The position numbers were made by a program, and so were the translations under genes. 64,000 nt of DNA from Bacilli bacterium. Lineage in GTDB: Bacteria > Bacillota_I > Bacilli_A > RF39 > UBA660. Positions 1 through 64,000 of this stretch are shown piece by piece. The notes below the pieces were generated by a model. That model saw nothing but the letters and a program-made list of their open reading frames with translations, was not told the DNA's origin and made no database searches. How positions within the stretch are numbered: the first letter of the stretch is position 1; each line of letters opens with the position of its first letter. The stretch is from assembly GCA_017511375.1 (NCBI GenBank), contig JAFWKJ010000012.1, positions 62,001 to 126,000 on the forward strand. Reading direction: 5' to 3'.

Positions 1-795
1 GCTATGAAATTCTTTTCCTACTAAAGGTTTCCCATAACGAATCACTCCGTTTTTAGTTAGAATAGCATAAGCTTCTTCTACCACTTCTTTTAAAGATTTA
101 ACAACTCCATCATCTCTGATAAATTGAAAACTAGAAGCTGTAGGATGTTTTTCAATCAGATGGTCAATCAAACGATCCAAGTATTCTTGATAATTTACAT
201 AATATCCAGATTGAACACTTAATCGATTATGATAGTATAATTGTTCTCCCTTTAAAGTATTCTTTTTGGCATCATGATAATACAAATGAGTTCTTGCTGT
301 TTTATCCTCTCTCACAACAGCAAATCCATTTAATAAATCAGATAATTTTCTTCCAATAGAAGTTAGTTTTCCCTTTACAGAAGACACCACACCTAATTTT
401 TCATTAATAACATCTTTCATATCATCTCTAGTAAGTTTTTTATCTCTATTCGGAGTTATACTTCTCAACTTCTCATTCACAATCTCTTGTATCTCTTCCC
501 TCGTTACAGAATGATATTGATTAGAATACTCTTCGTTGGATAAAGAAGCTTGTTGAAGAGAAATAATTTTAGTCATAGCAGATGCATAATATTCTTCAAT
601 TCTAGAATCATTATTATTCAGTAAAAATTGAACTTCACGAGTTGTTATGAATGGATTTTGTAATTCAAACTCAGGTATTTTAAAATTCCCTCTTTCACGA
701 ATATACTTAGCACAATACCAGTAGTAATCATAAATAGAAATACCATTTGTCATCGTATACTCTTTTAGTTTATTAATATACTCTCTCTTTTCCAT
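1..795 (-). CDS. Hypothetical protein, C-terminus cut by window edge
   Basis: An open frame runs from an ATG at 795 (preceded by AGGGGG) to the window edge, giving 265 residues without a stop, so the C-terminus is missing. The visible part is soluble and charged, with no signal peptide or membrane segment. It starts MEKREYINKLKEYTMTNG and has a lysine/arginine-rich middle (near residues 95-130) with alternating acidic residues. I do not recognise the family. It lies upstream of the surface-protein genes on the same strand, but the terminator at 846-876 separates it from them. The call is only that it is a real gene, based on the long open frame, the ribosome-binding site and codon use like its neighbours. 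Confidence 0.7.
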   Translation of the reverse strand, partial: MEKREYINKLKEYTMTNGISIYDYYWYCAKYIRERGNFKIPEFELQNPFITTREVQFLLNNNDSRIEEYYASAMTKIISLQQASLSNEEYSNQYHSVTREEIQEIVNEKLRSITPNRDKKLTRDDMKDVINEKLGVVSSVKGKLTSIGRKLSDLLNGFAVVREDKTARTHLYYHDAKKNTLKGEQLYYHNRLSVQSGYYVNYQEYLDRLIDHLIEKHPTASSFQFIRDDGVVKSLKEVVEEAYAILTKNGVIRYGKPLVGKEFHS

Positions 796-845
796 ATTAA
801 TCCCCCTAATTACTGCATACTATAACATAAAAGTAACGATTATTC

Positions 846-876
846 AACAAAAAACCACTTAATAAATAAGTGGTTT
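846..876 (-). terminator. Rho-independent terminator of first surface protein gene
   Basis: A 9-bp stem (aaaccactt / aagtggttt) with a 7-nt loop is followed on the minus strand by a T run. It lies just after the stop at 880. Confidence 0.75.
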
Positions 877-879
877 CTT

Positions 880-2313
880 TTATCTATATTTTTTCCTAAA
901 ATATTTTTTCTTTAAATAGATTCCAATATATACAATGTCGATTAAAATAAATACAAAAGCAACCATCTGAAGTATATTCGTTTTAATTTCACTTGTATCC
1001 GGTGGAGTTTGCCCTTCTTCTGTTTGATTCTCATCAGATGGACTTGGTGAAACACTTGGTGATGGACTTGGTGAAACACTTGGTGATGGACTTGGTAACA
1101 CACTTGATGATGGACTTGGTGATATGCTTGGTGACAAACTTGGTGATGGACTTGGTGATGGACTTGGTGACGGACTTGGTGACGGACTTGGTGATGGACT
1201 TGGTGATGAACTTGGTGACGGGCTTGGTGATGGACTTGATGACGGACTTGGTGATGGTTCTGGATCATCAGCTATTTCAGTATAGGTTACTGTTACTACA
1301 ACATCTTTTTCTGGCATAACAAATGAATAATTATCACCATCTTTACTTACAGTTATTGGTTCTCCTTCAGAGTCTGTCACTACAACAGATTCCTCAAACC
1401 CTTCTTTTGGTTCTACATGAATAATAATATTATTTCCGCCACTAGCCGAGTTAGGGTTTTCAATCAAATCAATTCCAGTAGATGTATTTAAATCAACATC
1501 TCCTTTAGATTCATCATTTAAGAGAGTAACATTTAAAGATTCTTTCTCAGTTAATATGAGTGAAAAAGAACAAGACCCTTGATAAAAGTAATTCGTAATA
1601 TCCCCAATTAATTCTATATTCCATTCCGCAATACCATAATCATCCCCAATTATATAAAATGCATCATCTATATCATCTATATCATCTTCTAATACATCTT
1701 TTCCAAGCAACTCACCATTACGATTATGATACTCAATATAATCCAATGGACATTCACTATAACCCCTGTCCCACACTTGACCTTTTTGTACAACACAAGA
1801 AGCTGGTTTTCTTATACAGCTATAACTCAATCCATTAATTCTTACAGGCATAAAAGTAACAGAATAATCCGCAACCTCAACAATTTGCCATGCAATATGA
1901 TTCCTAAGCTTTGCAGATAAAATATAATTAGCATCAGCATATAAACAACCACCTTCTGGTTTGAAACCATCACAATTGGTCGTTCCTAAATAAGCTTCAA
2001 TTTCACAAGTACCATTATAATCACAGGTAATATTCTCTGGTGGTTCTGATGGATCAACAAAATCCAAATAATATTCATAAACGGCCTGAAGCGACAAATA
2101 ATAAACGTACTTAATATTCTTACTATGATCTTCTATTTTAGTACCATTGCTAAAAATTTTACCAACCATATCTGGCGTAAATTCTGTAATAACTTCTACA
2201 TCTTCTACCTTTTTATTGATTTTTCGACCCCTATTATTCAAAATCAAAGGAATAGAAACTACTACAACAAAAATTATAATAAAAACAATTGTAATGACTT
2301 TACTTTTCTTCAT
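880..2313 (-). CDS. Surface protein with one InlB-type repeat and Ser-Pro stalk (paralog 1 of 3)
   Basis: The 477-residue protein is anchored at both ends. It has an N-terminal hydrophobic segment at about residues 7-26 and a C-terminal one at about 445-463, followed by a Lys/Arg tail (KKKYFRKKYR). Between them are a Cys-containing ectodomain (about 40-255), one divergent InlB/bacterial repeat module (about 260-350, ending NYSFVMPEKDVVVTVTY) and a Ser-Pro stalk (about 350-425). PPDTSE lies just before the last membrane segment, as in a sortase signal. The genes at 2403 and 7568 share the N-terminal block (VEDV.VIT.F....VGK...GTKIED.SK.IKY) and the C-terminal block, so the three are paralogs. 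The function is unknown; a surface adhesin or matrix protein is the family-level guess. Confidence 0.8.
   Translation of the reverse strand: MKKSKVITIVFIIIFVVVVSIPLILNNRGRKINKKVEDVEVITEFTPDMVGKIFSNGTKIEDHSKNIKYVYYLSLQAVYEYYLDFVDPSEPPENITCDYNGTCEIEAYLGTTNCDGFKPEGGCLYADANYILSAKLRNHIAWQIVEVADYSVTFMPVRINGLSYSCIRKPASCVVQKGQVWDRGYSECPLDYIEYHNRNGELLGKDVLEDDIDDIDDAFYIIGDDYGIAEWNIELIGDITNYFYQGSCSFSLILTEKESLNVTLLNDESKGDVDLNTSTGIDLIENPNSASGGNNIIIHVEPKEGFEESVVVTDSEGEPITVSKDGDNYSFVMPEKDVVVTVTYTEIADDPEPSPSPSSSPSPSPSPSSSPSPSPSPSPSPSPSPSPSPSPSLSPSISPSPSSSVLPSPSPSVSPSPSPSVSPSPSDENQTEEGQTPPDTSEIKTNILQMVAFVFILIDIVYIGIYLKKKYFRKKYR
1036..1255 (-). repeat. 12-bp minisatellite encoding Ser-Pro stalk
   Basis: About 18 degenerate copies of a 12-base unit (on the plus strand ggacttggtgat) lie in frame in the first surface protein and encode SPSP repeats. 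Array length is likely to vary between strains by slippage. Units are directly adjacent, with no unique spacers, so this is not a CRISPR array. Confidence 0.85.
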
Positions 2314-2341
2314 AATAGACTCTCCCTATCATCTAGTTACC

Positions 2342-2370
2342 ATTATAGCATACAATTATCAATTGCTCAA
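2342..2370 (-). promoter_or_regulatory. Sigma-A-type promoter for first surface protein gene
   Basis: On the minus strand, TTGAGC, a 17-base spacer and TATAAT lie about 30 bases before the ATG at 2313, followed by the leader GATAGGGAGAG that contains the ribosome-binding site. The same -35 and leader occur before the paralog at 2403-4580. Confidence 0.65.
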
Positions 2371-2398
2371 TAAAAAAGCCGCTTAATAAATAAGCGAT
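2371..2398 (-). terminator. Terminator after second surface protein gene
   Basis: A short stem (cgctta / taagcg, 5-nt loop) is followed by a T run on the minus strand. It abuts the -35 box of the next gene. Its loop region resembles that of the terminator at 846-876, as expected if the units arose by duplication. Confidence 0.65.
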
Positions 2399-2402
2399 TT
2401 TT

Positions 2403-4580
2403 TTATCTATATTTTCTTCTAAAATATTTTTTTCTAAAGAAAGTACCTACATAGACTACATTAATGAGTATCAAAACAAATCCTACTAACTGAAGTATTC
2501 TCGTTTTAAATTCTGCTGTATCAGGTACTGCATCTATGTTCTCTTCTTCTGGAGAAGGACTTGGTTCTATTGATGGAGATACCTCTCCTCCAGATGGATC
2601 ATCTGGCGTTGGATCATCTGGCGTTGGGTCATCTGGCGTTGGATCATTCGATATTAGTTGATAAGTTGGAGTAATGACAACATCCTTATCTGGCATTGTA
2701 AATTGGACTTCATTTGGATTATCTGTATTTTGATAAGGCACAGGCCCTCCCTCTTCATCTTCTATTGTCAAACCTACTAATTCATATCCTTCTTCCGGAG
2801 TTAAACTAACTATGACTGTCTTATCATACTCAACCGCAGACATATTATCTACATTAACGTCATAATCCTCTGTATGATCATTCTCTACTATCGTAACAGA
2901 ATTCTTAACCTTTTCATAAGAAGGAGTAATAATTACATCTTTAGCTGGCATTGTAAATCGAACTTCATTTGGATTATTTGTATTTTGGTAAGACACAGTC
3001 CCGTCGTCTTCATCTTGAATTACTAAACCAACTAATTCATATCCTTCTTTTGGAGTAATACTAACAACTACACTTTTACCATACTCAACGGCAGACATAT
3101 CACTTACATTAATGTCATAATCCTCCGTATGTTCATTCTCTACTATCGTAACAGAATTCTTAACTTTAGCAAATACAGGTGTAATAGTAACATCTTTATA
3201 AGGCATTGTAAAAGAATATTCATTATCCCCTGTCTTTGTGACTGAAACTGCTGAATTGTTACCAACAACATTTACGGATACAAGTTCATATCCATACTTA
3301 GGAGTAACTGTATAAACAACAGATTCTCCTGCCAAAACAGCATTCAAATCATCAATATTGATATCCCAACTTTCTGTTCCTGTCGGCGTATTAACAGTAA
3401 TTTTATAAAGAGAATAATAACTAACATTAATCGTAACATCTTTATTTGGCATTACAAAGGAATAGTCATTACCATCTTGTTCAAATTCAACACTGTTTCC
3501 ACTTCCATCAACAATCTCAACAACAACCCTATAATTATCTTTTTTAGGATTAACATGAACATTAATGGTATCTCCACCACTGTCCAAATATGGTTCCCTC
3601 ACTAGATTAACATCATCCTCTGTTTTCACAGTGACAAAACCAAAGGAACTATTATTATTTAAAGTTACTTTTACCTTTCTACTTTCTGTAAGAATACACC
3701 CACAATTAAGGTTGCTAGTATTCCAATGATAATCATCAAGAATAGGACACGATGCATCCCATCTTTCAATGTCATAATCTAAACCAATAAAATCACTGGT
3801 TGTGTACCCAGGCATAGCCACACCGTAATAATCCTCATAGAATTCTCCCAATTTGTTGCCATTTCTATCATAATATTCAATATGACGTGTTTTACAATTA
3901 CTACCATAATCAGGATGAAGTCTTCTAATAAACATACCTTTTTCTAAAACATAATTAGCACTTCCTCCACCACCTGTTTGAAACCACTGGAAATAATCCT
4001 TGGTAGCCATTTCCGGAACAAATTCAACCGTATCTTCCGTCACACTTGAAACCTTCCAATAAATCAAATCCCAATATTGCTCACTAAAATAATAACGAGG
4101 AGAATCATAACAAGTCGCAGGAAACTCTACACCTTCTTCAATAGCAGAGACACCAGCTTCCTGACAATCATACTGGCCCAAGTATAATTCACGATCATTA
4201 CCCTCTGAAGAAAATTCCATTTGTATTCTATTTTGAAGATAATATTCTTCATCATAATAAGATGGTTCGGATGGAGAAGGAGATGGAACCGGTAACACTT
4301 GTGCATAAGTAACAGGCTCATCAAACAATTCATCATACGGATAACCAATTTGTGGTAAGTATCTAATATTTTTACTATAATCCTCTATTTTAGTACCCAT
4401 TCGATATATCTTGCCAACCATACTGGAATCAAAATGCGTGATAACATCCACATCTTCCACTCTACCTTCTATTACATGCCCTTCATCTTCTTTTGCCTTC
4501 CTATTTAGCAATAAAGGTATAGCGATAGCTAGAACGACAACCAAAACAAAAATAACTGTAAAAAGATTACTTTTCTTCAT
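2403..4580 (-). CDS. Surface protein with four InlB-type repeats (paralog 2 of 3)
   Basis: The 725-residue protein has the layout of its neighbours: an N-terminal membrane anchor (about 6-24), a variable Cys-containing ectodomain with YDRNGNKLGE and a CxC near DASCP...LNCGC (to about 300), and four repeat modules of about 85 residues (about 300-640). Each module ends in a block like FTMPDKDVVITPTY. The third and fourth modules are nearly identical (SVTIVEN.HTEDYD.NV..MSAVEY), so that duplication is recent. A linker of (PTPDD)n and SPSPEEE leads to VPDTAE, a hydrophobic stretch and RKKYFRRKYR. The gene has its own promoter and terminator. Function is not known; repeats of this type are common in secreted and surface proteins of Firmicutes. 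Confidence 0.8.
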   Translation of the reverse strand: MKKSNLFTVIFVLVVVLAIAIPLLLNRKAKEDEGHVIEGRVEDVDVITHFDSSMVGKIYRMGTKIEDYSKNIRYLPQIGYPYDELFDEPVTYAQVLPVPSPSPSEPSYYDEEYYLQNRIQMEFSSEGNDRELYLGQYDCQEAGVSAIEEGVEFPATCYDSPRYYFSEQYWDLIYWKVSSVTEDTVEFVPEMATKDYFQWFQTGGGGSANYVLEKGMFIRRLHPDYGSNCKTRHIEYYDRNGNKLGEFYEDYYGVAMPGYTTSDFIGLDYDIERWDASCPILDDYHWNTSNLNCGCILTESRKVKVTLNNNSSFGFVTVKTEDDVNLVREPYLDSGGDTINVHVNPKKDNYRVVVEIVDGSGNSVEFEQDGNDYSFVMPNKDVTINVSYYSLYKITVNTPTGTESWDINIDDLNAVLAGESVVYTVTPKYGYELVSVNVVGNNSAVSVTKTGDNEYSFTMPYKDVTITPVFAKVKNSVTIVENEHTEDYDINVSDMSAVEYGKSVVVSITPKEGYELVGLVIQDEDDGTVSYQNTNNPNEVRFTMPAKDVIITPSYEKVKNSVTIVENDHTEDYDVNVDNMSAVEYDKTVIVSLTPEEGYELVGLTIEDEEGGPVPYQNTDNPNEVQFTMPDKDVVITPTYQLISNDPTPDDPTPDDPTPDDPSGGEVSPSIEPSPSPEEENIDAVPDTAEFKTRILQLVGFVLILINVVYVGTFFRKKYFRRKYR
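2596..2640 (-). repeat. Three 15-bp units encoding PTPDD linker
   Basis: Three tandem copies of ggatcatctggcgtt (one with a single change) encode the PTPDD repeats of the stalk in the second surface protein. Confidence 0.85.
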
Positions 4581-4608
4581 AAAAGGCTCTCCCTATCATA
4601 CAAGTACA

Positions 4609-4637
4609 ATAATACCATAAAAAAACAAACTACTCAA
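4609..4637 (-). promoter_or_regulatory. Sigma-A-type promoter for second surface protein gene
   Basis: On the minus strand, TTGAGT, a 17-base spacer and TATTAT are followed by the GATAGGGAGAG leader shared with the first paralog. The -35 box overlaps the stop codon of the GtrA-like gene (4634-4636), so the cassette and surface gene abut but the surface gene can be transcribed independently. Confidence 0.65.
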
Positions 4638-5029
4638 TTCTTAAAAACATATTTTTTACTCAAAATATAATTAAGAATTATCACTACAAATAACACAATT
4701 ATTTTTCCTATTAACTCTTCAAATCCAAATACTTCAACTAATAAAATTAATCCAACATAATCAATAATCATTGTAAAAAATCTACTAAAGATATACTTAA
4801 TTATTTCTTTGGTTAACTCTACCCCATCCTTACATCTACTTTTAAATACAAACTTCTTATTTAAAACATAAGCAAGTATTTTAATTAAAATAAGAGTAAT
4901 AATATTGGCTATCTTATAAGATAAAACAATATTTAAAACATAAAACAATAAAATATGTATTAAGGTAGTAATAATACCAACAATACCATACAATATTAAT
5001 TCTTTATCAATCTTTAACTTATTTTTCAT
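4634..5029 (-). CDS. GtrA-like membrane protein (putative lipid-linked sugar flippase)
   Basis: This 131-residue protein has four predicted membrane segments (about 10-32, 37-57, 78-100, 105-124) and the spacing of the GtrA family, including a conserved N-K-x-x-V-F-K-S segment (NKKFVFKS) after the second segment and SKKYVFKN at the end. GtrA proteins are thought to move undecaprenyl-phosphate-linked sugars across the membrane. The start overlaps the end of the GT2 gene by 11 bases, so translation is probably coupled. It is the last gene of the three-gene cassette 7488-4634. Confidence 0.8.
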   Translation of the reverse strand: MKNKLKIDKELILYGIVGIITTLIHILLFYVLNIVLSYKIANIITLILIKILAYVLNKKFVFKSRCKDGVELTKEIIKYIFSRFFTMIIDYVGLILLVEVFGFEELIGKIIVLFVVIILNYILSKKYVFKN

Positions 5030-5894
5030 ATTTCTTATCCATAATCTGTTTCAATAAAACAGCTAATAACCCTAATGAGAATACCACTAAAGATACTAAT
5101 AAACCACCAATACCTAATATATATCCTGCATTAATATGTAAAAAATGAGAGCATAAAAATCCTATAATCGATAAAATAATGCACATAATAGATAACATCG
5201 TAAATATCTTTAATGGATTATAGTAAATACAAGACTCTAAAATATATTTTAAAGATTTAATAGAATCTCGAATGAGTTTAATTTTAGATTTATTAATTCT
5301 TTTGTTATAATCAATATCCACATAACAAACGAAATGATTATTCATTAAATAGGCAAGTGTCTGAGAAGTAGTAAAACTAAAGGTATTACATATTCTTGGA
5401 AAATACTGCGTCACTAATGATTTATCAAACACTCTTAATCCAGAATTAATATCTTTAATCTTTTTCTCACTTACAATCTCCACTAATCTTTTTAAAAGTC
5501 TACGTAGAATACTCTTGAAAAGACTTTGTCTATAATACTTACCCGTTCTAGCACCAACCACTAAATCAAATCCTTCTTTTTTCTTTTCAAGCATTTCAGG
5601 AACACTAGAAAAAGGATATGTGGCATCTGCATCTGTCATAACAATCGTTTCATTCTTCGCAGCTAGAATTCCTCTCTTTAAAGAGAACCCATAGCCCATA
5701 TTGGTTGGATTGGTAATGACCTTTGCTCCTAATCCCCTCGCAATATCTGCTGTTTTATCACTTGAACCATCATTTACTATGATTACTTCTGATCCTTTTT
5801 TGAGGTTGTGTTTTTTTAGAACTTTTTCTATTTCCTTTAATGTTTTTCTGATTGTTTCTTCTTCGTTGTATGCTGGTATGATTATCGATATCAT
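5019..5894 (-). CDS. Family 2 glycosyltransferase, GtrB/DPM1-like
   Basis: The 291-residue protein starts with a GT-A fold of family 2: SIIIPAYNEEETI at the N-terminus, NDGSSDKTADIA near residue 42, and TDADATYPFSSV near 87, where the Asp residues should bind the nucleotide-sugar and metal. Two C-terminal membrane segments (about 232-253 and 258-283) match GtrB and dolichol-phosphate-mannose-synthase types, which load a sugar onto undecaprenyl or dolichyl phosphate. It overlaps GtrA downstream and the multi-membrane protein upstream. The ribosome-binding site (AGAGGG) lies inside the upstream gene. The sugar donor cannot be read from the sequence. Confidence 0.88.
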   Translation of the reverse strand: MISIIIPAYNEEETIRKTLKEIEKVLKKHNLKKGSEVIIVNDGSSDKTADIARGLGAKVITNPTNMGYGFSLKRGILAAKNETIVMTDADATYPFSSVPEMLEKKKEGFDLVVGARTGKYYRQSLFKSILRRLLKRLVEIVSEKKIKDINSGLRVFDKSLVTQYFPRICNTFSFTTSQTLAYLMNNHFVCYVDIDYNKRINKSKIKLIRDSIKSLKYILESCIYYNPLKIFTMLSIMCIILSIIGFLCSHFLHINAGYILGIGGLLVSLVVFSLGLLAVLLKQIMDKKYEK

Positions 5895-7488
5895 CTTTCG
5901 TACCCTCTTTCTTGTTTTTCTTATTATCCAACCATCTATAAAGATTCAACAAAATAAAGATATTTTGAAGAATATAGATATTAGATAAATATCTGTATCT
6001 TATTGCATGAAAAGCCGTCGCGTGAGTATATACAACCCCTCCTAAAATAATGAGATATATAAAGAAAATAACATGAAGTATAAAATTTAATTTATCTTTT
6101 TTCTTAATATTTTTAAAATAAAAAATCAAAGAAATAATAGAAAAAACAATCGTTAAATATTTATATATATTTCTAATTATTTCACATATTAAAAGATTCT
6201 TCTTTATCATATTCTCAGAGTATCTATAATTAGAATAAAAAATATTATAAGCTTTATTATCTTCATCATAAGTAGTTTTTTCCATCTTTTTTAATTCATT
6301 CTTAGAAAAAGTTCTAACGTTTTGATAACTACTTGTATAAGTAATAGCTTTTATCATATAGCCAGGTATATGAAGAAGTTCATTTTTACTAGGTATGTTT
6401 AAAAAGACGGATGGTAAGGATGAATTTTTCTTCTCTAGTTTTTTAGATTGAAACAAAGAATCCAATTCTTTATCAAACTTTTTGAAATAATCATTAGCTT
6501 CTTTTCCGGATTTAAAATGATATTTATCATAGATTAAAGACCTAAAGTGCCAAATAATATTTCCATTATCAATTTCCCCATCTTTTAATTTAACATGGTT
6601 ATAATAATAATCTATATTTTTTCTTTCATACCCAAATGATTTAGTTTGATCACATAACTGATAAAACATATTTTTAGTAATAGAAACTTTATCCTTTTTC
6701 TTATTCTTAATTTGAGTCACCTTTCTATATGCATCCTTAAAGGCAGAATTTTCTAACTCATTATAAGTATAAACTCCATAATGCTTGTAATTGATATAAG
6801 AAACAATTTGAAATCCCAAAGTAATCACAATAAAAGGAATTAATGTAGTATAAAATTTCTTACTAATAAAAAACCTTTTAAACAAATGATATTTATATAA
6901 TTTATAAAGAATAAGGATTATCAAAACAATATAAATCCATAGATTATCATTCCGTGTCAGTAACATTATAGAGGAAACTGTCCCCAGTATAACATAATAA
7001 ATAGGTTCATCTTTCTCAGTAAAAACAACAAATAATAAAGAACCTAAAAAGAACAATAATTCGGTAATTGAAATGGAATTTATATATAATCTTTGAAATA
7101 GTTCCCCAGAATAAGTAACAGGATTAAACAATAAAACAACATAAAAAACAAGAAGAATTTTTTTGTTCTTTATTAATTCTTTTAAAGCAAAAACAAAGTA
7201 TAAACTAGCTAATATATATAAAATAGTTAAAAATGTAGAATATCTAAGATAAAGAAGTCTAGAATAAAATAAAACAAGCGGAAAAATCATTCCCTTTATT
7301 AAAGTGTGTGAATTATAATCTCCCAAGTAATGATTGTCTAACAATTGACCCATTTGTTGAATCATTAGACGATCATCATAATGTAATCCACCAATATAAT
7401 AAGAAGGCAATTTATAAGTAAAAAAGAATCGTAATAAACTTACCACTACAATGAGTATAATAAACCAATACTTTTTTACATACTTCAT
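5770..7488 (-). CDS. Multi-membrane protein, probable GT-C-type glycosyltransferase
   Basis: I start this at the ATG at 7488 (MKYVKKYWFIILIVVVS), preceded by AGGGTGATT; the longer open frame to 7626 would read through the previous gene's terminator. The protein of about 572 residues has about ten hydrophobic segments and a long soluble loop (about residues 250-450). HYDDRLM in the first external loop recalls the acidic pair of GT-C enzymes. Neighbours are a GtrB-like GT2 and a GtrA-like flippase, the gene set in which the third member transfers the sugar to the acceptor. The last about 41 codons overlap the GT2 gene out of frame by 125 bases and encode a low-complexity basic tail, which suggests a lost stop or a frameshift. 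The assignment is inferred from layout. Confidence 0.65.
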   Translation of the reverse strand: MKYVKKYWFIILIVVVSLLRFFFTYKLPSYYIGGLHYDDRLMIQQMGQLLDNHYLGDYNSHTLIKGMIFPLVLFYSRLLYLRYSTFLTILYILASLYFVFALKELIKNKKILLVFYVVLLFNPVTYSGELFQRLYINSISITELLFFLGSLLFVVFTEKDEPIYYVILGTVSSIMLLTRNDNLWIYIVLIILILYKLYKYHLFKRFFISKKFYTTLIPFIVITLGFQIVSYINYKHYGVYTYNELENSAFKDAYRKVTQIKNKKKDKVSITKNMFYQLCDQTKSFGYERKNIDYYYNHVKLKDGEIDNGNIIWHFRSLIYDKYHFKSGKEANDYFKKFDKELDSLFQSKKLEKKNSSLPSVFLNIPSKNELLHIPGYMIKAITYTSSYQNVRTFSKNELKKMEKTTYDEDNKAYNIFYSNYRYSENMIKKNLLICEIIRNIYKYLTIVFSIISLIFYFKNIKKKDKLNFILHVIFFIYLIILGGVVYTHATAFHAIRYRYLSNIYILQNIFILLNLYRWLDNKKNKKEGTKDDIDNHTSIQRRRNNQKNIKGNRKSSKKTQPQKRIRSNHSK

Positions 7489-7541
7489 TCTAATCACCCT
7501 TCTATTCTTCAGTATATCATTGAAACAATCAATATGCAAAC

Positions 7542-7566
7542 AAAAACCCCTGTTTAAAACAGGGGG
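7542..7566 (-). terminator. Strong terminator after third surface protein gene
   Basis: A 9-bp GC-rich stem (cccctgttt / aaacagggg) with a minimal loop is followed by TTTTTG on the minus strand, just after the stop at 7568. Confidence 0.85.
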
Positions 7567-7567
7567 A

Positions 7568-9394
7568 TTATCTATATTTTTTTCTTCTAGAATATTTCTT
7601 TCTAAAGAAGATAAATGTATATACAAAGAATACTAATAATAAACTAAACGCAATCGTTCCTAAGACACTTGTTTTGACCTCATCTGTATTTGGAGGTGTT
7701 TCTCCAACTTCTGTTGATTGATTATTTGAATCTTCTGAAATAGGATCTTCTGTTGTCGGATCATCAGGAGTTGAACCACTTTGTATTAACTGATAAGTCG
7801 GTGTGATAGTGACATCTTTATCAGGCATTACAAACTCATACTCATTAGGATTACCCGTCTCTTGAAATGCTACTGCTTGATTATCTTCATCCACAATGGT
7901 TAATCCAACTAATTCATATCCTTCTTCCGGAGTAAAACTTATAACAATAGATTCATCATATTCTACAGCTGTCATATTATCTACATTGATATCATAATCT
8001 TCTGTACTAGTATTATCTTCCACAATGATGGCATTTTTTACCTTCTCAAACACAGGAGTAATCGTAACATTTGCTCCTGGCATTGTAAAGGAATATTCTC
8101 CATTGTTTACGGTTGGAGTAATCTTTTTGTTGGTCGTATTATTAACAATATCAACGCCAACCAACTCATATCCTTGAATTGGTTCTGCCGAATATACAAC
8201 TGTCTCTCCTGGGGCCACATTTGTAAGATCATTAAGATTAATATCCCAATCTTTCGTCTCATCAGGAGTAATTACCTCTACTGAATATTTAATAAGCTCA
8301 TAAGTAACCGTAATTGTCACATCTTTATTAGGCATGATAAATGTATAATTACCATAATGTTTTTGATCTTTACAAATCGTATTCTCAATAACGTTTCCGT
8401 CACTATCTGTTACAACTACAACTTCCTTATAACCGACATTTGGTTTTACAGAAACATAAATACTATCTCCTTCCCCATTTACACGAGGATTTTCAGTACG
8501 ATCAAAACCATTAGTGTATATAACAAAAGCAGTCCCTCTAGTATTATCATTAATGAGCGTAACATTCAATTGACTATTCCTCTCTGTAAGAAAACACTCA
8601 CAAGGTTCTTCAGTAAAGTATAAATAAGAACACATTATATTCCAGTATTCTATATCATAATCAACTCCCAATAGAAAGAGTTCCCGTGAATCATATAACT
8701 CACTTCCCAGTGATACACCATTCTTATCAATAAAATGAAGATTTACACCATTACAAAATTGTGCAAAAGTTACCACTTGCCCCCTATGTCCGGTCCCAGA
8801 TTCATAAGTATCCCCATACGTGGGAACCGCCTTAACAACCACAATACTATCAGTCATGGAAACAATGACCCAACTAACATATTCAATATCGCCATCATTT
8901 ACAATACTTATTTGGTTTTTTGACATGTCCACACATGCATTTTTTTCGTAATCCACCTCATAACAATTGTAATAGCCTAGATATAACCCATCATCGTCAG
9001 GAGGTAATACCTTCATCTGAATTCTTGGTTGTTCATCATTTGATTCTTCATCGCTTGGTTCTTCATAATAAGATTCACAATTACCCCAATAATAACAACT
9101 TTCATAATCAAAAAGCTTAGATACAAGAAAATAAGGATACTCAGAAACATTAAAGAAATCTTCATATTCATCTACAGTATACTTAATCATTTTGCTAGTA
9201 TCCTCTATTTTTGTTCCACTTTTATATTCCTTCCCAACCAGATCCTGGGTAAATTCGGTAATAACATCTACATCTTCTAATCTTGGTTCTACCGCTTGTC
9301 CCTGTTCAGGTTTTTTATTCAAAAGCAAAGGAATCGCAATTACAATTGCAATTAAGGCTACAAAAATAATTGTAAAAACAACACTCTTTTTCAT
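7568..9394 (-). CDS. Surface protein with three InlB-type repeats (paralog 3 of 3)
   Basis: The 608-residue protein has an N-terminal anchor (about 6-25), the shared block VEDVDVITEFTQDLVGKEYKS..., an ectodomain with several Cys residues, three repeat modules (about 275-535) and a linker rich in Asp, Pro and Thr. PPNTDE (about 564-570) precedes the last hydrophobic segment and the tail RKKYSRRKKYR. The third repeat (TEDYDINVDNMTAVEYDES) matches repeats 3 and 4 of the protein at 2403-4580 closely, so modules have been exchanged or duplicated between paralogs. It has its own terminator. The substrate or binding partner is not known. Confidence 0.8.
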   Translation of the reverse strand: MKKSVVFTIIFVALIAIVIAIPLLLNKKPEQGQAVEPRLEDVDVITEFTQDLVGKEYKSGTKIEDTSKMIKYTVDEYEDFFNVSEYPYFLVSKLFDYESCYYWGNCESYYEEPSDEESNDEQPRIQMKVLPPDDDGLYLGYYNCYEVDYEKNACVDMSKNQISIVNDGDIEYVSWVIVSMTDSIVVVKAVPTYGDTYESGTGHRGQVVTFAQFCNGVNLHFIDKNGVSLGSELYDSRELFLLGVDYDIEYWNIMCSYLYFTEEPCECFLTERNSQLNVTLINDNTRGTAFVIYTNGFDRTENPRVNGEGDSIYVSVKPNVGYKEVVVVTDSDGNVIENTICKDQKHYGNYTFIMPNKDVTITVTYELIKYSVEVITPDETKDWDINLNDLTNVAPGETVVYSAEPIQGYELVGVDIVNNTTNKKITPTVNNGEYSFTMPGANVTITPVFEKVKNAIIVEDNTSTEDYDINVDNMTAVEYDESIVISFTPEEGYELVGLTIVDEDNQAVAFQETGNPNEYEFVMPDKDVTITPTYQLIQSGSTPDDPTTEDPISEDSNNQSTEVGETPPNTDEVKTSVLGTIAFSLLLVFFVYTFIFFRKKYSRRKKYR

Positions 9395-9448
9395 ATAGAC
9401 TCCCTATAGTATCATCATAACATAGAAAAGATAATAAGCAAACAATTT

Positions 9449-9478
9449 AAAAAAAAAGAAATATCTACTGATATTTCT
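9449..9478 (-). terminator. Terminator overlapping the yneF stop codon
   Basis: A 9-bp stem (agaaatatc / gatatttct) is followed by a long T run on the minus strand. The TAG stop of the gene lies in the loop. Confidence 0.75.
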
Positions 9479-9686
9479 CCATGGCTTTCATCATCTGATT
9501 AATTTGTTTTTGATTAGGTTTTCTACCCATCTGCATCATTAACGCTTTAATCATTTCTTCATTAATGGGTGGATTTTTCTTTAAATAATCCTTCATAAAA
9601 TATCTAGATACAAAAAATCCAATCACCGCTCCTAAAAGAAGACCAACTACTAATATAAGTATATCCTGTACCATTGGGCTCATCAT
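9465..9686 (-). CDS. yneF: UPF0154 family protein YneF
   Basis: This 73-residue protein has one N-terminal membrane segment (about 8-28, ILILVVGLLLGAVIGFFVSRY) and the family's tail: PPINEEMIKALMMQMGRKP followed by a QKQINQMMKAM helix. Length and motifs match UPF0154. In Bacillus subtilis yneF lies next to sirA (yneE) and tkt, the same order as here. Its role is not established. Confidence 0.88.
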   Translation of the reverse strand: MMSPMVQDILILVVGLLLGAVIGFFVSRYFMKDYLKKNPPINEEMIKALMMQMGRKPNQKQINQMMKAMEKYQ

Positions 9687-9738
9687 TTCATCTCCTTATG
9701 TACTTATTTTAACGGATAATAAGTAAAATCACAAGGTT

Positions 9739-10146
9739 TTATTCTAAAAAAAAGAAATCTGTGTTTTTAAAATTACACACAAACAAATTATCTTCTTTCT
9801 CTAACAAATAAGAATAAAAAGAAGAAAAATCTTGTTCTATTTCTAATTTCATATAAATCGTATTAATAACTAACTTACTTGTTTCCATTTTATAACGATT
9901 ATGAATTTCATGAATATCCTTTACTTTTGTATAAGGAATATCTTGATGCATTTGAATATAGAGATCTCGATCTAATTTATTTTTATCAAAAGTTTGAATA
10001 AGTTGTTGAAACAAATGATATCCATACTCTACCGAATCATGATTTAAATAATAGATATTTTTTAATATATGATATAAAACACTGGGAGTATCTTTATACA
10101 AACGAACAAATTCATTTTTGATTTTAAAAATATAATAGACTTTCAT
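9739..10146 (-). CDS. sirA: SirA-like (YneE family) protein
   Basis: The start is set at the ATG at 10146 (MKVYYIFKIKNEFVRLY) because GGTGATT lies 4 bases before it; a longer form starts four codons upstream. The protein of about 135 residues is soluble and ends FKNTDFFFLE. The N-terminal pattern (YYIFKIKNEFVRLYKDTPSVLYHIL) resembles SirA, which in Bacillus binds DnaA and blocks new replication rounds during sporulation. Position supports this: the order tkt-sirA-yneF is that of B. subtilis. Sequence similarity by eye is weak, so the call rests partly on gene order, and activity against DnaA is inferred. Confidence 0.6.
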   Translation of the reverse strand: MKVYYIFKIKNEFVRLYKDTPSVLYHILKNIYYLNHDSVEYGYHLFQQLIQTFDKNKLDRDLYIQMHQDIPYTKVKDIHEIHNRYKMETSKLVINTIYMKLEIEQDFSSFYSYLLEKEDNLFVCNFKNTDFFFLE

Positions 10147-10193
10147 TTTAATCACCAAAGAAAGTGTATCAAAATGAAAAGTCTATTTTTGTA

Positions 10194-12167
10194 TTATTTT
10201 AACAAATTTTCTATTGTTTCTTCTAATTCTTCCACAGAATAGCCATATTTTTTATAAACATCTTGATACTTACCAGATGCTCCAAAAGTATCCATAGAAA
10301 GAATATACTTATCAGAATAGATTAAAGGGCTCCATGAATAAGAGGAAGAAGCTTCTACTACGATTTTGCGTACTTCAACCGGTAAAATAGTTTCTTTATA
10401 AGCATCTTCTTGTTTCATAAATCTTCCTAAATTAGGCATAGAAACAACTCTTACATTAATTCCTTTTACTTTCAAGTTTTTCGCAACTTCCATCACGAAA
10501 TGTACTTCTTCTCCACTACTGATAATAATTCCATCTGGTTTAGCATTCGTATCTAATAAGACATAACCACCCTTTTCAACTTCACTAGCGTTAGTACATT
10601 CTAGGATTGGTAATTTGTTTCTTGATAAAGTAATCACCGCTGGAGAAGATTCTTTCGCAAAAATCGCTTTATAAGAACCTATTACTTCATTAGCATCGGC
10701 TGGTCTAAACACATCAAAATTTGGTAAAGACCGAAGACCCAACAACTGTTCAATTGGTTGATGCGTTGGTCCATCTTCTCCTACACTAATAGAATCATGA
10801 GTAAAGATATAAATATTTTGTAGATTCATAAGTGCAGCCATTCTCATAGCTGGTCTTAAATAATCACTGAACGATAAGAAAGTGGAACAATAAGGTCTAA
10901 ATCCACACAAACTTAGTCCATTAGTAATAGCACCCATCGCATGTTCCCTGACACCATAATAAATATTTTTCCCTAAACGGTTCTCATCACTAAAGACTCC
11001 GCCTTCATCAATAAAAGTTTTATTAGGTCCAAAAGTATCAGCAGCTCCTCCTATCATAAATGGTGTATTAGAAACAATACCATTTAATACTTTTTTAGAA
11101 GTATCTCGAGGGGACTCTTCTTTCTCTTCAGGGGCATCATATATATAATTGATAAAATCAATTTTCTTATTAGGATTCATGAAATATTCTAATTCTTCTT
11201 TTTCAACCACAGGAATCTTAGTCAGTTTTTCCTGGAATTTTTCATTTAAATCATTACATCTTTCAGAGATAATAGATTGGAACTCATCCATAGACTGTTG
11301 AGATACTTGAAAGAAGATATCCCTTAATCCCATTTTTTCTTTGATTTTAGTAATATCTGCCTCACTCAAAGGAGAACCATGAACTTTAGAAGTTCCTTCA
11401 AACTCAGAATATTTTCCAATCGTAGATTTAATTTCGATTAAAGTTGGTTTTTCTGTAATTCCTTTTGCTTGAGAAATAGCTTTTGATATTAATTCATAAG
11501 AATTACCATCTTCAACAGAAATAACATTCCATCCTTGAGAAATAAATCTCATAGCAACATTTTCTTTAAAAGAATCTTTAGTAGATCCATCTAAACAAAC
11601 ATTATTAGAATCATATAACACAATCAAACGATTTAGTTTTAAGTTTCCAGCAATCGCTGCAGCTTCATAAGAGATTCCTTCCATTAAATCCCCATCACCA
11701 CATAACACATATGTATAGTGATCAATGATTTTATATCTCTCACGTAAATTCGCCTCTGCAATAGCCATACCAACAGCCGTAGCAAAACCTTGTCCCAAAG
11801 GTCCTGTCGTACAATCAACGCCAGGTGTTACACCTACTTCTGGATGTCCAGGAGTTTTAGAATCTAACTGCCTAAACGCTTTTAAATCATCTAAAGACAA
11901 ATCAAATCCTGCCATATATAAAGTTGCATATAAAAGCGCAGACCCATGTCCAGCAGACATTACAAATCGATCACGATTAAAATAATTAGGATTTTTAGGA
12001 TCAAAATTTAAATGATGTGCAAATAAAGCATACATAGCAGGAGCTGCTCCTAAAACAATGCCAGGATGCCCACTATTCGCTTCATGAATCATATCAATTC
12101 CTAAACATCTAATTTGATTTATAATTTTTTCTTGATCAATTTCTTTCATATTGATTTCATTTTTCAT
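10194..12167 (-). CDS. tkt: Transketolase
   Basis: The 657-residue protein is of standard length. It moves two-carbon units between sugar phosphates in the non-oxidative pentose phosphate pathway, using thiamine diphosphate and a divalent metal. Visible markers are the N-terminal ANSGHPG (about residue 31), HGSALLYA, GPLGQGFATAVG, the thiamine-binding GDGDLMEGISYEAA (about 157), the middle-domain VREHAMGAITNGL with its catalytic Glu, and DSISVGEDGPTHQPIEQL. It is first in a conserved run with sirA and yneF. Confidence 0.97.
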   Translation of the reverse strand: MKNEINMKEIDQEKIINQIRCLGIDMIHEANSGHPGIVLGAAPAMYALFAHHLNFDPKNPNYFNRDRFVMSAGHGSALLYATLYMAGFDLSLDDLKAFRQLDSKTPGHPEVGVTPGVDCTTGPLGQGFATAVGMAIAEANLRERYKIIDHYTYVLCGDGDLMEGISYEAAAIAGNLKLNRLIVLYDSNNVCLDGSTKDSFKENVAMRFISQGWNVISVEDGNSYELISKAISQAKGITEKPTLIEIKSTIGKYSEFEGTSKVHGSPLSEADITKIKEKMGLRDIFFQVSQQSMDEFQSIISERCNDLNEKFQEKLTKIPVVEKEELEYFMNPNKKIDFINYIYDAPEEKEESPRDTSKKVLNGIVSNTPFMIGGAADTFGPNKTFIDEGGVFSDENRLGKNIYYGVREHAMGAITNGLSLCGFRPYCSTFLSFSDYLRPAMRMAALMNLQNIYIFTHDSISVGEDGPTHQPIEQLLGLRSLPNFDVFRPADANEVIGSYKAIFAKESSPAVITLSRNKLPILECTNASEVEKGGYVLLDTNAKPDGIIISSGEEVHFVMEVAKNLKVKGINVRVVSMPNLGRFMKQEDAYKETILPVEVRKIVVEASSSYSWSPLIYSDKYILSMDTFGASGKYQDVYKKYGYSVEELEETIENLLK

Positions 12168-12204
12168 ACAACGATCCTCCTCTAGAACCTATTATATCAT
12201 TATC

Positions 12205-14832
12205 TTATTTGCTTCGATATTTAAATAATTTATAGCACTCCATTACCACAAAGATAATTAAACCTAAACAGAATAATCCCCCTATATGAGAATATGGTAA
12301 AGAAGTAGTTCTTAAAAATAAGTTTAAACCTGGTATTTCTAAAACGGCTAATCCCAAAAGAATAGAGCCTAATACACCAAACAAGAATATGTAATTACTA
12401 CGAATAGATATAGAAAACGCACTTCTTCTTTCACTACGACAATTAAAGGCATGAATATTCTGAATAATGACCATTAAAGCAACAACATATACTCTAGCAA
12501 GAGCCGTTCCCATATTAACTACCTTTAATAGATAAGTCCATAAAGCAAATACCACCAAACCAATTGTGATACCAGATACTAATATTTCTGATAACAACTC
12601 TTTATCAAATAAACTTTCTTTTGGATCACGTGGTTTTTCTTTCATAATATCTTTTTCTGGTTTTTCAAACGATAAAGCAAAATCTTGAATTCCATCGGTA
12701 ACCACATTTAACCATAAAAGTTGAATTGCAACGAGTGGCATAGGCATATCTGACAAAATGGATAAACAAAAGAACAATACTTCAGCCACTCCACAGGATA
12801 CCAAATAATAAGTGATTTTTCGAATGTTAGAATAAGCAACCCTACCTTCTAACACACCATTAACTATTGAATTAAAATTATCATCCATAACAATCATCTT
12901 AGCAGTTTCTCTCGCAATATCTGTTCCACTACCCATGGCAATTCCAATATTAGCCGCGCGTAAAGCAGGTGCGTCATTCACACCATCTCCTGTAACAGCT
13001 ACAAATTCACCCTGTCGTTTTAAAGATTCCACAATCTTCAGTTTTTGAATAGGCGTTACACGCGTAAAGACTATCTTGGATTTAACAAATTCATCAAATT
13101 GTTCCAATCCTCTAGCAAGTTGTTCATCTACTTCATCTCCGGTTGTAACATCATCAAAGGAATTCGTCAATTTCAAATCCTTTGATATTTTAAAAGCCGT
13201 TAAGGGATGATCTCCCGTAATCATTAATACTTTAATACCTGCTGAAGAACATTTCTTTATAGCCCCTATTACTTCTTTACGAATAGGATCAATGAAACCA
13301 ACCATTCCCATGAAGGTTAATCCTGCAATATCCTTTTCTTCATAATCATCTTTAGCATTTACTTTTCCATTCGCAATCGCAATGACACGATATCCATCTT
13401 TTGCAAGATTCTCATTTTGCTGTTCTAATCTTTTCTTATCAAATGTTTTCATGAGATGAACATCTTTACAGAAAGAAGAAACAACTTCTAAAGACCCCTT
13501 AATAGTACAGTAAGTCTCTCCATTTTTTTCATAGAATACAGCAGAATATTTATTTGCAGATTCATAAGGGATAGTTTCCAAAATCTTAATATTATCTGTT
13601 TTTACCTGCATTTTTTCTCCTAATACAAGGAAGGCAATATCAATAGAATCCCCTATTTTCTCTGATTGAGAAAACTTCGCTTCATTATTTATAACACCTA
13701 AAGTAGCAATTTCTTTGGCATAAGCAATTTTTTCACCCGCAACCACACCATTTACTTTATAACCTGTTCCTGTAATTACATATTCATTATTATTAGGTAA
13801 TACAATTCTCTTTGCCGTTTGTTCATTCACAGTAAGAGTTCCTGTTTTATCACTAGCAATTACGGTACAACTACCTAAAGATTCAACAGAATACAATTTC
13901 TTAGCAACTACTTTATGTTTTGCCATCTTATTAGATGCAATGGTCAAAGCCATCGTCAAAGCAAGAGGTAATCCTTCTGGCATAGCAGAAACAGACAAAG
14001 CAATAACCGATAATAGAATATCTTCTGCTGCTAATCCCTTACTTGCTAAAATAATCGTAATTACCATTCCTATAAAGACAATCAACAAACTGATATCTTT
14101 TGAAAATTTTTCAACACGTATGGTTAAAGGAGATTTTTCTTCCTTGGTATTATTGATTGTAGTAGCAATGACACCAATCTCTGTATTCTTTCCAATTTCA
14201 ACAACAATCGCTCTGGCACGACCTGTTACAACGCTCGTACCGGCAAACAACATATTGCTTTGAGAGGTAATAGGCATCTTTTTATTAGATAAGACTTTTG
14301 AATTCTTTTCAACTGGAAGACTCTCTCCTGTGAGAATAGATTCATCAATAGTAAAATTATGAGACTCTATGATTCTTAAATCAGCCGATATTTTATCCCC
14401 TGATTCTAAATAAACTAAATCTCCCACAACTAATTCAGTTGAATCAATCAACACTTCTTTTCCATCACGTTCTACTTTAACTTTTTCTTTTACTAACTCC
14501 GATAAAGCTTCTGCTGTTTTATTTGCTTTATTTTCTTGCACAGTACCCATAATTAAATCAATCGTAATAATAATGGCAATGGCAATGGCATCTACATATT
14601 CTCCTACACTTAAAGAGGCTAAGATAGCAACCACTAATAACATAATAATAGGATCTAATAATTCAGATATAAATATTTTAAAAATATTATCAGATTGTTT
14701 ACGAGGAAGCTCATTTTTTCCATGGATTTCCATTCTTTTATCTGCTTCTTTGGTAGTCAATCCATCTATACTGGTTTGATATTTTTGAAATATCTCTTCT
14801 ATCTTCATGGAATAGTATCTATTTTCTTTCAT
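12205..14832 (-). CDS. P-type (type IIA) calcium-transporting ATPase
   Basis: The 875-residue protein contains the P-type core: ILTGESLPVEK in the actuator domain, SAMPEGLPLALTMALTI in the fourth membrane helix (the PEGLP form found in Ca2+ pumps), phosphorylation motif SDKTGTLT with the acceptor Asp, MITGDHPLTA and VTGDGVNDAPALRAANIGIAMG in the hinge. About ten membrane segments fit type II pumps, and the length matches bacterial LMCA1/YloB-like enzymes. It should export Ca2+ (possibly Mn2+). The ATG at 14832 follows GAAGGTG; a second in-frame ATG eight codons later is possible. Confidence 0.92.
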   Translation of the reverse strand: MKENRYYSMKIEEIFQKYQTSIDGLTTKEADKRMEIHGKNELPRKQSDNIFKIFISELLDPIIMLLVVAILASLSVGEYVDAIAIAIIITIDLIMGTVQENKANKTAEALSELVKEKVKVERDGKEVLIDSTELVVGDLVYLESGDKISADLRIIESHNFTIDESILTGESLPVEKNSKVLSNKKMPITSQSNMLFAGTSVVTGRARAIVVEIGKNTEIGVIATTINNTKEEKSPLTIRVEKFSKDISLLIVFIGMVITIILASKGLAAEDILLSVIALSVSAMPEGLPLALTMALTIASNKMAKHKVVAKKLYSVESLGSCTVIASDKTGTLTVNEQTAKRIVLPNNNEYVITGTGYKVNGVVAGEKIAYAKEIATLGVINNEAKFSQSEKIGDSIDIAFLVLGEKMQVKTDNIKILETIPYESANKYSAVFYEKNGETYCTIKGSLEVVSSFCKDVHLMKTFDKKRLEQQNENLAKDGYRVIAIANGKVNAKDDYEEKDIAGLTFMGMVGFIDPIRKEVIGAIKKCSSAGIKVLMITGDHPLTAFKISKDLKLTNSFDDVTTGDEVDEQLARGLEQFDEFVKSKIVFTRVTPIQKLKIVESLKRQGEFVAVTGDGVNDAPALRAANIGIAMGSGTDIARETAKMIVMDDNFNSIVNGVLEGRVAYSNIRKITYYLVSCGVAEVLFFCLSILSDMPMPLVAIQLLWLNVVTDGIQDFALSFEKPEKDIMKEKPRDPKESLFDKELLSEILVSGITIGLVVFALWTYLLKVVNMGTALARVYVVALMVIIQNIHAFNCRSERRSAFSISIRSNYIFLFGVLGSILLGLAVLEIPGLNLFLRTTSLPYSHIGGLFCLGLIIFVVMECYKLFKYRSK

Positions 14833-14891
14833 ATAACCAACACCTTCTTTGTGCCTTATCCTTCATAGTATATTATATCATTCTTTTTGAA

Positions 14892-14918
14892 ACAAAAAAG
14901 AAGTAATTCTACTTCTTT
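14892..14918 (-). terminator. Terminator after the 280-residue membrane protein gene
   Basis: An AAGAAGTA / TACTTCTT stem is followed by a T run on the minus strand, downstream of the stop at 14934. Confidence 0.7.
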
Positions 14919-14933
14919 ACAATTTTATTCAGT

Positions 14934-15776
14934 TTATTTTTTGGGTAATCCCTTAGAAGATACCTCTTGAACCCATTGACTCACTTTTTTAAAAACCTTT
15001 ACAGAAGTGTCTTTTATCTTTAAAACCATAGTATGATCAATCGTAAATAGCCCCGTCAAAATTCCCACTACAATATCCAAAAAATCAAACATAAAAATAG
15101 AGGCTACAGCTGCGACAAAAGCAAATACTTTGGTTTTTGACATTTTTTTATTATATCCAACAATAGACAAAATCAAACCACCAAATTGTGCCAAAACAAG
15201 AAGGGCATTCCAACGATTAGATACTGCCATGGTTTGGCCAGGAATAAGAATTAACTTAGACAAAAAAGCCGTTGCCAACATAATAAGCGTAAAATTAGTG
15301 GCCATCTTAATGAATTTTGGATCATGTTCATCATTTTTAAATTCCATAACAGGTTGTGTATCTGTATCTTTTAAAGCATCCATTTGCTGTTGCTTTACTT
15401 TTTCTTCTTTCTCTTTGGACAGTTCTTCCTTTGTTTTATAACCCTCTAAATCCTCATCATTTAATATTAAGATAGGTTCCCATTTTGAACCATCGTGTCC
15501 AGGATCTATTCCACAACATACTTTTAAACTCATATCATGTAATTGTAGTTTCATCTTAAGTCCGGTTTTTAAAGCAAAGGAGATGACTTCATCATCATAA
15601 TTTAGATTTGCCTTAAAATAAATAATTTTCCCTTCCATTACATAGCCACGAATGACTTGGTCATACTGATCCATGGAACCACCTAAAGATTGATACCATT
15701 CTTTATGATCCATCGTAGAATCTTTTAAGAATTTAATTTCTCCATCCATGACAATAAATAGTAGTTTATTATTCAT
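14934..15776 (-). CDS. Hypothetical membrane protein
   Basis: The 280-residue protein has a soluble N-terminal part (about 1-150) and three or four membrane segments (about 160-178, 190-208, 214-250), ending in a short amphipathic tail. The N-terminal part contains MDGEIKFL and DHKEWYQSLGG, and a CCGIDPGHDGSKW stretch that pairs two cysteines with an acidic loop. I do not recognise the family. It may be a membrane sensor or regulator, but nothing in the neighbours (Ca2+ ATPase upstream in position, small membrane proteins on the other side) decides this. Confidence 0.7.
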   Translation of the reverse strand: MNNKLLFIVMDGEIKFLKDSTMDHKEWYQSLGGSMDQYDQVIRGYVMEGKIIYFKANLNYDDEVISFALKTGLKMKLQLHDMSLKVCCGIDPGHDGSKWEPILILNDEDLEGYKTKEELSKEKEEKVKQQQMDALKDTDTQPVMEFKNDEHDPKFIKMATNFTLIMLATAFLSKLILIPGQTMAVSNRWNALLVLAQFGGLILSIVGYNKKMSKTKVFAFVAAVASIFMFDFLDIVVGILTGLFTIDHTMVLKIKDTSVKVFKKVSQWVQEVSSKGLPKK

Positions 15777-15846
15777 AGGAATCCCTACCTTCTATATCAT
15801 TATAACATGATTTAAAGAATTCCTAGTATTATTATAAGAAAGTAGA

Positions 15847-15874
15847 CAAAAAAATAGTCAACACGACTATTTTT
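15847..15874 (-). terminator. Terminator after small membrane protein gene
   Basis: A perfect stem (aaaatagtc / gactatttt) with a 5-nt loop is followed by T residues on the minus strand; it overlaps the end of the 84-residue gene. Confidence 0.75.
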
Positions 15875-16121
15875 TATTCTTTTCCCAAAACTTTCTAACA
15901 ACTTTTAAAGAAAGGGTAGATAAAGTAAAACCTATCACAGGAACAAAAGAACTTAAGAAAATACTATTTCCCTGTCGAATCACATAAGAATAAAGAACTA
16001 CCACAATATAAGTTAATATCATGATGCATATTCTTCTAGTCCAACTAGTTTCCCATTCTTTATCTAACTCTACTCGTTTATTTCTTTTTTTTATTTGTTC
16101 AATTTCTTCTTCTAATTTCAT
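15867..16121 (-). CDS. Small two-helix membrane protein
   Basis: This 84-residue protein has a charged N-terminal helix (MKLEEEIEQIKKRNKRVELD), then two membrane segments (about 29-48 and 53-72) joined by a short RQGNSIF loop, and a basic end. Such proteins are widespread in Firmicutes without known function. It overlaps the end of the upstream gene by 23 bases, so the two are probably cotranscribed. Confidence 0.65.
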   Translation of the reverse strand: MKLEEEIEQIKKRNKRVELDKEWETSWTRRICIMILTYIVVVLYSYVIRQGNSIFLSSFVPVIGFTLSTLSLKVVRKFWEKNKK

Positions 16122-16530
16122 GAGTTCCCCCTACTTCGAAACGTTTGTTTGGAAGTACCAATATATTATTACAATCTAATTCAATAGAAATATCTTCTCC
16201 ATTTCTCATATTTAAATAATAGACGATAGAATTATCATCACAGGAAAGTTCCACTTCTTGTCCTATTCTCAGCTTAGATAAAGCTTGATAAATTTCTTTA
16301 ATTTCATCTTCATCTTGTATCGTCTTTGTATCCATTCCTGCTTCCGTATAAGAAACAATATGTATCGTTTTAATATCTTCTAATTTCACCACATTATATT
16401 CTTCCAATTCCCACAAAGAAACTGAATTTTCATCAAAATGAGAATCAAGATTATTAATAATAGATAAAAAGATAAGTACACCTACTAGTAGCACAACAAT
16501 GATTCCAATAATTATTTTTCCATATTTCAT
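16099..16530 (-). CDS. Hypothetical membrane-anchored protein
   Basis: The 143-residue protein has an N-terminal signal anchor (about 5-26) and an external domain of about 115 residues that alternates strands and contains two cysteines (ELSCDDNS and ELDCNN), which could form a disulfide. No known family is recognised. It sits between the zinc-ribbon protein and the small two-helix protein in a tight unit, 21 bases from the former. Confidence 0.65.
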   Translation of the reverse strand: MKYGKIIIGIIVVLLVGVLIFLSIINNLDSHFDENSVSLWELEEYNVVKLEDIKTIHIVSYTEAGMDTKTIQDEDEIKEIYQALSKLRIGQEVELSCDDNSIVYYLNMRNGEDISIELDCNNILVLPNKRFEVGGTHEIRRRN

Positions 16531-16551
16531 TAAAATTCCTCCAATAAGATT

Positions 16552-18771
16552 TTAATCATTTACTTTTACAAAATAAGAAACATCAAATGTATCAGCATTA
16601 AATACTTGTGCTTCAACACCATCCACTCCATGATCGATTAGAATCCATACAAATCTCCACTTAGTTCCTGCACGAACATTGGTATCACTCTTATCAACAC
16701 CATCAAAGATAATTTGTTTAGGTACCATGGTAATAGAATAAATATCATCTTCTGTAATCTTCCCTTGCGCTTCTTTCAATATTTTATCCACATTCTTTTC
16801 ATCCAAACCAACAGATTTTAATCCTTTTTTACCTGTTTTAACACTATAGGTTCCATACCAATAATTATCATCTAATTGTTCTTCAGAACGATACCACCAA
16901 AATTTTCCATTTTTAAAAATCCAAAAACTTGTAGTATCAGCAAGAATTCTATAACTACCATTTAGAACATTTTTTCTAGCTCTCGTATCTTGTCTCAAAT
17001 CAGAATAACGATTCCAATTGCTTAATTGATCTACAGTCTCAGATTCTTTTTTATCTTGTTTCGCTCTAGATTTTATTTCAATCGTATTTAATATTTTGAT
17101 AATATTAGGATTCAAATCAGCTAGTTTTATTTCATCTCCTGAAGAGATAAATGATAAAACGGCATTTTTCTTTTTAGAAACAACTAAATAATATTTTCCT
17201 TTTGTTTCATTTGTCTCTTTTAAAGCATAATTATAAGTTGCATAATAGATATCATCTTTTAACAAAACGAAAGATGTATCTCTTGTAAGATATAGTGTCT
17301 CATCAATAGATTCTTTCCAATAATCATAAAAATCATTATAAGTTTGTGTTTTACAACTATTTGAACTAAAATTACAAGATATCGTAATATCTAAACTACT
17401 CTCTCCCACAGGATAGAAATAAGATTGATCAGTTCCATATTTTAAGGCCTTTTTATCTTCAGAAACAGTGGTTTCTTTCCATGGAGAACTATAAGATAAA
17501 GAATATCCCTCCCCATAAAACTGTTTCATATCAGCATGATCTGATTCACTATTGGATTGAAGAGAAGAAAAGAAGACAATCATGACAACAACTCCCAATG
17601 CAATAGCAAGGGCATTCACAATCATAGCCGTTGTTTTCTTTTTATTATTCTCAGGGGAAAGGAATCCCACAATCAATCCCACAACAGCAAGCGGCCACAA
17701 CCCACCTAACAATAAAGATACAACTCCTATAATAAAGGATATTTTAACCTTCACATCATAGTTTTCTTCCGCTAATTCATCATATACCTTTTGTGGTACA
17801 GCAGGTATAACTGGATAAATTACATCTGGCTGAGGTGCTACTGGTAAAACCGGATAGATAACATCTGGTTGGGGTGCCACCGGTAACACCGGATAAATAA
17901 CATCTGGTTGGGATGAAACGGGTGCTGGAACCGTTTCAGGAATAGATTCAGGAACAGATTTTGGCTCTGGCTCTGTTTCTGGAACTGTTTCAGGAGTTGT
18001 GGATGGTTCCGTCACGGGCTCTGTTTCCGGCTCACCAATTGTTTCTATGATTTCAGGCTCTGCTTCAGGTTCCGTAACTGGCTCCGTTTCAGGTTCTGTC
18101 ACAGGCTCAGTTTCGGGTTCTGTCACAGGTTCTGTTTCTACCTCTTCCATAGACTCTGTAGGCATCAACAACTCAGGTTCTGTATTAGGAACACTCTTCT
18201 CTTTTGGCTTTTTTCTCTTAAGTTTTGTAACAGGCTCTGTTTCAGGAACTGTTTCTGGTTCAGGCTCAAATTCAAATTCCTCTACTTCACCTAATTCTTC
18301 TAGTAATTCTTTTTTAGATTCTAAATCATCTTTTTCAATAGATTCTTTTTCCTCAACAATCTCATTTTCTGGTTTCAACTCAGAAGAATCAACAAGTACT
18401 TCTGGTTTTCTTTCTTCCCCATTATTCTTATTAGTATTTCCCTTTTTTTTCTTATTTTTCTTTTTAGATTTCTTAGATGGTTTTTCTTCTTTTATCTTAG
18501 AATCTTCCTTTTTCAAAGCTTCTTCTTTTCTTGGAGAAACTTGATCTTCACTCTCCTCTGATACTGGTTCAAAAAAAGATTTTCCATTTTTCTCAACATT
18601 TTCTAATAATTCATCAGAAGATTCCAATGTTTCAGGTTCATAATAAGTAGGATCTTCTTTTGTTTGCGCAGACTCCTTTTCTGAAGATACTTCTTCTAGT
18701 TCTGTTCCACACATATCACAAAATACAGATTGATCAGACATATATTTTTTACATTTTGGACATCTCTTCAT
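16552..18771 (-). CDS. Zinc-ribbon membrane protein with Glu/Pro/Thr-rich linker
   Basis: The 739-residue protein has an N-terminal zinc ribbon (CPKC at 4-7 and CDMC at 18-21), a long charged region with a basic Lys/Asn patch near 100-118, and TEPV/TEPE repeats (about 210-290). Three copies of a 13-residue QPDVIYPVLPVAP unit follow (about 285-325), then two membrane segments (about 345-400, like DUF4190) and a C-terminal domain of about 320 residues with GYSLSYSSPWKE and CNFSSNSCKT. The N-terminal part should be cytoplasmic and the last part external. Function is unknown. A 50-base stretch of the repeat region is identical to one in the gene at 43925-47152. Confidence 0.75.
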   Translation of the reverse strand: MKRCPKCKKYMSDQSVFCDMCGTELEEVSSEKESAQTKEDPTYYEPETLESSDELLENVEKNGKSFFEPVSEESEDQVSPRKEEALKKEDSKIKEEKPSKKSKKKNKKKKGNTNKNNGEERKPEVLVDSSELKPENEIVEEKESIEKDDLESKKELLEELGEVEEFEFEPEPETVPETEPVTKLKRKKPKEKSVPNTEPELLMPTESMEEVETEPVTEPETEPVTEPETEPVTEPEAEPEIIETIGEPETEPVTEPSTTPETVPETEPEPKSVPESIPETVPAPVSSQPDVIYPVLPVAPQPDVIYPVLPVAPQPDVIYPVIPAVPQKVYDELAEENYDVKVKISFIIGVVSLLLGGLWPLAVVGLIVGFLSPENNKKKTTAMIVNALAIALGVVVMIVFFSSLQSNSESDHADMKQFYGEGYSLSYSSPWKETTVSEDKKALKYGTDQSYFYPVGESSLDITISCNFSSNSCKTQTYNDFYDYWKESIDETLYLTRDTSFVLLKDDIYYATYNYALKETNETKGKYYLVVSKKKNAVLSFISSGDEIKLADLNPNIIKILNTIEIKSRAKQDKKESETVDQLSNWNRYSDLRQDTRARKNVLNGSYRILADTTSFWIFKNGKFWWYRSEEQLDDNYWYGTYSVKTGKKGLKSVGLDEKNVDKILKEAQGKITEDDIYSITMVPKQIIFDGVDKSDTNVRAGTKWRFVWILIDHGVDGVEAQVFNADTFDVSYFVKVND
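17804..17920 (-). repeat. Three 39-bp tandem units (QPDVIYPVLPVAP)
   Basis: Three adjacent 39-base copies at 17804, 17843 and 17882 are separated by point changes only and encode a 13-residue Pro-rich unit just before the first membrane segment. Confidence 0.85.
18065..18114 (-). repeat. 50-bp segment identical to 44202-44251
   Basis: Read directly: the 50 bases here and those at 44202-44251 are the same, in the same orientation and reading frame, in two otherwise unrelated proteins. Confidence 0.9.
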
Positions 18772-18781
18772 ACCATCACCT

Positions 18782-18810
18782 ACTATAATGATTTTACACT
18801 AATTGTTCAA
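18782..18810 (-). promoter_or_regulatory. Promoter-like sequence before zinc-ribbon gene
   Basis: On the minus strand, TTGAAC, a 17-base spacer and TATAGT lie directly upstream of AGGTGATGGTATG. With usual spacing the transcript would start only about 4 bases before the ATG at 18771, so either the mRNA is almost leaderless or another promoter is used. Confidence 0.4.
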
Positions 18811-18848
18811 TAATTTGAAGTCTTTTTTTAACAAAAATTAATGAAACA

Positions 18849-18876
18849 AAAAAAAGGCAAAAAATTGTCTTTTGAG
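18849..18876 (-). terminator. Possible terminator of the tRNA-Thr pair
   Basis: An imperfect stem (aaaaggc / gtctttt) is followed by an eight-T run on the minus strand, just after the tRNA-Thr(GGT) gene. The stem is weak. Confidence 0.4.
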
Positions 18877-18886
18877 TTAAACAAAC

Positions 18887-18960
18887 TGGTGCCGCAACTA
18901 AGAATTGAACTTAGATTAAAGCCTTACCATGGCCTCGTAATACCACTATACTATTGCGGC
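18887..18960 (-). tRNA. tRNA-Thr (anticodon GGT)
   Basis: A cloverleaf reads on the minus strand: acceptor GCCGCAA / TTGCGGC with discriminator A and an encoded CCA, anticodon stem AGGCC / GGCTT with loop ATGGTAA giving GGT, and T arm CTAAG-TTCAATT-CTTAG. G1-C72 and C2-G71 agree with Thr identity. One base separates it from the next tRNA, so both come from one transcript. Confidence 0.9.
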
Positions 18961-18961
18961 A

Positions 18962-19037
18962 TGGTGCCGATTAAAGGACTTGAACCTTCGACCTCCGCAT
19001 TACGAATGCGCTGCTCTACCAGCTGAGCTAAATCGGC
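18962..19037 (-). tRNA. tRNA-Thr (anticodon CGT)
   Basis: A cloverleaf reads on the minus strand: acceptor GCCGATT / AATCGGC with discriminator A and CCA, D arm TAGCTCAGCTGGTAGAGC, anticodon loop TTCGTAA giving CGT. It lies upstream of tRNA-Thr(GGT) in the same unit. Confidence 0.93.
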
Positions 19038-19091
19038 ATCTAGGATTATTTTAACATAGTTTTTTTAAATATCCTATAGTTTTATTCTTTT

Positions 19092-19120
19092 TTGCATTTT
19101 ACTTTCATAAAATGTATAAT
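19092..19120 (+). promoter_or_regulatory. Sigma-A-type promoter for glycerophosphodiesterase gene
   Basis: TTGCAT, a 17-base spacer and a perfect TATAAT are followed by AAGGAGG at 19127-19133 and the ATG at 19141. The leader is short. Confidence 0.75.
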
Positions 19121-19140
19121 AACTCTAAGGAGGAATTCTC

Positions 19141-19845
19141 ATGAAATTACCTAAAATTGTTGCCCATAGAGGTGTTTTTGATAATGAAAAAATCGTAGAA
19201 AACACCCTAGAAAGTTTTAAAAAAGCAATTAGCTATCATTATCCGATTGAGTTAGATGTACAGTTAACAACTGATAACCAATTAGTTGTTTTTCATGATG
19301 ATGATTTAAAACGTCTAGCAAATCGTGATGAATTAGTACAAAACATGGACTCTTCCGAATTAACAAGAATTAAACTATTAAATACAGAACAAACAATACC
19401 CTATTTAAAAAACGTTCTAACACTCAACAAAGATCAAGTTTTATTAGACATTGAAATTAAACCAACAAAAAGAATCAAAGAGACCGTTTTTTATTTAATG
19501 CAGGAATTGGAACCCTATCACAATTATGTAATCATATCTTTTGATCCTAGAGTGATACGTTACATAAAAAAACATTATCCAAATGTAGAAACTGGTTTAT
19601 TGATTCATACGAAATATAATTCCGTTCTTCTTCAAACATTTTTCCATAGTCGTTTCATGATGAAATATTCAAAATGTGATTTTCTTTCTATTTCTAAAAT
19701 ATTATATAAGAAGAAAAAAATAAGAAAGATAATAAAAGACTATCCTCTCTTTTTATGGACCATCAAAGAAGAAAAAGAAGTAAACTATGAAGATAATATT
19801 AGTTATGTTTGTAACAATCTACCTTATAAAAAAGAAAAAGACTAA
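19141..19845 (+). CDS. Glycerophosphodiester phosphodiesterase
   Basis: The 234-residue protein begins KIVAHRG (catalytic His-Arg), followed by ENTLESF, IELDVQLTTDNQLVVFHDD with the metal-binding Glu/Asp and second catalytic His, and LDIEIKP. These are the GDPD markers. It should split glycerophosphodiesters into glycerol-3-phosphate and an alcohol. The usual C-terminal WTIK-like strand is present (LFLWTIKEEKEVNYE). There is no signal peptide, so it acts in the cytoplasm. The gene stands alone between tRNA genes on the opposite strand, with its own promoter and terminator. Confidence 0.9.
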   Translation: MKLPKIVAHRGVFDNEKIVENTLESFKKAISYHYPIELDVQLTTDNQLVVFHDDDLKRLANRDELVQNMDSSELTRIKLLNTEQTIPYLKNVLTLNKDQVLLDIEIKPTKRIKETVFYLMQELEPYHNYVIISFDPRVIRYIKKHYPNVETGLLIHTKYNSVLLQTFFHSRFMMKYSKCDFLSISKILYKKKKIRKIIKDYPLFLWTIKEEKEVNYEDNISYVCNNLPYKKEKD

Positions 19846-19858
19846 TCAGTCTTTTTTT
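19833..19858 (+). terminator. Terminator overlapping stop of glycerophosphodiesterase gene
   Basis: A stem (aaaaagact / agtcttttt) holds the TAA stop in its loop and is followed by a T run on the plus strand. The A run on the other side may let it work for the minus strand as well. Confidence 0.8.
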
Positions 19859-19863
19859 CTATT

Positions 19864-19939
19864 TGGTGTTCAGAATGGGAGTTGAACCCATATCATTTCC
19901 GTCGGAGGGAAATATTTTATCCATTTAAACTATCCGAAC
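19864..19939 (-). tRNA. tRNA-Arg (anticodon CCG)
   Basis: A cloverleaf reads on the minus strand: acceptor GTTCGGA / TCTGAAC (one G-T pair), discriminator A and encoded CCA, anticodon stem TTTCC / GGAAA with loop CTCCGAC giving CCG, T arm ATGGG-TTCAACT-CCCAT. It decodes the CGG Arg codon. Confidence 0.92.
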
Positions 19940-19949
19940 AAAAAGAAAG

Positions 19950-20444
19950 TTAAGAAACCTTCTCACAAGTAATACCCATTTTCTTAGATAATTCTCTATA
20001 TTTAGAAATCATAGGAACATTGTTTTCAAATATGTTGTCTTCTTCCCCTTCTAAAGCAACTAATTGTGCAATATTAATATGATCATAGTCAATAATCATA
20101 GTACTCGTAACGTTTGTCTCTGTACGAACAAGATCTGTATCATAATGGTCTATATCCACATAATAAGAATGAATCGTACGATAAGCATTCTCATAAGTAT
20201 CTAATACCTCTGAGTCCGTAGAAGTAACGCTTTCAATAGATTCAATACGATTGATTCTTTCTCCTGTATAATATAACTCATAGTTCATATCAACTGTCGA
20301 ATTACTATCGATCGTTCCAATCCTTGTACAATGTTCATGTATCATTTCATTACTTGTATTTACTTCTTTTTTTTGTACATTTTCTTTTTCACAGGCAGTG
20401 ATGAAAAGTAACCCAATAAGAAGAATCCATCCCATCTTTTTCAT
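19950..20444 (-). CDS. Hypothetical lipoprotein
   Basis: The 164-residue protein has a lipoprotein signal peptide: MKKMGWILLIGLLFITAC, with the lipobox Cys at about residue 18, followed by a polar linker. The mature part of about 145 residues has two further cysteines (HEHCTRIG near the start and MGITCEKVS at the end) that could pair. No family is recognised. The end lies about 10 bases from the tRNA-Arg 5' end on the same strand, so the two may share a transcript. Confidence 0.75.
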   Translation of the reverse strand: MKKMGWILLIGLLFITACEKENVQKKEVNTSNEMIHEHCTRIGTIDSNSTVDMNYELYYTGERINRIESIESVTSTDSEVLDTYENAYRTIHSYYVDIDHYDTDLVRTETNVTSTMIIDYDHINIAQLVALEGEEDNIFENNVPMISKYRELSKKMGITCEKVS

Positions 20445-20489
20445 ACTCTCATTCCCTTCCTTTTCATTATATCACAAAGCGTTTTTATC

Positions 20490-20520
20490 CACAAAAAAAT
20501 GTTGAAACATTCAACATTTT
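20490..20520 (-). terminator. Terminator after esterase gene
   Basis: A perfect 9-bp stem (aatgttgaa / ttcaacatt) is followed by a T run on the minus strand, immediately beyond the stop of the gene at 20520. Confidence 0.75.
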
Positions 20521-21350
20521 TATTTCATAAATTCTTTTAAAGATTCCAAATAATCTTTTTGTATTTCTTTATCCTTTGTATTTAGAAATCCATGATAAGC
20601 AAAATCTACAATCTTGATTTCTACCTCTTTGTTTTTTTCCGCAAAAGCCTTAGCTTCATCGATTAAAGGATCCCCATTCCCACTTAATAAAAGTGTTTTA
20701 GGATATGTTTCTAAATCCTCATGAGTCAACGGGAAAAACTCTTTCTTACAGTTTTTATAAAACTCTTTTAGTTTTGCCACTAAATTATAATTGACACTGG
20801 TGTTTTCCAAAATACTTTTATATTGTGTTTTTCCACTATATTCTCCTGATAAGACAGGATAGAATAAAATCATTTTTCCCACTTTAATTCCCTCTTCATT
20901 CATCTTATGTATATTATTAAGAACTAAAGTAGCCCCCGTAGAATCACCCATCAAACTAATATGTTCTTCTGTAACTCCCTCTTTTAATAATTGTTTATAA
21001 ATAAAAGCAAGAGTATCATAGATTTTATCTAATAGTTGTCCCATATCATTAGTCGTTTTTTCATAATCAATAGAAATAACCATCTGATCTAATTCCTTTG
21101 ATAAGAAAGAAGAAATATCAGAGTATAATCCTTCACACTCCGTAATACTTCCTTCTCCAGGAACAAAGAAAATTACATCTTTAATATTAGAGACTTTTTT
21201 AGGATAGAAAACTCTTAATAATAGATATTTTTCATCTACAATAATTTTATAATTACTTATATTTCTTTTAGAAATGGTTGGATGTAATAAATCCTTTACC
21301 GTTCTAAATAATTTATACTTTTCTTCTAATTCAAATTCATTCTGTTTCAT
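20520..21350 (-). CDS. Alpha/beta hydrolase, acetyl-esterase/HSL-like
   Basis: The 276-residue protein has an alpha/beta hydrolase core. The nucleophile elbow is GDSTGA (about residue 156, catalytic Ser), the acid is likely Asp in GNGDPLIDEA (about 230) and the His is in AYHGFLN (about 253). In place of the usual HGGG oxyanion loop there is FFVPGEGSITE, so the oxyanion hole is unusual. There is no signal peptide, so it is intracellular. The substrate cannot be read; a short-chain ester is the family default. It lies next to two acyltransferases of lipid synthesis. Confidence 0.75.
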   Translation of the reverse strand: MKQNEFELEEKYKLFRTVKDLLHPTISKRNISNYKIIVDEKYLLLRVFYPKKVSNIKDVIFFVPGEGSITECEGLYSDISSFLSKELDQMVISIDYEKTTNDMGQLLDKIYDTLAFIYKQLLKEGVTEEHISLMGDSTGATLVLNNIHKMNEEGIKVGKMILFYPVLSGEYSGKTQYKSILENTSVNYNLVAKLKEFYKNCKKEFFPLTHEDLETYPKTLLLSGNGDPLIDEAKAFAEKNKEVEIKIVDFAYHGFLNTKDKEIQKDYLESLKEFMK

Positions 21351-21375
21351 ACTATCACCATTTTCATATTACCAT

Positions 21376-21425
21376 AAAAAAAGAGCAAATAGTATTTTGC
21401 TTCAAACATTTGACACTATTTGCCA
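21376..21425 (-). terminator. Terminator overlapping 3' end of second PlsC gene
   Basis: A GCAAATAGT / ACTATTTGC stem with a 21-nt loop is followed by CTCTTTTTTT on the minus strand. The upstream arm covers the end of the coding region. Confidence 0.6.
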
Positions 21426-22264
21426 CTCATTCTATGATTTTCTTTGATCATTTCCCTCATAGTTTCTTCTAATCTCTCGTTGGCTTGTGCCAAGTCATCC
21501 ATTGGTTCTAAGGGTCTTCCAATTCTGACAACTAAATTATCTGTTCGAAAATGATAATCTCCTGTAATCACAAAAGGAACAATGACACTATTTGTTTTCT
21601 TTGCCATAGAAACAGCCCCAAACTTAAAGGGTAGAAAAATATGTTGATAATAATCATCTTCTGTAATTCTTTTCGCAATCATAAGTCTTTTTAAAAAAGG
21701 CTCTACACAGGTTATATTTTCAACAAACTCCTTAAAAGATATCGTTTTGTTATTTAATAATTCTTCTAAGTAATTTACAAAAGAAGTTTTATTATTTTTA
21801 GCTTGTTTATAAAAGGATTTAAAATCTCCCGGTTGTTTTTCTAAATATTTCGCATAGATTTCTCTTGCCCTATCCTCTTTTAAACCATTTCGAGTACCTT
21901 CTGGAAACAATCCCAAAGCATGATCATTCTCTAATACATCCAAAGCAGATGCTACAGCCGCATCATCTTTCTTACTTCTATCAACAGGAATACATCCAGA
22001 ACTCTTAAAAAACCAACTATGATGTCCTTCAGGATACTTAGGATCAAAATATTCTTTTTTAGCCATATAATGAAGAATTCTTTTAGAAGGCATCAAAACA
22101 TTACACTGATCAAAAATATGAATGTGATTTCCTACAATAATGAAGCGGCCCTCTTCAGGGATATTCTCTGCTCCAAGAATCGTTGGACGATACCAAAATT
22201 TATAAAGCGGACTTAAAAGAACTCGCAAGACTCTATAGACGATTAGTTTTTGTTTCTTTGCCAC
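21416..22264 (-). CDS. PlsC-family acyltransferase with a helical insertion
   Basis: I set the start at a GTG at 22264 (GTG GCA AAG) because AAGGAGG lies 8 bases upstream; an earlier TTG would put the ribosome-binding site inside the gene. Acyltransferase motifs are NHIHIFDQ (H-x4-D, motif I) and FPEGTRN (motif III). Normally about six residues lie between FPEGT and the next conserved block LPFKFGAV; here an insertion of about 80 residues, charged and helical, separates them. The enzyme should acylate lysophosphatidic acid. It overlaps the paralog upstream by 32 bases, suggesting coupled translation. Confidence 0.85.
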   Translation of the reverse strand: MAKKQKLIVYRVLRVLLSPLYKFWYRPTILGAENIPEEGRFIIVGNHIHIFDQCNVLMPSKRILHYMAKKEYFDPKYPEGHHSWFFKSSGCIPVDRSKKDDAAVASALDVLENDHALGLFPEGTRNGLKEDRAREIYAKYLEKQPGDFKSFYKQAKNNKTSFVNYLEELLNNKTISFKEFVENITCVEPFLKRLMIAKRITEDDYYQHIFLPFKFGAVSMAKKTNSVIVPFVITGDYHFRTDNLVVRIGRPLEPMDDLAQANERLEETMREMIKENHRMSGK

Positions 22265-22886
22265 TTTTAACCCCTCCTTCAATTAGTTTTTGAGAAACTA
22301 CATCCATTAGTTTCTGATTAGCCTCCTCTAGCTGTTCTCCTACTTCCATAGGCTTTAAAAACTCAATCGTTTCTCCTCGTCTAAACAATTGATACTTTCC
22401 TGTAATCACAAAAGGAACTATAGGCGCATTGGCTTCTTGTGCCATTTTAACAGCCCCCATTTTAAAAGGCATAATGACATCATCTGTACGATTAATCGTT
22501 CCTTCTGGAAAGATTCCAATAGTTAGACCTCTTTTTAGTCCTTGAATGGCATAAACAAGCGCCCCATGATCATGAATGCTACGATCTACAGGAATCGCTC
22601 CTACTCCCTTCATAATGAGAAGATAAAATCCATGAAACAATTCTTTTTTAGCTAAAAAATGAACTTGTCTTTTCTTCACAACCGCACAAAGTGTAACCGG
22701 ATCTAACCACTTAGTATGATTTCCTGCCAACACAACAGGCCCTTCTTTTGGAATATTTTCACGTCCTTTTACTTTAGGAGGATATAATAAATAAACTAAT
22801 ACAACTAAAATTGGCTTTACAATTGCATAAAACCACTTATCTCCATATGGATACTTTTGATTCTTATTATCATTCATAAGCATCAC
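22233..22886 (-). CDS. plsC: 1-acyl-sn-glycerol-3-phosphate acyltransferase
   Basis: The 217-residue protein has the standard motifs: NHTKWLDP (H-x4-D), a conserved LAKKELF, VGAIPVDRS and FPEGTINR, then MPFKMGAVKMAQ. It adds the second acyl chain in phosphatidic acid synthesis at the inner membrane; a hydrophobic segment lies near residues 18-38. It is the compact member of a tandem pair with the gene at 21416, and comparison with it reveals the insertion there. Confidence 0.9.
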   Translation of the reverse strand: MMLMNDNKNQKYPYGDKWFYAIVKPILVVLVYLLYPPKVKGRENIPKEGPVVLAGNHTKWLDPVTLCAVVKKRQVHFLAKKELFHGFYLLIMKGVGAIPVDRSIHDHGALVYAIQGLKRGLTIGIFPEGTINRTDDVIMPFKMGAVKMAQEANAPIVPFVITGKYQLFRRGETIEFLKPMEVGEQLEEANQKLMDVVSQKLIEGGVKSGKETKTNRL

Positions 22887-22902
22887 CTTTATTAATTATA
22901 AC

Positions 22903-22931
22903 AAAAAAAGTAAACAAAAACATGTTTACTT
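22903..22931 (-). terminator. Terminator after NAD kinase gene
   Basis: An AGTAAAC / GTTTACT stem with an 8-nt loop is followed by a T run on the minus strand and overlaps the gene end at 22926. Confidence 0.7.
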
Positions 22932-23735
22932 AATAAATTTATCATTAATTTTTCGAATATAATTATAATCCTTTTTACGAATCAATAGAATATGTTCTTG
23001 GATACCAATTCGAATCTGTTTAACCTCCGTATAGAAACTATTTCTACCATCTACCATCACAATCATATTACTACTCTCAGGTTCAGGAATTAAAGTAATC
23101 GTTTTAGTAGAAGGCATTACTAATGAATTCGTAAGAGAACGATATGTTTTATTAGACATAGGAGCAATAGGTGTTAGTTGCAAAGTATCAAATTCATTAT
23201 AGACAATACTTCCTCCATAACTTAGATTATAGGCAGTAGATCCAAAAGAAGTAGAAACAAGAAGTCCATCTCCCACAAAGTTTTCTAATAAAACCCCATC
23301 AATATAAACATCCATATGAGCTGTATTCAACTCTTCTTCTCTAAAAACAATTTCATTTAAACACTGAAAATGACTGATTCCTTCTTTAGATTCTACTTCT
23401 ACATCTTGAATACCTATTTCTTCATAATAAAATTCTCGATTTTTTAGATGTTCAATAAATTCTTTTACTTCTTCCACAGGAATATCTTGCGCAAAACCCA
23501 AAGTACCAGCATTAATCCCCACATAAAAGGCATCTTTCTTAAAACCACTATCATTTACCATGCGAAGGAAAGATCCATCTCCTCCAATCGCAATTCCTAA
23601 ATCAAAATCATTAGATTCTGTAATTTCAAATTCCTTTTCAAGAAGTGCTTCTCTCGTTTCCTTTTCCACTTGTCTTGATTTTACATTATGATTAACAAAT
23701 AATTTTACCTTTTTAATATCTTTCATTTTTTTCAT
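22926..23735 (-). CDS. nadK: NAD kinase
   Basis: The protein (269 residues from the ATG at 23735) phosphorylates NAD to NADP. It has GGDGSFLRMV (NAD kinase GGDG motif), GINAGTLGFAQDI, LNEIVFREE, and STSFGSTAYNLSYGG. The frame stays open to a GTG at 23816, but a promoter whose start point would fall near 23822 leaves that GTG only a few bases of leader. The shorter product also matches the usual length of about 265. The leader of about 85 bases is rich in purines and contains an AGGAC / GTCCT mini-hairpin just before the start, so start choice is not certain. Confidence 0.9.
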   Translation of the reverse strand: MKKMKDIKKVKLFVNHNVKSRQVEKETREALLEKEFEITESNDFDLGIAIGGDGSFLRMVNDSGFKKDAFYVGINAGTLGFAQDIPVEEVKEFIEHLKNREFYYEEIGIQDVEVESKEGISHFQCLNEIVFREEELNTAHMDVYIDGVLLENFVGDGLLVSTSFGSTAYNLSYGGSIVYNEFDTLQLTPIAPMSNKTYRSLTNSLVMPSTKTITLIPEPESSNMIVMVDGRNSFYTEVKQIRIGIQEHILLIRKKDYNYIRKINDKFIK

Positions 23736-23828
23736 AACGGAACAATTAAGAAGGACAATGTCCTGCTCCCGTCTTCCTCCTTTCTGTCTTTTCTCCTTCA
23801 GTTCTTCATACTCCACTTACTATAATTA

Positions 23829-23858
23829 ATTATAAAACAATTCAACACATGTATTCAA
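23829..23858 (-). promoter_or_regulatory. Sigma-A-type promoter for NAD kinase gene
   Basis: On the minus strand, TTGAAT, an 18-base spacer and TATAAT. It predicts transcription starting near 23822, which bears on the NAD kinase start codon. Confidence 0.55.
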
Positions 23859-23889
23859 TAGAGTCCCCTTTTTTATTAAGTTTTTTACA

Positions 23890-23918
23890 TAAAAAAAGAT
23901 ATATTTCTATATCTTTTA
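23890..23918 (-). terminator. Terminator after 258-residue membrane protein gene
   Basis: An AAAGATATA / TATATCTTT stem with a 4-nt loop is followed by a T run on the minus strand. Confidence 0.7.
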
Positions 23919-24692
23919 TTTATACATATTAAATAAGTCTGTTTCATCTTTACTCTTTTGCGTATTTTGTTCTTTTTCCTGTTTTAAGATTTCTTTTGTC
24001 TTATGTGTTTTGATAACCTTAGGTTTAGGTGGATTTAAAACAGCATCTATTTCTCTTTCTTTTTCTAGTTCCTTATTGATATAAGCATATTCTTGTCTAA
24101 CATCAGTTCCATCCATATTTCGATAAGCACTTGTGAATAAAAATCTATATAAGAACAAAGCAACTAATGCAATCGCAACAAATTTTACAATATTAAGAAG
24201 CATAATTTGATTATCATCAAGTGTATTATTCTTTGGCATTCCAATTTGATCTACTGTTTGACCAATATTTTCTAAAGCACCATCTTTTCTACAATTCGTG
24301 TTTTCTCCAATGACAGAAATATAATGAATATCCTTATAGTTTTTTCCTTTTTCCAAATAAGACCCTTTTACATCAATCGTAATATCACTAATGGTTTTTC
24401 TAGATTCAATAGGCGTATTTTCTGGACAGTAATTTATGGTACCAATATTAACTCCACTTTTATCAAACAATCCAATACTAATAGAAAAATTATAAGTCTC
24501 TTCTCTATTATTTCTAACTTTCCCAATCGTAATCATTCCGCTTTGATATAGAATGTCACTATAATTGAAACGATCTCCTCTTACCGTTGTTTTGATTCCT
24601 TCTGGAATTAATTCTCTGATATTATAATCTGCGGCCTTTACTGGCACTATGGTTCCTAATAATACTAAAACAGCTATAATGATTTTTTTCAT
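23916..24692 (-). CDS. Hypothetical exported protein with one membrane segment
   Basis: The 258-residue protein has a cleavable-type signal peptide (MKKIIIAVLVLLGTIVPVKAA, cut near residue 20), an external domain of about 140 residues with strands and two Cys residues (NYCPENT, NTNCRKDG), then a membrane segment at about 167-187 and a charged cytoplasmic tail of about 70 residues. The external part contains NREETYNFSISIGLFDKSG, reminiscent of FxLYD-like folds, but I cannot name it. It is separated from the HAD gene upstream by one base and probably shares its transcript. Confidence 0.65.
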   Translation of the reverse strand: MKKIIIAVLVLLGTIVPVKAADYNIRELIPEGIKTTVRGDRFNYSDILYQSGMITIGKVRNNREETYNFSISIGLFDKSGVNIGTINYCPENTPIESRKTISDITIDVKGSYLEKGKNYKDIHYISVIGENTNCRKDGALENIGQTVDQIGMPKNNTLDDNQIMLLNIVKFVAIALVALFLYRFLFTSAYRNMDGTDVRQEYAYINKELEKEREIDAVLNPPKPKVIKTHKTKEILKQEKEQNTQKSKDETDLFNMYK

Positions 24693-24693
24693 A

Positions 24694-25242
24694 TTAATGA
24701 TTCCTTTCTATATACTTTTCTATATCTAACCAATTGGTTACATAGTCTTCTTTTAAAACATATTTTTCTCTATCGTCAAACAATAAACAGGAAACGCCCA
24801 TAGACTGTAATTCTTTAAAATTGTAAGGATTATCATCTATCATTAAATCGATTTTTTCTTCTTTACACACCTCTGCCCTATGAATTCCATAGGCAGAAGT
24901 AATAATCTTATCATAAGGTATTTCATGTTCATCTAACCAAGTTTTTGTTACATCATAAGCAGATAAATGAGATGAGAAAATATTATCTTCTCGAGCCGTA
25001 ATAATATAGATTTCATTTCCTTTAGACTTTAATCGTTTTAAAACATCTTTCACACTTCTTTTTATTTCGGCATTTTTATAAATATCTTCTGCACAAACCG
25101 AAAAGAATTTCTCTCTTAAGTCTTCATCATTCATAATATCCAAAGGATTGAGATGTATCGTTTCTGCATATTTTTCTAATCGTTCATGAACCATTTCTGT
25201 TGTTCTGCAGATGGTATCATCCATATCTACCCCTATTCTCAA
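24694..25242 (-). CDS. HAD-family 5'(3')-deoxyribonucleotidase-like protein
   Basis: The 182-residue protein starts with TTG, which overlaps the TGA stop of the upstream protease gene; GGAGGG lies 6 bases before it. HAD motifs are MDDTICRT (first Asp pair), YIITARED (motif II) with Lys in the following segment, and MIDDNPYNFKEL (motif IV). The form DxDDT and overall length match the NT5C family, which removes phosphate from nucleotides. Substrate is inferred from the family. Translation appears coupled to the YlbL-like gene. Confidence 0.75.
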   Translation of the reverse strand: MRIGVDMDDTICRTTEMVHERLEKYAETIHLNPLDIMNDEDLREKFFSVCAEDIYKNAEIKRSVKDVLKRLKSKGNEIYIITAREDNIFSSHLSAYDVTKTWLDEHEIPYDKIITSAYGIHRAEVCKEEKIDLMIDDNPYNFKELQSMGVSCLLFDDREKYVLKEDYVTNWLDIEKYIERNH

Positions 25243-26258
25243 TTCAATCCCTCCAATTGTGTAATAGCATCTTGTATAGTATCAACTTTTATCACTTTAA
25301 TTTTTAATTTCTTTTTCTTAACATAGTTTTTTGCATCCTGATAATTTTCTCCTCCAGGAGATAAGAAAATATCGGCTTTCGCAGAAGCAGCCCCCAATAT
25401 CTTATGTTCAATCCCACCAATTTGTCCTATGGTTCCATCCTCTTCAATGGTACCAGTTCCTGCAATGACATAACCTTTTGTTAAGTCTTTCTTCGTTAAT
25501 TGATTATAGATTTCCAAAGTAGTAATAAGTCCTCCAGAGGGGCCCGATTCTTTTCCATTAAATTGAATCTTAACGTTTGGATCTGTTTCATATTCTTTGA
25601 CATATTGAAGACCAATTCCAAATAATCTTTGATCTTTATATTCAAAAACAGGAACTTCCAAGGTTTGTTCTTTCTTTTTTCTTTTGATTTGAACCGTTAC
25701 TGTATCTCCCTTTTCTTTACTTTGTAAAAAGGTAGAATACTCTTTCACCGTATCAAAAGTATGTCCATCCACAGACAAAATTTGATCTCCAACTTTTAAA
25801 GAAGTCGGATACTCATTCGGATACGTAACAATTACATACAATTTAGATGACTTTTCTGCTATGCTTTTATGCGCCAATGTATAAGCCCAATAAGTAGCAT
25901 TTCCATTAGCTGACAATAAATCTAAATCACTTCGAAATTGGATATCATCTAGATTTTCATCTTCAGTATATTTATATAAATTAGCATCTTCTCTTTCCCA
26001 TGTTGGAACAAGAAAACTCAATCCATAAAAAAGTAGATTAGCATCTAACTGTGTCACATAACTAATATTAAAACTACCTTTACTTTTATTCTTTCCCTCT
26101 ACCATAATTCTAGAAGAAGCATCACTGATTCCTCCCCCCATAACAATGTAATAATTTAGGGGAATATTTAATAGAATTAAAAGAACGGTTGAAAAGATAA
26201 TAAATTTATATTCTTCCTTGATAGTCTCTAGGATGAAATTATATATTCTTTTGAACAT
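25239..26258 (-). CDS. ylbL: YlbL/SepM-type PDZ and Lon-like (S16) protease
   Basis: The 339-residue protein has an N-terminal membrane anchor (about 18-36), a PDZ domain (about 130-215, including LKVGDQILSVDGHTFDTVKEY) and a C-terminal Lon-type protease domain. The catalytic Ser is in ESGPSGGLI (about residue 240) and the Lys in HKILGAASAKAD (about 285). YlbL of Bacillus acts outside the membrane on envelope and SOS-related substrates; SepM of streptococci trims a signalling peptide. A ylbJ-like gene lies head to head at 26300, and ylbJ and ylbL also lie close in Bacillus. Confidence 0.9.
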   Translation of the reverse strand: MFKRIYNFILETIKEEYKFIIFSTVLLILLNIPLNYYIVMGGGISDASSRIMVEGKNKSKGSFNISYVTQLDANLLFYGLSFLVPTWEREDANLYKYTEDENLDDIQFRSDLDLLSANGNATYWAYTLAHKSIAEKSSKLYVIVTYPNEYPTSLKVGDQILSVDGHTFDTVKEYSTFLQSKEKGDTVTVQIKRKKKEQTLEVPVFEYKDQRLFGIGLQYVKEYETDPNVKIQFNGKESGPSGGLITTLEIYNQLTKKDLTKGYVIAGTGTIEEDGTIGQIGGIEHKILGAASAKADIFLSPGGENYQDAKNYVKKKKLKIKVIKVDTIQDAITQLEGLN

Positions 26259-26299
26259 TCTATCACCTTAACCCTATTATAGCAAAGAAAGGATAAAAT

Positions 26300-27199
26300 A
26301 TGAAAAAAAACTACAAAAGTATACTCTTACTTGTCAGTTTACTCCTTCTACTTATTCTTTATTTCACACATTCGAATCTAATTGTAAAAGAGATAATATC
26401 CTATTCCAACTTATTTTTTTATAACATTTTCCCCACTAGTTTTATTTTTCTCTTATTATCCTGTTTATTAATAGAAAACAATCTCTTTTATTACATACAA
26501 AAAATAATTAAAAATCCTGGTCTATACTTTTTTTTAGTATCACTCATAAGTGGTTATCCAACAGGTGCCATTTTTCTAAAAGACGCTTTACAAAAGAAAG
26601 AAATAGATAGAATAGATGCTAATAGATATATAATGTTTTCTCACTTTCCAAACCCACTTTTTATCATGTTTCATTTAAACAAACTTTTTCCGAAGACACA
26701 AATTCCCTTTTTATTTTATGGAATCATTATTCTAAGTAATAGCATTCTTTTTTTTATAACAAAAAAACAAGAGAAAAAAGATAGTATTTCTTATTATGTG
26801 AGCCGTCCTAATAGTTTTCAAAAGTCATTGTTTCAAGCATTTTCTACTCTATTACTGATATATGGCACCTCTATCTTTTTTTATTTACTATCCATTATTA
26901 TCTTATACTACATTCCTCTTCAAAATTATTTATATGTATGGCTCTATGGAACTTTTGATTTAACAAAAGGTATTATGATGAGTAATATCATCTCAAATCC
27001 TACCATACAAGGTTTATTTCTATTTTATTTTATTGTATTTGGTTCCCTTCCCATTCACATGCAAATAAAAAGCATCCTTTCGGATACTTCTATTTCCTAC
27101 AAATACTTTTTAAAAGGAAGAATAATCTCTTTCACTATATGTTCTTTCCTATGGTTAATACTAATAGGGGCAAGAGTCATAGTTAAAAACTTGAGTTGA
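26300..27199 (+). CDS. ylbJ: YlbJ-like integral membrane protein
   Basis: The 299-residue protein has about eight hydrophobic segments and the family signature SGYPTGAIFLKDALQKKEI followed by SHFPNPLFIMF, seen in nucleoside-transporter-like Gate domains of YlbJ and related sporulation proteins. In Bacillus YlbJ is needed for a normal spore cortex. Here it diverges from ylbL with a 41-base gap. Its end overlaps the convergent pseudopilin gene by 39 bases, so the two genes share coding DNA on both strands. Confidence 0.75.
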   Translation: MKKNYKSILLLVSLLLLLILYFTHSNLIVKEIISYSNLFFYNIFPTSFIFLLLSCLLIENNLFYYIQKIIKNPGLYFFLVSLISGYPTGAIFLKDALQKKEIDRIDANRYIMFSHFPNPLFIMFHLNKLFPKTQIPFLFYGIIILSNSILFFITKKQEKKDSISYYVSRPNSFQKSLFQAFSTLLLIYGTSIFFYLLSIIILYYIPLQNYLYVWLYGTFDLTKGIMMSNIISNPTIQGLFLFYFIVFGSLPIHMQIKSILSDTSISYKYFLKGRIISFTICSFLWLILIGARVIVKNLS

Positions 27200-27952
27200 A
27201 CTATTGGCAGGAACTGAAAATGATGAATATAAACGATTACTTTGATCTACTACCCCCGCATAATAATTAATAGGGACAACAATATTAATGGCATATTTTG
27301 TTTCTAAGTTTGGATGATAAAACCCAATATATAAATGGAAAATATGAGCCTCTGCATCCAAATCTGCCTCATTAGAAACATATACCTCTACGTTGTTGAT
27401 TTGAAAATCTTTAGCAACGCGACAAGTAACTGGGTTATTGGAAGTATCAAAACAATTTCCATGATCATCCGCCACACTAAAATGATCAATCATATGCCCT
27501 CCTGAATTCGTCGTATAAAAATATCCAGAAGTTGATCCTAAATCAGGTAACTCATATCGAACCAAAGCAGTTGGTAATCCATAATCAATATAGAAACGAT
27601 CATCTTCACCCACATTACCAGAAGCACGATAAGAAGTTCTAGTAAATCTCTGGAAAATAACTAGTTTTTTCTGTGTCCCATCTCCAAAGGTCAAATCAAC
27701 TGTGTATTTCTTTCCATCTCCCCCTGGAGAACCTGTTTCTGAAATCTTAACAAATTGTAGACCTCTTTTTACCATATCTTCTTGAATAATATTGGTAATT
27801 TCGTTTTTAAACTCATAAACTTTGGCACGATAAGATTCTTGTATCTTCTTTTCATTAAAAGCCGAAATGGTTGAAAACATAGACATCATAACAATAGAAA
27901 CAATGACAAAGCAAATCAAAACTTCTACAGTAGTAAACCCTTTACGATTCAT
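27161..27952 (-). CDS. Prepilin-like protein (pseudopilin)
   Basis: The 263-residue protein has a type III signal: MNRKG / FTTVEVLICFVIVSIVMMSMF. Gly is before the cut site, Phe after it, and Glu at position 5 of the mature protein. Prepilin peptidase should cut and methylate it. The rest is a long periplasm-facing-type domain with paired cysteines (GNCFDTSNNPVTCRVAK) and a C-terminal NYDSCPY. It starts right after the 303-residue pseudopilin gene (overlapping by one base), so the two are one operon. Confidence 0.85.
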   Translation of the reverse strand: MNRKGFTTVEVLICFVIVSIVMMSMFSTISAFNEKKIQESYRAKVYEFKNEITNIIQEDMVKRGLQFVKISETGSPGGDGKKYTVDLTFGDGTQKKLVIFQRFTRTSYRASGNVGEDDRFYIDYGLPTALVRYELPDLGSTSGYFYTTNSGGHMIDHFSVADDHGNCFDTSNNPVTCRVAKDFQINNVEVYVSNEADLDAEAHIFHLYIGFYHPNLETKYAINIVVPINYYAGVVDQSNRLYSSFSVPANSSTQVFNYDSCPY

Positions 27953-28863
27953 TATCGAACCACCTCCATGTTTGAGAAAGAATAATAATCATTTCCATCT
28001 TTTGTATGATGAACAACAACAATCACACGAAATCTAGCCTGGGTTGCAGCATGACAAATTTTAAAGTTTGGTAAACTCAAAATATAATCTTTCGTTGGAG
28101 AAAGGAAGGATTCCCTTCGTAATCTTTTTTGACAATACATAGCAATACTATTCTTTACACCACTTGTAGTCTCTGTAGCACTATAAAAGTTTCTATAATT
28201 GGCAGATTCATTTCCATAATCATGTTGTGCCGCAGTCAAATCAGGTACATCACAAGAAATTGTATCACCTAATCTTCTACCAATAGCTTCGGCATTACAG
28301 CAACCTCTCATTTGTTCTTTCAATTTATCCAAATTAGCAGATGACCCATAAGGATTGGCCCCTCCACGAACAGCTGATTCATTCAAATTGGTAATCTCAA
28401 CTCCCCCTTGACCTGTTTGTGTTCCGCGAACAGCAGCCTTTAAACTAGGAGGGTCAGTAGCATAATCATCTGGCTCATCACTATCAATTTTAAATCTTGT
28501 AATATAAATATCACATCCTAACCCACCGTAATCGCATCTAGATATTTCTAAAGAATTAACCAAATTCCGACAAAGCATCTTACTTTCTTCCGTTTTCATA
28601 TGATCACATTCAAATCTCGTATATCCCAATCGATTCAACATGCGATAATCATCAGCCCTAAACTGATAATCCTCACTTTCAATCATTTTTTTAATCCAAT
28701 ATGCTGTATACTTTCCGTCTACATCATCATAGTTTTCTCTCTTTTCATATTCACCAATCATAGGATAAAAGTTTGCATATATCATAGCAAATATAACCAT
28801 TAGAAAAACAGCCACAATTAACGTCTCGGCAAGGATAAAACCTCTATTATTAATTTTTTTCAC
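27952..28863 (-). CDS. Prepilin-like protein (pseudopilin), GTG start
   Basis: The protein has 303 residues and starts at a GTG at 28863 after AAGGAAAGG. The signal is INNRG / FILAETLIVAVFLMVIFAM, with Gly, Phe and Glu(+5). The mature domain has many cysteines (CDHMKTEESKMLC, CCNAEAIG, CDVPD, MYCQKRL, FKICHAA), an unusually high number for a pilin, suggesting several disulfides. It may form the tip of a minor pilus, since large pseudopilins often cap the fibre, but that is inference. It diverges from the secretion ATPase gene at 28955. Confidence 0.8.
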   Translation of the reverse strand: MKKINNRGFILAETLIVAVFLMVIFAMIYANFYPMIGEYEKRENYDDVDGKYTAYWIKKMIESEDYQFRADDYRMLNRLGYTRFECDHMKTEESKMLCRNLVNSLEISRCDYGGLGCDIYITRFKIDSDEPDDYATDPPSLKAAVRGTQTGQGGVEITNLNESAVRGGANPYGSSANLDKLKEQMRGCCNAEAIGRRLGDTISCDVPDLTAAQHDYGNESANYRNFYSATETTSGVKNSIAMYCQKRLRRESFLSPTKDYILSLPNFKICHAATQARFRVIVVVHHTKDGNDYYSFSNMEVVR

Positions 28864-28881
28864 TTTTCATTCTTCCTTTCC

Positions 28882-28910
28882 TTGCTATTATCACAAAATT
28901 ATTATATAAT
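28882..28910 (+). promoter_or_regulatory. Sigma-A-type promoter for PilB/GspE-like ATPase gene
   Basis: TTGCTA, a 17-base spacer and a perfect TATAAT lie 45 bases before the ATG at 28955, which has AAAGGGG upstream. The minus-strand pseudopilin operon starts on the other side, so the intergenic region is shared. Confidence 0.75.
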
Positions 28911-28954
28911 ATTTTATAGTAAAATACCATAGAAAGTAGACAAAAGGGGTTGAA

Positions 28955-30853
28955 ATGATGGTCCAATTTGATGTCAAACGTGTTCAAAAAGGTACCGAAA
29001 GTTTCATGGTGTCATTCGATTTTACGAAAACACCTATCACACAAATTGCAGACTATATCATTATTGCAGCTGCAAAACACGGTACTTCTGATATTCACTT
29101 CGACCCTAGAGGGGAAGGAATGATGGTGCGTTTTAGGATTGACGGAGATTGTCAAGACTATACATTCGTACCAAAAGCTTATGAAAGAAATTTAACGACA
29201 AGATTAAAAATTATGGCAAATATGAACATCACTGAGTCTCGTCTACCTCAGGATGGTGCTATTAAAGGAAATTTTGGAGATCAATACCTAGACATGCGTG
29301 TGTCTGCTTTGCCATTAAATGAAGGAGAAAAAATCGTTATTCGTATCTTAGACTATTCAAGAAGTATGGATGGAATTGATTCCTTAGGATTCCACCCAGA
29401 CAATCTAGATAAAGTAAAGAGAATGATGACGTTACCAAATGGAATTATCTTAACAACAGGAGCAACTGGTTCTGGTAAATCAACTACTACATACTCTATT
29501 CTTCAAGGATTAAATAGACCAGAGACCAATGTAATTACTGTTGAAGACCCAATAGAAATGAACATCGAAGGAATTAACCAAGTCCAAGTAAATGCGGATA
29601 TTGGAATGACCTTTGCTGCGGCACTACGTTCTATCTTACGTCAGGACCCTAACGTTATTCTTATCGGAGAGATTCGTGACTCAGAAACAGCTCAAATCGC
29701 AGTACGTGCCTCTATTACAGGTCACTTAGTTTTATCTACTATCCATACCAACAATGCCTTAGCAACTATCGAACGTTTACTAGATATGGATGTAGAACGT
29801 TATTTGTTATCAACAGCCCTATCTGGTATTATTTCACAGAGACTTGCTAAAAAGTTATGTGAAAATTGTCGAGTACAAAGAGATACAACCAAATACGAGA
29901 AAAAGACATTCAAAAAATATATGGATATGGACGTAGAAAGAGTATGGGATGCAAATCCTATGGGATGCGATGAATGCCGTAAAGGTTACCATGGTCGTAT
30001 TGCTTTCCACGAAGTCTTAGAATTAGATGATAACATTCGAAATGCATTAAACAATGAAAAATTAGAAAAAAAAGAACTTGCAAAAATGGTTTATACAGGA
30101 AAAACCATAACCATGTTACAAGATGCTTTAATTAAATGTTTAGAAGGGCAAACCACATTTGAAGAAGTATATCGTACCATTGAAATTGAAAATGAAGATG
30201 ACGATAATTATGAAAACGAAATGGCAGAAGAAATAAAAGCAAAACTTGCTGTTCTAGAAGAACAAGCTGCAGCTGTAGTAAATGATACGAATAGCCTAGA
30301 AGAAGCTTCTGTTACAAGTAATGAAGAAGGAACAATTGTTCTTCCACAATCCTATACAGATGTTCAATCGGTAGAGGCACAACCAATTTCTATCCCATCT
30401 CTAGGAGAAGAAACGACAACTCCTTCTACGATGGAAGAACCACCTATTGTTCAGCCTGCTTATACAGATCCATATCAACAAGCAGTAGCACCAGTAGAAG
30501 CCATTCCAATGGTAGAAGCAACTATCCCAATGGTAGATGCCTACGGACAACCTGCCGCAACCACCTACGAACAGCCAGCCGTAGATGCGTATGGCCAACC
30601 AATTGTTCAACCACAAGAAACAGCTCCAATGCCAAATGTATATGAACAACAAATAACAACCATCCCAACACTGGATGCTATGGGACAACTTCCTTCCACA
30701 GAAGTTCAAACTGTTCCAACTGTAGAAACCTATGAACAACAAGCAGTACCAATCATAGCACCTATCGAAGATTTAACCTACACACCTGTTGTGACAGACA
30801 CGACACCTGTTGTTGCGGAAAACCAAGTTATTACAGATATACCAAAATTATAA
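28955..30853 (+). CDS. Type II secretion/type IV pilus assembly ATPase (GspE/PilB/ComGA-like) with long C-terminal extension
   Basis: The 632-residue protein contains the secretion ATPase core: SDIHFDPRGEGMMVRFRIDG (N2 domain), Walker A GATGSGKST (about residue 170), an Asp box with VEDPIEMNIEGINQ, Walker B VILIGEIRD, a His box (STIHTNNALATIERLL) and a zinc motif of two CxxC pairs (CENC and CDEC). It lacks the N1 domain of full GspE, like ComGA. After about residue 410 comes an acidic region, then a Pro/Val/Thr/Gln-rich tail of about 150 residues with YGQP and YEQP repeats, which is unusual for this family. It powers polymerisation of pilins such as those at 27161-28863 and 50859-53696. Confidence 0.92.
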   Translation: MMVQFDVKRVQKGTESFMVSFDFTKTPITQIADYIIIAAAKHGTSDIHFDPRGEGMMVRFRIDGDCQDYTFVPKAYERNLTTRLKIMANMNITESRLPQDGAIKGNFGDQYLDMRVSALPLNEGEKIVIRILDYSRSMDGIDSLGFHPDNLDKVKRMMTLPNGIILTTGATGSGKSTTTYSILQGLNRPETNVITVEDPIEMNIEGINQVQVNADIGMTFAAALRSILRQDPNVILIGEIRDSETAQIAVRASITGHLVLSTIHTNNALATIERLLDMDVERYLLSTALSGIISQRLAKKLCENCRVQRDTTKYEKKTFKKYMDMDVERVWDANPMGCDECRKGYHGRIAFHEVLELDDNIRNALNNEKLEKKELAKMVYTGKTITMLQDALIKCLEGQTTFEEVYRTIEIENEDDDNYENEMAEEIKAKLAVLEEQAAAVVNDTNSLEEASVTSNEEGTIVLPQSYTDVQSVEAQPISIPSLGEETTTPSTMEEPPIVQPAYTDPYQQAVAPVEAIPMVEATIPMVDAYGQPAATTYEQPAVDAYGQPIVQPQETAPMPNVYEQQITTIPTLDAMGQLPSTEVQTVPTVETYEQQAVPIIAPIEDLTYTPVVTDTTPVVAENQVITDIPKL

Positions 30854-30880
30854 AAACACATGACATATCATGTGTTTTTT
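30850..30880. terminator. Bidirectional terminator between ATPase and tmk genes
   Basis: An aaaaacacatga / tcatgtgttttt hairpin with a 4-nt loop has A and T runs on both sides, so it can stop transcripts of both convergent genes. Confidence 0.8.
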
Positions 30881-31548
30881 TATAAATCTTTCACAATATC
30901 CAGTATTTCTTGATTAATATCTTCAATACTACGTAATTGATTATCACGAATACATTCTATTCGATTCCAATTATATAATTCAGATAATTCAATATAGGCT
31001 TTTTCGGCACTCTTTAAATGATCCTCAGATTTTTCATGTTCATCAATAAACTCTCGATTCTTTCTTAATTCAATCGTATTCTCATAAGGAACATGGAGAA
31101 AAATAGTAAGATCTGGTTTTGGCAATTTTAATAACCAGTACTCCAACTTATCAATCCATTGGTACATTAAAAACCTTTCATCTGGATCTTTTATTTTACT
31201 TCCTTGATGAGCCAAATTAGAAGTGATATAACGATCTAGTATCACATAGTATCCTTGATTTAAGTATTCTTCTATTTTAGGCATATTATATTTACGATCC
31301 GCTGCATAATAAAGACAAACCACATGAGGATCTACATTCACAGCCCCTTCCGTAAACAAAGAAGGAGATATTTCAGGTTTACCTAAATAGTCTCCCCCAA
31401 CAATCTTTCCTGTTGGTGTATCATACATAGGAAAACTAAACCGAATACACTTTTTATTTGCTTCCTTTAGTTTTTGTTCCAATAATTTTGACTGGGTTTC
31501 TTTTCCCGAACAATCTGTCCCTTCAATAACAATGATTTTTCCTTTCAT
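30880..31548 (-). CDS. tmk: Thymidylate kinase
   Basis: The 222-residue protein phosphorylates dTMP to dTDP. It has the P-loop EGTDCSGKETQS (residues 9-20), LDRYITSNLAHQG (the DRY motif, with the TMP-binding Arg), and a LID region around ELRKNREFIDEHE. The P-loop has Cys in place of the usual Gly or Ala (EGTDCSGK). The gene is followed at 31553 by a hypothetical membrane protein gene on the same strand. Confidence 0.92.
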   Translation of the reverse strand: MKGKIIVIEGTDCSGKETQSKLLEQKLKEANKKCIRFSFPMYDTPTGKIVGGDYLGKPEISPSLFTEGAVNVDPHVVCLYYAADRKYNMPKIEEYLNQGYYVILDRYITSNLAHQGSKIKDPDERFLMYQWIDKLEYWLLKLPKPDLTIFLHVPYENTIELRKNREFIDEHEKSEDHLKSAEKAYIELSELYNWNRIECIRDNQLRSIEDINQEILDIVKDL

Positions 31549-31552
31549 TTTC

Positions 31553-32101
31553 TCACCTTACTTGCTTGATTCTAATTTCATAAGAAACATTTTTGACATT
31601 TTTATGATAATGATCATCGACCCACATTCTTAAAGTCCAATTTTGTCCATCAATCATATTTCCTTCAAATAATACCTTTCCCCCATCGTAAGTTTCAGGT
31701 TGATTCTTTAAAACACCCTCTATCGTTTTATCCATTTCATTTACTAAATAAAATTTAATATATTCTTCCTCTACTACATTTCCCAAATGATATAAAACAA
31801 TTTGATATTTTGTATCTCTTTGTCCTGTCATCTTAAAAGTTTGAACACTTTTATTCCGACGACTTTTTCCTCTTTTATCTGTTTGTTTACTTAGATTCGT
31901 TACTTTAAGAATATCAGTTGTTTCTGTGTTTTTTAAAGAAATATAACTAGCAGATAATTCACTAATTCGAGGGGTAAACCACGAAGAATCTAAGATAACA
32001 TATCCAAAAACTACAACAACAAGAAACAAAATACCTGTTTTAAGATTTGCATAAAAAACATGTTTTTTTGTATATCTTTTATTTTTCTTCACGATCCCCA
32101 C
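31553..32101 (-). CDS. Hypothetical membrane-anchored protein
   Basis: The 182-residue protein has a basic N-terminus, one membrane segment (about 24-42) and an external domain of about 140 residues that looks like a beta sandwich (YQIVLYHLGNVVEEEYIKFYLV...GQNWTLRMWVDDHY). I do not recognise it. It ends 4 bases before the tmk start and is probably cotranscribed, but no functional link follows from that. Confidence 0.65.
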   Translation of the reverse strand: MGIVKKNKRYTKKHVFYANLKTGILFLVVVVFGYVILDSSWFTPRISELSASYISLKNTETTDILKVTNLSKQTDKRGKSRRNKSVQTFKMTGQRDTKYQIVLYHLGNVVEEEYIKFYLVNEMDKTIEGVLKNQPETYDGGKVLFEGNMIDGQNWTLRMWVDDHYHKNVKNVSYEIRIKQVR

Positions 32102-32158
32102 CGCCTTCTATTTTTATATTATCAAAAATTTTTTTATTCCACAATAAAATAAGTATCA

Positions 32159-32740
32159 TTAGACACTTATTTTATTATCTTCGTCAAATGGAACCTGTAA
32201 ACATTTACGAGACGCTAAAAAGTCACACATGTGGACAAAATTTTGATATTTTGTCTTTGGTGGTTCCAACACTTCATTTCCATTATAATCCGTAGTCCAA
32301 TTACCCATATGGGTTTTAATCACATCTTGCATGAATTTGGCGTCCTCTTCATTCAATCCTATTTCTTTACGATTTTCTACAATAAAATTTCCCATCAAAA
32401 TAGGATGATCAAAACGTGTATATTTTTCTTGAGGAAGTCCTAGTTTCAATCCGTCATGCACCAAAAGAGACATGAGCATTAAATCTTTTTCTCTTGCCGT
32501 ATACTTGTCACCAATGGCAGGATTGTTGAGTAACTCAAGCCCTATTCTCATAGCGGCTTTTGAATGCCTTAAAAGACCTCCCTCACCCAAGGCGTATTCT
32601 GGATGATACTTTCCCGTAGAAGAAGCGGCTTCATGATACCAATAATCAGGTAACATTTCTATTATTTTTAATAAAGCCTCACTATAGTCTTCATTTTGAA
32701 TATAACTAAGTTCTTCTAAAAACATCTCTTCTTTTTCCAT
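32159..32740 (-). CDS. HD-domain hydrolase
   Basis: The start is put at the ATG at 32740 (MEKEEMFLEEL); the ATG at 32764 has no ribosome-binding site. The protein of about 193 residues has HD-type metal ligands: LLRHSKA (His), LLVHDGLK (the HD pair), VIKTHMGNW (His) and MCDFLASRK (Asp). HD proteins split phosphate esters, often of nucleotides; the substrate here is not known. It lies just downstream of hemW, with the two genes almost touching. Confidence 0.8.
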   Translation of the reverse strand: MEKEEMFLEELSYIQNEDYSEALLKIIEMLPDYWYHEAASSTGKYHPEYALGEGGLLRHSKAAMRIGLELLNNPAIGDKYTAREKDLMLMSLLVHDGLKLGLPQEKYTRFDHPILMGNFIVENRKEIGLNEEDAKFMQDVIKTHMGNWTTDYNGNEVLEPPKTKYQNFVHMCDFLASRKCLQVPFDEDNKISV

Positions 32741-32765
32741 CGAATCACTACTCTCTATTATCATT

Positions 32766-33866
32766 CTAACATAGTTCTATTTTTTTTTGTAAGATTTTCA
32801 CAAGAATCTCATTACTAACATACCAATACTTTTCAGGAATCCGAATGAATCCATTCTCCTCTAATAACCAACCCTCTTCTATCAGTTTTTTTATAGCAAA
32901 GCAATCAAATAAATCTTTCCCATATTTATTTTTAAATCGTTCTAACGAAAGTCCTTCTTGTAATCTAAGATTTAATAAAACTTCATATTCTTCTCGTTCA
33001 GATTGATTCAAATTTTCTACCTCAATTTTTTTATTGGGATAATGCAAAGGAGATCTTGTATTACAAGAACGAACATGGGAAACATAAGAAGCTGCTCCTA
33101 ATCCAAACCCATAATACTCCTCATTATGCCAATAACATAAATTATGTTTTGAAAAATAGCCCTCTTTCGCAAAATTACTAATCTCATAATGCTGATATCC
33201 ATGCTTTTTAAGAAAATCAACAATGAAATAATACATATCTCTATCCATTTCATCCGAAATGGGTTTTACTTGTTGAATCCCTAATTTAGTATGATCTTCT
33301 ATCATAAGAGAATAAGTAGAAATATGCTCTACATCCAAGGATACAACAAAATCTAAATCCCTTTTCAAATCTTCCATACTCTCAAAAGAAAGGGCATAGA
33401 TTAAATCTACATTAATATTTTGAAAACCAACTTCTCGTGCAAGAAAAATTCCTCGAGAGATATCTTCTTTAGAATGGTTTCGCTCCAAATACTTTATTTG
33501 TTTGGGTTGAACACTTTCTACCCCAATACTTAGTCGATTCACTCCATGATTTCTCATACAAATGAGTTTTTCTTTTGTAAGCGTTTCACAATTAGCCTCC
33601 ATCGTAAACTCACAAGAAGAAGATTTTTTAAATACTTGAAGAATATCAAATAATATTTCTAACTCTTTAAGAGATAAACACGTAGGAGTCCCTCCACCAA
33701 TATAAATCGTATCAAGAACTTCTCCTTTATAATCTCTCAAGATTTCTTCTTTCAATTTCAAGAGATAGTCTTTTACCTTTTCTTTATGATAAAACTGTTT
33801 ACAAAAATCACAATAAGAACAAATCGTTTGACAAAATGGTATATGAATATAACAACTCTTCATCAT
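32766..33866 (-). CDS. hemW: HemW (radical SAM heme chaperone; often annotated HemN-like)
   Basis: The 366-residue protein starts with IHIPFCQTICSYCDFC; the CxxxCxxC binds a 4Fe-4S cluster that cleaves S-adenosylmethionine. YIGGGTPT and SIGVESVQ are further radical SAM/HemW blocks, with a HemN C-terminal domain after about residue 290. HemW carries heme to respiratory enzymes rather than oxidising coproporphyrinogen, and it lacks features specific to true HemN. It follows lepA directly (1-base gap), the order common in Firmicutes (lepA-hemW-hrcA). No hrcA follows here; an HD gene does. Confidence 0.9.
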   Translation of the reverse strand: MMKSCYIHIPFCQTICSYCDFCKQFYHKEKVKDYLLKLKEEILRDYKGEVLDTIYIGGGTPTCLSLKELEILFDILQVFKKSSSCEFTMEANCETLTKEKLICMRNHGVNRLSIGVESVQPKQIKYLERNHSKEDISRGIFLAREVGFQNINVDLIYALSFESMEDLKRDLDFVVSLDVEHISTYSLMIEDHTKLGIQQVKPISDEMDRDMYYFIVDFLKKHGYQHYEISNFAKEGYFSKHNLCYWHNEEYYGFGLGAASYVSHVRSCNTRSPLHYPNKKIEVENLNQSEREEYEVLLNLRLQEGLSLERFKNKYGKDLFDCFAIKKLIEEGWLLEENGFIRIPEKYWYVSNEILVKILQKKIELC

Positions 33867-33867
33867 T

Positions 33868-35661
33868 CTATTCCTTTGTAGAAAGAATGGATAAAAAGGC
33901 TTCTTGAGGAACTTCTACACTACCAATCTGTTTCATTCTCTTTTTTCCTTCTTTTTGCTTTTCTAACAGTTTCTTCTTTCTCGTAACGTCTCCTCCATAA
34001 CATTTTGCTAAAACATCTTTTCTTAAGGCTTTCACAGTTTCCCTTGCGATAATATGCATACCAATAGCTGCCTGAATCGGAACCTCAAATAACTGTCGAG
34101 GAATAATCTCCTTTAATTTTTCACAAACAACTCTTCCTCTCGCATAAGCAAAATCTTTATGAACAATAACGCTTAAGGCATCTACAATCTCCCCATTTAG
34201 TAAAATATCCATCTTAACTAAATCACTAGCACGATAACCAATCACATCATAATCAAAAGAAGCATATCCCTTTGTACAACTCTTTAATCGATCAAAAAAA
34301 TCATAGACAATTTCAGACAAAGGTAATTCATAATTAATCGTAACTCTTTCTGTATCAATATAATCAATATTAATAAAAGTTCCTCTTTTATCCTGACATA
34401 ATTCCATTAAAGGTCCAATATATTCACTAGGGGTAAAAATACTACATTTAACATAAGGCTCATACGTTTTATTAATAGATTCTCTTTTTGGCATCTTAGA
34501 AGGATTATCTACTAACACTTTAGTATGATCATTTAACTCCACCTCATAAACAACGGAAGGAGAAGTCGCAATTAAATCAATTCCAAATTCTCTTTCAATT
34601 CTTTCTTCTACAATTTCCATATGTAATAATCCTAAAAATCCACATCGAAAACCAAAGCCCAAGGCTTTAGAGGTTTCTGGCTCAAAAGTAAGCGCCGAAT
34701 CATTTAATTTTAATTTATTTAAAGCTTCTCTTAAGTCCTCAAACTTATTAGATTCAATAGGATACATTCCACAATAAACTGTAGGTTTCATGGGTTTGTA
34801 TCCTGGTAATCGATCCTCGGCAGGATTTTCTACCAAAGTAATAGTATCTCCTACATGAACATCACTAATACTTTTAATAGAAGCATACAAATATCCAACT
34901 TCTCCGGCAACTAATGTCTTGATTTCTTGTTCTTTGGGATTATTGATAGATAAACCAACTACATCATAAGTAGCCCCTGTTTCCATCATCTTCACAACAT
35001 CCCCTACTTTCACTTCGCCTTCTACTACACGAATACTTGTAATAACACCACGATAAGAATCAAATAAACTATCAAAAATAAGAGCTTTTAAAGGGCTATG
35101 AACATCCCCCTTAGGACTAGGAATTACCTCAATAATCTTTGCAAGTAATTCTTCAATTCCTTGTCCCGTCTTCGCACTCGTCAAAACAACATCTTCACGA
35201 TTAAAACCAATATTTTCTAACTCTTTTATCACCTTTTCAGGATCCGCACTTGGAAGATCTATCTTATTGACCACAGGAATAATCGTCAACTGATTATCAA
35301 GCGCTAAGTATAGATTCGCTAACGTTTGTGCTTCCACACCCTGTGCAGCATCTACAACAAGTAATGCTCCTTCACAGGCAGCCAACGAACGAGATACTTC
35401 ATAAGAAAAATCTACATGACCTGGAGTATCAATTAAATTCAACTGATAATCTTCTCCCTGATAAGAATAGGAAAGCTGTACCGCATTTAATTTAATGGTA
35501 ATTCCTCTTTCTCTTTCTAAATCCATAGAATCTAACATTTGATCTTTTAATTCTCTTTTATCAATAGCCCCAGTTTTTTCTAATATACGGTCTGCTAATG
35601 TACTTTTTCCATGATCAATATGTGCAATAATACAAAAATTACGAATGTTTTCTTGTTTCAT
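33868..35661 (-). CDS. lepA: Elongation factor 4 (LepA)
   Basis: The 597-residue GTPase has G1 [10 protein letters not shown]3 DTPGHVDF, G4 NKIDLPSA and domains like EF-G, ending in the LepA-specific C-terminal domain ([25 protein letters not shown]). It acts on the ribosome under stress. The start ATG is preceded by AAGGAGG. The product is of standard length. It is the first gene of the lepA-hemW pair. Confidence 0.97.
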
Positions 35662-35699
35662 AGTAGACCTCCTTAAACATATATATTATATCACATCCT

Positions 35700-35728
35700 A
35701 AAAGAAAAGACTCCTGTTTTGAGTCTTT
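35700..35728 (-). terminator. Terminator between membrane protein gene and lepA
   Basis: An AAAGACTC / GAGTCTTT stem with a 7-nt loop is followed by T residues on the minus strand, just after the stop at 35730. Confidence 0.7.
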
Positions 35729-35729
35729 C

Positions 35730-36647
35730 TTATATGATAATTCTACTATGAGAAAAATATAAGTTCTGTCCATTATTTCCAAATGTATATTCTACAATAG
35801 CCGTAGAAGGATATTTTGAAAAATCAACTTGGAAATTAGAAAGCGTCTCTTCTGTTAAGCCAGTGATAGTATCCAATTTTTCTGTTTTATCAGGATCCTT
35901 ATAAATATCAACGGCCAAAGAGCCATTATCTGTTCTCAATTCTGTATAAACAACTCTTTCTTGTAAAACAACAGACCCTGTTGGTTGTCTTAAAGCACTG
36001 ATTAGTTTCCCATAAACTTGTTCAATGGTATTTTTTTGACTATCAAAATCATACCTGGAATCAAAAATAACATCATAACCAGCACTTTCTTGATTATAGG
36101 TTAACTTTCCTTCATTTTTTTGATTGATATAAAAGAAGAAAGGAAAAGTTATTTGAGGTTCAGGATTACAAGTTGCATTTTGTCCAAAATATAATTTTAA
36201 ATATTTTTGTAGTATACTATCTGAGAACGAATAGATTTTTTGTTTGCTATCCGTATACTTCCCTGTGAAAACAAAATCTTCAGGTTGAGCAAATTGTAAA
36301 GCATATTCCACTTTTTCTTTATTACTGAAGGATGTTAAATCCACTTCACCGGTGGTAGCAAATTTAGTAATTCTAGTTCCACCAACACCACTTGTTACAT
36401 ACTCATAGAGGATTTTTACATTCTCATTGTCTAAACTTAACTGATCTCCAATATAATTCTCCTCACTTGGATCATCCTCTTTTAACATATTGTCTACCAC
36501 TTTATATACAACAATACCTAATATAATAGAAAGAATAATACAAATTGTTAAAGCTACTTTTCTTCTTGATTTTTGTCTTTCTTCTCTTTCTATTTTATCC
36601 GCATAATAATCATCTAATTCGGATAAACTCTCTATCTTTGCGATAAT
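35730..36647 (-). CDS. Hypothetical membrane-anchored protein, likely noncanonical start
   Basis: The first ATG/GTG/TTG in this frame (GTG at 36500) would start after a clear membrane segment. The frame is open upstream to a TGA: codons from ATT at 36647 encode IIAKIESLSELDDYY, a basic stretch and a hydrophobic segment of about 20 residues (ALTICIILSIILGIVVYKVV). GAGGTGG lies just before ATT/ATC. I therefore place the start at ATT 36647 or ATC 36644. The external part (about 250 residues) has no known domain; it contains the motif GGTRITKFATTGE and repeats of Tyr-rich strands. A sequencing error or a true ATT start are both possible. Confidence 0.55.
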   Translation of the reverse strand: MIAKIESLSELDDYYADKIEREERQKSRRKVALTICIILSIILGIVVYKVVDNMLKEDDPSEENYIGDQLSLDNENVKILYEYVTSGVGGTRITKFATTGEVDLTSFSNKEKVEYALQFAQPEDFVFTGKYTDSKQKIYSFSDSILQKYLKLYFGQNATCNPEPQITFPFFFYINQKNEGKLTYNQESAGYDVIFDSRYDFDSQKNTIEQVYGKLISALRQPTGSVVLQERVVYTELRTDNGSLAVDIYKDPDKTEKLDTITGLTEETLSNFQVDFSKYPSTAIVEYTFGNNGQNLYFSHSRIII

Positions 36648-36703
36648 ACCACCTCAAATCTTTAACAAAATCCTTACCATATATCTATTATAGTATAAAA
36701 AGG

Positions 36704-36736
36704 AACAAAAAGAAATTATGAATCCATAATTTCTTT
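36704..36736 (-). terminator. Terminator overlapping stop of ymfH
   Basis: A 12-bp stem (aaagaaattatg / cataatttcttt) contains the TAA stop in its upstream arm and loop, and is followed by TTTTTG on the minus strand. Confidence 0.75.
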
Positions 36737-37999
36737 GTTTTTTTTCTGCATCATCTTGACAATACTTACCTCGCTCATATCTATCTTCTTGACCAAAGAA
36801 GTCATTGTTTTAACATCCATATTACGAATAACTTCTATTCTATTATCAACAACATCTCCATAATGAATAATATCATCAAATAGAATGTTTTGCATTTTGT
36901 CTACATGATCTATCATTTTTACCTCATTCGCAATCCAAACTTTTTTAATTCTTTCTAATGTTTTCTTCACAATAGAAATATGACTTAACTCATATTGAAT
37001 TTCTGACAGTAATCGATCAGGTTCTGTAGAAGAAGCTAAAAGATAGAATGTTTTAAATTCTGCATCATCTTCCCATTCCATATAAATATCATTTAATATT
37101 TTATCTTGTCTTACTCTTTCTTTAAACTCAGAAGAAGATCCAAATAATATAGTCGTAAGCATATTTAAATATAAATCGCACTCTAATCCCGTAAGAGAAA
37201 TGGACTTTTTAGGAACCTTAATAGCAAAACCAATCTTTGGAATTTCAACATCTCCCACAATAGTTTCTTCCTCTTTCACGACCTTCTTTGGTTCTTTCAC
37301 AAACAAAATCTTAGGAAGTGGTTTACTTTTCTTCTTACCCAACTCTTCTTCAATAATTCGATGAGCTTCCTCTACATCAAATTTTCCTGTAATCAAAACA
37401 AACATATTATTAGGTGTATAAAAAGCATGATAACAATGATATAAATCATCTTTTGTGATTCTTTTTATTTCAGAAATAGTCCCTGCAATATCATATCTTT
37501 TGGCACTTGTATGATAAACATTTTCTCTTAATTTCATTTCTAATTTATAATCGGGTAAATCATTATACATTTTGATTTCTTCTGAAATAATCCCTTTTTC
37601 TTTTAGTACATTTTCATCTGTAAAATAAGGTTCATTCACAAATTGTAATAAATATCTTAAGTTTTCAGGAAAGCACTTATTCCCTACACAAATATATTGT
37701 GTATAGTCATAAGAGGTAGAGGCATTTCCATCACTTCCACTACGAGAAAAGAAGGTAAATGGATCTTCCCCAGATGGTTCTTCAAACATTTTATGTTCCA
37801 AATAATGTGCTACTCCTAAAGGCACACTATTTTCTTTGCCTTCCAAAATAAAGTTTGTAACATCACTACCATATTTTGTAGCATAACTAATAAAATAATT
37901 ATTCTTTTCTTCGTAAGGTAACATATAAATAGAAAGCCCATTGGATAGAGTGTCTTGATATAAGTCTTTATCTAAACCTTGTAATCTAATCTTCTTCAT
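36716..37999 (-). CDS. ymfH: M16-family zinc metalloprotease YmfH
   Basis: The 427-residue protein has the inverted zinc motif HYLEH (about residue 66-70) and a downstream Glu (about 144, in EEIKMYND) that completes the site. It matches the bacterial M16 pair YmfF/YmfH, where YmfH is the active partner. Its start overlaps the end of the inactive partner gene by 14 bases, so they are translated together and probably form a heterodimer. The substrate is unknown. Confidence 0.9.
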   Translation of the reverse strand: MKKIRLQGLDKDLYQDTLSNGLSIYMLPYEEKNNYFISYATKYGSDVTNFILEGKENSVPLGVAHYLEHKMFEEPSGEDPFTFFSRSGSDGNASTSYDYTQYICVGNKCFPENLRYLLQFVNEPYFTDENVLKEKGIISEEIKMYNDLPDYKLEMKLRENVYHTSAKRYDIAGTISEIKRITKDDLYHCYHAFYTPNNMFVLITGKFDVEEAHRIIEEELGKKKSKPLPKILFVKEPKKVVKEEETIVGDVEIPKIGFAIKVPKKSISLTGLECDLYLNMLTTILFGSSSEFKERVRQDKILNDIYMEWEDDAEFKTFYLLASSTEPDRLLSEIQYELSHISIVKKTLERIKKVWIANEVKMIDHVDKMQNILFDDIIHYGDVVDNRIEVIRNMDVKTMTSLVKKIDMSEVSIVKMMQKKNKEIMDS

Positions 38000-39257
38000 C
38001 TTGATCCCCCTCCAATAAGAATATAGTATCCATTTTTATCTTTTTATATGTTCTAATAATATCCTTCCTCTTTACCTTGCTCATAATTTGAGCTCGTTCT
38101 TGATAAGAATCAAGTCCTGTCATCTCTTCCGTTAGATATTCCCTAATGATACTCATAGGGTTTTCTTCAATAGAAGTAATAGAAGACTGATAATACTCTT
38201 TCGCTATATTCACATCTTTATCAGTGAACTTACCCTTTTTTAACTTTTCCAAAATATTGGTAACTAATTTGACTGTCTTATCAAAATTTGCTTTATCAAT
38301 CCCTGCACTGATATACATCATATTATCCAACTTACTATAGGCAGAATAAATGGTATAACACAAAGAATTCTTTTCACGAACCTCTTTAAATAGTTTGGAG
38401 TCTACTCCCCCACCAAATATAATATTTCCTAAAACAAGTGGATAATTCTTATCATAGATTTTCAATTTCCCTATTGGACAAGCAACGGCTAACTTAGATT
38501 GAGAATTATGATTTCTTTCTTTCGCAATAAGTCTTCTTCTACGACAACGTTTGTGTTCCACTTCAAAAGGAACTCTTTTTCGTTTAATTTTGCGGAATTT
38601 AAAGTGTTTTTTTACTAACAACAATAATTCTTCAGGATCAAAATTACCCGCTACATAAATATCAACAAAATCATTTTCAATCATTTTTAAATAGTATTGA
38701 TATAAGTTAGAAACATCAATCTTATCCAAATCCTCTTTGTAACCAAGCATTCTATAAGAAATCGGATTATCTAAATCATAGGCTTCTTTTAAACGAACCA
38801 TAGAATAATCAACTGGATCTTCTTTCATAGAAGACAAAGCAACTTCACAATTCTTTTTTACAATCGATAATTTATCTTCTTTAAATTTTCCATTTTTGAC
38901 ATCAGGATGGAAAAGAATTTCCCCCATAAACTCAATAGCTTTTTCCAAGTTCCCTGACTCCGTGTATTGATCATGTAAAACCTGAAGAATGAAACTGGTC
39001 ATAATATAATTACCAATTCGCTGTGTATTATTATAAATATCCGCAGCATAAAGTTCTTCTGCCTCAATAATCATATTTCGCTTAGAAGAATACTTAGAGG
39101 TAGATTGTAATAATATTTCAGATAATACATTTCTCTTTGTAATTTCATTCTTCTTAATAGGGCTATGAAAAACAATCCTCATAGTGATTGTTTTAAACTT
39201 ATCTGTTTGAATTAAATGTAAGTTATAAGATCCTAAATCTTTTCTAGTATATTGCAT
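37986..39257 (-). CDS. ymfF: M16-family protein YmfF, inactive partner
   Basis: I start at the ATG at 39257 (MQYTRKDLGSY), since GAGGTGA lies 4 bases upstream; an ATG at 39272 also lies in frame. At the position of the zinc motif the sequence is NVLSEILLQST, so the HxxEH residues are missing. This is typical of the noncatalytic subunit in M16 pairs. The C-terminal half retains the fold (FGGGVDSKLFKEVREKNSLCY, with the Arg-Tyr element). It follows deoD and precedes ymfH, an order near ftsK/spoIIIE similar to that in Bacillus. Confidence 0.88.
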   Translation of the reverse strand: MQYTRKDLGSYNLHLIQTDKFKTITMRIVFHSPIKKNEITKRNVLSEILLQSTSKYSSKRNMIIEAEELYAADIYNNTQRIGNYIMTSFILQVLHDQYTESGNLEKAIEFMGEILFHPDVKNGKFKEDKLSIVKKNCEVALSSMKEDPVDYSMVRLKEAYDLDNPISYRMLGYKEDLDKIDVSNLYQYYLKMIENDFVDIYVAGNFDPEELLLLVKKHFKFRKIKRKRVPFEVEHKRCRRRRLIAKERNHNSQSKLAVACPIGKLKIYDKNYPLVLGNIIFGGGVDSKLFKEVREKNSLCYTIYSAYSKLDNMMYISAGIDKANFDKTVKLVTNILEKLKKGKFTDKDVNIAKEYYQSSITSIEENPMSIIREYLTEEMTGLDSYQERAQIMSKVKRKDIIRTYKKIKMDTIFLLEGDQDEED

Positions 39258-39294
39258 CGTCTCACCTCGCATTATTATTATGGATTATTTTTTA

Positions 39295-39996
39295 TTATTT
39301 TATTGACTCTAAAGCAATTTCTATCATCTTATTAAAAGATTTTTCTCTTTCTTCTGAAGTAGTTACTTCTTTTGTAATTAAATTATCAGATACTGTTAAA
39401 ATAGCAGAGGCTTTCTTATGAAGTTTTCTTGCGTTACTAAATAAAGCAAAAGTCTCCATTTCTGTAGCATAACAATTATATTGTTCTCTTAACTGAGGAA
39501 TATCCACTTGATTATAAAAAACATCTGTACAAAAAACATTTCCTTTATGATATTGAATTCCCAGTTGATTAGCGGCTTCCTCTAATCGTTGATTTAAGGT
39601 AGAATCTCCTGGAAGTATTTTATCTTCTTCTCCCGTTAATTCTAATAAATAATTAGAAACAGAATAACTATTTTCAACCAATAGCACCTCATAAAGACCC
39701 AAGTCTTCTCTAAAGGCTCCACAACTTCCGACACGAATGATTTCCTCCACATCATATTCATGAAATAATTCATAAGAATAAATTCCCATACTAGGATTTC
39801 CCATTCCGGAAGAGAAAATTGTAACACGTTTCCCTTTATAATTTCCTGTATAAGCCAAAATATTTCTTACACTATTTACCAACTTATAATCCTCTAAAAA
39901 TGTTTCTGCAATAAATTTTGCACGAAGAGGATCTCCTGGCATTAATACAATTTTTGCAATATCCTCTTTTTTACTTTCAATATGTGGTGTAGCCAT
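39295..39996 (-). CDS. deoD: Purine-nucleoside phosphorylase, DeoD type
   Basis: The 233-residue protein cleaves purine nucleosides with phosphate. Markers are VLMPGDPLRAKF (phosphate site), GMGNPSMGIYSYEL, RVGSCGAF, and ATEMETFALF (ribose and base contacts, with Met/Glu). Length and motifs fit the hexameric DeoD class rather than the trimeric class. It lies between ftsK and the M16 pair. DeoD is used in purine salvage. Confidence 0.95.
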   Translation of the reverse strand: MATPHIESKKEDIAKIVLMPGDPLRAKFIAETFLEDYKLVNSVRNILAYTGNYKGKRVTIFSSGMGNPSMGIYSYELFHEYDVEEIIRVGSCGAFREDLGLYEVLLVENSYSVSNYLLELTGEEDKILPGDSTLNQRLEEAANQLGIQYHKGNVFCTDVFYNQVDIPQLREQYNCYATEMETFALFSNARKLHKKASAILTVSDNLITKEVTTSEEREKSFNKMIEIALESIK

Positions 39997-40052
39997 TATC
40001 TAAACCTTCTTTCCTAATATCATTATATATAAAAAGCATTAATCTTGCAATG

Positions 40053-40083
40053 AAATAAAACAGATGATTATTCATCATCTGTC
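40053..40083 (-). terminator. Terminator overlapping stop of ftsK
   Basis: A 9-bp stem (acagatgat / atcatctgt) spans the end of the gene and is followed by TTTTATTTC on the minus strand; the T run is imperfect. Confidence 0.5.
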
Positions 40084-42299
40084 TTTTCATACTTAAATAA
40101 TACTTCTCTTGGTTTCGAGTTACCAGTAGCCGGACCAATAATGCCATCCTCTTCCAACTGATCAATCATAGTAGCAGCTTTATTATAACCAATTTTAAAT
40201 TTTCTTTGAAGAAGAGAAGCAGATGCCTTTTGTTGTTTAATAACAAAATCCTTTATCTCATCATATAAATTATCTCCTTCAACTTCTGTTGCTTCAATAT
40301 CAACATCTTCTGATTCGGATTTTTCTTCCTCTAACTTCATGAAAGCATCATTATATTGAGCATCTTGCTGTTTCTTAGTAAAGTCAATAATCTTCGCAAT
40401 TTCATCATCAGTAATATAAGATCCTTGAATACGAGTTGGCGTATTTTGACCAATCGGTAAGAAGAACATATCTCCTTTACCAAGCAATTTTTCTGCACCA
40501 ACCTGATCTAAAATCGTTCTTGAATCAATTCCTGATCCTACGGCAAAAGCTATACGAGATGGAATATTGGCTTTGATTAGACCCGTAATAACTTCCGTAG
40601 ATGGTCTTTGGGTTGCAACAATTAAATGAATTCCTGCCGCACGTGCTTTTTGTGTAATTCGTAAAATAGAATCTTCTACTTCCTTCGCAGCAACCATCAT
40701 CAAATCAGATAACTCATCAATAATAATCACAATAAATGGCATCTTTTCCATTGGATCATCTGGATGTTTCTTATTATAATTTTCAACATATTCGTTGTAT
40801 CCTTCAATTTTCTTAGTTCCTGTTGCTCCAAACATATGATATCTTTTTTCCATTTCATTGACCATTTTTTGTAGTAAAATGGCTGCTTGTTTTGGATCAG
40901 ATACCACGGGACATACTAAATGAGGAACTCCATTATAAACAGATAACTCAACTACTTTTGGATCCACTAAAGCAAGTTTTACTTCATCAGGTTTTGCTCT
41001 CATTAGAATAGAACAAATCACACCATTTACACAAACAGATTTACCTGATCCAGTAGTACCAGCAATCAATAAATGTGGCATCTTATTTACTTCACAAACT
41101 CCAATATCACCCATAATAGATTTACCAAGTGGCACCATCAACTTCTTATCTTGATTTTGAATCATGGTCTTACTTGCCATAATCTCATAAAAACTAACAG
41201 CGGATGGCGTATCATTAGCAAACTCAATTCCTACTGTACTTTTTCCAGGAATAGGAGCTTCTATACGTACATCTTTCTTAGATAAAGCAAGAGCAATTTC
41301 TCTACTTAAAGTTGTGATTTTATTAACTCTTGTTCCTGTGGCTATTTCTAATTCATATTGTGCAACTGTAGGACCAATATGGACTTCTACTACCTTGGCA
41401 GACACTCCAAAACTTCTTAATACTTCTTCCAATTTTACAATATTTGCTTCAATCGCAGAATTATCCATTCCTTTATTCTTATTTTTAGGTTTATTTAAAA
41501 TATCTAAAGGTGGTAATTGATAACTTGGATTAATAATATTTTGATGAGGTTTTTCCTCTATTTCATTTTTAGAATCAGTTACTGGAGCCTTTTTCAAATC
41601 ATCAATACTCTTGATCGTTGGCTTTTCAACTTCTTCTATCTCATTACCATTACTAATAATAACTTTCTTCTCATCACTTTCCTCATCTTCATCATGATTT
41701 ATTCCATTCTTTCTTTCTTTTACCTCTGTCATAGTATTCTTAATAAAATCACTAATAGAGAATCCTGTAAACAAAATGATACCTACCACTAAAAAGGTAA
41801 TAGAAACAATCTTCATACCAGTATTTGAAAATAACGCAGAAAACAAGCTAGCAAACATCCAACCTATCATACCTCCACCGACAGATACAGATTCACTAAC
41901 ACTTCCTGTTTTCATAATAATATTAAAGGCTTTAGAAAGTTCATTGAGAGTTTCTCTAAATACAAGACTCATATTCCCTTTATTCAGTTCTACAAAATCC
42001 CAATGCATAAAGGATAATAATCCTATAACAAATAAATAAAATCCTAAAAACTTTGTGGAAAAAAACTCAGGCCATTCTCCTTTGATAAAGACATATATTC
42101 CTAATATCAATAACAATACTAAAAAAACCATATAAATAGAACCAGTCATAAACAAAGAAAAAGATGCAACAAACTTTCCTACTGGACCCAATTTGCCTAA
42201 TCCTATAATCGCAATAATTACAAACAAAATTGCATAGATTTCTTTTTTTAATTCTAATCTTTGATTTTTGGTGGTTCTTCGACGTTTTCTCTTTGCCAT
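40068..42299 (-). CDS. ftsK: DNA translocase FtsK/SpoIIIE
   Basis: The 743-residue protein has four or five N-terminal membrane segments (about 20-190), a charged linker, and the hexameric motor with Walker A GTTGSGKSVCVNG (about residue 435) and Walker B IIIIDELSDLM. A C-terminal gamma winged-helix domain (SASLLQRKFKIGYNKAATMIDQLEEDGIIG) recognises KOPS/SRS DNA and activates recombination at dif. It moves chromosome ends across the division septum. It is not an EssC-type secretion ATPase: it has a single motor domain, the membrane part and the gamma domain. Confidence 0.95.
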   Translation of the reverse strand: MAKRKRRRTTKNQRLELKKEIYAILFVIIAIIGLGKLGPVGKFVASFSLFMTGSIYMVFLVLLLILGIYVFIKGEWPEFFSTKFLGFYLFVIGLLSFMHWDFVELNKGNMSLVFRETLNELSKAFNIIMKTGSVSESVSVGGGMIGWMFASLFSALFSNTGMKIVSITFLVVGIILFTGFSISDFIKNTMTEVKERKNGINHDEDEESDEKKVIISNGNEIEEVEKPTIKSIDDLKKAPVTDSKNEIEEKPHQNIINPSYQLPPLDILNKPKNKNKGMDNSAIEANIVKLEEVLRSFGVSAKVVEVHIGPTVAQYELEIATGTRVNKITTLSREIALALSKKDVRIEAPIPGKSTVGIEFANDTPSAVSFYEIMASKTMIQNQDKKLMVPLGKSIMGDIGVCEVNKMPHLLIAGTTGSGKSVCVNGVICSILMRAKPDEVKLALVDPKVVELSVYNGVPHLVCPVVSDPKQAAILLQKMVNEMEKRYHMFGATGTKKIEGYNEYVENYNKKHPDDPMEKMPFIVIIIDELSDLMMVAAKEVEDSILRITQKARAAGIHLIVATQRPSTEVITGLIKANIPSRIAFAVGSGIDSRTILDQVGAEKLLGKGDMFFLPIGQNTPTRIQGSYITDDEIAKIIDFTKKQQDAQYNDAFMKLEEEKSESEDVDIEATEVEGDNLYDEIKDFVIKQQKASASLLQRKFKIGYNKAATMIDQLEEDGIIGPATGNSKPREVLFKYEKTDDE

Positions 42300-42379
42300 A
42301 ATGGATTCACCTATCTCTCAATATTATTATACTACAATTCAAGTTTAAATCACTAGTGAAATCTATTTCCTTTACACAT

Positions 42380-42402
42380 CAAAAAAAGAGCCTAAGCTCT
42401 TG
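42380..42402 (-). terminator. Terminator containing the efp stop codon
   Basis: An AAGAGC / GCTCTT stem with a 4-nt loop is followed by a seven-T run on the minus strand. The TAG stop lies inside the hairpin. Confidence 0.8.
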
Positions 42403-42949
42403 ATACATATTTTCCATCTGCAGTAGAAACAATAATTGTTTCTCCCTCTTCAATAAATAAAGGAACTCTTACCATCAATCCAGTTTCACAAGTAGCATCC
42501 TTTAAAGCATTTGTTGTTGTATTACCCTTTACAGCAGGTTCTGTATGTGTAATAACAAGTTCTACTTTATCTGGAAGATCAATTCCAAGAATTTCTCCTT
42601 CATAACTAGTAATATAAACCTCTAAGTTTTCCTTTAATAATTTAGATTGATCTCCTATTTTAGAAGCAGGAATTTCTAATTGCTCATAAGAATCCATATT
42701 CATAAAATAATAAATATCATTCATATTATATAAATATTGCATTTGTTGTTTTTCAATACGAGCCGTAGCAACTTTTACACCAGCATTAAATGTTTGCTCA
42801 TAAATAGCACCTGTTCTTAGATTTTTTAATTTTGCTTTTACAATCGCAGCACCTTTTCCTGGTTTTACATGTTGTGTATCCATTACTACAAAAATATTTC
42901 CTTCATATTCAATCGTAATCCCATTTTTTAAATCATTTGTACTAATCAT
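42392..42949 (-). CDS. efp: Elongation factor P
   Basis: The 185-residue, three-domain protein resolves ribosome stalls at polyproline. The acceptor loop reads HVKPGKGAAIVKAKLKNL, where the Lys after PG is the residue modified in other species (aminopentanol in Bacillus). The C-terminal end (EEGETIIVSTADGKYVSRA) is typical. Several proteins here carry PP motifs or long Pro-rich runs, so EF-P is relevant to their translation. Confidence 0.95.
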   Translation of the reverse strand: MISTNDLKNGITIEYEGNIFVVMDTQHVKPGKGAAIVKAKLKNLRTGAIYEQTFNAGVKVATARIEKQQMQYLYNMNDIYYFMNMDSYEQLEIPASKIGDQSKLLKENLEVYITSYEGEILGIDLPDKVELVITHTEPAVKGNTTTNALKDATCETGLMVRVPLFIEEGETIIVSTADGKYVSRA

Positions 42950-42967
42950 TTTATCACTCCCAATAAA

Positions 42968-42994
42968 TTAAAAAATAAGCAAACACTTATTTTA
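42968..42994 (-). terminator. Terminator after rpmG
   Basis: An AAAATAAG / CTTATTTT stem with a 6-nt loop overlaps the stop of rpmG; the following T run on the minus strand is short. Confidence 0.6.
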
Positions 42995-43156
42995 TTTCTT
43001 TTCTTTATGTACTGTATGTTTTCTACATCTAGGACAGTATTTATTCATTTCAAGACGGTCTGTTGTATTTTTAACATTTTTTTCTTCACGATAATTTTCT
43101 TCTTTACATTCACTACATACAAGAGTTTTATATTGTCTATTTCCTACTTTAGCCAT
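42992..43156 (-). CDS. rpmG: 50S ribosomal protein L33
   Basis: A 54-residue protein with an ATG at 43156 ([18 protein letters not shown]), two CxxC pairs (CSEC, CPRC) that bind zinc, and the family end HTVHKEKK. The Cys+ form of L33 has these pairs. It precedes efp on the same strand. Confidence 0.95.
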
Positions 43157-43244
43157 GTTCTTCCCTCCTTACACGTCTATCAGTATTATACCAAAAAATT
43201 ATTATTTTGCAAAAGTTTTTTTATGATAATCCCCTTTTTTCAAA

Positions 43245-43277
43245 GAAAAAAGCAGCTTTATCTAGAAAAGCCTGCTT
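43245..43277 (-). terminator. Terminator after small lipoprotein gene
   Basis: A stem with a one-base bulge (AGCAG-CTTT / AAAG-C-CTGCT) is followed by a T run on the minus strand and overlaps the gene end. Confidence 0.65.
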
Positions 43278-43503
43278 CATTTGTAGTTTCATCAGAATCA
43301 ATGACATCTTCTAATTCATAATGTTCTAATAAAAAACGTGATTTTTCAAAGGAATCTTCAAAAGATGAAAAATTACTTCGATATATTTCTTGTGTCTTTT
43401 TTTCAGCTACTTTTTCATTATGACAAGAAACAATAGATACAGTAAGTGCCATTGCTAATATAGGTACCCAACATACCTTTAAGTTTTTCACTTCTTTTCT
43501 CAT
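43258..43503 (-). CDS. Small hypothetical lipoprotein
   Basis: This 81-residue protein has a basic start, a hydrophobic stretch (about 11-26) and a Cys in VSIVSCHNEK that could be a lipobox, although Ile at -3 is less usual than Leu. The rest is acidic and helical. No family is recognised. It follows the DUF4176-containing unit but is separated from it by a terminator. Confidence 0.5.
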   Translation of the reverse strand: MRKEVKNLKVCWVPILAMALTVSIVSCHNEKVAEKKTQEIYRSNFSSFEDSFEKSRFLLEHYELEDVIDSDETTNEAGFSR

Positions 43504-43553
43504 AACTCATTCCCCCTTAATGCCTTATATTATACCATATTTTACGTTTTTTT

Positions 43554-43584
43554 TCAAGAAAAAAAGAGTATTGCTACTCTTTAT
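43554..43584 (-). terminator. Terminator of the type VII-like operon
   Basis: An AAAGAGTA / TACTCTTT stem with a 4-nt loop is followed by a T run on the minus strand, after the DUF4176 gene. Confidence 0.75.
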
Positions 43585-43910
43585 TCTGTTTCTCCATTTA
43601 AAACGGTTTTAACAAACTCTTCTTTTACATCATCACCGAATTTACGCATAGCATCATTTAAAAGTTTAAAATCATTATCTTCTTCAAAACCTAAGAAAAC
43701 GATTTTTTCAATATCTGAATGATTAAAACCAATGGCTGTATTACTATCCATAACTCCTTCTGGAAATTGACATCCACCATAGTCATACATTTTTTTATCT
43801 TTGTCATTTCCATTAGAGAATATTAGGTAAGAAGTAATCATTACATTTTTATTTCCACCTTTTAATAATACAACGGTTCCTATAGGCAAATATTTTTCTT
43901 TATCTATCAT
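43581..43910 (-). CDS. DUF4176-like protein (type VII secretion-associated)
   Basis: The 109-residue protein matches the DUF4176 layout: PIGTVVLLKGGNKNVMITSYL near the start, then YDYGGCQFPEGVM, GFNHSDIEKIVFLGFEEDND. DUF4176 proteins usually accompany LXG/WXG100 type VII secretion genes in Firmicutes. It begins 14 bases after the large repeat-rich gene, in the same unit as the WXG100-like gene. The biochemical role is not known. Confidence 0.75.
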   Translation of the reverse strand: MIDKEKYLPIGTVVLLKGGNKNVMITSYLIFSNGNDKDKKMYDYGGCQFPEGVMDSNTAIGFNHSDIEKIVFLGFEEDNDFKLLNDAMRKFGDDVKEEFVKTVLNGETE

Positions 43911-43924
43911 TTTAAACTCCTCCT

Positions 43925-46900
43925 TTATACTCTTTCAACATTATCAAAATAATCGCTATCATCATCTTGTTCATCTTCTTCATCTAATTCATCAGCGTTT
44001 CGCTTTTTTCTCTTATTAGCAGCAACCGCTAATCCTGCAGCGCCAGCCGCAGCTCCGATAGCAGCAGGTACCGCATAATCTTTAAGTCCCTTTTTACCAA
44101 CCATAGTATTTGGAATGGCCGCATATTCAGAAACGGTTCCTCCGCCTCCTCCACCGGAAACATAAGTTGGTGAAGGTGATGGATCATAACTAGGTTGTGT
44201 ATCAGGTTCCGTAACTGGCTCCGTTTCAGGTTCTGTCACAGGCTCAGTTTCTGGCTCAGTTTCTGGCTCAGTTTCAGGTTCCGTTTCAGGCTCTGTTTCA
44301 GGCTCTGTTTCAGGTTCAGTTTCTGGCTCAGTCTCAGGCTCTGTTTCAGGTTCAGTAATTGGTTCCGTTGGAGCCTCCGTTGGGGCAGCCGTTGTTGGTG
44401 GCTCAGTTGGTGGTTCCGTTGGAGCCTCCGTTGGGGTAGCCGTTGTTGGTGGCTCAGTTGGTGGTTCCGTTGGAGCCTCCGTTGGGGTAGCCGTTGTTGG
44501 CTGTGCCGTCGTTGGTGCAGCCGTTGTTGGCTGTGCCGTCGTTGGTGCAGTTGTATTTGGCTGTGCTGATGATGGAGTAGTTGTTGGCTGTGCCGTCGTT
44601 GGTGCAGCCGTTGTTGGTTGCGCCGTCGTTGGTGCAACAGTTTCAATTGCTTCCGTAGGTGGTACAGGATCAAAATGAGGTTCCGTCATTGGAACAGTTC
44701 CAGGATCCGTAATTGGTGGATGTGGAACAACCACTTTATCTACTGGTAAAGCAGGGGTTTCAACTGGAATATTCTCAACTGGCACAACATCTTGCACAGG
44801 TGGTGCATATACCGGTTGTGGAAGACCATCCGAACCTGTAACAACTAAGTCACCTACTCCATTTCCAACCGGAATCAAATCCGTAACACCTTTATTTACT
44901 GGAACTAAATCTGTAATTCCTTTTTCTATCGCAACTAAATCTACAACACCTTTTTCTACTGGTACTAAATCCGTAATACCTTTTTCTACTGCAACTAAAT
45001 CTTTAGTTCCAACCTTTGAAAGGGCCGTAGTCATATCATCCGCAGAGGATCCTATTAATGACTCTGCATGCTCAGGAAGTAATGGAACATCATTTCCTAC
45101 AGCAGAGGCTCCTGCTTTAGGTAAACCTTCACTTGCAATAAGCCCGGTTTCTCCTTTTGTAATAAGTCCAGTTTCTCCTTTTGGAAGAAGACCAGAAACC
45201 GCATCATCCACAGAAGATCCAACAAGTGACTCTGCGTGTTCTGTAAGAAGATTTCCAGCTGATGTTGTTCCAGCTTCTGCTCCTGCAGAGACTCCCGAAG
45301 AAGTACCTTTAGAAAGACTAGATAGATTAGCCTGTTGCTTTCTATAAAGCATATCATCCGCTACGTCAGCAAATCTATTAGCTGCCGCGTCTGTTCCTTT
45401 TCCACCCACTAAAGCAGCATCTCCAATCACATCATCCGCAGCCCCACTAACTGATCGAGCAACATTTCCTCCTGCAGGGTTAGGTACTGCTGCAGCTTCT
45501 CCTAATATGTCATCTCCCACACTACTTAACGATTGAGCAGCATCTCCTACCGTTGCATTTGGATGGAATGCTTTGGCAATACTTCTATACGCTTCCGTAA
45601 CAGCGCCATATTCGGCACTACCAGAACCATATGTATTTTTAATAGAATTCCTTAGAGAAGAAGCAGCATTCATAGCGTCATCGGCAGACATCGTACCATT
45701 TTTCGCAGCGGCCAAAATATCATCCATTTCTTGACTAAGCTCACGAGCCGTCTTACCAGCAACTCCTCCAACAGAAGAACTTGTTCCTGTACCTGCTCCA
45801 GCAGCACTTCCTTCTGCACTTCGAGCAGCTCCTCCTATAAAGTCATCTCCCATTCCTCCAACAGCATCAGCTGCATTAGCAGCCATAGTATCAGGATGGA
45901 ATGATTTAGCAATATTTCTATATATATCTTTAACAGCGCCATATTCAGCACTATTTCTTCCAAATGTATTAGCAATATCATCGCTTAAACTATTAGCAGC
46001 ACGAATGGCATCATCGGCAGACATCGTACCATTTTTCGCAGCATTGAAAATATCATCCATTTGCTGACCAAGTTCTTGGGCAGATTTTCCAGCAACACTA
46101 CCAGTTCCATTTCCAACGCTTCCTCCAGATGTCTTACCGGCAGCTCCTCCTGCAGAACCTGAAGCTCCGCCACTGCCACCACTAGCCATATCATCAATAC
46201 CACCAGCAAGATCATCTACAAAATCATCCGCAACACCTGCGGCAGTTCCTGTACCAGCCTTGGCAGCATTATATTTTCCTACTCCCCAACTAATAGCTTT
46301 ATTTAAACCAAATACTAAGGCAGCAGAAAGAGCGGCATTTCCAACACCTTTCTTAAAGGCTTGATCATAATCCATTCCAATTCCAAGTCCAGCTTGCATG
46401 GTTCCACCCATAGCACCTACAGCAGCTTCTCCCATTCCTAAACCAAGAGAACCAAGAGCAGCTCTACCTCCTGCTTTAAAGGCAGACCATCCAGCAGCTT
46501 GTGTAGCAGCTGTCGTTCCCATACCTGTGGCACTTCCTACTAATCCACCACCCACATAGGAGATGGCAGCATAACCCAGTGCCGTTCCAATTCCCTTGGT
46601 AAGTCGCGCTAAGCCACCCGACTCTTTCATATAACTAGCCTTCGTCATATTAGAACCAAATTCAGTATTGTAATAAAAATCGTGGAAAGCATCTCCTACA
46701 TAATCTTTTTTTACAAATTCACCTACTTTGGCTTTAAACTTATCAGCTCCGAAAAGGCCTCCAATTGCTCCTAAAAGAGAAGCAAATCCATCGACCAATT
46801 GTTCACCAGCCGTAAAAAATCCTTCAAATAGTTTAGATCCAACCATTCCAATTGTTCCAAACAATCTTTCAAAGAATCCCATTTTAGAAACATCTTCATT

Positions 46901-47152
46901 ATATTTCATGATTGCTTCTGCTTTTTCTTGAATCAAAGCAATCATATTGTCAACTTCTCGAACACAAGCATCTGATAGAGCAGGACCAGTCTTTAAATCA
47001 CCTGTATCAACATATTTTGCTCCTCTAGCACCCACAATTAGACTTAGTCCAGAGGACACACCAGAATCAACATTAGAAAGGGTATCTCTTGCACCTTTTA
47101 ATTTGCTGATTACGTCTGCAACTTTATTTTCATCAAAATCAAGTCTTGCCAT
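43925..47152 (-). CDS. Large repeat-rich protein with WXG-like N-terminus and Pro-Thr stalk
   Basis: The 1075-residue protein has no signal peptide. The first about 95 residues form a helical hairpin like those of type VII substrates. A glycine/alanine-rich membrane-active-looking part follows (about 180-330). Two copies of a module of about 90 residues (about 352-440 and 462-550) share GTMSADDA and Y..IAK.FHP, the first with HPD. Then come five 10-residue repeats (DLVPVEKGIT, about 715-770), and Pro/Thr repeats (about 830-990: PTTAQ, PTEPP, TEPE). Near the end are IPNTM, a hydrophobic Ala/Gly segment (about 1028-1045), KRKKR and an acidic tail. It may be a secreted or surface fibre; function is unknown. 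Confidence 0.75.
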   Translation of the reverse strand: MARLDFDENKVADVISKLKGARDTLSNVDSGVSSGLSLIVGARGAKYVDTGDLKTGPALSDACVREVDNMIALIQEKAEAIMKYNEDVSKMGFFERLFGTIGMVGSKLFEGFFTAGEQLVDGFASLLGAIGGLFGADKFKAKVGEFVKKDYVGDAFHDFYYNTEFGSNMTKASYMKESGGLARLTKGIGTALGYAAISYVGGGLVGSATGMGTTAATQAAGWSAFKAGGRAALGSLGLGMGEAAVGAMGGTMQAGLGIGMDYDQAFKKGVGNAALSAALVFGLNKAISWGVGKYNAAKAGTGTAAGVADDFVDDLAGGIDDMASGGSGGASGSAGGAAGKTSGGSVGNGTGSVAGKSAQELGQQMDDIFNAAKNGTMSADDAIRAANSLSDDIANTFGRNSAEYGAVKDIYRNIAKSFHPDTMAANAADAVGGMGDDFIGGAARSAEGSAAGAGTGTSSSVGGVAGKTARELSQEMDDILAAAKNGTMSADDAMNAASSLRNSIKNTYGSGSAEYGAVTEAYRSIAKAFHPNATVGDAAQSLSSVGDDILGEAAAVPNPAGGNVARSVSGAADDVIGDAALVGGKGTDAAANRFADVADDMLYRKQQANLSSLSKGTSSGVSAGAEAGTTSAGNLLTEHAESLVGSSVDDAVSGLLPKGETGLITKGETGLIASEGLPKAGASAVGNDVPLLPEHAESLIGSSADDMTTALSKVGTKDLVAVEKGITDLVPVEKGVVDLVAIEKGITDLVPVNKGVTDLIPVGNGVGDLVVTGSDGLPQPVYAPPVQDVVPVENIPVETPALPVDKVVVPHPPITDPGTVPMTEPHFDPVPPTEAIETVAPTTAQPTTAAPTTAQPTTTPSSAQPNTTAPTTAQPTTAAPTTAQPTTATPTEAPTEPPTEPPTTATPTEAPTEPPTEPPTTAAPTEAPTEPITEPETEPETEPETEPETEPETEPETEPETEPETEPETEPVTEPETEPVTEPDTQPSYDPSPSPTYVSGGGGGGTVSEYAAIPNTMVGKKGLKDYAVPAAIGAAAGAAGLAVAANKRKKRNADELDEEDEQDDDSDYFDNVERV
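44202..44251 (-). repeat. 50-bp segment identical to 18065-18114
   Basis: Encodes TEPV/TEPE in the same frame as the zinc-ribbon gene. See the entry at 18065. Confidence 0.9.
44361..44500 (-). repeat. 51-bp tandem units encoding PTEPP-type repeats
   Basis: Units starting at 44361, 44412 and 44463 repeat with a period of 51 bases and only single-base differences; the third is partial. Confidence 0.8.
44843..45005 (-). repeat. 30-bp tandem repeats encoding DLVPVEKGIT
   Basis: About five units of 30 bases encode a 10-residue repeat (variants of DLVPVEKGIT) between the Ser/Ala-rich part and the Pro-rich part of the large protein. Confidence 0.75.
45678..45709 (-). repeat. 32-bp identity between the two internal modules (copy 2)
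   Basis: The 32 bases here are identical to 46011-46042, which lies at the same point in the first module. This shows a recent internal duplication of the about 90-residue module. Confidence 0.85.
46011..46042 (-). repeat. 32-bp identity between the two internal modules (copy 1)
   Basis: Matches 45678-45709 exactly and encodes the NGTMSADDA part of the module. Confidence 0.85.
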
Positions 47153-47163
47153 CTTATCCCCTC

Positions 47164-47505
47164 CTAATTATTTTTCGCAGCTTGTTCTTGTGCTAATCTT
47201 TGATAATAAGCATTTAATTCACGAACTTGTGCATTATAAACATTAACTGCTTGAACATTTACCTCGTTTACACGACTAGCATATTCGTTGGCAACATTCG
47301 CAATTTGTTGTGCAAGCTCATAAAGAACAGGCTGCATTGTCTGCCCATCTACATTTAAAGCTTTTTTATCGCACATTTCAGCTGCTTCCATTACTTGTTT
47401 GGCTGCTTGCATAAAATAATCCAAAGAATCCATATATGCAGAACATCCATTTCTAATTGTGTTATAGTCTATTAGTTGAGACTCACTTGTAATTCCATAA
47501 GCCAT
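47164..47505 (-). CDS. WXG100-like small helical protein
   Basis: The start is the ATG at 47505 (MAYGITSESQLIDY), 7 bases after GAGGG; an ATG six codons earlier has no ribosome-binding site. The 113-residue protein is made of two long helices with a turn near CDKKALNVDG, where a WXG motif would lie; the Trp is absent. Size, helical hairpin shape and its position before a large WXG-like protein and a DUF4176 gene suggest an ESAT-6-like partner of a type VII system. Family membership is inferred from architecture. Confidence 0.6.
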   Translation of the reverse strand: MAYGITSESQLIDYNTIRNGCSAYMDSLDYFMQAAKQVMEAAEMCDKKALNVDGQTMQPVLYELAQQIANVANEYASRVNEVNVQAVNVYNAQVRELNAYYQRLAQEQAAKNN

Positions 47506-47532
47506 CCTTACACCCTCTATCATTACTACTCT

Positions 47533-47560
47533 ATCATATTTATTTTTTCATATTTGACAA
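47533..47560 (-). promoter_or_regulatory. Sigma-A-type promoter for the type VII-like operon
   Basis: On the minus strand, TTGTCA, a 16-base spacer and TATGAT lie between the sortase terminator and the WXG100-like gene, so 47505-43581 can be transcribed as its own unit. Confidence 0.6.
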
Positions 47561-47597
47561 AAAAAAGCAAGGGTTTCTATCGAAAAAACCTTGCATT
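47556..47597 (-). terminator. Terminator after sortase gene
   Basis: A GCAAGGGTTT / AAAACCTTGC stem with one mismatch is followed by a T run on the minus strand. Confidence 0.75.
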
Positions 47598-47600
47598 TTA

Positions 47601-48401
47601 CTATTTTTTTTCTTTACAAATTACTAGCAAATAAGATCCCATTGGATCATAATGACAGACCTGCAAAACAAGCAATCGATCACTGGCTGTAAAACTAGCA
47701 TTATCACCCACATACAAAGCACCACTTAAAAGGCGATTAATATGTTGCAAAAAATCCATATCATTGGAAAAAACCAACTTCATATGTTCATTACTTCCAT
47801 CTGTCAATATTTTAATCGCAACCACTTCATAGTTAATTTGTCTTTCATCAATACTCAAATAAACATCTTTATAATTATCAAAAATGTTTTTATCCACATA
47901 AGCTTCTAAGTTTGTAAAAGGTAATTGACTATAAAATTCCTCTCGCTGCGTATTATGACCATATATATTAACTTGTCGATCTGTATTTAAATTTTGATTT
48001 CGATAATCAAAGAAAGGTACTCCTAAACCATCCCATTGATGATATAAATTATAATTCAAATAGTATTCATTATCAGTAGCTCTTACAATCATCGCATTAA
48101 TATTGAGATTCGGTATTTCCAAGCGACCCATAATCTCATAATTTCCATATTGAGCACGAAAATCAGGTAACTGATTTACATAATTACTGACATCAATTTT
48201 ATTTTCATCTTTATCTTTATAACCAGACTTTTTCTTTTCTTCAATCAGCTTATTAACACTAGGAATCCCTGGTTTCTTTATATAATGATCATATACAAAA
48301 TAACCACCAACACAAAGAATAATAGGCATAACAATAATAAGGAAATCTTTAAGAAATTGATTTCTTCTACTTCGTATAAACTTATTGTTTTTTCTAGCCA
48401 C
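47601..48401 (-). CDS. Class B-like sortase, catalytic Arg not evident
   Basis: The 266-residue protein has a basic N-terminus, one membrane anchor (about 19-36) and a sortase beta barrel (MGRLEIPNLNINAMIV starts the core). The catalytic His is in VNIYGHN (residue 149) and the Cys in LLVLQVCHYDP (residue 249). In known sortases an Arg stands just before the last strand; here the corresponding segment is MGSYLLVICKEKK, so the Arg seems replaced by Tyr or Ser. Length and the helix before the active site fit class B. The likely substrates in this window end in PxT motifs. It is followed by the WXG100-like operon and preceded by PBP2. Confidence 0.8.
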   Translation of the reverse strand: MARKNNKFIRSRRNQFLKDFLIIVMPIILCVGGYFVYDHYIKKPGIPSVNKLIEEKKKSGYKDKDENKIDVSNYVNQLPDFRAQYGNYEIMGRLEIPNLNINAMIVRATDNEYYLNYNLYHQWDGLGVPFFDYRNQNLNTDRQVNIYGHNTQREEFYSQLPFTNLEAYVDKNIFDNYKDVYLSIDERQINYEVVAIKILTDGSNEHMKLVFSNDMDFLQHINRLLSGALYVGDNASFTASDRLLVLQVCHYDPMGSYLLVICKEKK

Positions 48402-48461
48402 ACTACATCACCTTTTCTATAAATAACTATACAATTGACAATTGTTATTTGTCAATTATAT

Positions 48462-50507
48462 TTACGCATACAAATCGTACAATTCTGTATACTTTCGAGC
48501 CACTTCTTGTGACAAATAATAAGTGACCAAACTACGATAATCAATATTAGAATTTGGATGAGAAGAATCAGGAGATGTTACTACAAAACTAACTTTTGGA
48601 GCATAATAAGGAGCATATCCAATAAAGGTACTTGTAATGGTTTCCGTATCAATTACCCCATCATTGTTCGTATCAATAAAACTCTGAGAAGTTCCTGTTT
48701 TTCCAGCGGCTTGCATCCAGTCATCCATATAACCTACACCATATCCGCCCCAACTATGCATAACCGCATAAAACCCTTCTTTTACTCTTGCCATATACTC
48801 AGGAGCAGTATCGATCGTATTAAGAACTTCAGGCTCTACAGCAAGCTCTAATGGTCCAATTTCTTGGGTATCGCTCGAAGAATGAACTTCTTTCAAAAGA
48901 TGAGGTCGAATTCTGGAACCTCCATTCGCAATGGTTGAAATATACTGAGATAACTGAAGAGGCGTATAAGTTTCATATTGACCCATAACAAAATCCAACA
49001 AGTTTCCTGCTGCACGATCAGTAGAAGTATACCCTTTACTTTCTACTGGAAGATCAATTCCCGTAGGAACTCCCAGTCCAAAAGAATGATACATATTACG
49101 ATAAACATCAAACGCTTGTTGATTAAAATTCATTCTCATTCCATAAAAATACTCTTGTCCATTGACGCGAATAGCTGTCTTAAATTGGTAAACGTTACTA
49201 CTCTTTGCCAAAGCAGTAATGTCATTAATAAGGCCAAGACCACTAACAGAAGAACATTTTTCCGCTACTCCTGCCACCTTAATACATTCATCATATAAAC
49301 TTTCCCCAATGTGAATAGCCCCCGTATTATAACCCACTAACATAGAAGCCCCTTTTACAACAGAACCAGGCATAATAGGAGATGTCAAAATACTTGTCGT
49401 ATTATCCACAATAGTTCCATTCACAATTTTTTTACTTGCCATTGCTAGTATTTCCCCATTTGTTGGATTTTGTACTACCACGGTAGAATGATCAAAATAC
49501 TCCGTATTTGGCTCATTTTTAGTTTGAACAACATACCAAGAAATCACATCCTCAATCGCTCTTTGAAGATTAATATCAATCGTTAAAACAATATCCTTTC
49601 CTCTTGAACCTTCCTGCACTAACTTTGTCTCATATGTATTAACAATTTCATAAACTGGTTTTTCTCCATGTAAGTATTCTTCATACTCTTTTTCTAAATA
49701 ACTAATTCCTACACGATCGTTTAGACTATAACCTTTTTCAAGGTAATAATCCTTCTCTTCCGCAGGAATACCTTGTGTCGTTGTGGATACCTTTCCTAAA
49801 ATTGTCTTTAAAGTGTCCCCATAAGGATAAACCCTCTCCCAATCAATCTTCGTATTAAATCCATGTAAAGACTCAATATGTTCAGAAACATAAGCATATT
49901 CTTTATCTGTTACATCAGATTTAATTACCTTTTCTTCATAAGCATATCCTTTATTCATCAAATAATATAAATATGCAATTTTTAATTCCTCTTCTGAAAA
50001 TTCTAATTGTTTCTCAGAAATTCTTTCTAATTTTAATTCCTCTAATTCCTTAGAAGTCATTTTTCTCTGTTTCACTTTTTCCTTTTCTTTAGAAGAAACT
50101 AAGCGATTACAAACCTCTTTATTTTTAGCACAAAAATATTCTCTTTTATTACGATCCGTTACTTTACTAAAATTGAGACCCAAATGAGGAGCAATTTCAT
50201 TCGCAACTTCAATCATTTCTTGATTCGTAGTACTTTTTGATTTTTGATAAGTAATCGTCTTTAAAGACTTATTATCGACAAGAATATGATAATTTCGATC
50301 ATAAATTCTACCTCGAGGAGTACTAGTCCCCGTTACACGTGTTAAAGTTAAACGCTCTAAAGAAGAATCATACACATCTTCTTCAAACAACATTACATTT
50401 GTAATTTTAATAGTAATAATTACAAAAAAAAGAACAATAATACTAAGTAAAATATTAAATCGATTCTTAATAATAAAATCCATATTTTTTTGTTTTTTCT
50501 TGCGCAT
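48462..50507 (-). CDS. Class B penicillin-binding protein (transpeptidase, PBP2-like)
   Basis: The 681-residue protein has an N-terminal membrane anchor (about 17-36), a dimerisation/pedestal region with TPRGRIYDRN (about 63-72), and the transpeptidase domain. The active-site motifs are SVVK (nucleophile Ser, about residue 378), SSN (in AKSSNVY, about 430) and KTG (in AGKTGTSQ, about 597). It cross-links peptidoglycan, during elongation or division. The neighbour is the sortase gene, in keeping with envelope functions. Confidence 0.92.
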   Translation of the reverse strand: MRKKKQKNMDFIIKNRFNILLSIIVLFFVIITIKITNVMLFEEDVYDSSLERLTLTRVTGTSTPRGRIYDRNYHILVDNKSLKTITYQKSKSTTNQEMIEVANEIAPHLGLNFSKVTDRNKREYFCAKNKEVCNRLVSSKEKEKVKQRKMTSKELEELKLERISEKQLEFSEEELKIAYLYYLMNKGYAYEEKVIKSDVTDKEYAYVSEHIESLHGFNTKIDWERVYPYGDTLKTILGKVSTTTQGIPAEEKDYYLEKGYSLNDRVGISYLEKEYEEYLHGEKPVYEIVNTYETKLVQEGSRGKDIVLTIDINLQRAIEDVISWYVVQTKNEPNTEYFDHSTVVVQNPTNGEILAMASKKIVNGTIVDNTTSILTSPIMPGSVVKGASMLVGYNTGAIHIGESLYDECIKVAGVAEKCSSVSGLGLINDITALAKSSNVYQFKTAIRVNGQEYFYGMRMNFNQQAFDVYRNMYHSFGLGVPTGIDLPVESKGYTSTDRAAGNLLDFVMGQYETYTPLQLSQYISTIANGGSRIRPHLLKEVHSSSDTQEIGPLELAVEPEVLNTIDTAPEYMARVKEGFYAVMHSWGGYGVGYMDDWMQAAGKTGTSQSFIDTNNDGVIDTETITSTFIGYAPYYAPKVSFVVTSPDSSHPNSNIDYRSLVTYYLSQEVARKYTELYDLYA

Positions 50508-50582
50508 GACTCCTCACCCTACTAATAGTTTATCACATATTATGATATTACATTCATATTATTTTATGGGAGATGAATAAAA

Positions 50583-50831
50583 ATGATAGATTTTATACAG
50601 AAAAACATTCAATATCTTACTCTAGAGCATTTAAAATTATTTGCGAAAGCCAATCAAATATCCTATTCAGAAGAAGAAATACAAATTATTTATATATTTA
50701 TACAAAAGCATTATCAAGATCTATTAAGAGGAAATCAAACTTGTTTCAAAAAAATAAAATCAAAGATTAGTCCCACTCTTTATCAAAAACTCCTGACTCT
50801 CTATCAAGAATATAAAGAAAAGTATATATAA
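50583..50831 (+). CDS. DUF2624-like small protein (YqfT family)
   Basis: An 82-residue protein with three predicted helices (MIDFIQKNIQYLTLEHLKLFAKANQISY at the start). The pattern matches YqfT/DUF2624 by eye, not strongly. In Bacillus yqfT follows yqfS (endonuclease IV), and here an endonuclease IV gene lies nearby at 51440, which supports the call. It is on the plus strand and ends at a shared terminator. Confidence 0.55.
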   Translation: MIDFIQKNIQYLTLEHLKLFAKANQISYSEEEIQIIYIFIQKHYQDLLRGNQTCFKKIKSKISPTLYQKLLTLYQEYKEKYI

Positions 50832-50860
50832 AAAAGAGAAATCAAATTTCTCTTTTTTTT
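50831..50860. terminator. Bidirectional terminator between DUF2624-like gene and pseudopilin
   Basis: An AAAAAGAGAAAT / ATTTCTCTTTTT hairpin with a 3-nt loop serves both convergent genes. Confidence 0.75.
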
Positions 50861-51368
50861 AAACTTCACTTACTGTTCCATCAGCACCAATAATTATAAT
50901 TTTGTTGTTTCTTCCTTCAAATGCTGGAAAAGACAAGCCACTCTCTGGGTCTGTATAAATAATATCTTTTCGAGAAAGTTTATCTTCCCTCACAGTTTCA
51001 ACGGTGTAACCAGCAACATCCTTACTCGTCCATCCATAAATATAATTCATTTCACTATCAACAGCAACGACAACATAAGCTTCTACCCAATCTCCCCACG
51101 GACTACCCGATTCTGCTTCCATAGGAATATTATTAATATGAATATAATATGTCGTAGTCGTATTATGATCATCAATCGGATAACGATTCGAATGCTTAAT
51201 AAGTTCAATTCTTGCAGCTTTTATATACTCCCTTGCATCCTGAACATACAAATCTTTTTTGGCATTTCCTAATATACTAGAACCAAAATTAATAACCAAA
51301 GCCATTACAATTCCTAATATCACAATGACAACTAACAGTTCTATAACAGTAAAACCTTTACGATTCAT
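50859..51368 (-). CDS. Prepilin-like protein (pseudopilin)
   Basis: The 169-residue protein has the type III signal MNRKG / FTVIELLVVIVILGIVMALV, with Glu at +5. The mature part has YIKAARIELIKHSNRYP in the long helix and a C-terminal domain with GSPWGDWVEAYVVVAVDSEMNYIYGW, like type II secretion pseudopilins. It has no cysteines after the signal. Prepilin peptidase is not in this window. It lies after endonuclease IV. Confidence 0.88.
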   Translation of the reverse strand: MNRKGFTVIELLVVIVILGIVMALVINFGSSILGNAKKDLYVQDAREYIKAARIELIKHSNRYPIDDHNTTTTYYIHINNIPMEAESGSPWGDWVEAYVVVAVDSEMNYIYGWTSKDVAGYTVETVREDKLSRKDIIYTDPESGLSFPAFEGRNNKIIIIGADGTVSEV

Positions 51369-51439
51369 TTTATCATCTCCTATTATTCAATCTCATTATA
51401 ATAAATAATTCCCTTTAAAATCAATCTTATTCATCATAT

Positions 51440-52345
51440 TCATTGTAAAGTATGTGTAGAGAACGAATCTTTTATCTTCTCGAGAAGTTTTTCATCAAAC
51501 ACTTTATTTCTTATCATTTCAATCTCATATCGATAAGGAGCATACAATTTATCTACATAAGGGGTCTCTAAGATTTTAGGAACATTTTCTAATTTCTTAT
51601 GATAAACAACGGAAAGCAATGTTTCAAATCCAATAGTTCCAAAACCAATATTCTCATGTCTATCTTTATGAGAATTAATCTCATTCTTTGAATCATTTAT
51701 ATGAACACAACCAATACGAGAAATACCAATCATTTGATCAAACAAATCTAAAAATTGATCAAACTCGCGCAAATCATATCCCGCATCATTTAAATGGCAA
51801 GTATCCAAACATACCCCAATATGATCTTGATCCTCTATTCCTTGAATGATTCTTTGAATTTCTTCTAGTTGAGAACCCACTTCACTTCCTTTACCAGCCA
51901 TGGTTTCCAAAAGAATCGTAACATGATTCTCCCTTCCTATATTAGATAAGACTTGATTAATACCAAAAATAATGTTTTTTATACCTTGATCAATTCCTAA
52001 ACCCACATGACTTCCTGGGTGTAAAACAAGATATTTAACACCTAATTGATTAACTCTTTCCAACTCTTCCGTTAAGAATTGCACGGAAAAAGAAAACTTC
52101 TCTTCATTACATAAGTTAATAATATATGGAGCATGAACAACCACCTTAGAATAATCTATTCCTTTCTCTTTCATAAGAGAAAGTGCTTGTAATGTCAAAC
52201 CATCCTCTATAGGACACCTAACTGTATTTTGGGGTGCCCCTGTATAAAACATAAAGGTATTAGCCCCATAACTAAGAGCCTCTTCTAAACTTCCTAATAA
52301 TTGATTATTTTTATTAAAGCCCACATGACTTCCAATAACTAACAT
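51440..52345 (-). CDS. nfo: Endonuclease IV (apurinic/apyrimidinic endonuclease)
   Basis: The start is placed at the ATG at 52345 (MLVIGSHVGF) since GGTGATG lies 2-8 bases upstream; the open frame continues 16 codons further. The protein (301 residues) is a zinc enzyme that cuts DNA 5' of abasic sites. Metal-site motifs are IGSHVGF, VVHAPYIINL, LHPGSHVG, LLETMAG, GVCLDTCHLNDAGYDL, VHINDSKNEINSHKDRHENIG. Length fits. It is inserted among pseudopilin genes on the same strand. Confidence 0.95.
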   Translation of the reverse strand: MLVIGSHVGFNKNNQLLGSLEEALSYGANTFMFYTGAPQNTVRCPIEDGLTLQALSLMKEKGIDYSKVVVHAPYIINLCNEEKFSFSVQFLTEELERVNQLGVKYLVLHPGSHVGLGIDQGIKNIIFGINQVLSNIGRENHVTILLETMAGKGSEVGSQLEEIQRIIQGIEDQDHIGVCLDTCHLNDAGYDLREFDQFLDLFDQMIGISRIGCVHINDSKNEINSHKDRHENIGFGTIGFETLLSVVYHKKLENVPKILETPYVDKLYAPYRYEIEMIRNKVFDEKLLEKIKDSFSTHTLQ

Positions 52346-52366
52346 AACATCACCGCTTTTATTATA

Positions 52367-52392
52367 ACAAAAAAAGAGCCATGAGGCTCTCA
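52367..52392 (-). terminator. Terminator before endonuclease IV gene
   Basis: An AGAGCC / GGCTCT stem with loop atga is followed by a T run on the minus strand, after the stop at 52398. Confidence 0.8.
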
Positions 52393-52397
52393 TTCTT

Positions 52398-53036
52398 TTA
52401 TCCTAAATAACATTCGTAAGGTTGTGTACCGGCAGGATAAGTCAACGATATCTTATCTCCAGTCATTGGAAGCTCAGCCCCAGATGTTGTAACATTGCTT
52501 CTCTTAATATTTTGATCTGTAGCCTCACCTGTAAGCCCATGCTTTGCAGTATCAACAATATATACTTGATAAGTCGTTTTCGTTTCATTTACTCCATTTC
52601 TTGTGATTGGCGTTTTAATAAATTTAACATATCCTCTAATATCAGAACCTCCCCAAGATGATTTTCCACCTGATTCCATCAAATCTTCTGTTTGTTGTTG
52701 AATTTTACCAACACTACTAGTTCCAGCATCACCATACATTCCGCCCTTAGTATCAATGAAAACAAAATAAGTACCATTAGAAGATGCGGCAGCCACATTA
52801 ACATACTTTGTTGTATCTGTACATTCTCCAATTTTGCAACAAGTAAACCCGTCAGCCATAACTTCTGTTCTAACAGCATTGATATAAGACTGTGCAACAT
52901 CTGCAAAAGTATCACGACGTGAGTTTTCAATTGTTCTAGATACGTTTGGAATCGCAATCATCATCAAGATTCCTAAAATTGTAATAACAGCAAGCAATTC
53001 AATCAAAGTAAAACCTTTATTATTTATTTTTTTCAT
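52398..53036 (-). CDS. Prepilin-like protein (major pseudopilin candidate)
   Basis: I start at the ATG at 53036 (MKKINNKG), 8 bases after GAGAG; a longer frame begins 10 codons earlier. The signal is INNKG / FTLIELLAVITILGILMMIAI, with Glu(+5). The mature domain (about 190 residues) has Cys pairs (GFTCCKIGECTDT, PYECYLG) and an SSWGGSD loop. The N-terminal helix ends in SRTIENSRRDTFADVAQSYIN, a pattern of major pilins in Gram-positive bacteria. It is cotranscribed with the next pseudopilin upstream by position, or has its own promoter. Confidence 0.85.
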   Translation of the reverse strand: MKKINNKGFTLIELLAVITILGILMMIAIPNVSRTIENSRRDTFADVAQSYINAVRTEVMADGFTCCKIGECTDTTKYVNVAAASSNGTYFVFIDTKGGMYGDAGTSSVGKIQQQTEDLMESGGKSSWGGSDIRGYVKFIKTPITRNGVNETKTTYQVYIVDTAKHGLTGEATDQNIKRSNVTTSGAELPMTGDKISLTYPAGTQPYECYLG

Positions 53037-53123
53037 TTTTAACACTCTCTTTCCTCTATCTTTCATAATTTCATGTTACCATATACATTTTTTAAAATCA
53101 ATACATTTTTATATTTTTTACAC

Positions 53124-53696
53124 TTATTTGTAAACATGTGTCACACTACCACAAGATACCACCGCTCCGCTACTATTAATAATGGATTTTACTTCATCAT
53201 TCGAAACGGAACCATTAATGCTTGAAACACTGTCCTGAACTACCGAAGCAGTTGGATTTTGTGAAAAGTCTTCATAGTTTACAAAATTCAAAACATAATT
53301 CTTAGATCCTTCCGTCTCTACCAAACGAACATAATATTCATAACCATAGATTGGATGACCACCGTCATCATGGTCAACTATTACTTTTTTAATAACCACA
53401 AAAGAATCTACCCTATCATAATTTCCTTCATTAACGCCCTTTACCAAATCATGATTGGTATCAATATAATCAAGTGTTAAAACAACACAACTATTTTCAC
53501 TCGATGGATTATTAGCTTTCTTAGTATTTATCTTTGTTTTAGCTCCCATAACCATCTTATTGACATCTTCTACTCCCATACTTTTTCTATTATCTTGTAA
53601 GATACCGGTAATATTTGGAATAGCTATTACCATCAGTATAGATATAACCACAAGCATGGCAATTAATTCGACTAATGTAAAACCTTTACGATTCAT
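53124..53696 (-). CDS. Prepilin-like protein (pseudopilin)
   Basis: The 190-residue protein has the signal MNRKG / FTLVELIAMLVVISILMVIAI, with Glu at +5. The mature domain begins PNITGILQDNRKSMGVEDV and contains two cysteines (SENSCVVLTL, VVSCGSVTHVYK) that could pair. It is the most upstream of the three pseudopilins here and lies next to the GHL10 gene. Confidence 0.88.
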   Translation of the reverse strand: MNRKGFTLVELIAMLVVISILMVIAIPNITGILQDNRKSMGVEDVNKMVMGAKTKINTKKANNPSSENSCVVLTLDYIDTNHDLVKGVNEGNYDRVDSFVVIKKVIVDHDDGGHPIYGYEYYVRLVETEGSKNYVLNFVNYEDFSQNPTASVVQDSVSSINGSVSNDEVKSIINSSGAVVSCGSVTHVYK

Positions 53697-53744
53697 TTTA
53701 TCACTACCTTCTTTTTCATTATAACAAACTTTTTAAAAAAAGTC

Positions 53745-54878
53745 TTATTTTAAGATTTTTTTTAGATGATTAATCTCTTGTTTACTTGTTTTTGTAAATT
53801 CTTCTTCATTCCAAATATTATCATATCGATATAATATAAAGCCTTGATAATCTCTTTGGTTTTTCAAATGAATTATTTCTTTTTGAATGATATTATCTTG
53901 TTTCATCCATTCATCTTTACCATTTTTTGCATATATATCTTCTTTACCAACTTTATAAAATGCAAGAACAGGAATGAGAGGAACACTTCGTATATTCATT
54001 TCTTGCCATTCTTTTAAGGTTTGAATGAAAGGTTTCGTCTCATTTTCAAATCCATAATATAATTGGGGCATAATAAAATCAACATATCCGTCTTCTCTTA
54101 ACCATTTTCCCACATCCGCAGCATTCTTTAGATAATTATTTTCAATGTTTCCTTCCGGAGATATGCCAAATAATACTTGTTTTTTTTGACAATGGCTATG
54201 CACTTCTTTCACCATTTTATTAATATTTTTTATATGAAAATCTTGCTTAGAAATGGGGGCATGTGTATCAATATATTCCTGATACTCTAAAAGATCTACA
54301 TCCTCTCCTGGATAAAAATAATCATCCATCAAAACTCCATCAACTGGATACTCTAAAATCTCATCAATTCCTTCTAGAATGAGTTCATTTGCTTCCTCTA
54401 AAGCAGGATTTAAAAACACACCATTTGCTTCCACAACCAAACGAGTTTCTTTTTTTAAATAAACAGGACTATCTTTTGGTATATCGTCTTTTGTTCCCTG
54501 TGTCAAAATACGATAAGGATTAACCCAAGCAAATAACTTAATGTTTTTTTTGTGGGCTTCTTCAATAAAATATGATAACACATCATAAGGATAATCTCCC
54601 TCTTCCGATAAATATTTACTCATCGGAAAAACAGAAGAAGGATAAATTGCATCCATCGATGGTCTCACATGAAGAATAATGGTATTTACCCCCAACTCTT
54701 TCGCATTTAAAATCATTTGTCTAATATTTTCTTTACTTTTTGTTTCACTGACATCTTTTAAGTATCTACTAAGTTCAATATAACTAATATAAACTCCTTT
54801 TGTCTCTTCTAATTCTTGTGCTCGATTCATAACAATAATACATATTAATAAGATTATAATAAAAAACACTTTTTTCAT
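53745..54878 (-). CDS. GHL10/DUF187 family glycosyl hydrolase-like protein
   Basis: The 377-residue protein has an N-terminal signal peptide (about 1-20) and a TIM-barrel domain: KGVYISYIELSRYL, NTIILHVRPSMDAIYPSS, FAWVNPYRI, DGVLMDDYFYPG, FGISPEGNIENNY and DFIMPQLYYGFEN. The Asp of DDYF and Glu of SPEG may be catalytic. Family members are thought to act on cell wall or polysaccharide but the substrate is not fixed. It is exported and follows the DUF421 gene. Confidence 0.85.
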   Translation of the reverse strand: MKKVFFIIILLICIIVMNRAQELEETKGVYISYIELSRYLKDVSETKSKENIRQMILNAKELGVNTIILHVRPSMDAIYPSSVFPMSKYLSEEGDYPYDVLSYFIEEAHKKNIKLFAWVNPYRILTQGTKDDIPKDSPVYLKKETRLVVEANGVFLNPALEEANELILEGIDEILEYPVDGVLMDDYFYPGEDVDLLEYQEYIDTHAPISKQDFHIKNINKMVKEVHSHCQKKQVLFGISPEGNIENNYLKNAADVGKWLREDGYVDFIMPQLYYGFENETKPFIQTLKEWQEMNIRSVPLIPVLAFYKVGKEDIYAKNGKDEWMKQDNIIQKEIIHLKNQRDYQGFILYRYDNIWNEEEFTKTSKQEINHLKKILK

Positions 54879-54911
54879 TTTAACTCACCTTCCCCATTAT
54901 AGTTTTTTCAT

Positions 54912-55550
54912 TCATCGAACTTTGTCATTTTCAATCAAATATAATTCTTGATTCTGATAAAAAGCATAAAACACATCTTCTAATAATACTTGTTTATGAT
55001 TTAATTGTTTCAATAACCATTCTTCTGTTTTATGAATCTCAACCAATACATCCTTCTCAATTACCCCATTCAATATAACTGCCATAGGATAAGGAGAATT
55101 CTTTTCTTTGGGAAAGATAGAAAGCCTTCCATTAGGTTCTAATATCGCGTAATCAACCTCATTAATAGAGCGAACAGAATCTTCCCTTAATTGACTTAGT
55201 AAATCATCCAAATTATAACGAAGTCTCCTCATTTCTTGAAAATTAACTTTTCCCTTATTAATAATGACAGAGGGTTTGCCATCTAATAAGTCTCTCATAC
55301 TTTTACTTTTTAAAGAAAGTTTTGAAGTGATGATTTGAAGCATGACAAGAAGAAAAATAGGAACCAAAGAAACAAAAATACTTTCTTGGTAGTTTTCAAT
55401 CGAAATAACAACCAAATCTGCAATAAACATAGAAACTATAAAATCAATCATAGAAAGTTCTCCGATTTCTCTTTTTCCCATGATTCTATATACTACAGTT
55501 ACAATTACATAAAAAAGAACACTTCGAAAGCTCAAAACAACATATTTCAT
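54912..55550 (-). CDS. DUF421 family membrane protein (YetF/YrbG type)
   Basis: The 212-residue protein has three N-terminal membrane segments (about 4-23, 35-52, 58-75), MGKREIGELSMIDFIVS (the family's Gly-Lys-Arg motif), and a soluble C-terminal domain with KSKSMRDLLDGKPSVIINKGKVNFQEMRR and SLRED-like REDSVRSINEVDYAILEPNGRLS. These match DUF421. Role unknown; related Bacillus proteins are spore- or stress-associated. Confidence 0.88.
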   Translation of the reverse strand: MKYVVLSFRSVLFYVIVTVVYRIMGKREIGELSMIDFIVSMFIADLVVISIENYQESIFVSLVPIFLLVMLQIITSKLSLKSKSMRDLLDGKPSVIINKGKVNFQEMRRLRYNLDDLLSQLREDSVRSINEVDYAILEPNGRLSIFPKEKNSPYPMAVILNGVIEKDVLVEIHKTEEWLLKQLNHKQVLLEDVFYAFYQNQELYLIENDKVR

Positions 55551-55624
55551 ACAATCACCTATTTTTATTTTTTCCAGGAATGATTATATTATGTAGTTCA
55601 TAGAATGAAAGTGAGGTGATACAA

Positions 55625-55957
55625 ATGTATTGTAAAAAGGCTTTCATGAATGGTTTATTCTTTCTCTTCTTATGGATTAGTTGTTGTGCACTCTATTTTT
55701 ATCAAATAATTAAACAACCCTATTTCTCGATCATTAAGTTTATTTTGATCAGTATCTTCTTTGGCATAAATAGTTTTATTTTTTCAAAAAAGAAACCAAT
55801 TTATGCCTGGATACTTCCTAGTATTTTTATCCTTCTTTCTATCACGTTGAATGCAACACACCACTCTCTTCATCCTTCTTTAATCGTTTTTTATGGAGGA
55901 ATTCTTTTAACAACCTTCTTTGGATTCTTGTTAAATAAACAAAAAAAAAGAAACTAA
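55625..55957 (+). CDS. Small membrane protein, possibly TIGR04086 family
   Basis: The start is at the ATG at 55625 (MYCKKAFMNGLFF), 6 bases after GAGGTG; a GTG three codons earlier overlaps the ribosome-binding site. About 110 residues with four membrane segments. Size and pattern recall the TIGR04086 family often found near competence or secretion genes, but the match is weak. Its end overlaps the convergent gene by 4 bases. Confidence 0.5.
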   Translation: MYCKKAFMNGLFFLFLWISCCALYFYQIIKQPYFSIIKFILISIFFGINSFIFSKKKPIYAWILPSIFILLSITLNATHHSLHPSLIVFYGGILLTTFFGFLLNKQKKRN

Positions 55958-55972
55958 CGTTTCTTTTCTTTT
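55941..55972. terminator. Bidirectional terminator containing both stop codons
   Basis: An AAAGAAAC / GTTTCTTT stem with loop TAAC; the stops of both convergent genes (at 55957 and 55954) fall inside it, and A and T runs lie on both sides. Confidence 0.75.
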
Positions 55973-57237
55973 AATACTTTCCTTTTACGAACAAGATAAA
56001 GGACTACCATTCCTCCTGCAAGAACAAAGATTCCCACAAGAAAATATCCTATATTAAAATCTTTTACTTCAATAACTTTATCTTCTGTACAAGCTAAAAA
56101 TAAAGACTTTTCATCATAATCACAATTATCTTCTTCAGGACAATTCATCTGTCCTACAAAATAAAGAGAACTATCACTAAATAGGAAATCTTGAATATCA
56201 TAATAATCATTTTTTAATTTCTTTACTTTTTCTTGAAGTAACCCATCTTGATCTGCGCGAATCACTTCAAAACTATTGTCAGCACGATTGACAGATAAAA
56301 TATAATATTCTGTTTTTTGATTATTTTCAATTGCTTGTACTTTTAAAACTTTTTGCTCATCCACCGATGTATTTCCAACCGTTTCCCATTCTTCTTGATC
56401 TTCCTTATTATACTTCATCAAATAATAACTACCCACTTGATTATTAGAAAGTTTTACATCATTCGTAACCCCATAAACCAAATAGGAATCCTTTGCCTTC
56501 TCTAGATGAGGCTTCATATTTACTTCAAAATCATCTTTAAGAATAGAAAAACTACTAGAAGAATCATCAAATTTACATAAAGAATAAGAATCCTTTTCAT
56601 CCACCTTAGTAGATAGAATAACATAATAGCCCATATTAGAAATCGATATGGCGTCTATAATAGTCGTATTTTCCTCTTCATAAGAATGATTCCAAATTAG
56701 ATTAAAGTCCTTATCATACTTAGAAATCATTCCCTTTTGATTTTCGGCTCCTACAAGCAAATATCCTTCTAAAACCCCTTCATTTTCTATCATTTCAATT
56801 TTATAAATTTCTGTATTAGAATCCAAAAAGGAATCTTGCTTTCTAATTAATTTTCCCTCTAAATCAACCAACAAAAACTGAGGATTTGTCTCTTTTTCCT
56901 CATTTGTGGTATCTTCTACTACTAAAACATATCCATTAACGTTATGATTTTCATCATATAAATAAGTAAAGCCATATAATTGATCTTCTTTATTTTCTCC
57001 GTAAGAATACTTCCACTCTAAACGCCCATCTGTTTTATATTTTAACAAAATGACTTGAACATCCTGATCCTTTTTTTCAAAAGTTCCAGCCATCACAAAA
57101 CCTGTTGGATCTTTTAATATATAATCCAATTTTTCTTCGTGATATTTATTGAAAGAATAAACAACATCTTTAGCAAAGACTGTATTACCAAAGAATGCGA
57201 TTCCTATAAACATAATCAGTACTACTATTTTTTTCAT
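55954..57237 (-). CDS. Exported beta-propeller-like protein with C-terminal membrane anchor
   Basis: The start is at the ATG at 57237 (MKKIVVLIMFIG), 4 bases after GAGGTG. The 427-residue protein has a signal peptide (to about 23), then about six repeats of 50-60 residues with motifs like GYLLVG, GYYVILS, SYLVYGV that suggest a beta-propeller, then a C-terminal membrane segment (about 398-418) and a basic tail (RKRKVLKEKKR). The last part (CPEEDNCDYDEKSLFLACTED) has three cysteines. No PxT sortase motif is evident. Function unknown. Confidence 0.65.
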   Translation of the reverse strand: MKKIVVLIMFIGIAFFGNTVFAKDVVYSFNKYHEEKLDYILKDPTGFVMAGTFEKKDQDVQVILLKYKTDGRLEWKYSYGENKEDQLYGFTYLYDENHNVNGYVLVVEDTTNEEKETNPQFLLVDLEGKLIRKQDSFLDSNTEIYKIEMIENEGVLEGYLLVGAENQKGMISKYDKDFNLIWNHSYEEENTTIIDAISISNMGYYVILSTKVDEKDSYSLCKFDDSSSSFSILKDDFEVNMKPHLEKAKDSYLVYGVTNDVKLSNNQVGSYYLMKYNKEDQEEWETVGNTSVDEQKVLKVQAIENNQKTEYYILSVNRADNSFEVIRADQDGLLQEKVKKLKNDYYDIQDFLFSDSSLYFVGQMNCPEEDNCDYDEKSLFLACTEDKVIEVKDFNIGYFLVGIFVLAGGMVVLYLVRKRKVLKEKKR

Positions 57238-57274
57238 CTTACACCTCAAGATAAACATCATAATTATTATAAAA

Positions 57275-57299
57275 CAAAAAAAGACTAATTACTAGTCTT
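57275..57299 (-). terminator. Terminator after trmK
   Basis: An AAGACTA / TAGTCTT stem followed by a T run on the minus strand, overlapping the stop of trmK. Confidence 0.75.
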
Positions 57300-57960
57300 C
57301 TAATCCACTTTTAATAAGCTTCATTTCGTTTTTTAATTGGATTCTTTTCAAATAATAATTCTTTGGGAGAATACTCAGTAAGATTTCTCTAGACTTATAT
57401 TCACGCTCATAATATTCTTTAAACAACGTACCTTTCTTTTTTAAAAAAATAGGCCCCAAAAAGAATTCTTTTTTACTATATTTTTTTCTTCCTTTTTGAA
57501 ATACAATGATTTGATAAATAAATTTCTTTTCTTTTACAAACACTTCATTTTGAATCATAAATCCATGTTTGCATAAATATCTTTTTACATCTTCCTGATA
57601 ATTATTTGGACTAATAATCAAAGTGGAAATGTTTTTTAAAACTTTGGGAGACTCTTTACAAATACCGATAATATTTCTACCACCCATACCAGAAATAATG
57701 ACCGTATCAATTCCCTCTGAATAAGTTTTTAATCCATCTCCCAGTCTTGTCTCAATATCGTTCTCTAAATGTTCTTTCTTTATATTTTTTTTTGCTTGTT
57801 CTAAAGGGCCTTCTGCAATATCAGAGGCAACTACTTTAATATTTTTATTTTTCTTTACTAAATAAATATCAAGAAGTGCATGATCGCATCCAACATCTAA
57901 ACAAAAGGAGTTAGCCTCCACTAAATCTCCTATTGTTTTTAATCTGTCATTAATTTTCAT
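57292..57960 (-). CDS. trmK: tRNA (adenine22-N1)-methyltransferase TrmK
   Basis: The 222-residue protein has a Rossmann methyltransferase domain with CLDVGCDHALLDIYL (SAM-binding motif I), ASDIAEGPLEQAK and ISGMGGRNI, and a C-terminal coiled region. These match TrmK (YqfN), which methylates A22 of bacterial tRNAs. The gene overlaps rpoD by one base; the order dnaG-rpoD-trmK is conserved in Bacillus relatives. Confidence 0.92.
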   Translation of the reverse strand: MKINDRLKTIGDLVEANSFCLDVGCDHALLDIYLVKKNKNIKVVASDIAEGPLEQAKKNIKKEHLENDIETRLGDGLKTYSEGIDTVIISGMGGRNIIGICKESPKVLKNISTLIISPNNYQEDVKRYLCKHGFMIQNEVFVKEKKFIYQIIVFQKGRKKYSKKEFFLGPIFLKKKGTLFKEYYEREYKSREILLSILPKNYYLKRIQLKNEMKLIKSGLED

Positions 57961-59051
57961 TAATCTGTTAAGAAATCCTTTAGTTTACGAGAACGAGATG
58001 GATGTCTTAATTTTCTTAAAGCTTTAGCCTCAATCTGACGAATTCTTTCACGTGTTACCCCAAAGATTTGTCCAACCTCTTCTAGGGTTCTACATTGTCC
58101 ATCATCAAGCCCAAAGCGTAATCTTAATACTTTTTCTTCTCTTTCAGTTAACGTAGCAAGTACTCCACGAAGTTCTTCTTTTAACATTTCAACTGTTGCA
58201 TATTCTTCTGGCCCCATCGTTCTTTCATCTTTAATGAAATCTCCTAAATGAGAATCATCCTCTTCTCCAATAGGAGTCTCTAATGATACAGGGTCTTGTG
58301 AAATTTTATATACTTCACGAACTTTTTCAACGGTAATTCCTAATTTCTTAGCAATTTCTTCATCCGTTGGTTCACGATTTAATTCTTGTGTTAATTGTCT
58401 TTGTACACGAGCTAACTTATTGATGGTTTCCACCATATGTACTGGCACACGAATTGTTCTTGCTTGATCAGCAATCGCTCTTGTAATGGCTTGTCTTATC
58501 CACCAAGTGGCATAAGTTGAAAATTTATATCCTTTCGTAGGATCAAACTTATCCACTGCTTTCATTAAACCAATATTACCTTCTTGAATTAAATCAAGAA
58601 ATAACATTCCACGTCCCACATATCTTTTAGCAATACTAACAACTAAACGAAGGTTAGATTCAGCAAGCAATCTTTTTGCTTCTTCATCTCCTGCTTCTGC
58701 TCTTTTAGCATACTCAAATTCTTCATCAGACGTTAACAAGTTAATACGTCCAATTTCTTTTAAATACATTCTAACGGGATCATTTATTTTTACATCTTTA
58801 GATAATGTTAGGTTTTCTACAGACATCTCTTCGGTGATTTCTTCACCAGATGCATCGTCTCCCCCATCTTCAGAGACAATATCAATGTTATTCTCAACTA
58901 AGAAATTATAAAGTTCATCTAACGAATCACTATCAACATCTAAGCCTTTTAATTGATCTGCTAATTGTTCATAAGTAATAAAACCTTGTTTTTTTCCTAT
59001 AGTTAATAATTTTTGTTTTCTTTCGTCGAGCGTTTTTATTTCTTCAACCAT
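57960..59051 (-). CDS. rpoD: Primary sigma factor RpoD/SigA
   Basis: The 363-residue protein has a short region 1.1, region 1.2-2 with [50 protein letters not shown] (melting and -10 recognition), region 3 and region 4 with [20 protein letters not shown] (helix-turn-helix for -35). Size fits primary sigma of low-GC Gram-positives. It lies in the dnaG-rpoD-trmK macromolecular synthesis cluster. Confidence 0.97.
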
Positions 59052-59052
59052 G

Positions 59053-60777
59053 CTAACTATCTCCTAACCTTAACTTTCTAATCTTTTCTACTATCTTGGC
59101 CTGTTCTATTGGGTCCACTTCTTTTTTCATTCTATTTGTGAGTCTTTGTATTTCTTGTTTCCTTATATATTCCTTTACTACTTTAAAATACAAGAACAGC
59201 TCATCCTTTGTGGTATCCTCCATATAGTCCTCTGCCAAAATACTATTTAAGAATTCTAGAATGTTTTCTTTATCCTGTATGTAAGTATAAAAGTCTGCAA
59301 TATTGATATTTCCGTACTTTTTATAATAATAAATGATTTCACTACAAGTAGTTCTCATCACTTCTGTTGGAAAAATAATTTTTTCTTTTTCTACTTGTGT
59401 GATAATCCAATCCTTGTTCAACATGAAATATAATATCTGCTCATAAGCCTTTGTATACTTATCTTTCTTGCTTGTTTTCTTTTTGGGAACCGTAAAAATT
59501 TCCTCTTTTGGCTTCTCTTTCAAGAGGCTATTTATACGCATTTCCAGTGTATTATAACCTATATCATACTCTTTTGCAAGTCTTTTTAATATGACTTCTC
59601 TACGAATAGGATCTTCTATTTTAGCTGTTTCTTCAAGTACCTTATTAATATACCCGGCTTTTTCCTCATCACTTCTAAAATTAACAGATTGTTTTAATCG
59701 TTGCATCTTAAAATCAGAATAATGAAGAGCCGACTCAACTAACCCTAAAAACTTTTCTTTTCCATTTTTTAAAATATAAGTATCAGGATCATCTGGATCA
59801 GGTAAAACCACAACCTTTACCTCTAAACCTTGGTCCAAAAGAACTTCTCCTAATGTCTCCATGGCCTTTTGTCCAGGGCTATCTCCATCTAAACATAAAA
59901 TAATTTGATTAGATAATCTTTTTAATAAAGCAATTTGTTCTTTTGTTAGGGCTGTTCCCATTAAAGCAACCGTGTTCGTAATACCAATGGTCGAAGCACG
60001 AATTACATCCATAAAACCTTCCATCACTAAGACACTTTTAGCTTCCCGACATTTTTCTCTTGCTATATGGTAATGATATAACATTTCACCCTTTTTAAAA
60101 ATATCGGTTTCTTTTGTATTCAAATATTTGTTTTGATCAACCTCTTTATAAATTCTTCCACTAAATCCAACGACTCTTCCAGAAACATCATAAAGAGGAA
60201 ACATAATACGATCTAAATAAATATCATGATCATCACTAGATAAACCAATACGATTAAGCGTAGTTAAATCATATTGTTTACTCATAAGTAGTTTTGTTAA
60301 ATCATCCCTCGTATCAAGAGATAATCCAATTTCAAATTCTTTAATAATCTTATCATCAATACTTCTCTTTGCAAGATATTCCTTGGCCTGTTTACCAATT
60401 CCACTTTGTAAATTGTTTTGAAAATATTTTAATGACAATTCATAAGCTTTATAATATGGATCAAACTTTGTCGTTTTCTTTTTGATGTGAACACTTCCTG
60501 TATCAATTCCCACTTTATCTCCAAGATACTTAAGTGTTTCTTTAAAATCCATATGTTCATAGTTCATTAAAAAAGAAAAAACATTTCCTGTGGCATGACA
60601 CGAAAAACAAGTATATATTTGTTTCTCACGAGATACACACATAGAAGGATTGGTATCATCATGAAATGGACATACCCCAAAAAAGTTTTTTCCTCGCGCA
60701 ACAAGTGGTATTCTTTCACCAATAACGTCAACAATATCAACCTTACTACGAATTGTATTTGCCAAATCGTTATTCAT
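59053..60777 (-). CDS. dnaG: DNA primase
   Basis: The 574-residue protein has the CHC2 zinc domain (CPFH...CFSC at about residues 37-62), the TOPRIM domain ([13 protein letters not shown] about residue 248; [12 protein letters not shown]) with metal-binding acids, and a C-terminal part for DnaB helicase binding. It makes RNA primers for replication. Confidence 0.97.
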
Positions 60778-60812
60778 ACTACCACCACCTTAAAACTTAC
60801 TTATATTATATA

Positions 60813-61328
60813 TCATATTAATCTCTTTTTTTCTAGTTGTTTTTGTTCTTTTATTTTACCAATTTTTTTAGCAACAAGTTTTTGAATATCCATTCTTGTA
60901 TTTCTTTTACTATAATCACAAAATTCAATTCCTCTAATTGCCTGTTGAATAGCTTCTAATTGGGAATCATAATAAGACCGATTTCCCATATAATGAGTAA
61001 CCAAAAAATCCATTAGTTTTAATAACTCTTTATAATTTTTATCATCAATTTCTTCCATAATAGCAATATAGTAGTCAAGATTTTCATCTGCTAACTGAAT
61101 CATTTCTCTTAATACCTTTTCCTGCTCATCAAAAATTTCTTTTTTTCGAGGTAGTATTTTTCCTACAATATGATTCGTTCTAATAGCTCTCAATATAAAA
61201 GTTTCATCACGTTCCACCTGTTTAAAAAAATCTTCTATATTTAATATTAAATATAAGGGACTATCAATACGTTCTTTTACCGAATCTGATACAGCATATT
61301 CATCATACTCTTCTTCTATACTTTTCAT
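60813..61328 (-). CDS. Hypothetical protein (diverged tandem paralog A)
   Basis: The 171-residue acidic helical protein is related to its upstream neighbour: both share a start SIEEEYDEY / LQEIEREYEKY, a middle helix block (LADENLDYYIAIMEEI), Y-x3-LDxQLE-like tails and an NTR motif (RNTRMDIQKLV / ENTRDEFLQFM). No known domain. It overlaps the neighbour by 4 bases and ends 36 bases before dnaG. Confidence 0.65.
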   Translation of the reverse strand: MKSIEEEYDEYAVSDSVKERIDSPLYLILNIEDFFKQVERDETFILRAIRTNHIVGKILPRKKEIFDEQEKVLREMIQLADENLDYYIAIMEEIDDKNYKELLKLMDFLVTHYMGNRSYYDSQLEAIQQAIRGIEFCDYSKRNTRMDIQKLVAKKIGKIKEQKQLEKKRLI

Positions 61329-61894
61329 TTTGCTTCCTTCTTTTTTACAAGTGGATAAGAGTCATAATTTTCTTTTTCCCCTTCTAATTCTTTTAATTTT
61401 TTTTCCATAAATTGAAGAAATTCATCACGAGTATTTTCATACTGAGGATCATAGAGACTAATTCCCTTAACATACAAATCCAACTGTTCCCTCTCATAGT
61501 CATAATAACCAGTTTGAGACAAATAATAATCAGAAGAAAAATCAACAAGTCTTACAAGTTCTTGATAATTCTCCTCTGTTGCAAGAGCACTAATTCTTCG
61601 ATAGAACTTTCCTATTTTTTTTGTATAACTAATACATTGTTTTAGAATATGGATATCTAAATCATAAATTTCATCTAAATCCGGATTATAAATAAAATTG
61701 AAAAAATTCACAAGTTTATCTCGAATTCTTGCGCGCTCATTTGCTTTCAATTCTTTCTCATAATCTTTTTGATATTCTTCTGTATCATCTATTCCAATTT
61801 CTATAAAAGTTAGAAAATCATCTAAGGAATTAATAACCTTTGTTTTCCCTGGATATTTTTCATATTCCCTTTCAATTTCTTGCAAAGTTTTCAT
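61325..61894 (-). CDS. Hypothetical protein (diverged tandem paralog B)
   Basis: The start is the ATG at 61894 (MKTLQEIEREYEKYPG), preceded by GGTGG; the open frame begins 14 codons earlier. The 189-residue protein is helical and acidic, related in layout to the next gene downstream. It has no recognisable domain. The two genes overlap by 4 bases, consistent with coupled translation. Confidence 0.6.
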   Translation of the reverse strand: MKTLQEIEREYEKYPGKTKVINSLDDFLTFIEIGIDDTEEYQKDYEKELKANERARIRDKLVNFFNFIYNPDLDEIYDLDIHILKQCISYTKKIGKFYRRISALATEENYQELVRLVDFSSDYYLSQTGYYDYEREQLDLYVKGISLYDPQYENTRDEFLQFMEKKLKELEGEKENYDSYPLVKKKEAK

Positions 61895-61933
61895 AAACCA
61901 CCGAACCGTTTCTTTTGATTTACTATTATAACA

Positions 61934-61961
61934 CAAAAAAAGCGCTCGCTAGCACTTTTTC
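61934..61961 (-). terminator. Terminator after PrcB-domain gene
   Basis: An imperfect AAAAAGYGCT stem-loop followed by a T run on the minus strand. Confidence 0.65.
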
Positions 61962-61967
61962 TTTTTT

Positions 61968-62723
61968 TTATGATTCTTCTATCAATTCAACATACTGATT
62001 TGTGGTCTTATTAAAGACAAGAAGCGAATCAGGATTTACATGAAATAATACTTGCGTAATTGGGGTTGTTAAAACTTGGAGAACAATATCATCTTCTGCT
62101 GGAGATTGTTCCTTAACGTTGATTTGAACATTTTTTCCATAGACATCAATACCTACCACATCGATTTCATATCCTCCTGTATACTGAGTACCCATAGAAA
62201 CTGTAACTAAAGTCTTATTGTTATCCAACTTTTCTATATAGTATCCTCTTTTAGAATAATCGGAAGAACCCTCTACACGATCAAGTATTTCATAAGACAA
62301 ATCTGAAGTATCAACTTCTTTAACCATTGTATTTAAAGTCTTCTTTTGATTGTTATTTAATTGTTCTTCTCTTAAAGTAACCTCTTTTTGATTATTCTGA
62401 AAGAGTTCTTGAAACAACTCTTTATACTCCTTTGTATATTTTACTGGAAAAGAATACTCTTTTTTAGGATCACAGGGGTATGTGATACATTGAATCACTT
62501 CATATTTATCAACTACTATATACTTATCAGCAGGCACTATATCATACATACTATTATTAACATAATAATTAATATGATAACCAATATAATTGATATCTTT
62601 CTTTTCTGTTTCTTTTTTCTCTTTTTCTTTATGTTCACTATTTGTACTGAAGATGGCTACCACTCCCATACACAACAAAAACAAAGTAATAATCACGATA
62701 ATAAAGGCTAAATCTTTCTTCAT
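61968..62723 (-). CDS. Hypothetical anchored protein with PrcB-like C-terminal domain
   Basis: The start is at the ATG at 62723 (MKKDLAFIIVIIT), 5 bases after GGAGGT. The 251-residue protein has an N-terminal membrane anchor (about 5-25), a charged linker and an external part with CITYPCDPKKEY, ending in GTQYTGGYEIDVVGIDVYG and QSPAEDDIVLQVLTTPITQVLFHV. The latter matches the PrcB_C pattern. PrcB accessory proteins help an exported protease. The call is by eye. Confidence 0.6.
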   Translation of the reverse strand: MKKDLAFIIVIITLFLLCMGVVAIFSTNSEHKEKEKKETEKKDINYIGYHINYYVNNSMYDIVPADKYIVVDKYEVIQCITYPCDPKKEYSFPVKYTKEYKELFQELFQNNQKEVTLREEQLNNNQKKTLNTMVKEVDTSDLSYEILDRVEGSSDYSKRGYYIEKLDNNKTLVTVSMGTQYTGGYEIDVVGIDVYGKNVQINVKEQSPAEDDIVLQVLTTPITQVLFHVNPDSLLVFNKTTNQYVELIEES

Positions 62724-62751
62724 CTTACTACCTCCTATCATAATCATTATA

Positions 62752-62780
62752 ACAAAAAAAAGTACAAAAGTACTTTTTTA
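62752..62780 (-). terminator. Terminator after thrS
   Basis: An AGTAC / GTACT stem with loop aaaa, extended by A-T pairs and followed by a T run on the minus strand. Confidence 0.65.
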
Positions 62781-64000
62781 TTTTCTTAATTCTCTTTGTT
62801 CGATTTCATCCTTTATTGTTTTTACAAACTCTTCTTGAGAAACAGTTGTAGTTTCTTGATGACCAAACAAACGATAAGAAATCTGTTTATTTTCTTTTTC
62901 TTGATCTCCTAAAATAAGGGTATAAGGAACCTTGCTCGTCTGAGACTCTCTTAAACGATATCCCAATTTTTCATTTCTATCATCTAACTCAACTCTTATG
63001 TTTTCTCTTTGTAACAAATCAAACACTTCCCTTGCATACTCCCCTTGGAATTCTGAATTCACTGGCATAACAATTGCTTGAACAGGTGCCAACCATGTTG
63101 GTAAAATTCCCTTCGTTTCTTCAAGATAATAAGCAATCGTTCTATCTATTGAGCCAAATACTGCTCTATGTAAAACAACCGGTGTTTTTTTAGAACCATC
63201 TGGTGCAATATAAGATAAATCAAACTTCATTGGTAAACAGAAATCAATTTGACAAGTCGATAAACTAAATTCATTCCCAACCGCTGGTTTCACTTGAACA
63301 TCAAGTTTTGGTCCATAGAATGCTGCATCTCCAATCATCTCTCTATATGGAATTCCAATATCATCTAAAATTTTACGAAGAGAATTCTCTGCTTTATCCC
63401 ACATTTCATCATCTGGATAAAATTTTTCTTTATCTTCTGGATCGCGAAGTGCCAAATCAAATTTATAATCTGTAATGCCCAATTCTTTATAACATTCTAA
63501 TATTAAATCCACAACATTTTTAAATTCTTCTTCGATTTGATCTGGTGTGCAGAAAATGTGTGAATCATTTTGACAGAACGTACGTACTCTTTCAATTCCT
63601 TTTAAAGATCCACTTGTCTCATAACGACAATCTCTTGCGATTTCAGCAATTCTTAATGGTAAATCTCTATAAGAATGAATTTCATTAGAATACATTACCA
63701 TATGGTGTGGACAGTTCATAGGACGTAATACATATTGTTCATCTTCTACTTCCATGATAGGGAACATAGCGTCTTTATAATGATCTAAGTGTCCACTTGT
63801 TTTATAAAGCTCTACATTACCAAGAGGTGGTGTCTGAACATGTTTATAACCTCTTTTGATTTCCTTATTACGAATATAGTTTTCCAATTCATTCCATAAT
63901 ATAAACCCATTAGGTAAATACATTGGTAATCCTCTTCCGACTAAATCACTCATCATATAAATACCTAAATCTTTTCCTATTTTTCTATGATCTCTTTCAG
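62778..64000 (-). CDS. thrS: Threonyl-tRNA synthetase, N-terminus beyond window
   Basis: The frame continues upstream of the ATG at 63956 to the window edge, reading ERDHRKIGKDLGIY, the start of the catalytic domain, so the N-terminal TGS and editing domains lie outside. Visible: RPMNCPHHM (zinc Cys and His), RDCRYETSGSLKGIERVRTFCQNDSHIF (motif 2) and VVLHRAVFGSIDRTIAYYLE (motif 3), then the anticodon-binding domain (WLAPVQAIVMPVN... to the end). It charges tRNA-Thr; two tRNA-Thr genes lie at 18.9-19.0 kb. Confidence 0.96.
   Translation of the reverse strand, partial: ERDHRKIGKDLGIYMMSDLVGRGLPMYLPNGFILWNELENYIRNKEIKRGYKHVQTPPLGNVELYKTSGHLDHYKDAMFPIMEVEDEQYVLRPMNCPHHMVMYSNEIHSYRDLPLRIAEIARDCRYETSGSLKGIERVRTFCQNDSHIFCTPDQIEEEFKNVVDLILECYKELGITDYKFDLALRDPEDKEKFYPDDEMWDKAENSLRKILDDIGIPYREMIGDAAFYGPKLDVQVKPAVGNEFSLSTCQIDFCLPMKFDLSYIAPDGSKKTPVVLHRAVFGSIDRTIAYYLEETKGILPTWLAPVQAIVMPVNSEFQGEYAREVFDLLQRENIRVELDDRNEKLGYRLRESQTSKVPYTLILGDQEKENKQISYRLFGHQETTTVSQEEFVKTIKDEIEQRELRK

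What the first reader, a model, noticed from the sequence alone, without database searches (positions are those of the whole stretch)
43581..47505. Type VII-like operon without a visible ATPase, encoding a 1075-residue multi-repeat protein
A WXG100-like protein lacking Trp, a large protein with WXG-like N-terminus but also a C-terminal PxT plus hydrophobic tail, and a DUF4176 protein form a unit with its own promoter and terminator. Known type VII substrates do not usually carry sortase-like tails, so export followed by wall anchoring would be a new combination. No EssC-type ATPase is in the window; the FtsK here is the division translocase.
Basis: partly seen in the sequence, partly recalled or inferred. 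Interest (0 to 1): 0.7.

Follow-up and report, generated by a model that had tools for sequence, protein, structure and literature searches.

The report
Sortase-linked type VII surface-protein cassette
An uncultured gut-type Bacilli bacterium carries a small gene cassette that appears to export a large protein through the type VII secretion machine and then fix it to the cell surface with a dedicated sortase, a pairing of two secretion steps that I found no report of.

Summary
Three co-directional genes (Trp-less helical hairpin; 1075-aa repeat protein; DUF4176) form a unit with its own promoter-like site and terminators. (1) The genome does encode a type VII ATPase, on another contig: EssC (TIGR03928, 975 bits against a cut-off of 778). 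(2) The gene immediately upstream is a class B sortase. The order srtB–hairpin–large protein–DUF4176 recurs at three different chromosomal sites in related Bacilli. The large protein's tail carries IPxT before a hydrophobic stretch in 13 of 13 aligned tails; complete paralogues of the second type, without a proper IPxT, have no srtB beside them. No IPxT-tailed protein whose N-terminus could be read has a Sec signal peptide. DUF4176 proteins are now known as Ltc chaperones of type VII LXG toxins. Best reading: a type VIIb substrate cassette whose product is anchored at the surface, probably by the linked sortase. Neither export nor anchoring is shown. The main warning: all 25 orthologous sortases have Tyr where known sortases have the catalytic Arg, and the acidic tail is longer than usual. 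EsaA and EssB were not detected. Novelty: new variant of a known kind.

The parts
47601..48401 (-). srtB: class B sortase-like protein, 266 aa, N-terminal membrane anchor; keeps His (YGHN) and Cys (LQVC) but has Tyr at the position of the catalytic Arg
   Evidence: TIGR03064 E 8e-25 but 87.5 bits, below its equivalog cut-off of 153.75; PDB SrtB matches and alignment with 5b23; Tyr at Cys+8 in 25 of 25 orthologues
47559..47594 (-). terminator-like hairpin between srtB and the unit (separate transcripts likely)
   Evidence: -11.6 kcal/mol, z -3.18, no shuffle folds as well
47533..47560 (-). promoter-like site TTGTCA-16-TATGAT
   Evidence: 10 of 12 matches; consensus match only
47164..47505 (-). 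small WXG100/Lap-like helical hairpin protein, 113 aa, no Trp
   Evidence: AF2 pLDDT 90.9, two helices 14-52 and 58-112; conserved in 15 genomes; Pfam WXG100 matched by 1 of 15 orthologues only
43925..47152 (-). large protein, 1075 aa: putative type VIIb substrate
46877..47152 (-). residues 1-92: N-terminal helical hairpin of the large protein (WXG/LXG-like arrangement)
   Evidence: AF2 helices 8-41 and 51-89, pLDDT about 67-81; EsxA 2vrz among matches, Z 7.9, 92 residues, 3.0 A; not diagnostic alone
46253..46876 (-). residues 93-300: conserved amphipathic/Gly-Ala-rich domain shared with paralogues and with toxin-like proteins of other genera
   Evidence: alignments; matches in G059, G100, G131
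44198..44636 (-). Pro/Thr/Glu-rich tandem repeat linker (stalk)
   Evidence: tandem repeats finder
44105..44116 (-). IPNT (residues 1013-1016), putative sortase recognition motif
   Evidence: I, P and T invariant in 13 of 13 tails
44018..44074 (-). Ala/Gly-rich hydrophobic segment (residues 1027-1045), mean Kyte-Doolittle 1.77
43928..44017 (-). NKRKKR followed by acidic C-terminal tail, 30 residues in all
43581..43910 (-). DUF4176 protein (Ltc-type chaperone family), 109 aa
   Evidence: PF13780 E 1.7e-24; function of family from PMC13355648
43558..43582 (-). terminator-like hairpin after the DUF4176 gene
   Evidence: -7.1 kcal/mol, z -1.9

Best explanation
The unit is a type VIIb secretion substrate cassette coupled to a sortase. 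The small hairpin protein pairs with the N-terminal helical region of the 1075-aa protein and targets it to EssC, which is encoded elsewhere in the genome. The DUF4176 (Ltc) protein keeps the long disordered protein export-competent and stays in the cytoplasm. The large protein crosses the membrane without a Sec signal. Its C-terminal Ala/Gly-rich segment and charged tail stop in the membrane, and the IPNT motif is presented outside to the sortase encoded next door, which would cleave after Thr and attach the protein to the envelope. The Pro/Thr/Glu repeats would be a stalk that carries the N-terminal part through the wall. Shown here: gene order, conservation, family matches, EssC in the genome, IPxT invariance, srtB linkage, no recognisable Sec signal. 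Inferred: complex formation, export, topology, cleavage, wall attachment.
For: EssC present and found in 38 of 39 genomes of the genus. DUF4176, a family reported as cytoplasmic chaperones of LXG toxins that bind a disordered region (PMC13355648). Hairpin partner. Helical N-terminus. IPxT in 13 of 13 tails, about 7-14 residues before the hydrophobic segment (the printed L063 spacing of 23 is measured from an earlier overlapping IP.T). IPNTG is an established sorting motif, that of B. cereus BcpB (PMC3297441). The srtB-small-large order recurs at PBP2/EFP-FtsK, Pgi/RluD-AsnS and DnaJ-ThyA-DfrA sites. Among large-protein loci with a readable tail my hand tally was about: IPxT with srtB adjacent 11, IPxT without 3, no IPxT with srtB 2 (both truncated homologues), neither about 22; Fisher p 2e-5, but the loci are related, so this is descriptive. 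No Sec signal peptide seen on any IPxT-tailed protein whose N-terminus could be read. KR count after the hydrophobic segment is at least that before it in 11 of 13 tails.
Against: The sortase has Tyr at the catalytic Arg position in all 25 orthologues, and mutants of that Arg are inactive in a studied sortase (PMC13257024). The tail after the hydrophobic segment is 13-33 residues long and acidic, longer than the classic 5-10. The hydrophobic segment is Ala/Gly-rich and weak. A terminator separates srtB from the unit, so they are probably not one transcript. Seven genomes keep srtB at these sites with no cassette visible beside it, and two have the large protein away from srtB. Pfam WXG100 and LXG models do not match the window proteins. 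EsaA and EssB models gave no match over cut-off in five genomes.
Confidence: 0.55

Rival explanations
1. The large protein is exported by the type VII system but is only a membrane-anchored (stop-transfer) surface protein; the linked sortase is an inactive or differently acting relative, and IPxT is a linker feature or a binding site.
For: Paralogues on contigs C3 and C1 and many relatives have a similar hydrophobic segment and acidic tail without a proper sortase motif and without srtB nearby. Sortase lacks the catalytic Arg. Long acidic tail.
Against: IPxT is invariant while the surrounding linker is not, and IPxT tracks with srtB adjacency. The Cys and His of the sortase are invariant in 25 of 25 orthologues.
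Confidence: 0.25
2. The large protein is a polymorphic-toxin-like LXG effector (contact-dependent antagonist) tethered to the producer's surface; the variable middle region would be the effector part.
For: N-terminal domain shared with proteins of other genera whose C-termini look enzymatic (P0018 with a weak DUF3626 match; L177), also next to DUF4176. Length varies widely between orthologues. Gly-rich hydrophobic domain recalls membrane-acting LXG toxins (my knowledge).
Against: No toxin domain found in P0001. No clear immunity gene in the unit. Much of the middle is low-complexity repeat.
Confidence: 0.12
3. The unit is not exported: it is an intracellular, C-tail-anchored membrane scaffold, and the resemblance to type VII substrates is a common helical arrangement.
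For: Helical hairpins are common and fold matches are not specific. WXG100 and LXG models do not match.
Against: DUF4176 partner, hairpin partner and EssC. Pro/Thr/Glu stalks and a conserved sorting-like motif make little sense inside the cell. More basic residues follow the hydrophobic segment.
Confidence: 0.08

Closest known systems
Type VIIb LXG toxin modules (Lap targeting proteins + LXG protein + Ltc/DUF4176), e.g. S. intermedius TelA
   Same: Small helical partner encoded next to a large protein with a helical N-terminus, with a DUF4176/Ltc gene; EssC in the genome
   Different: Pfam LXG not matched by the window protein; one partner instead of two Lap genes; DUF4176 downstream; stalk plus IPxT/hydrophobic tail instead of a recognised toxin domain; class B sortase gene attached
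Sortase-anchored surface proteins with LPXTG-type signals (S. aureus surface proteins; B. cereus BcpB with IPNTG)
   Same: IPxT(G) motif, hydrophobic segment, basic residues; sortase gene next door
   Different: No Sec signal peptide found; type VII-like N-terminus; longer acidic tail; linked sortase lacks the catalytic Arg
Class B sortases (C. difficile, C. perfringens, B. anthracis SrtB structures)
   Same: Sequence match over the catalytic domain, conserved His and Cys
   Different: Tyr in place of the catalytic Arg in 25 of 25 orthologues; score below the TIGR03064 equivalog cut-off
EssC/EsaB type VIIb machinery of S. aureus and B. subtilis
   Same: EssC with FHA domain and FtsK/SpoIIIE repeats followed by an 85-aa YukD/EsaB-size protein
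   Different: EsaA and EssB not detected over cut-off; substrate units scattered on other contigs

Membership tests
Type VIIb secretion system in this genome | EssC ATPase | tested here: met
   TIGR03928 974.9 bits, cut-off 778.4; C7:8535-13106
Type VIIb secretion system in this genome | EsaB/YukD ubiquitin-like protein | tested here: inconclusive
   85-aa protein right after essC, position and size fit, no curated match
Type VIIb secretion system in this genome | EsaA and EssB membrane proteins | tested here: inconclusive
   No match over cut-off in five genomes of the genus; one weak sub-threshold YukC match in G000, which is 70% complete
Type VIIb secretion system in this genome | WXG100 protein(s) | tested here: met
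   C17:39525, PF06013 37.2 bits over the cut-off of 27.3; TIGR03930 40.8 bits against cut-off 44.85
WXG100 (P0002) | match to PF06013 / TIGR03930 | tested here: not met
   No match for P0002; 1 of 15 orthologues at E 5e-4
WXG100 (P0002) | about 100-residue helical hairpin | tested here: met
   113 aa, AF2 pLDDT 90.9, two long helices; a generic fold
LXG proteins (P0001) | match to PF04740 | tested here: not met
   No match for P0001; 1 of 15 orthologous N-termini at E 0.0024
LXG-type module | DUF4176/Ltc chaperone gene next to the substrate | tested here: met
   PF13780 86.1 bits, cut-off 25; conserved downstream in most complete loci
Sortase substrate | LPXTG-like motif | tested here: met
   IPNT here; I, P, T invariant in 13 of 13; followed by G in several (IPQTG, IPNTG, IPETG)
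Sortase substrate | hydrophobic segment then short basic tail | tested here: inconclusive
   Segment and KRKKR present, but followed by an acidic stretch; 30 residues in all
Sortase substrate | covalent linkage to the cell wall | not testable with these tools
   needs experiment
Class B sortase (P0004) | sortase B domain with His and Cys | tested here: met
Class B sortase (P0004) | catalytic Arg after the Cys | tested here: not met
   Tyr at Cys+8 in 25 of 25; aligned to Arg of 5b23

The most novel reading that the evidence does not exclude
A two-step route to the Gram-positive surface: proteins exported without a Sec signal by the type VII machine are captured in the membrane by a C-terminal sorting signal and fixed to the envelope by a dedicated, cassette-borne sortase that works without the canonical catalytic arginine.
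Probability: 0.3. Interest if true: 0.85.

Novelty: new variant of a known kind. Interest (0 to 1): 0.62.

Why it matters
Sortase substrates are understood to reach the membrane's outer face through Sec, and type VIIb substrates are understood to be released or delivered to target cells. A cassette that joins the two would mean that type VII systems can also build the cell's own surface, and it would give a directly testable case of how a type VII substrate can be halted in the membrane. It would also bring attention to sortases without the catalytic arginine.

Tried and rejected
Single-protein scan of genome contigs with P0001 found no relative; a five-sequence profile found eight named rumen or gut Bacilli MAG loci. 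The idea that no EssC exists was rejected. The idea that other IPxT-tailed proteins use Sec was tested on the tail-sharing proteins whose N-termini could be read: none starts with a Sec signal peptide, most start with helical type VII-like regions. The Pfam DnaJ match (residues 402-426, 19 bits, below cut-off) covers only the helix-HPD part and I do not call it a J domain. Perilipin, AroM and similar hits of P0002 are helical noise below cut-off. Foldseek on P0002 gave nothing significant and VIA-align only generic helical hairpins, ESCRT-III, chemoreceptors and others; EsxA did not appear in its list, which does not exclude it. For the large protein's N-terminus EsxA (Z 7.9) and EsxEF (Z 6.8) appear among unrelated helical proteins with similar Z. 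The profile of the N-terminal domain hit only genomes of the same family in an even sample of 395 genomes of the class. Literature searches for type VII substrates with sorting signals found no report; the library holds open-licence papers only, and the key Ltc paper (PNAS 2025) could not be read directly.

Full report
WHAT IS THERE. A terminator-like hairpin with a U run lies just upstream, between the preceding gene and the unit (47594-47559, z -3.2), a weaker one follows the DUF4176 gene (z -1.9), and a promoter-like site precedes the first gene (such sites are frequent by chance). The 1075-aa protein has a helical N-terminus, a Gly/Ala-rich domain, a repeat-rich middle and a Pro/Thr/Glu repeat region, and ends in IPNT, ten residues, a 19-residue Ala/Gly-rich segment (mean hydropathy 1.77), NKRKKR and an acidic tail.

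The gene directly upstream, 47601-48401, is a class B sortase-like protein (TIGR03064 E 8e-25 but below the equivalog cut-off; best PDB matches all SrtB). His and Cys are present. The position that aligns to the catalytic Arg of the SrtB in 5b23 is Tyr, and this is so in 25 of 25 orthologues.

THE REST OF THE GENOME. The window lies on contig C10 of an 18-contig, 1.2 Mb, about 70% complete genome. EssC is on contig C7: 1523 aa, FHA domain, two FtsK/SpoIIIE stretches, TIGR03928 975 bits against a cut-off of 778, followed by an 85-aa protein of YukD/EsaB size and two small helical-looking proteins. EssC is found in 38 of 39 genomes of the genus. A WXG100 pair sits on C17. Two more large-protein units, each with DUF4176, lie at ends of contigs C3 and C1. 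EsaA and EssB models found nothing over their cut-offs in five genomes of the genus, so the machinery looks reduced, or too diverged for these models.

RELATIVES. Homologues of the large protein occur in most genomes of the genus and rarely outside it. Named matches are Bacilli MAGs, several from sheep, yak, goat and water-deer rumen or colon. In the best-conserved set the order is srtB - hairpin - large protein - DUF4176. It is found at three chromosomal sites: between a PBP2 gene and efp/ftsK (window and five relatives), between pgi/HAD and rluD/asnS (eight relatives), and between dnaJ-thyA-dfrA and a thioredoxin gene (two). Some of these loci are cut by contig ends, so the tail or the DUF4176 gene is not visible in all. 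Seven other genomes keep srtB alone at one of the first two sites (one of these contigs ends right after srtB); in one pair (L066 and L131) the sortases are nearly identical and only one genome has the cassette. In two genomes the large protein sits without srtB at the pgi/rluD site, while srtB with a hairpin and a short homologue sits at the PBP2/efp site. So the linkage is strong but not strict, and srtB may have other clients.

THE TAIL. In 13 aligned tails the I, P and T of IPxT are invariant, as are a Tyr before and two Gly within the hydrophobic segment. Several read IPQTG, IPNTG or IPETG. IPNTG is the sorting motif of B. cereus BcpB (PMC3297441). Paralogues of the second type, including the two on C3 and C1, have a different conserved hydrophobic segment (SVIPIAAGLS..AAAAGIGAKAY) and acidic end, no IPxT in the right place apart from IPTT/IPST in two that look like chance, and no srtB nearby. 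My tally of loci with readable tails was about 11 IPxT with adjacent srtB, 3 IPxT without, 2 without IPxT but with srtB, and 22 with neither; Fisher p 2e-5. The loci are related and the classes were counted by hand, so this is a description, not a test of independent events. Proteins that share only the tail were examined for Sec signal peptides where their N-termini could be read, and none was seen.

FOLDS. AF2 gives P0002 as a confident two-helix hairpin (pLDDT 90.9). The N-terminal 330 residues of P0001 are modelled with modest confidence (62.4), with helices 8-41 and 51-89. Structure comparison lists EsxA at Z 7.9 (92 residues, 3.0 A) and EsxEF at 6.8, among unrelated helical proteins of similar Z, so the fold is compatible with a WXG-type arrangement but does not prove it. 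Pfam WXG100 and LXG are matched by one orthologue each and not by the window proteins.

HOW IT MOST LIKELY WORKS. [quoted passage not shown] The unit has the same kinds of parts. I propose that P0002 pairs with the N-terminus of P0001 and targets it to EssC, that P0003 guards the long disordered region, and that the C-terminal segment halts in the membrane so that IPNT can be cut by the linked sortase and the protein fixed to the envelope. Every step after gene content is inference. The weakest is catalysis by a sortase without the Arg that is essential elsewhere (a class A example in PMC13257024). If the sortase is inactive, the protein would still be a type VII-exported, membrane-held surface protein, as the second-type paralogues suggest.

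NOVELTY. In the open-licence library I found no report of a type VII substrate with a sorting signal or a linked sortase. Each part is of a known kind; the combination is what appears new. I rate it a new variant of a known kind.

Noticed in passing
G000 sortases: L050, L051, L052, L053 and window 47601-48401: All five sortase-like proteins of this genome lack an Arg at the usual place after the catalytic Cys (e.g. LITCTNNDSTTQTIYIS, LITCTKDDETKQTIYVA, LTTCCPQKENCQLIIN, VVTCSRFFGDGKSYDLIV); class B relatives seen in other genera of the family also lack it. A lineage-wide change in sortase chemistry is possible.
   Followed up: partly
L070 7448-9982, L083 390-3296 and relatives: Second-type paralogues carry a conserved hydrophobic segment SVIPIAAGLSxAAAAGIGAKAY and, in many, a conserved extreme C-terminus (ARNxxELxxLQ), which suggests a function for the tail end.
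   Followed up: partly
L093 1608-3836 (P0018) and L177: In other genera of the family the N-terminal domain is joined to enzyme-like C-termini (weak DUF3626 match; transglutaminase-like look) next to two DUF4176 genes, i.e. toxin-like type VII effectors.
   Followed up: partly
L066 and L131: Two genomes with nearly identical srtB at the same site differ by presence or absence of the hairpin/large-protein unit between srtB and rluD, a recent gain or loss.
   Followed up: no
L015 8535-13991: Very compact EssC locus: EssC, an 85-aa YukD-size protein and two small proteins, no EsaA or EssB nearby.
   Followed up: partly
window 43258-43503: Small protein (81 aa) with a hydrophobic N-terminus and a Cys, conserved right after the unit in several relatives at the PBP2/efp site.
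   Followed up: no
window P0001 residues about 355-430 and 475-540: Two degenerate copies of a unit ending in YRxIAKxFHP[DN], with a sub-threshold DnaJ match covering the helix-HPD part.
   Followed up: no
L004 496-1122: WXG100 gene and a second WxG-containing small gene beside a FemX-like gene on contig C17, away from EssC.
   Followed up: no
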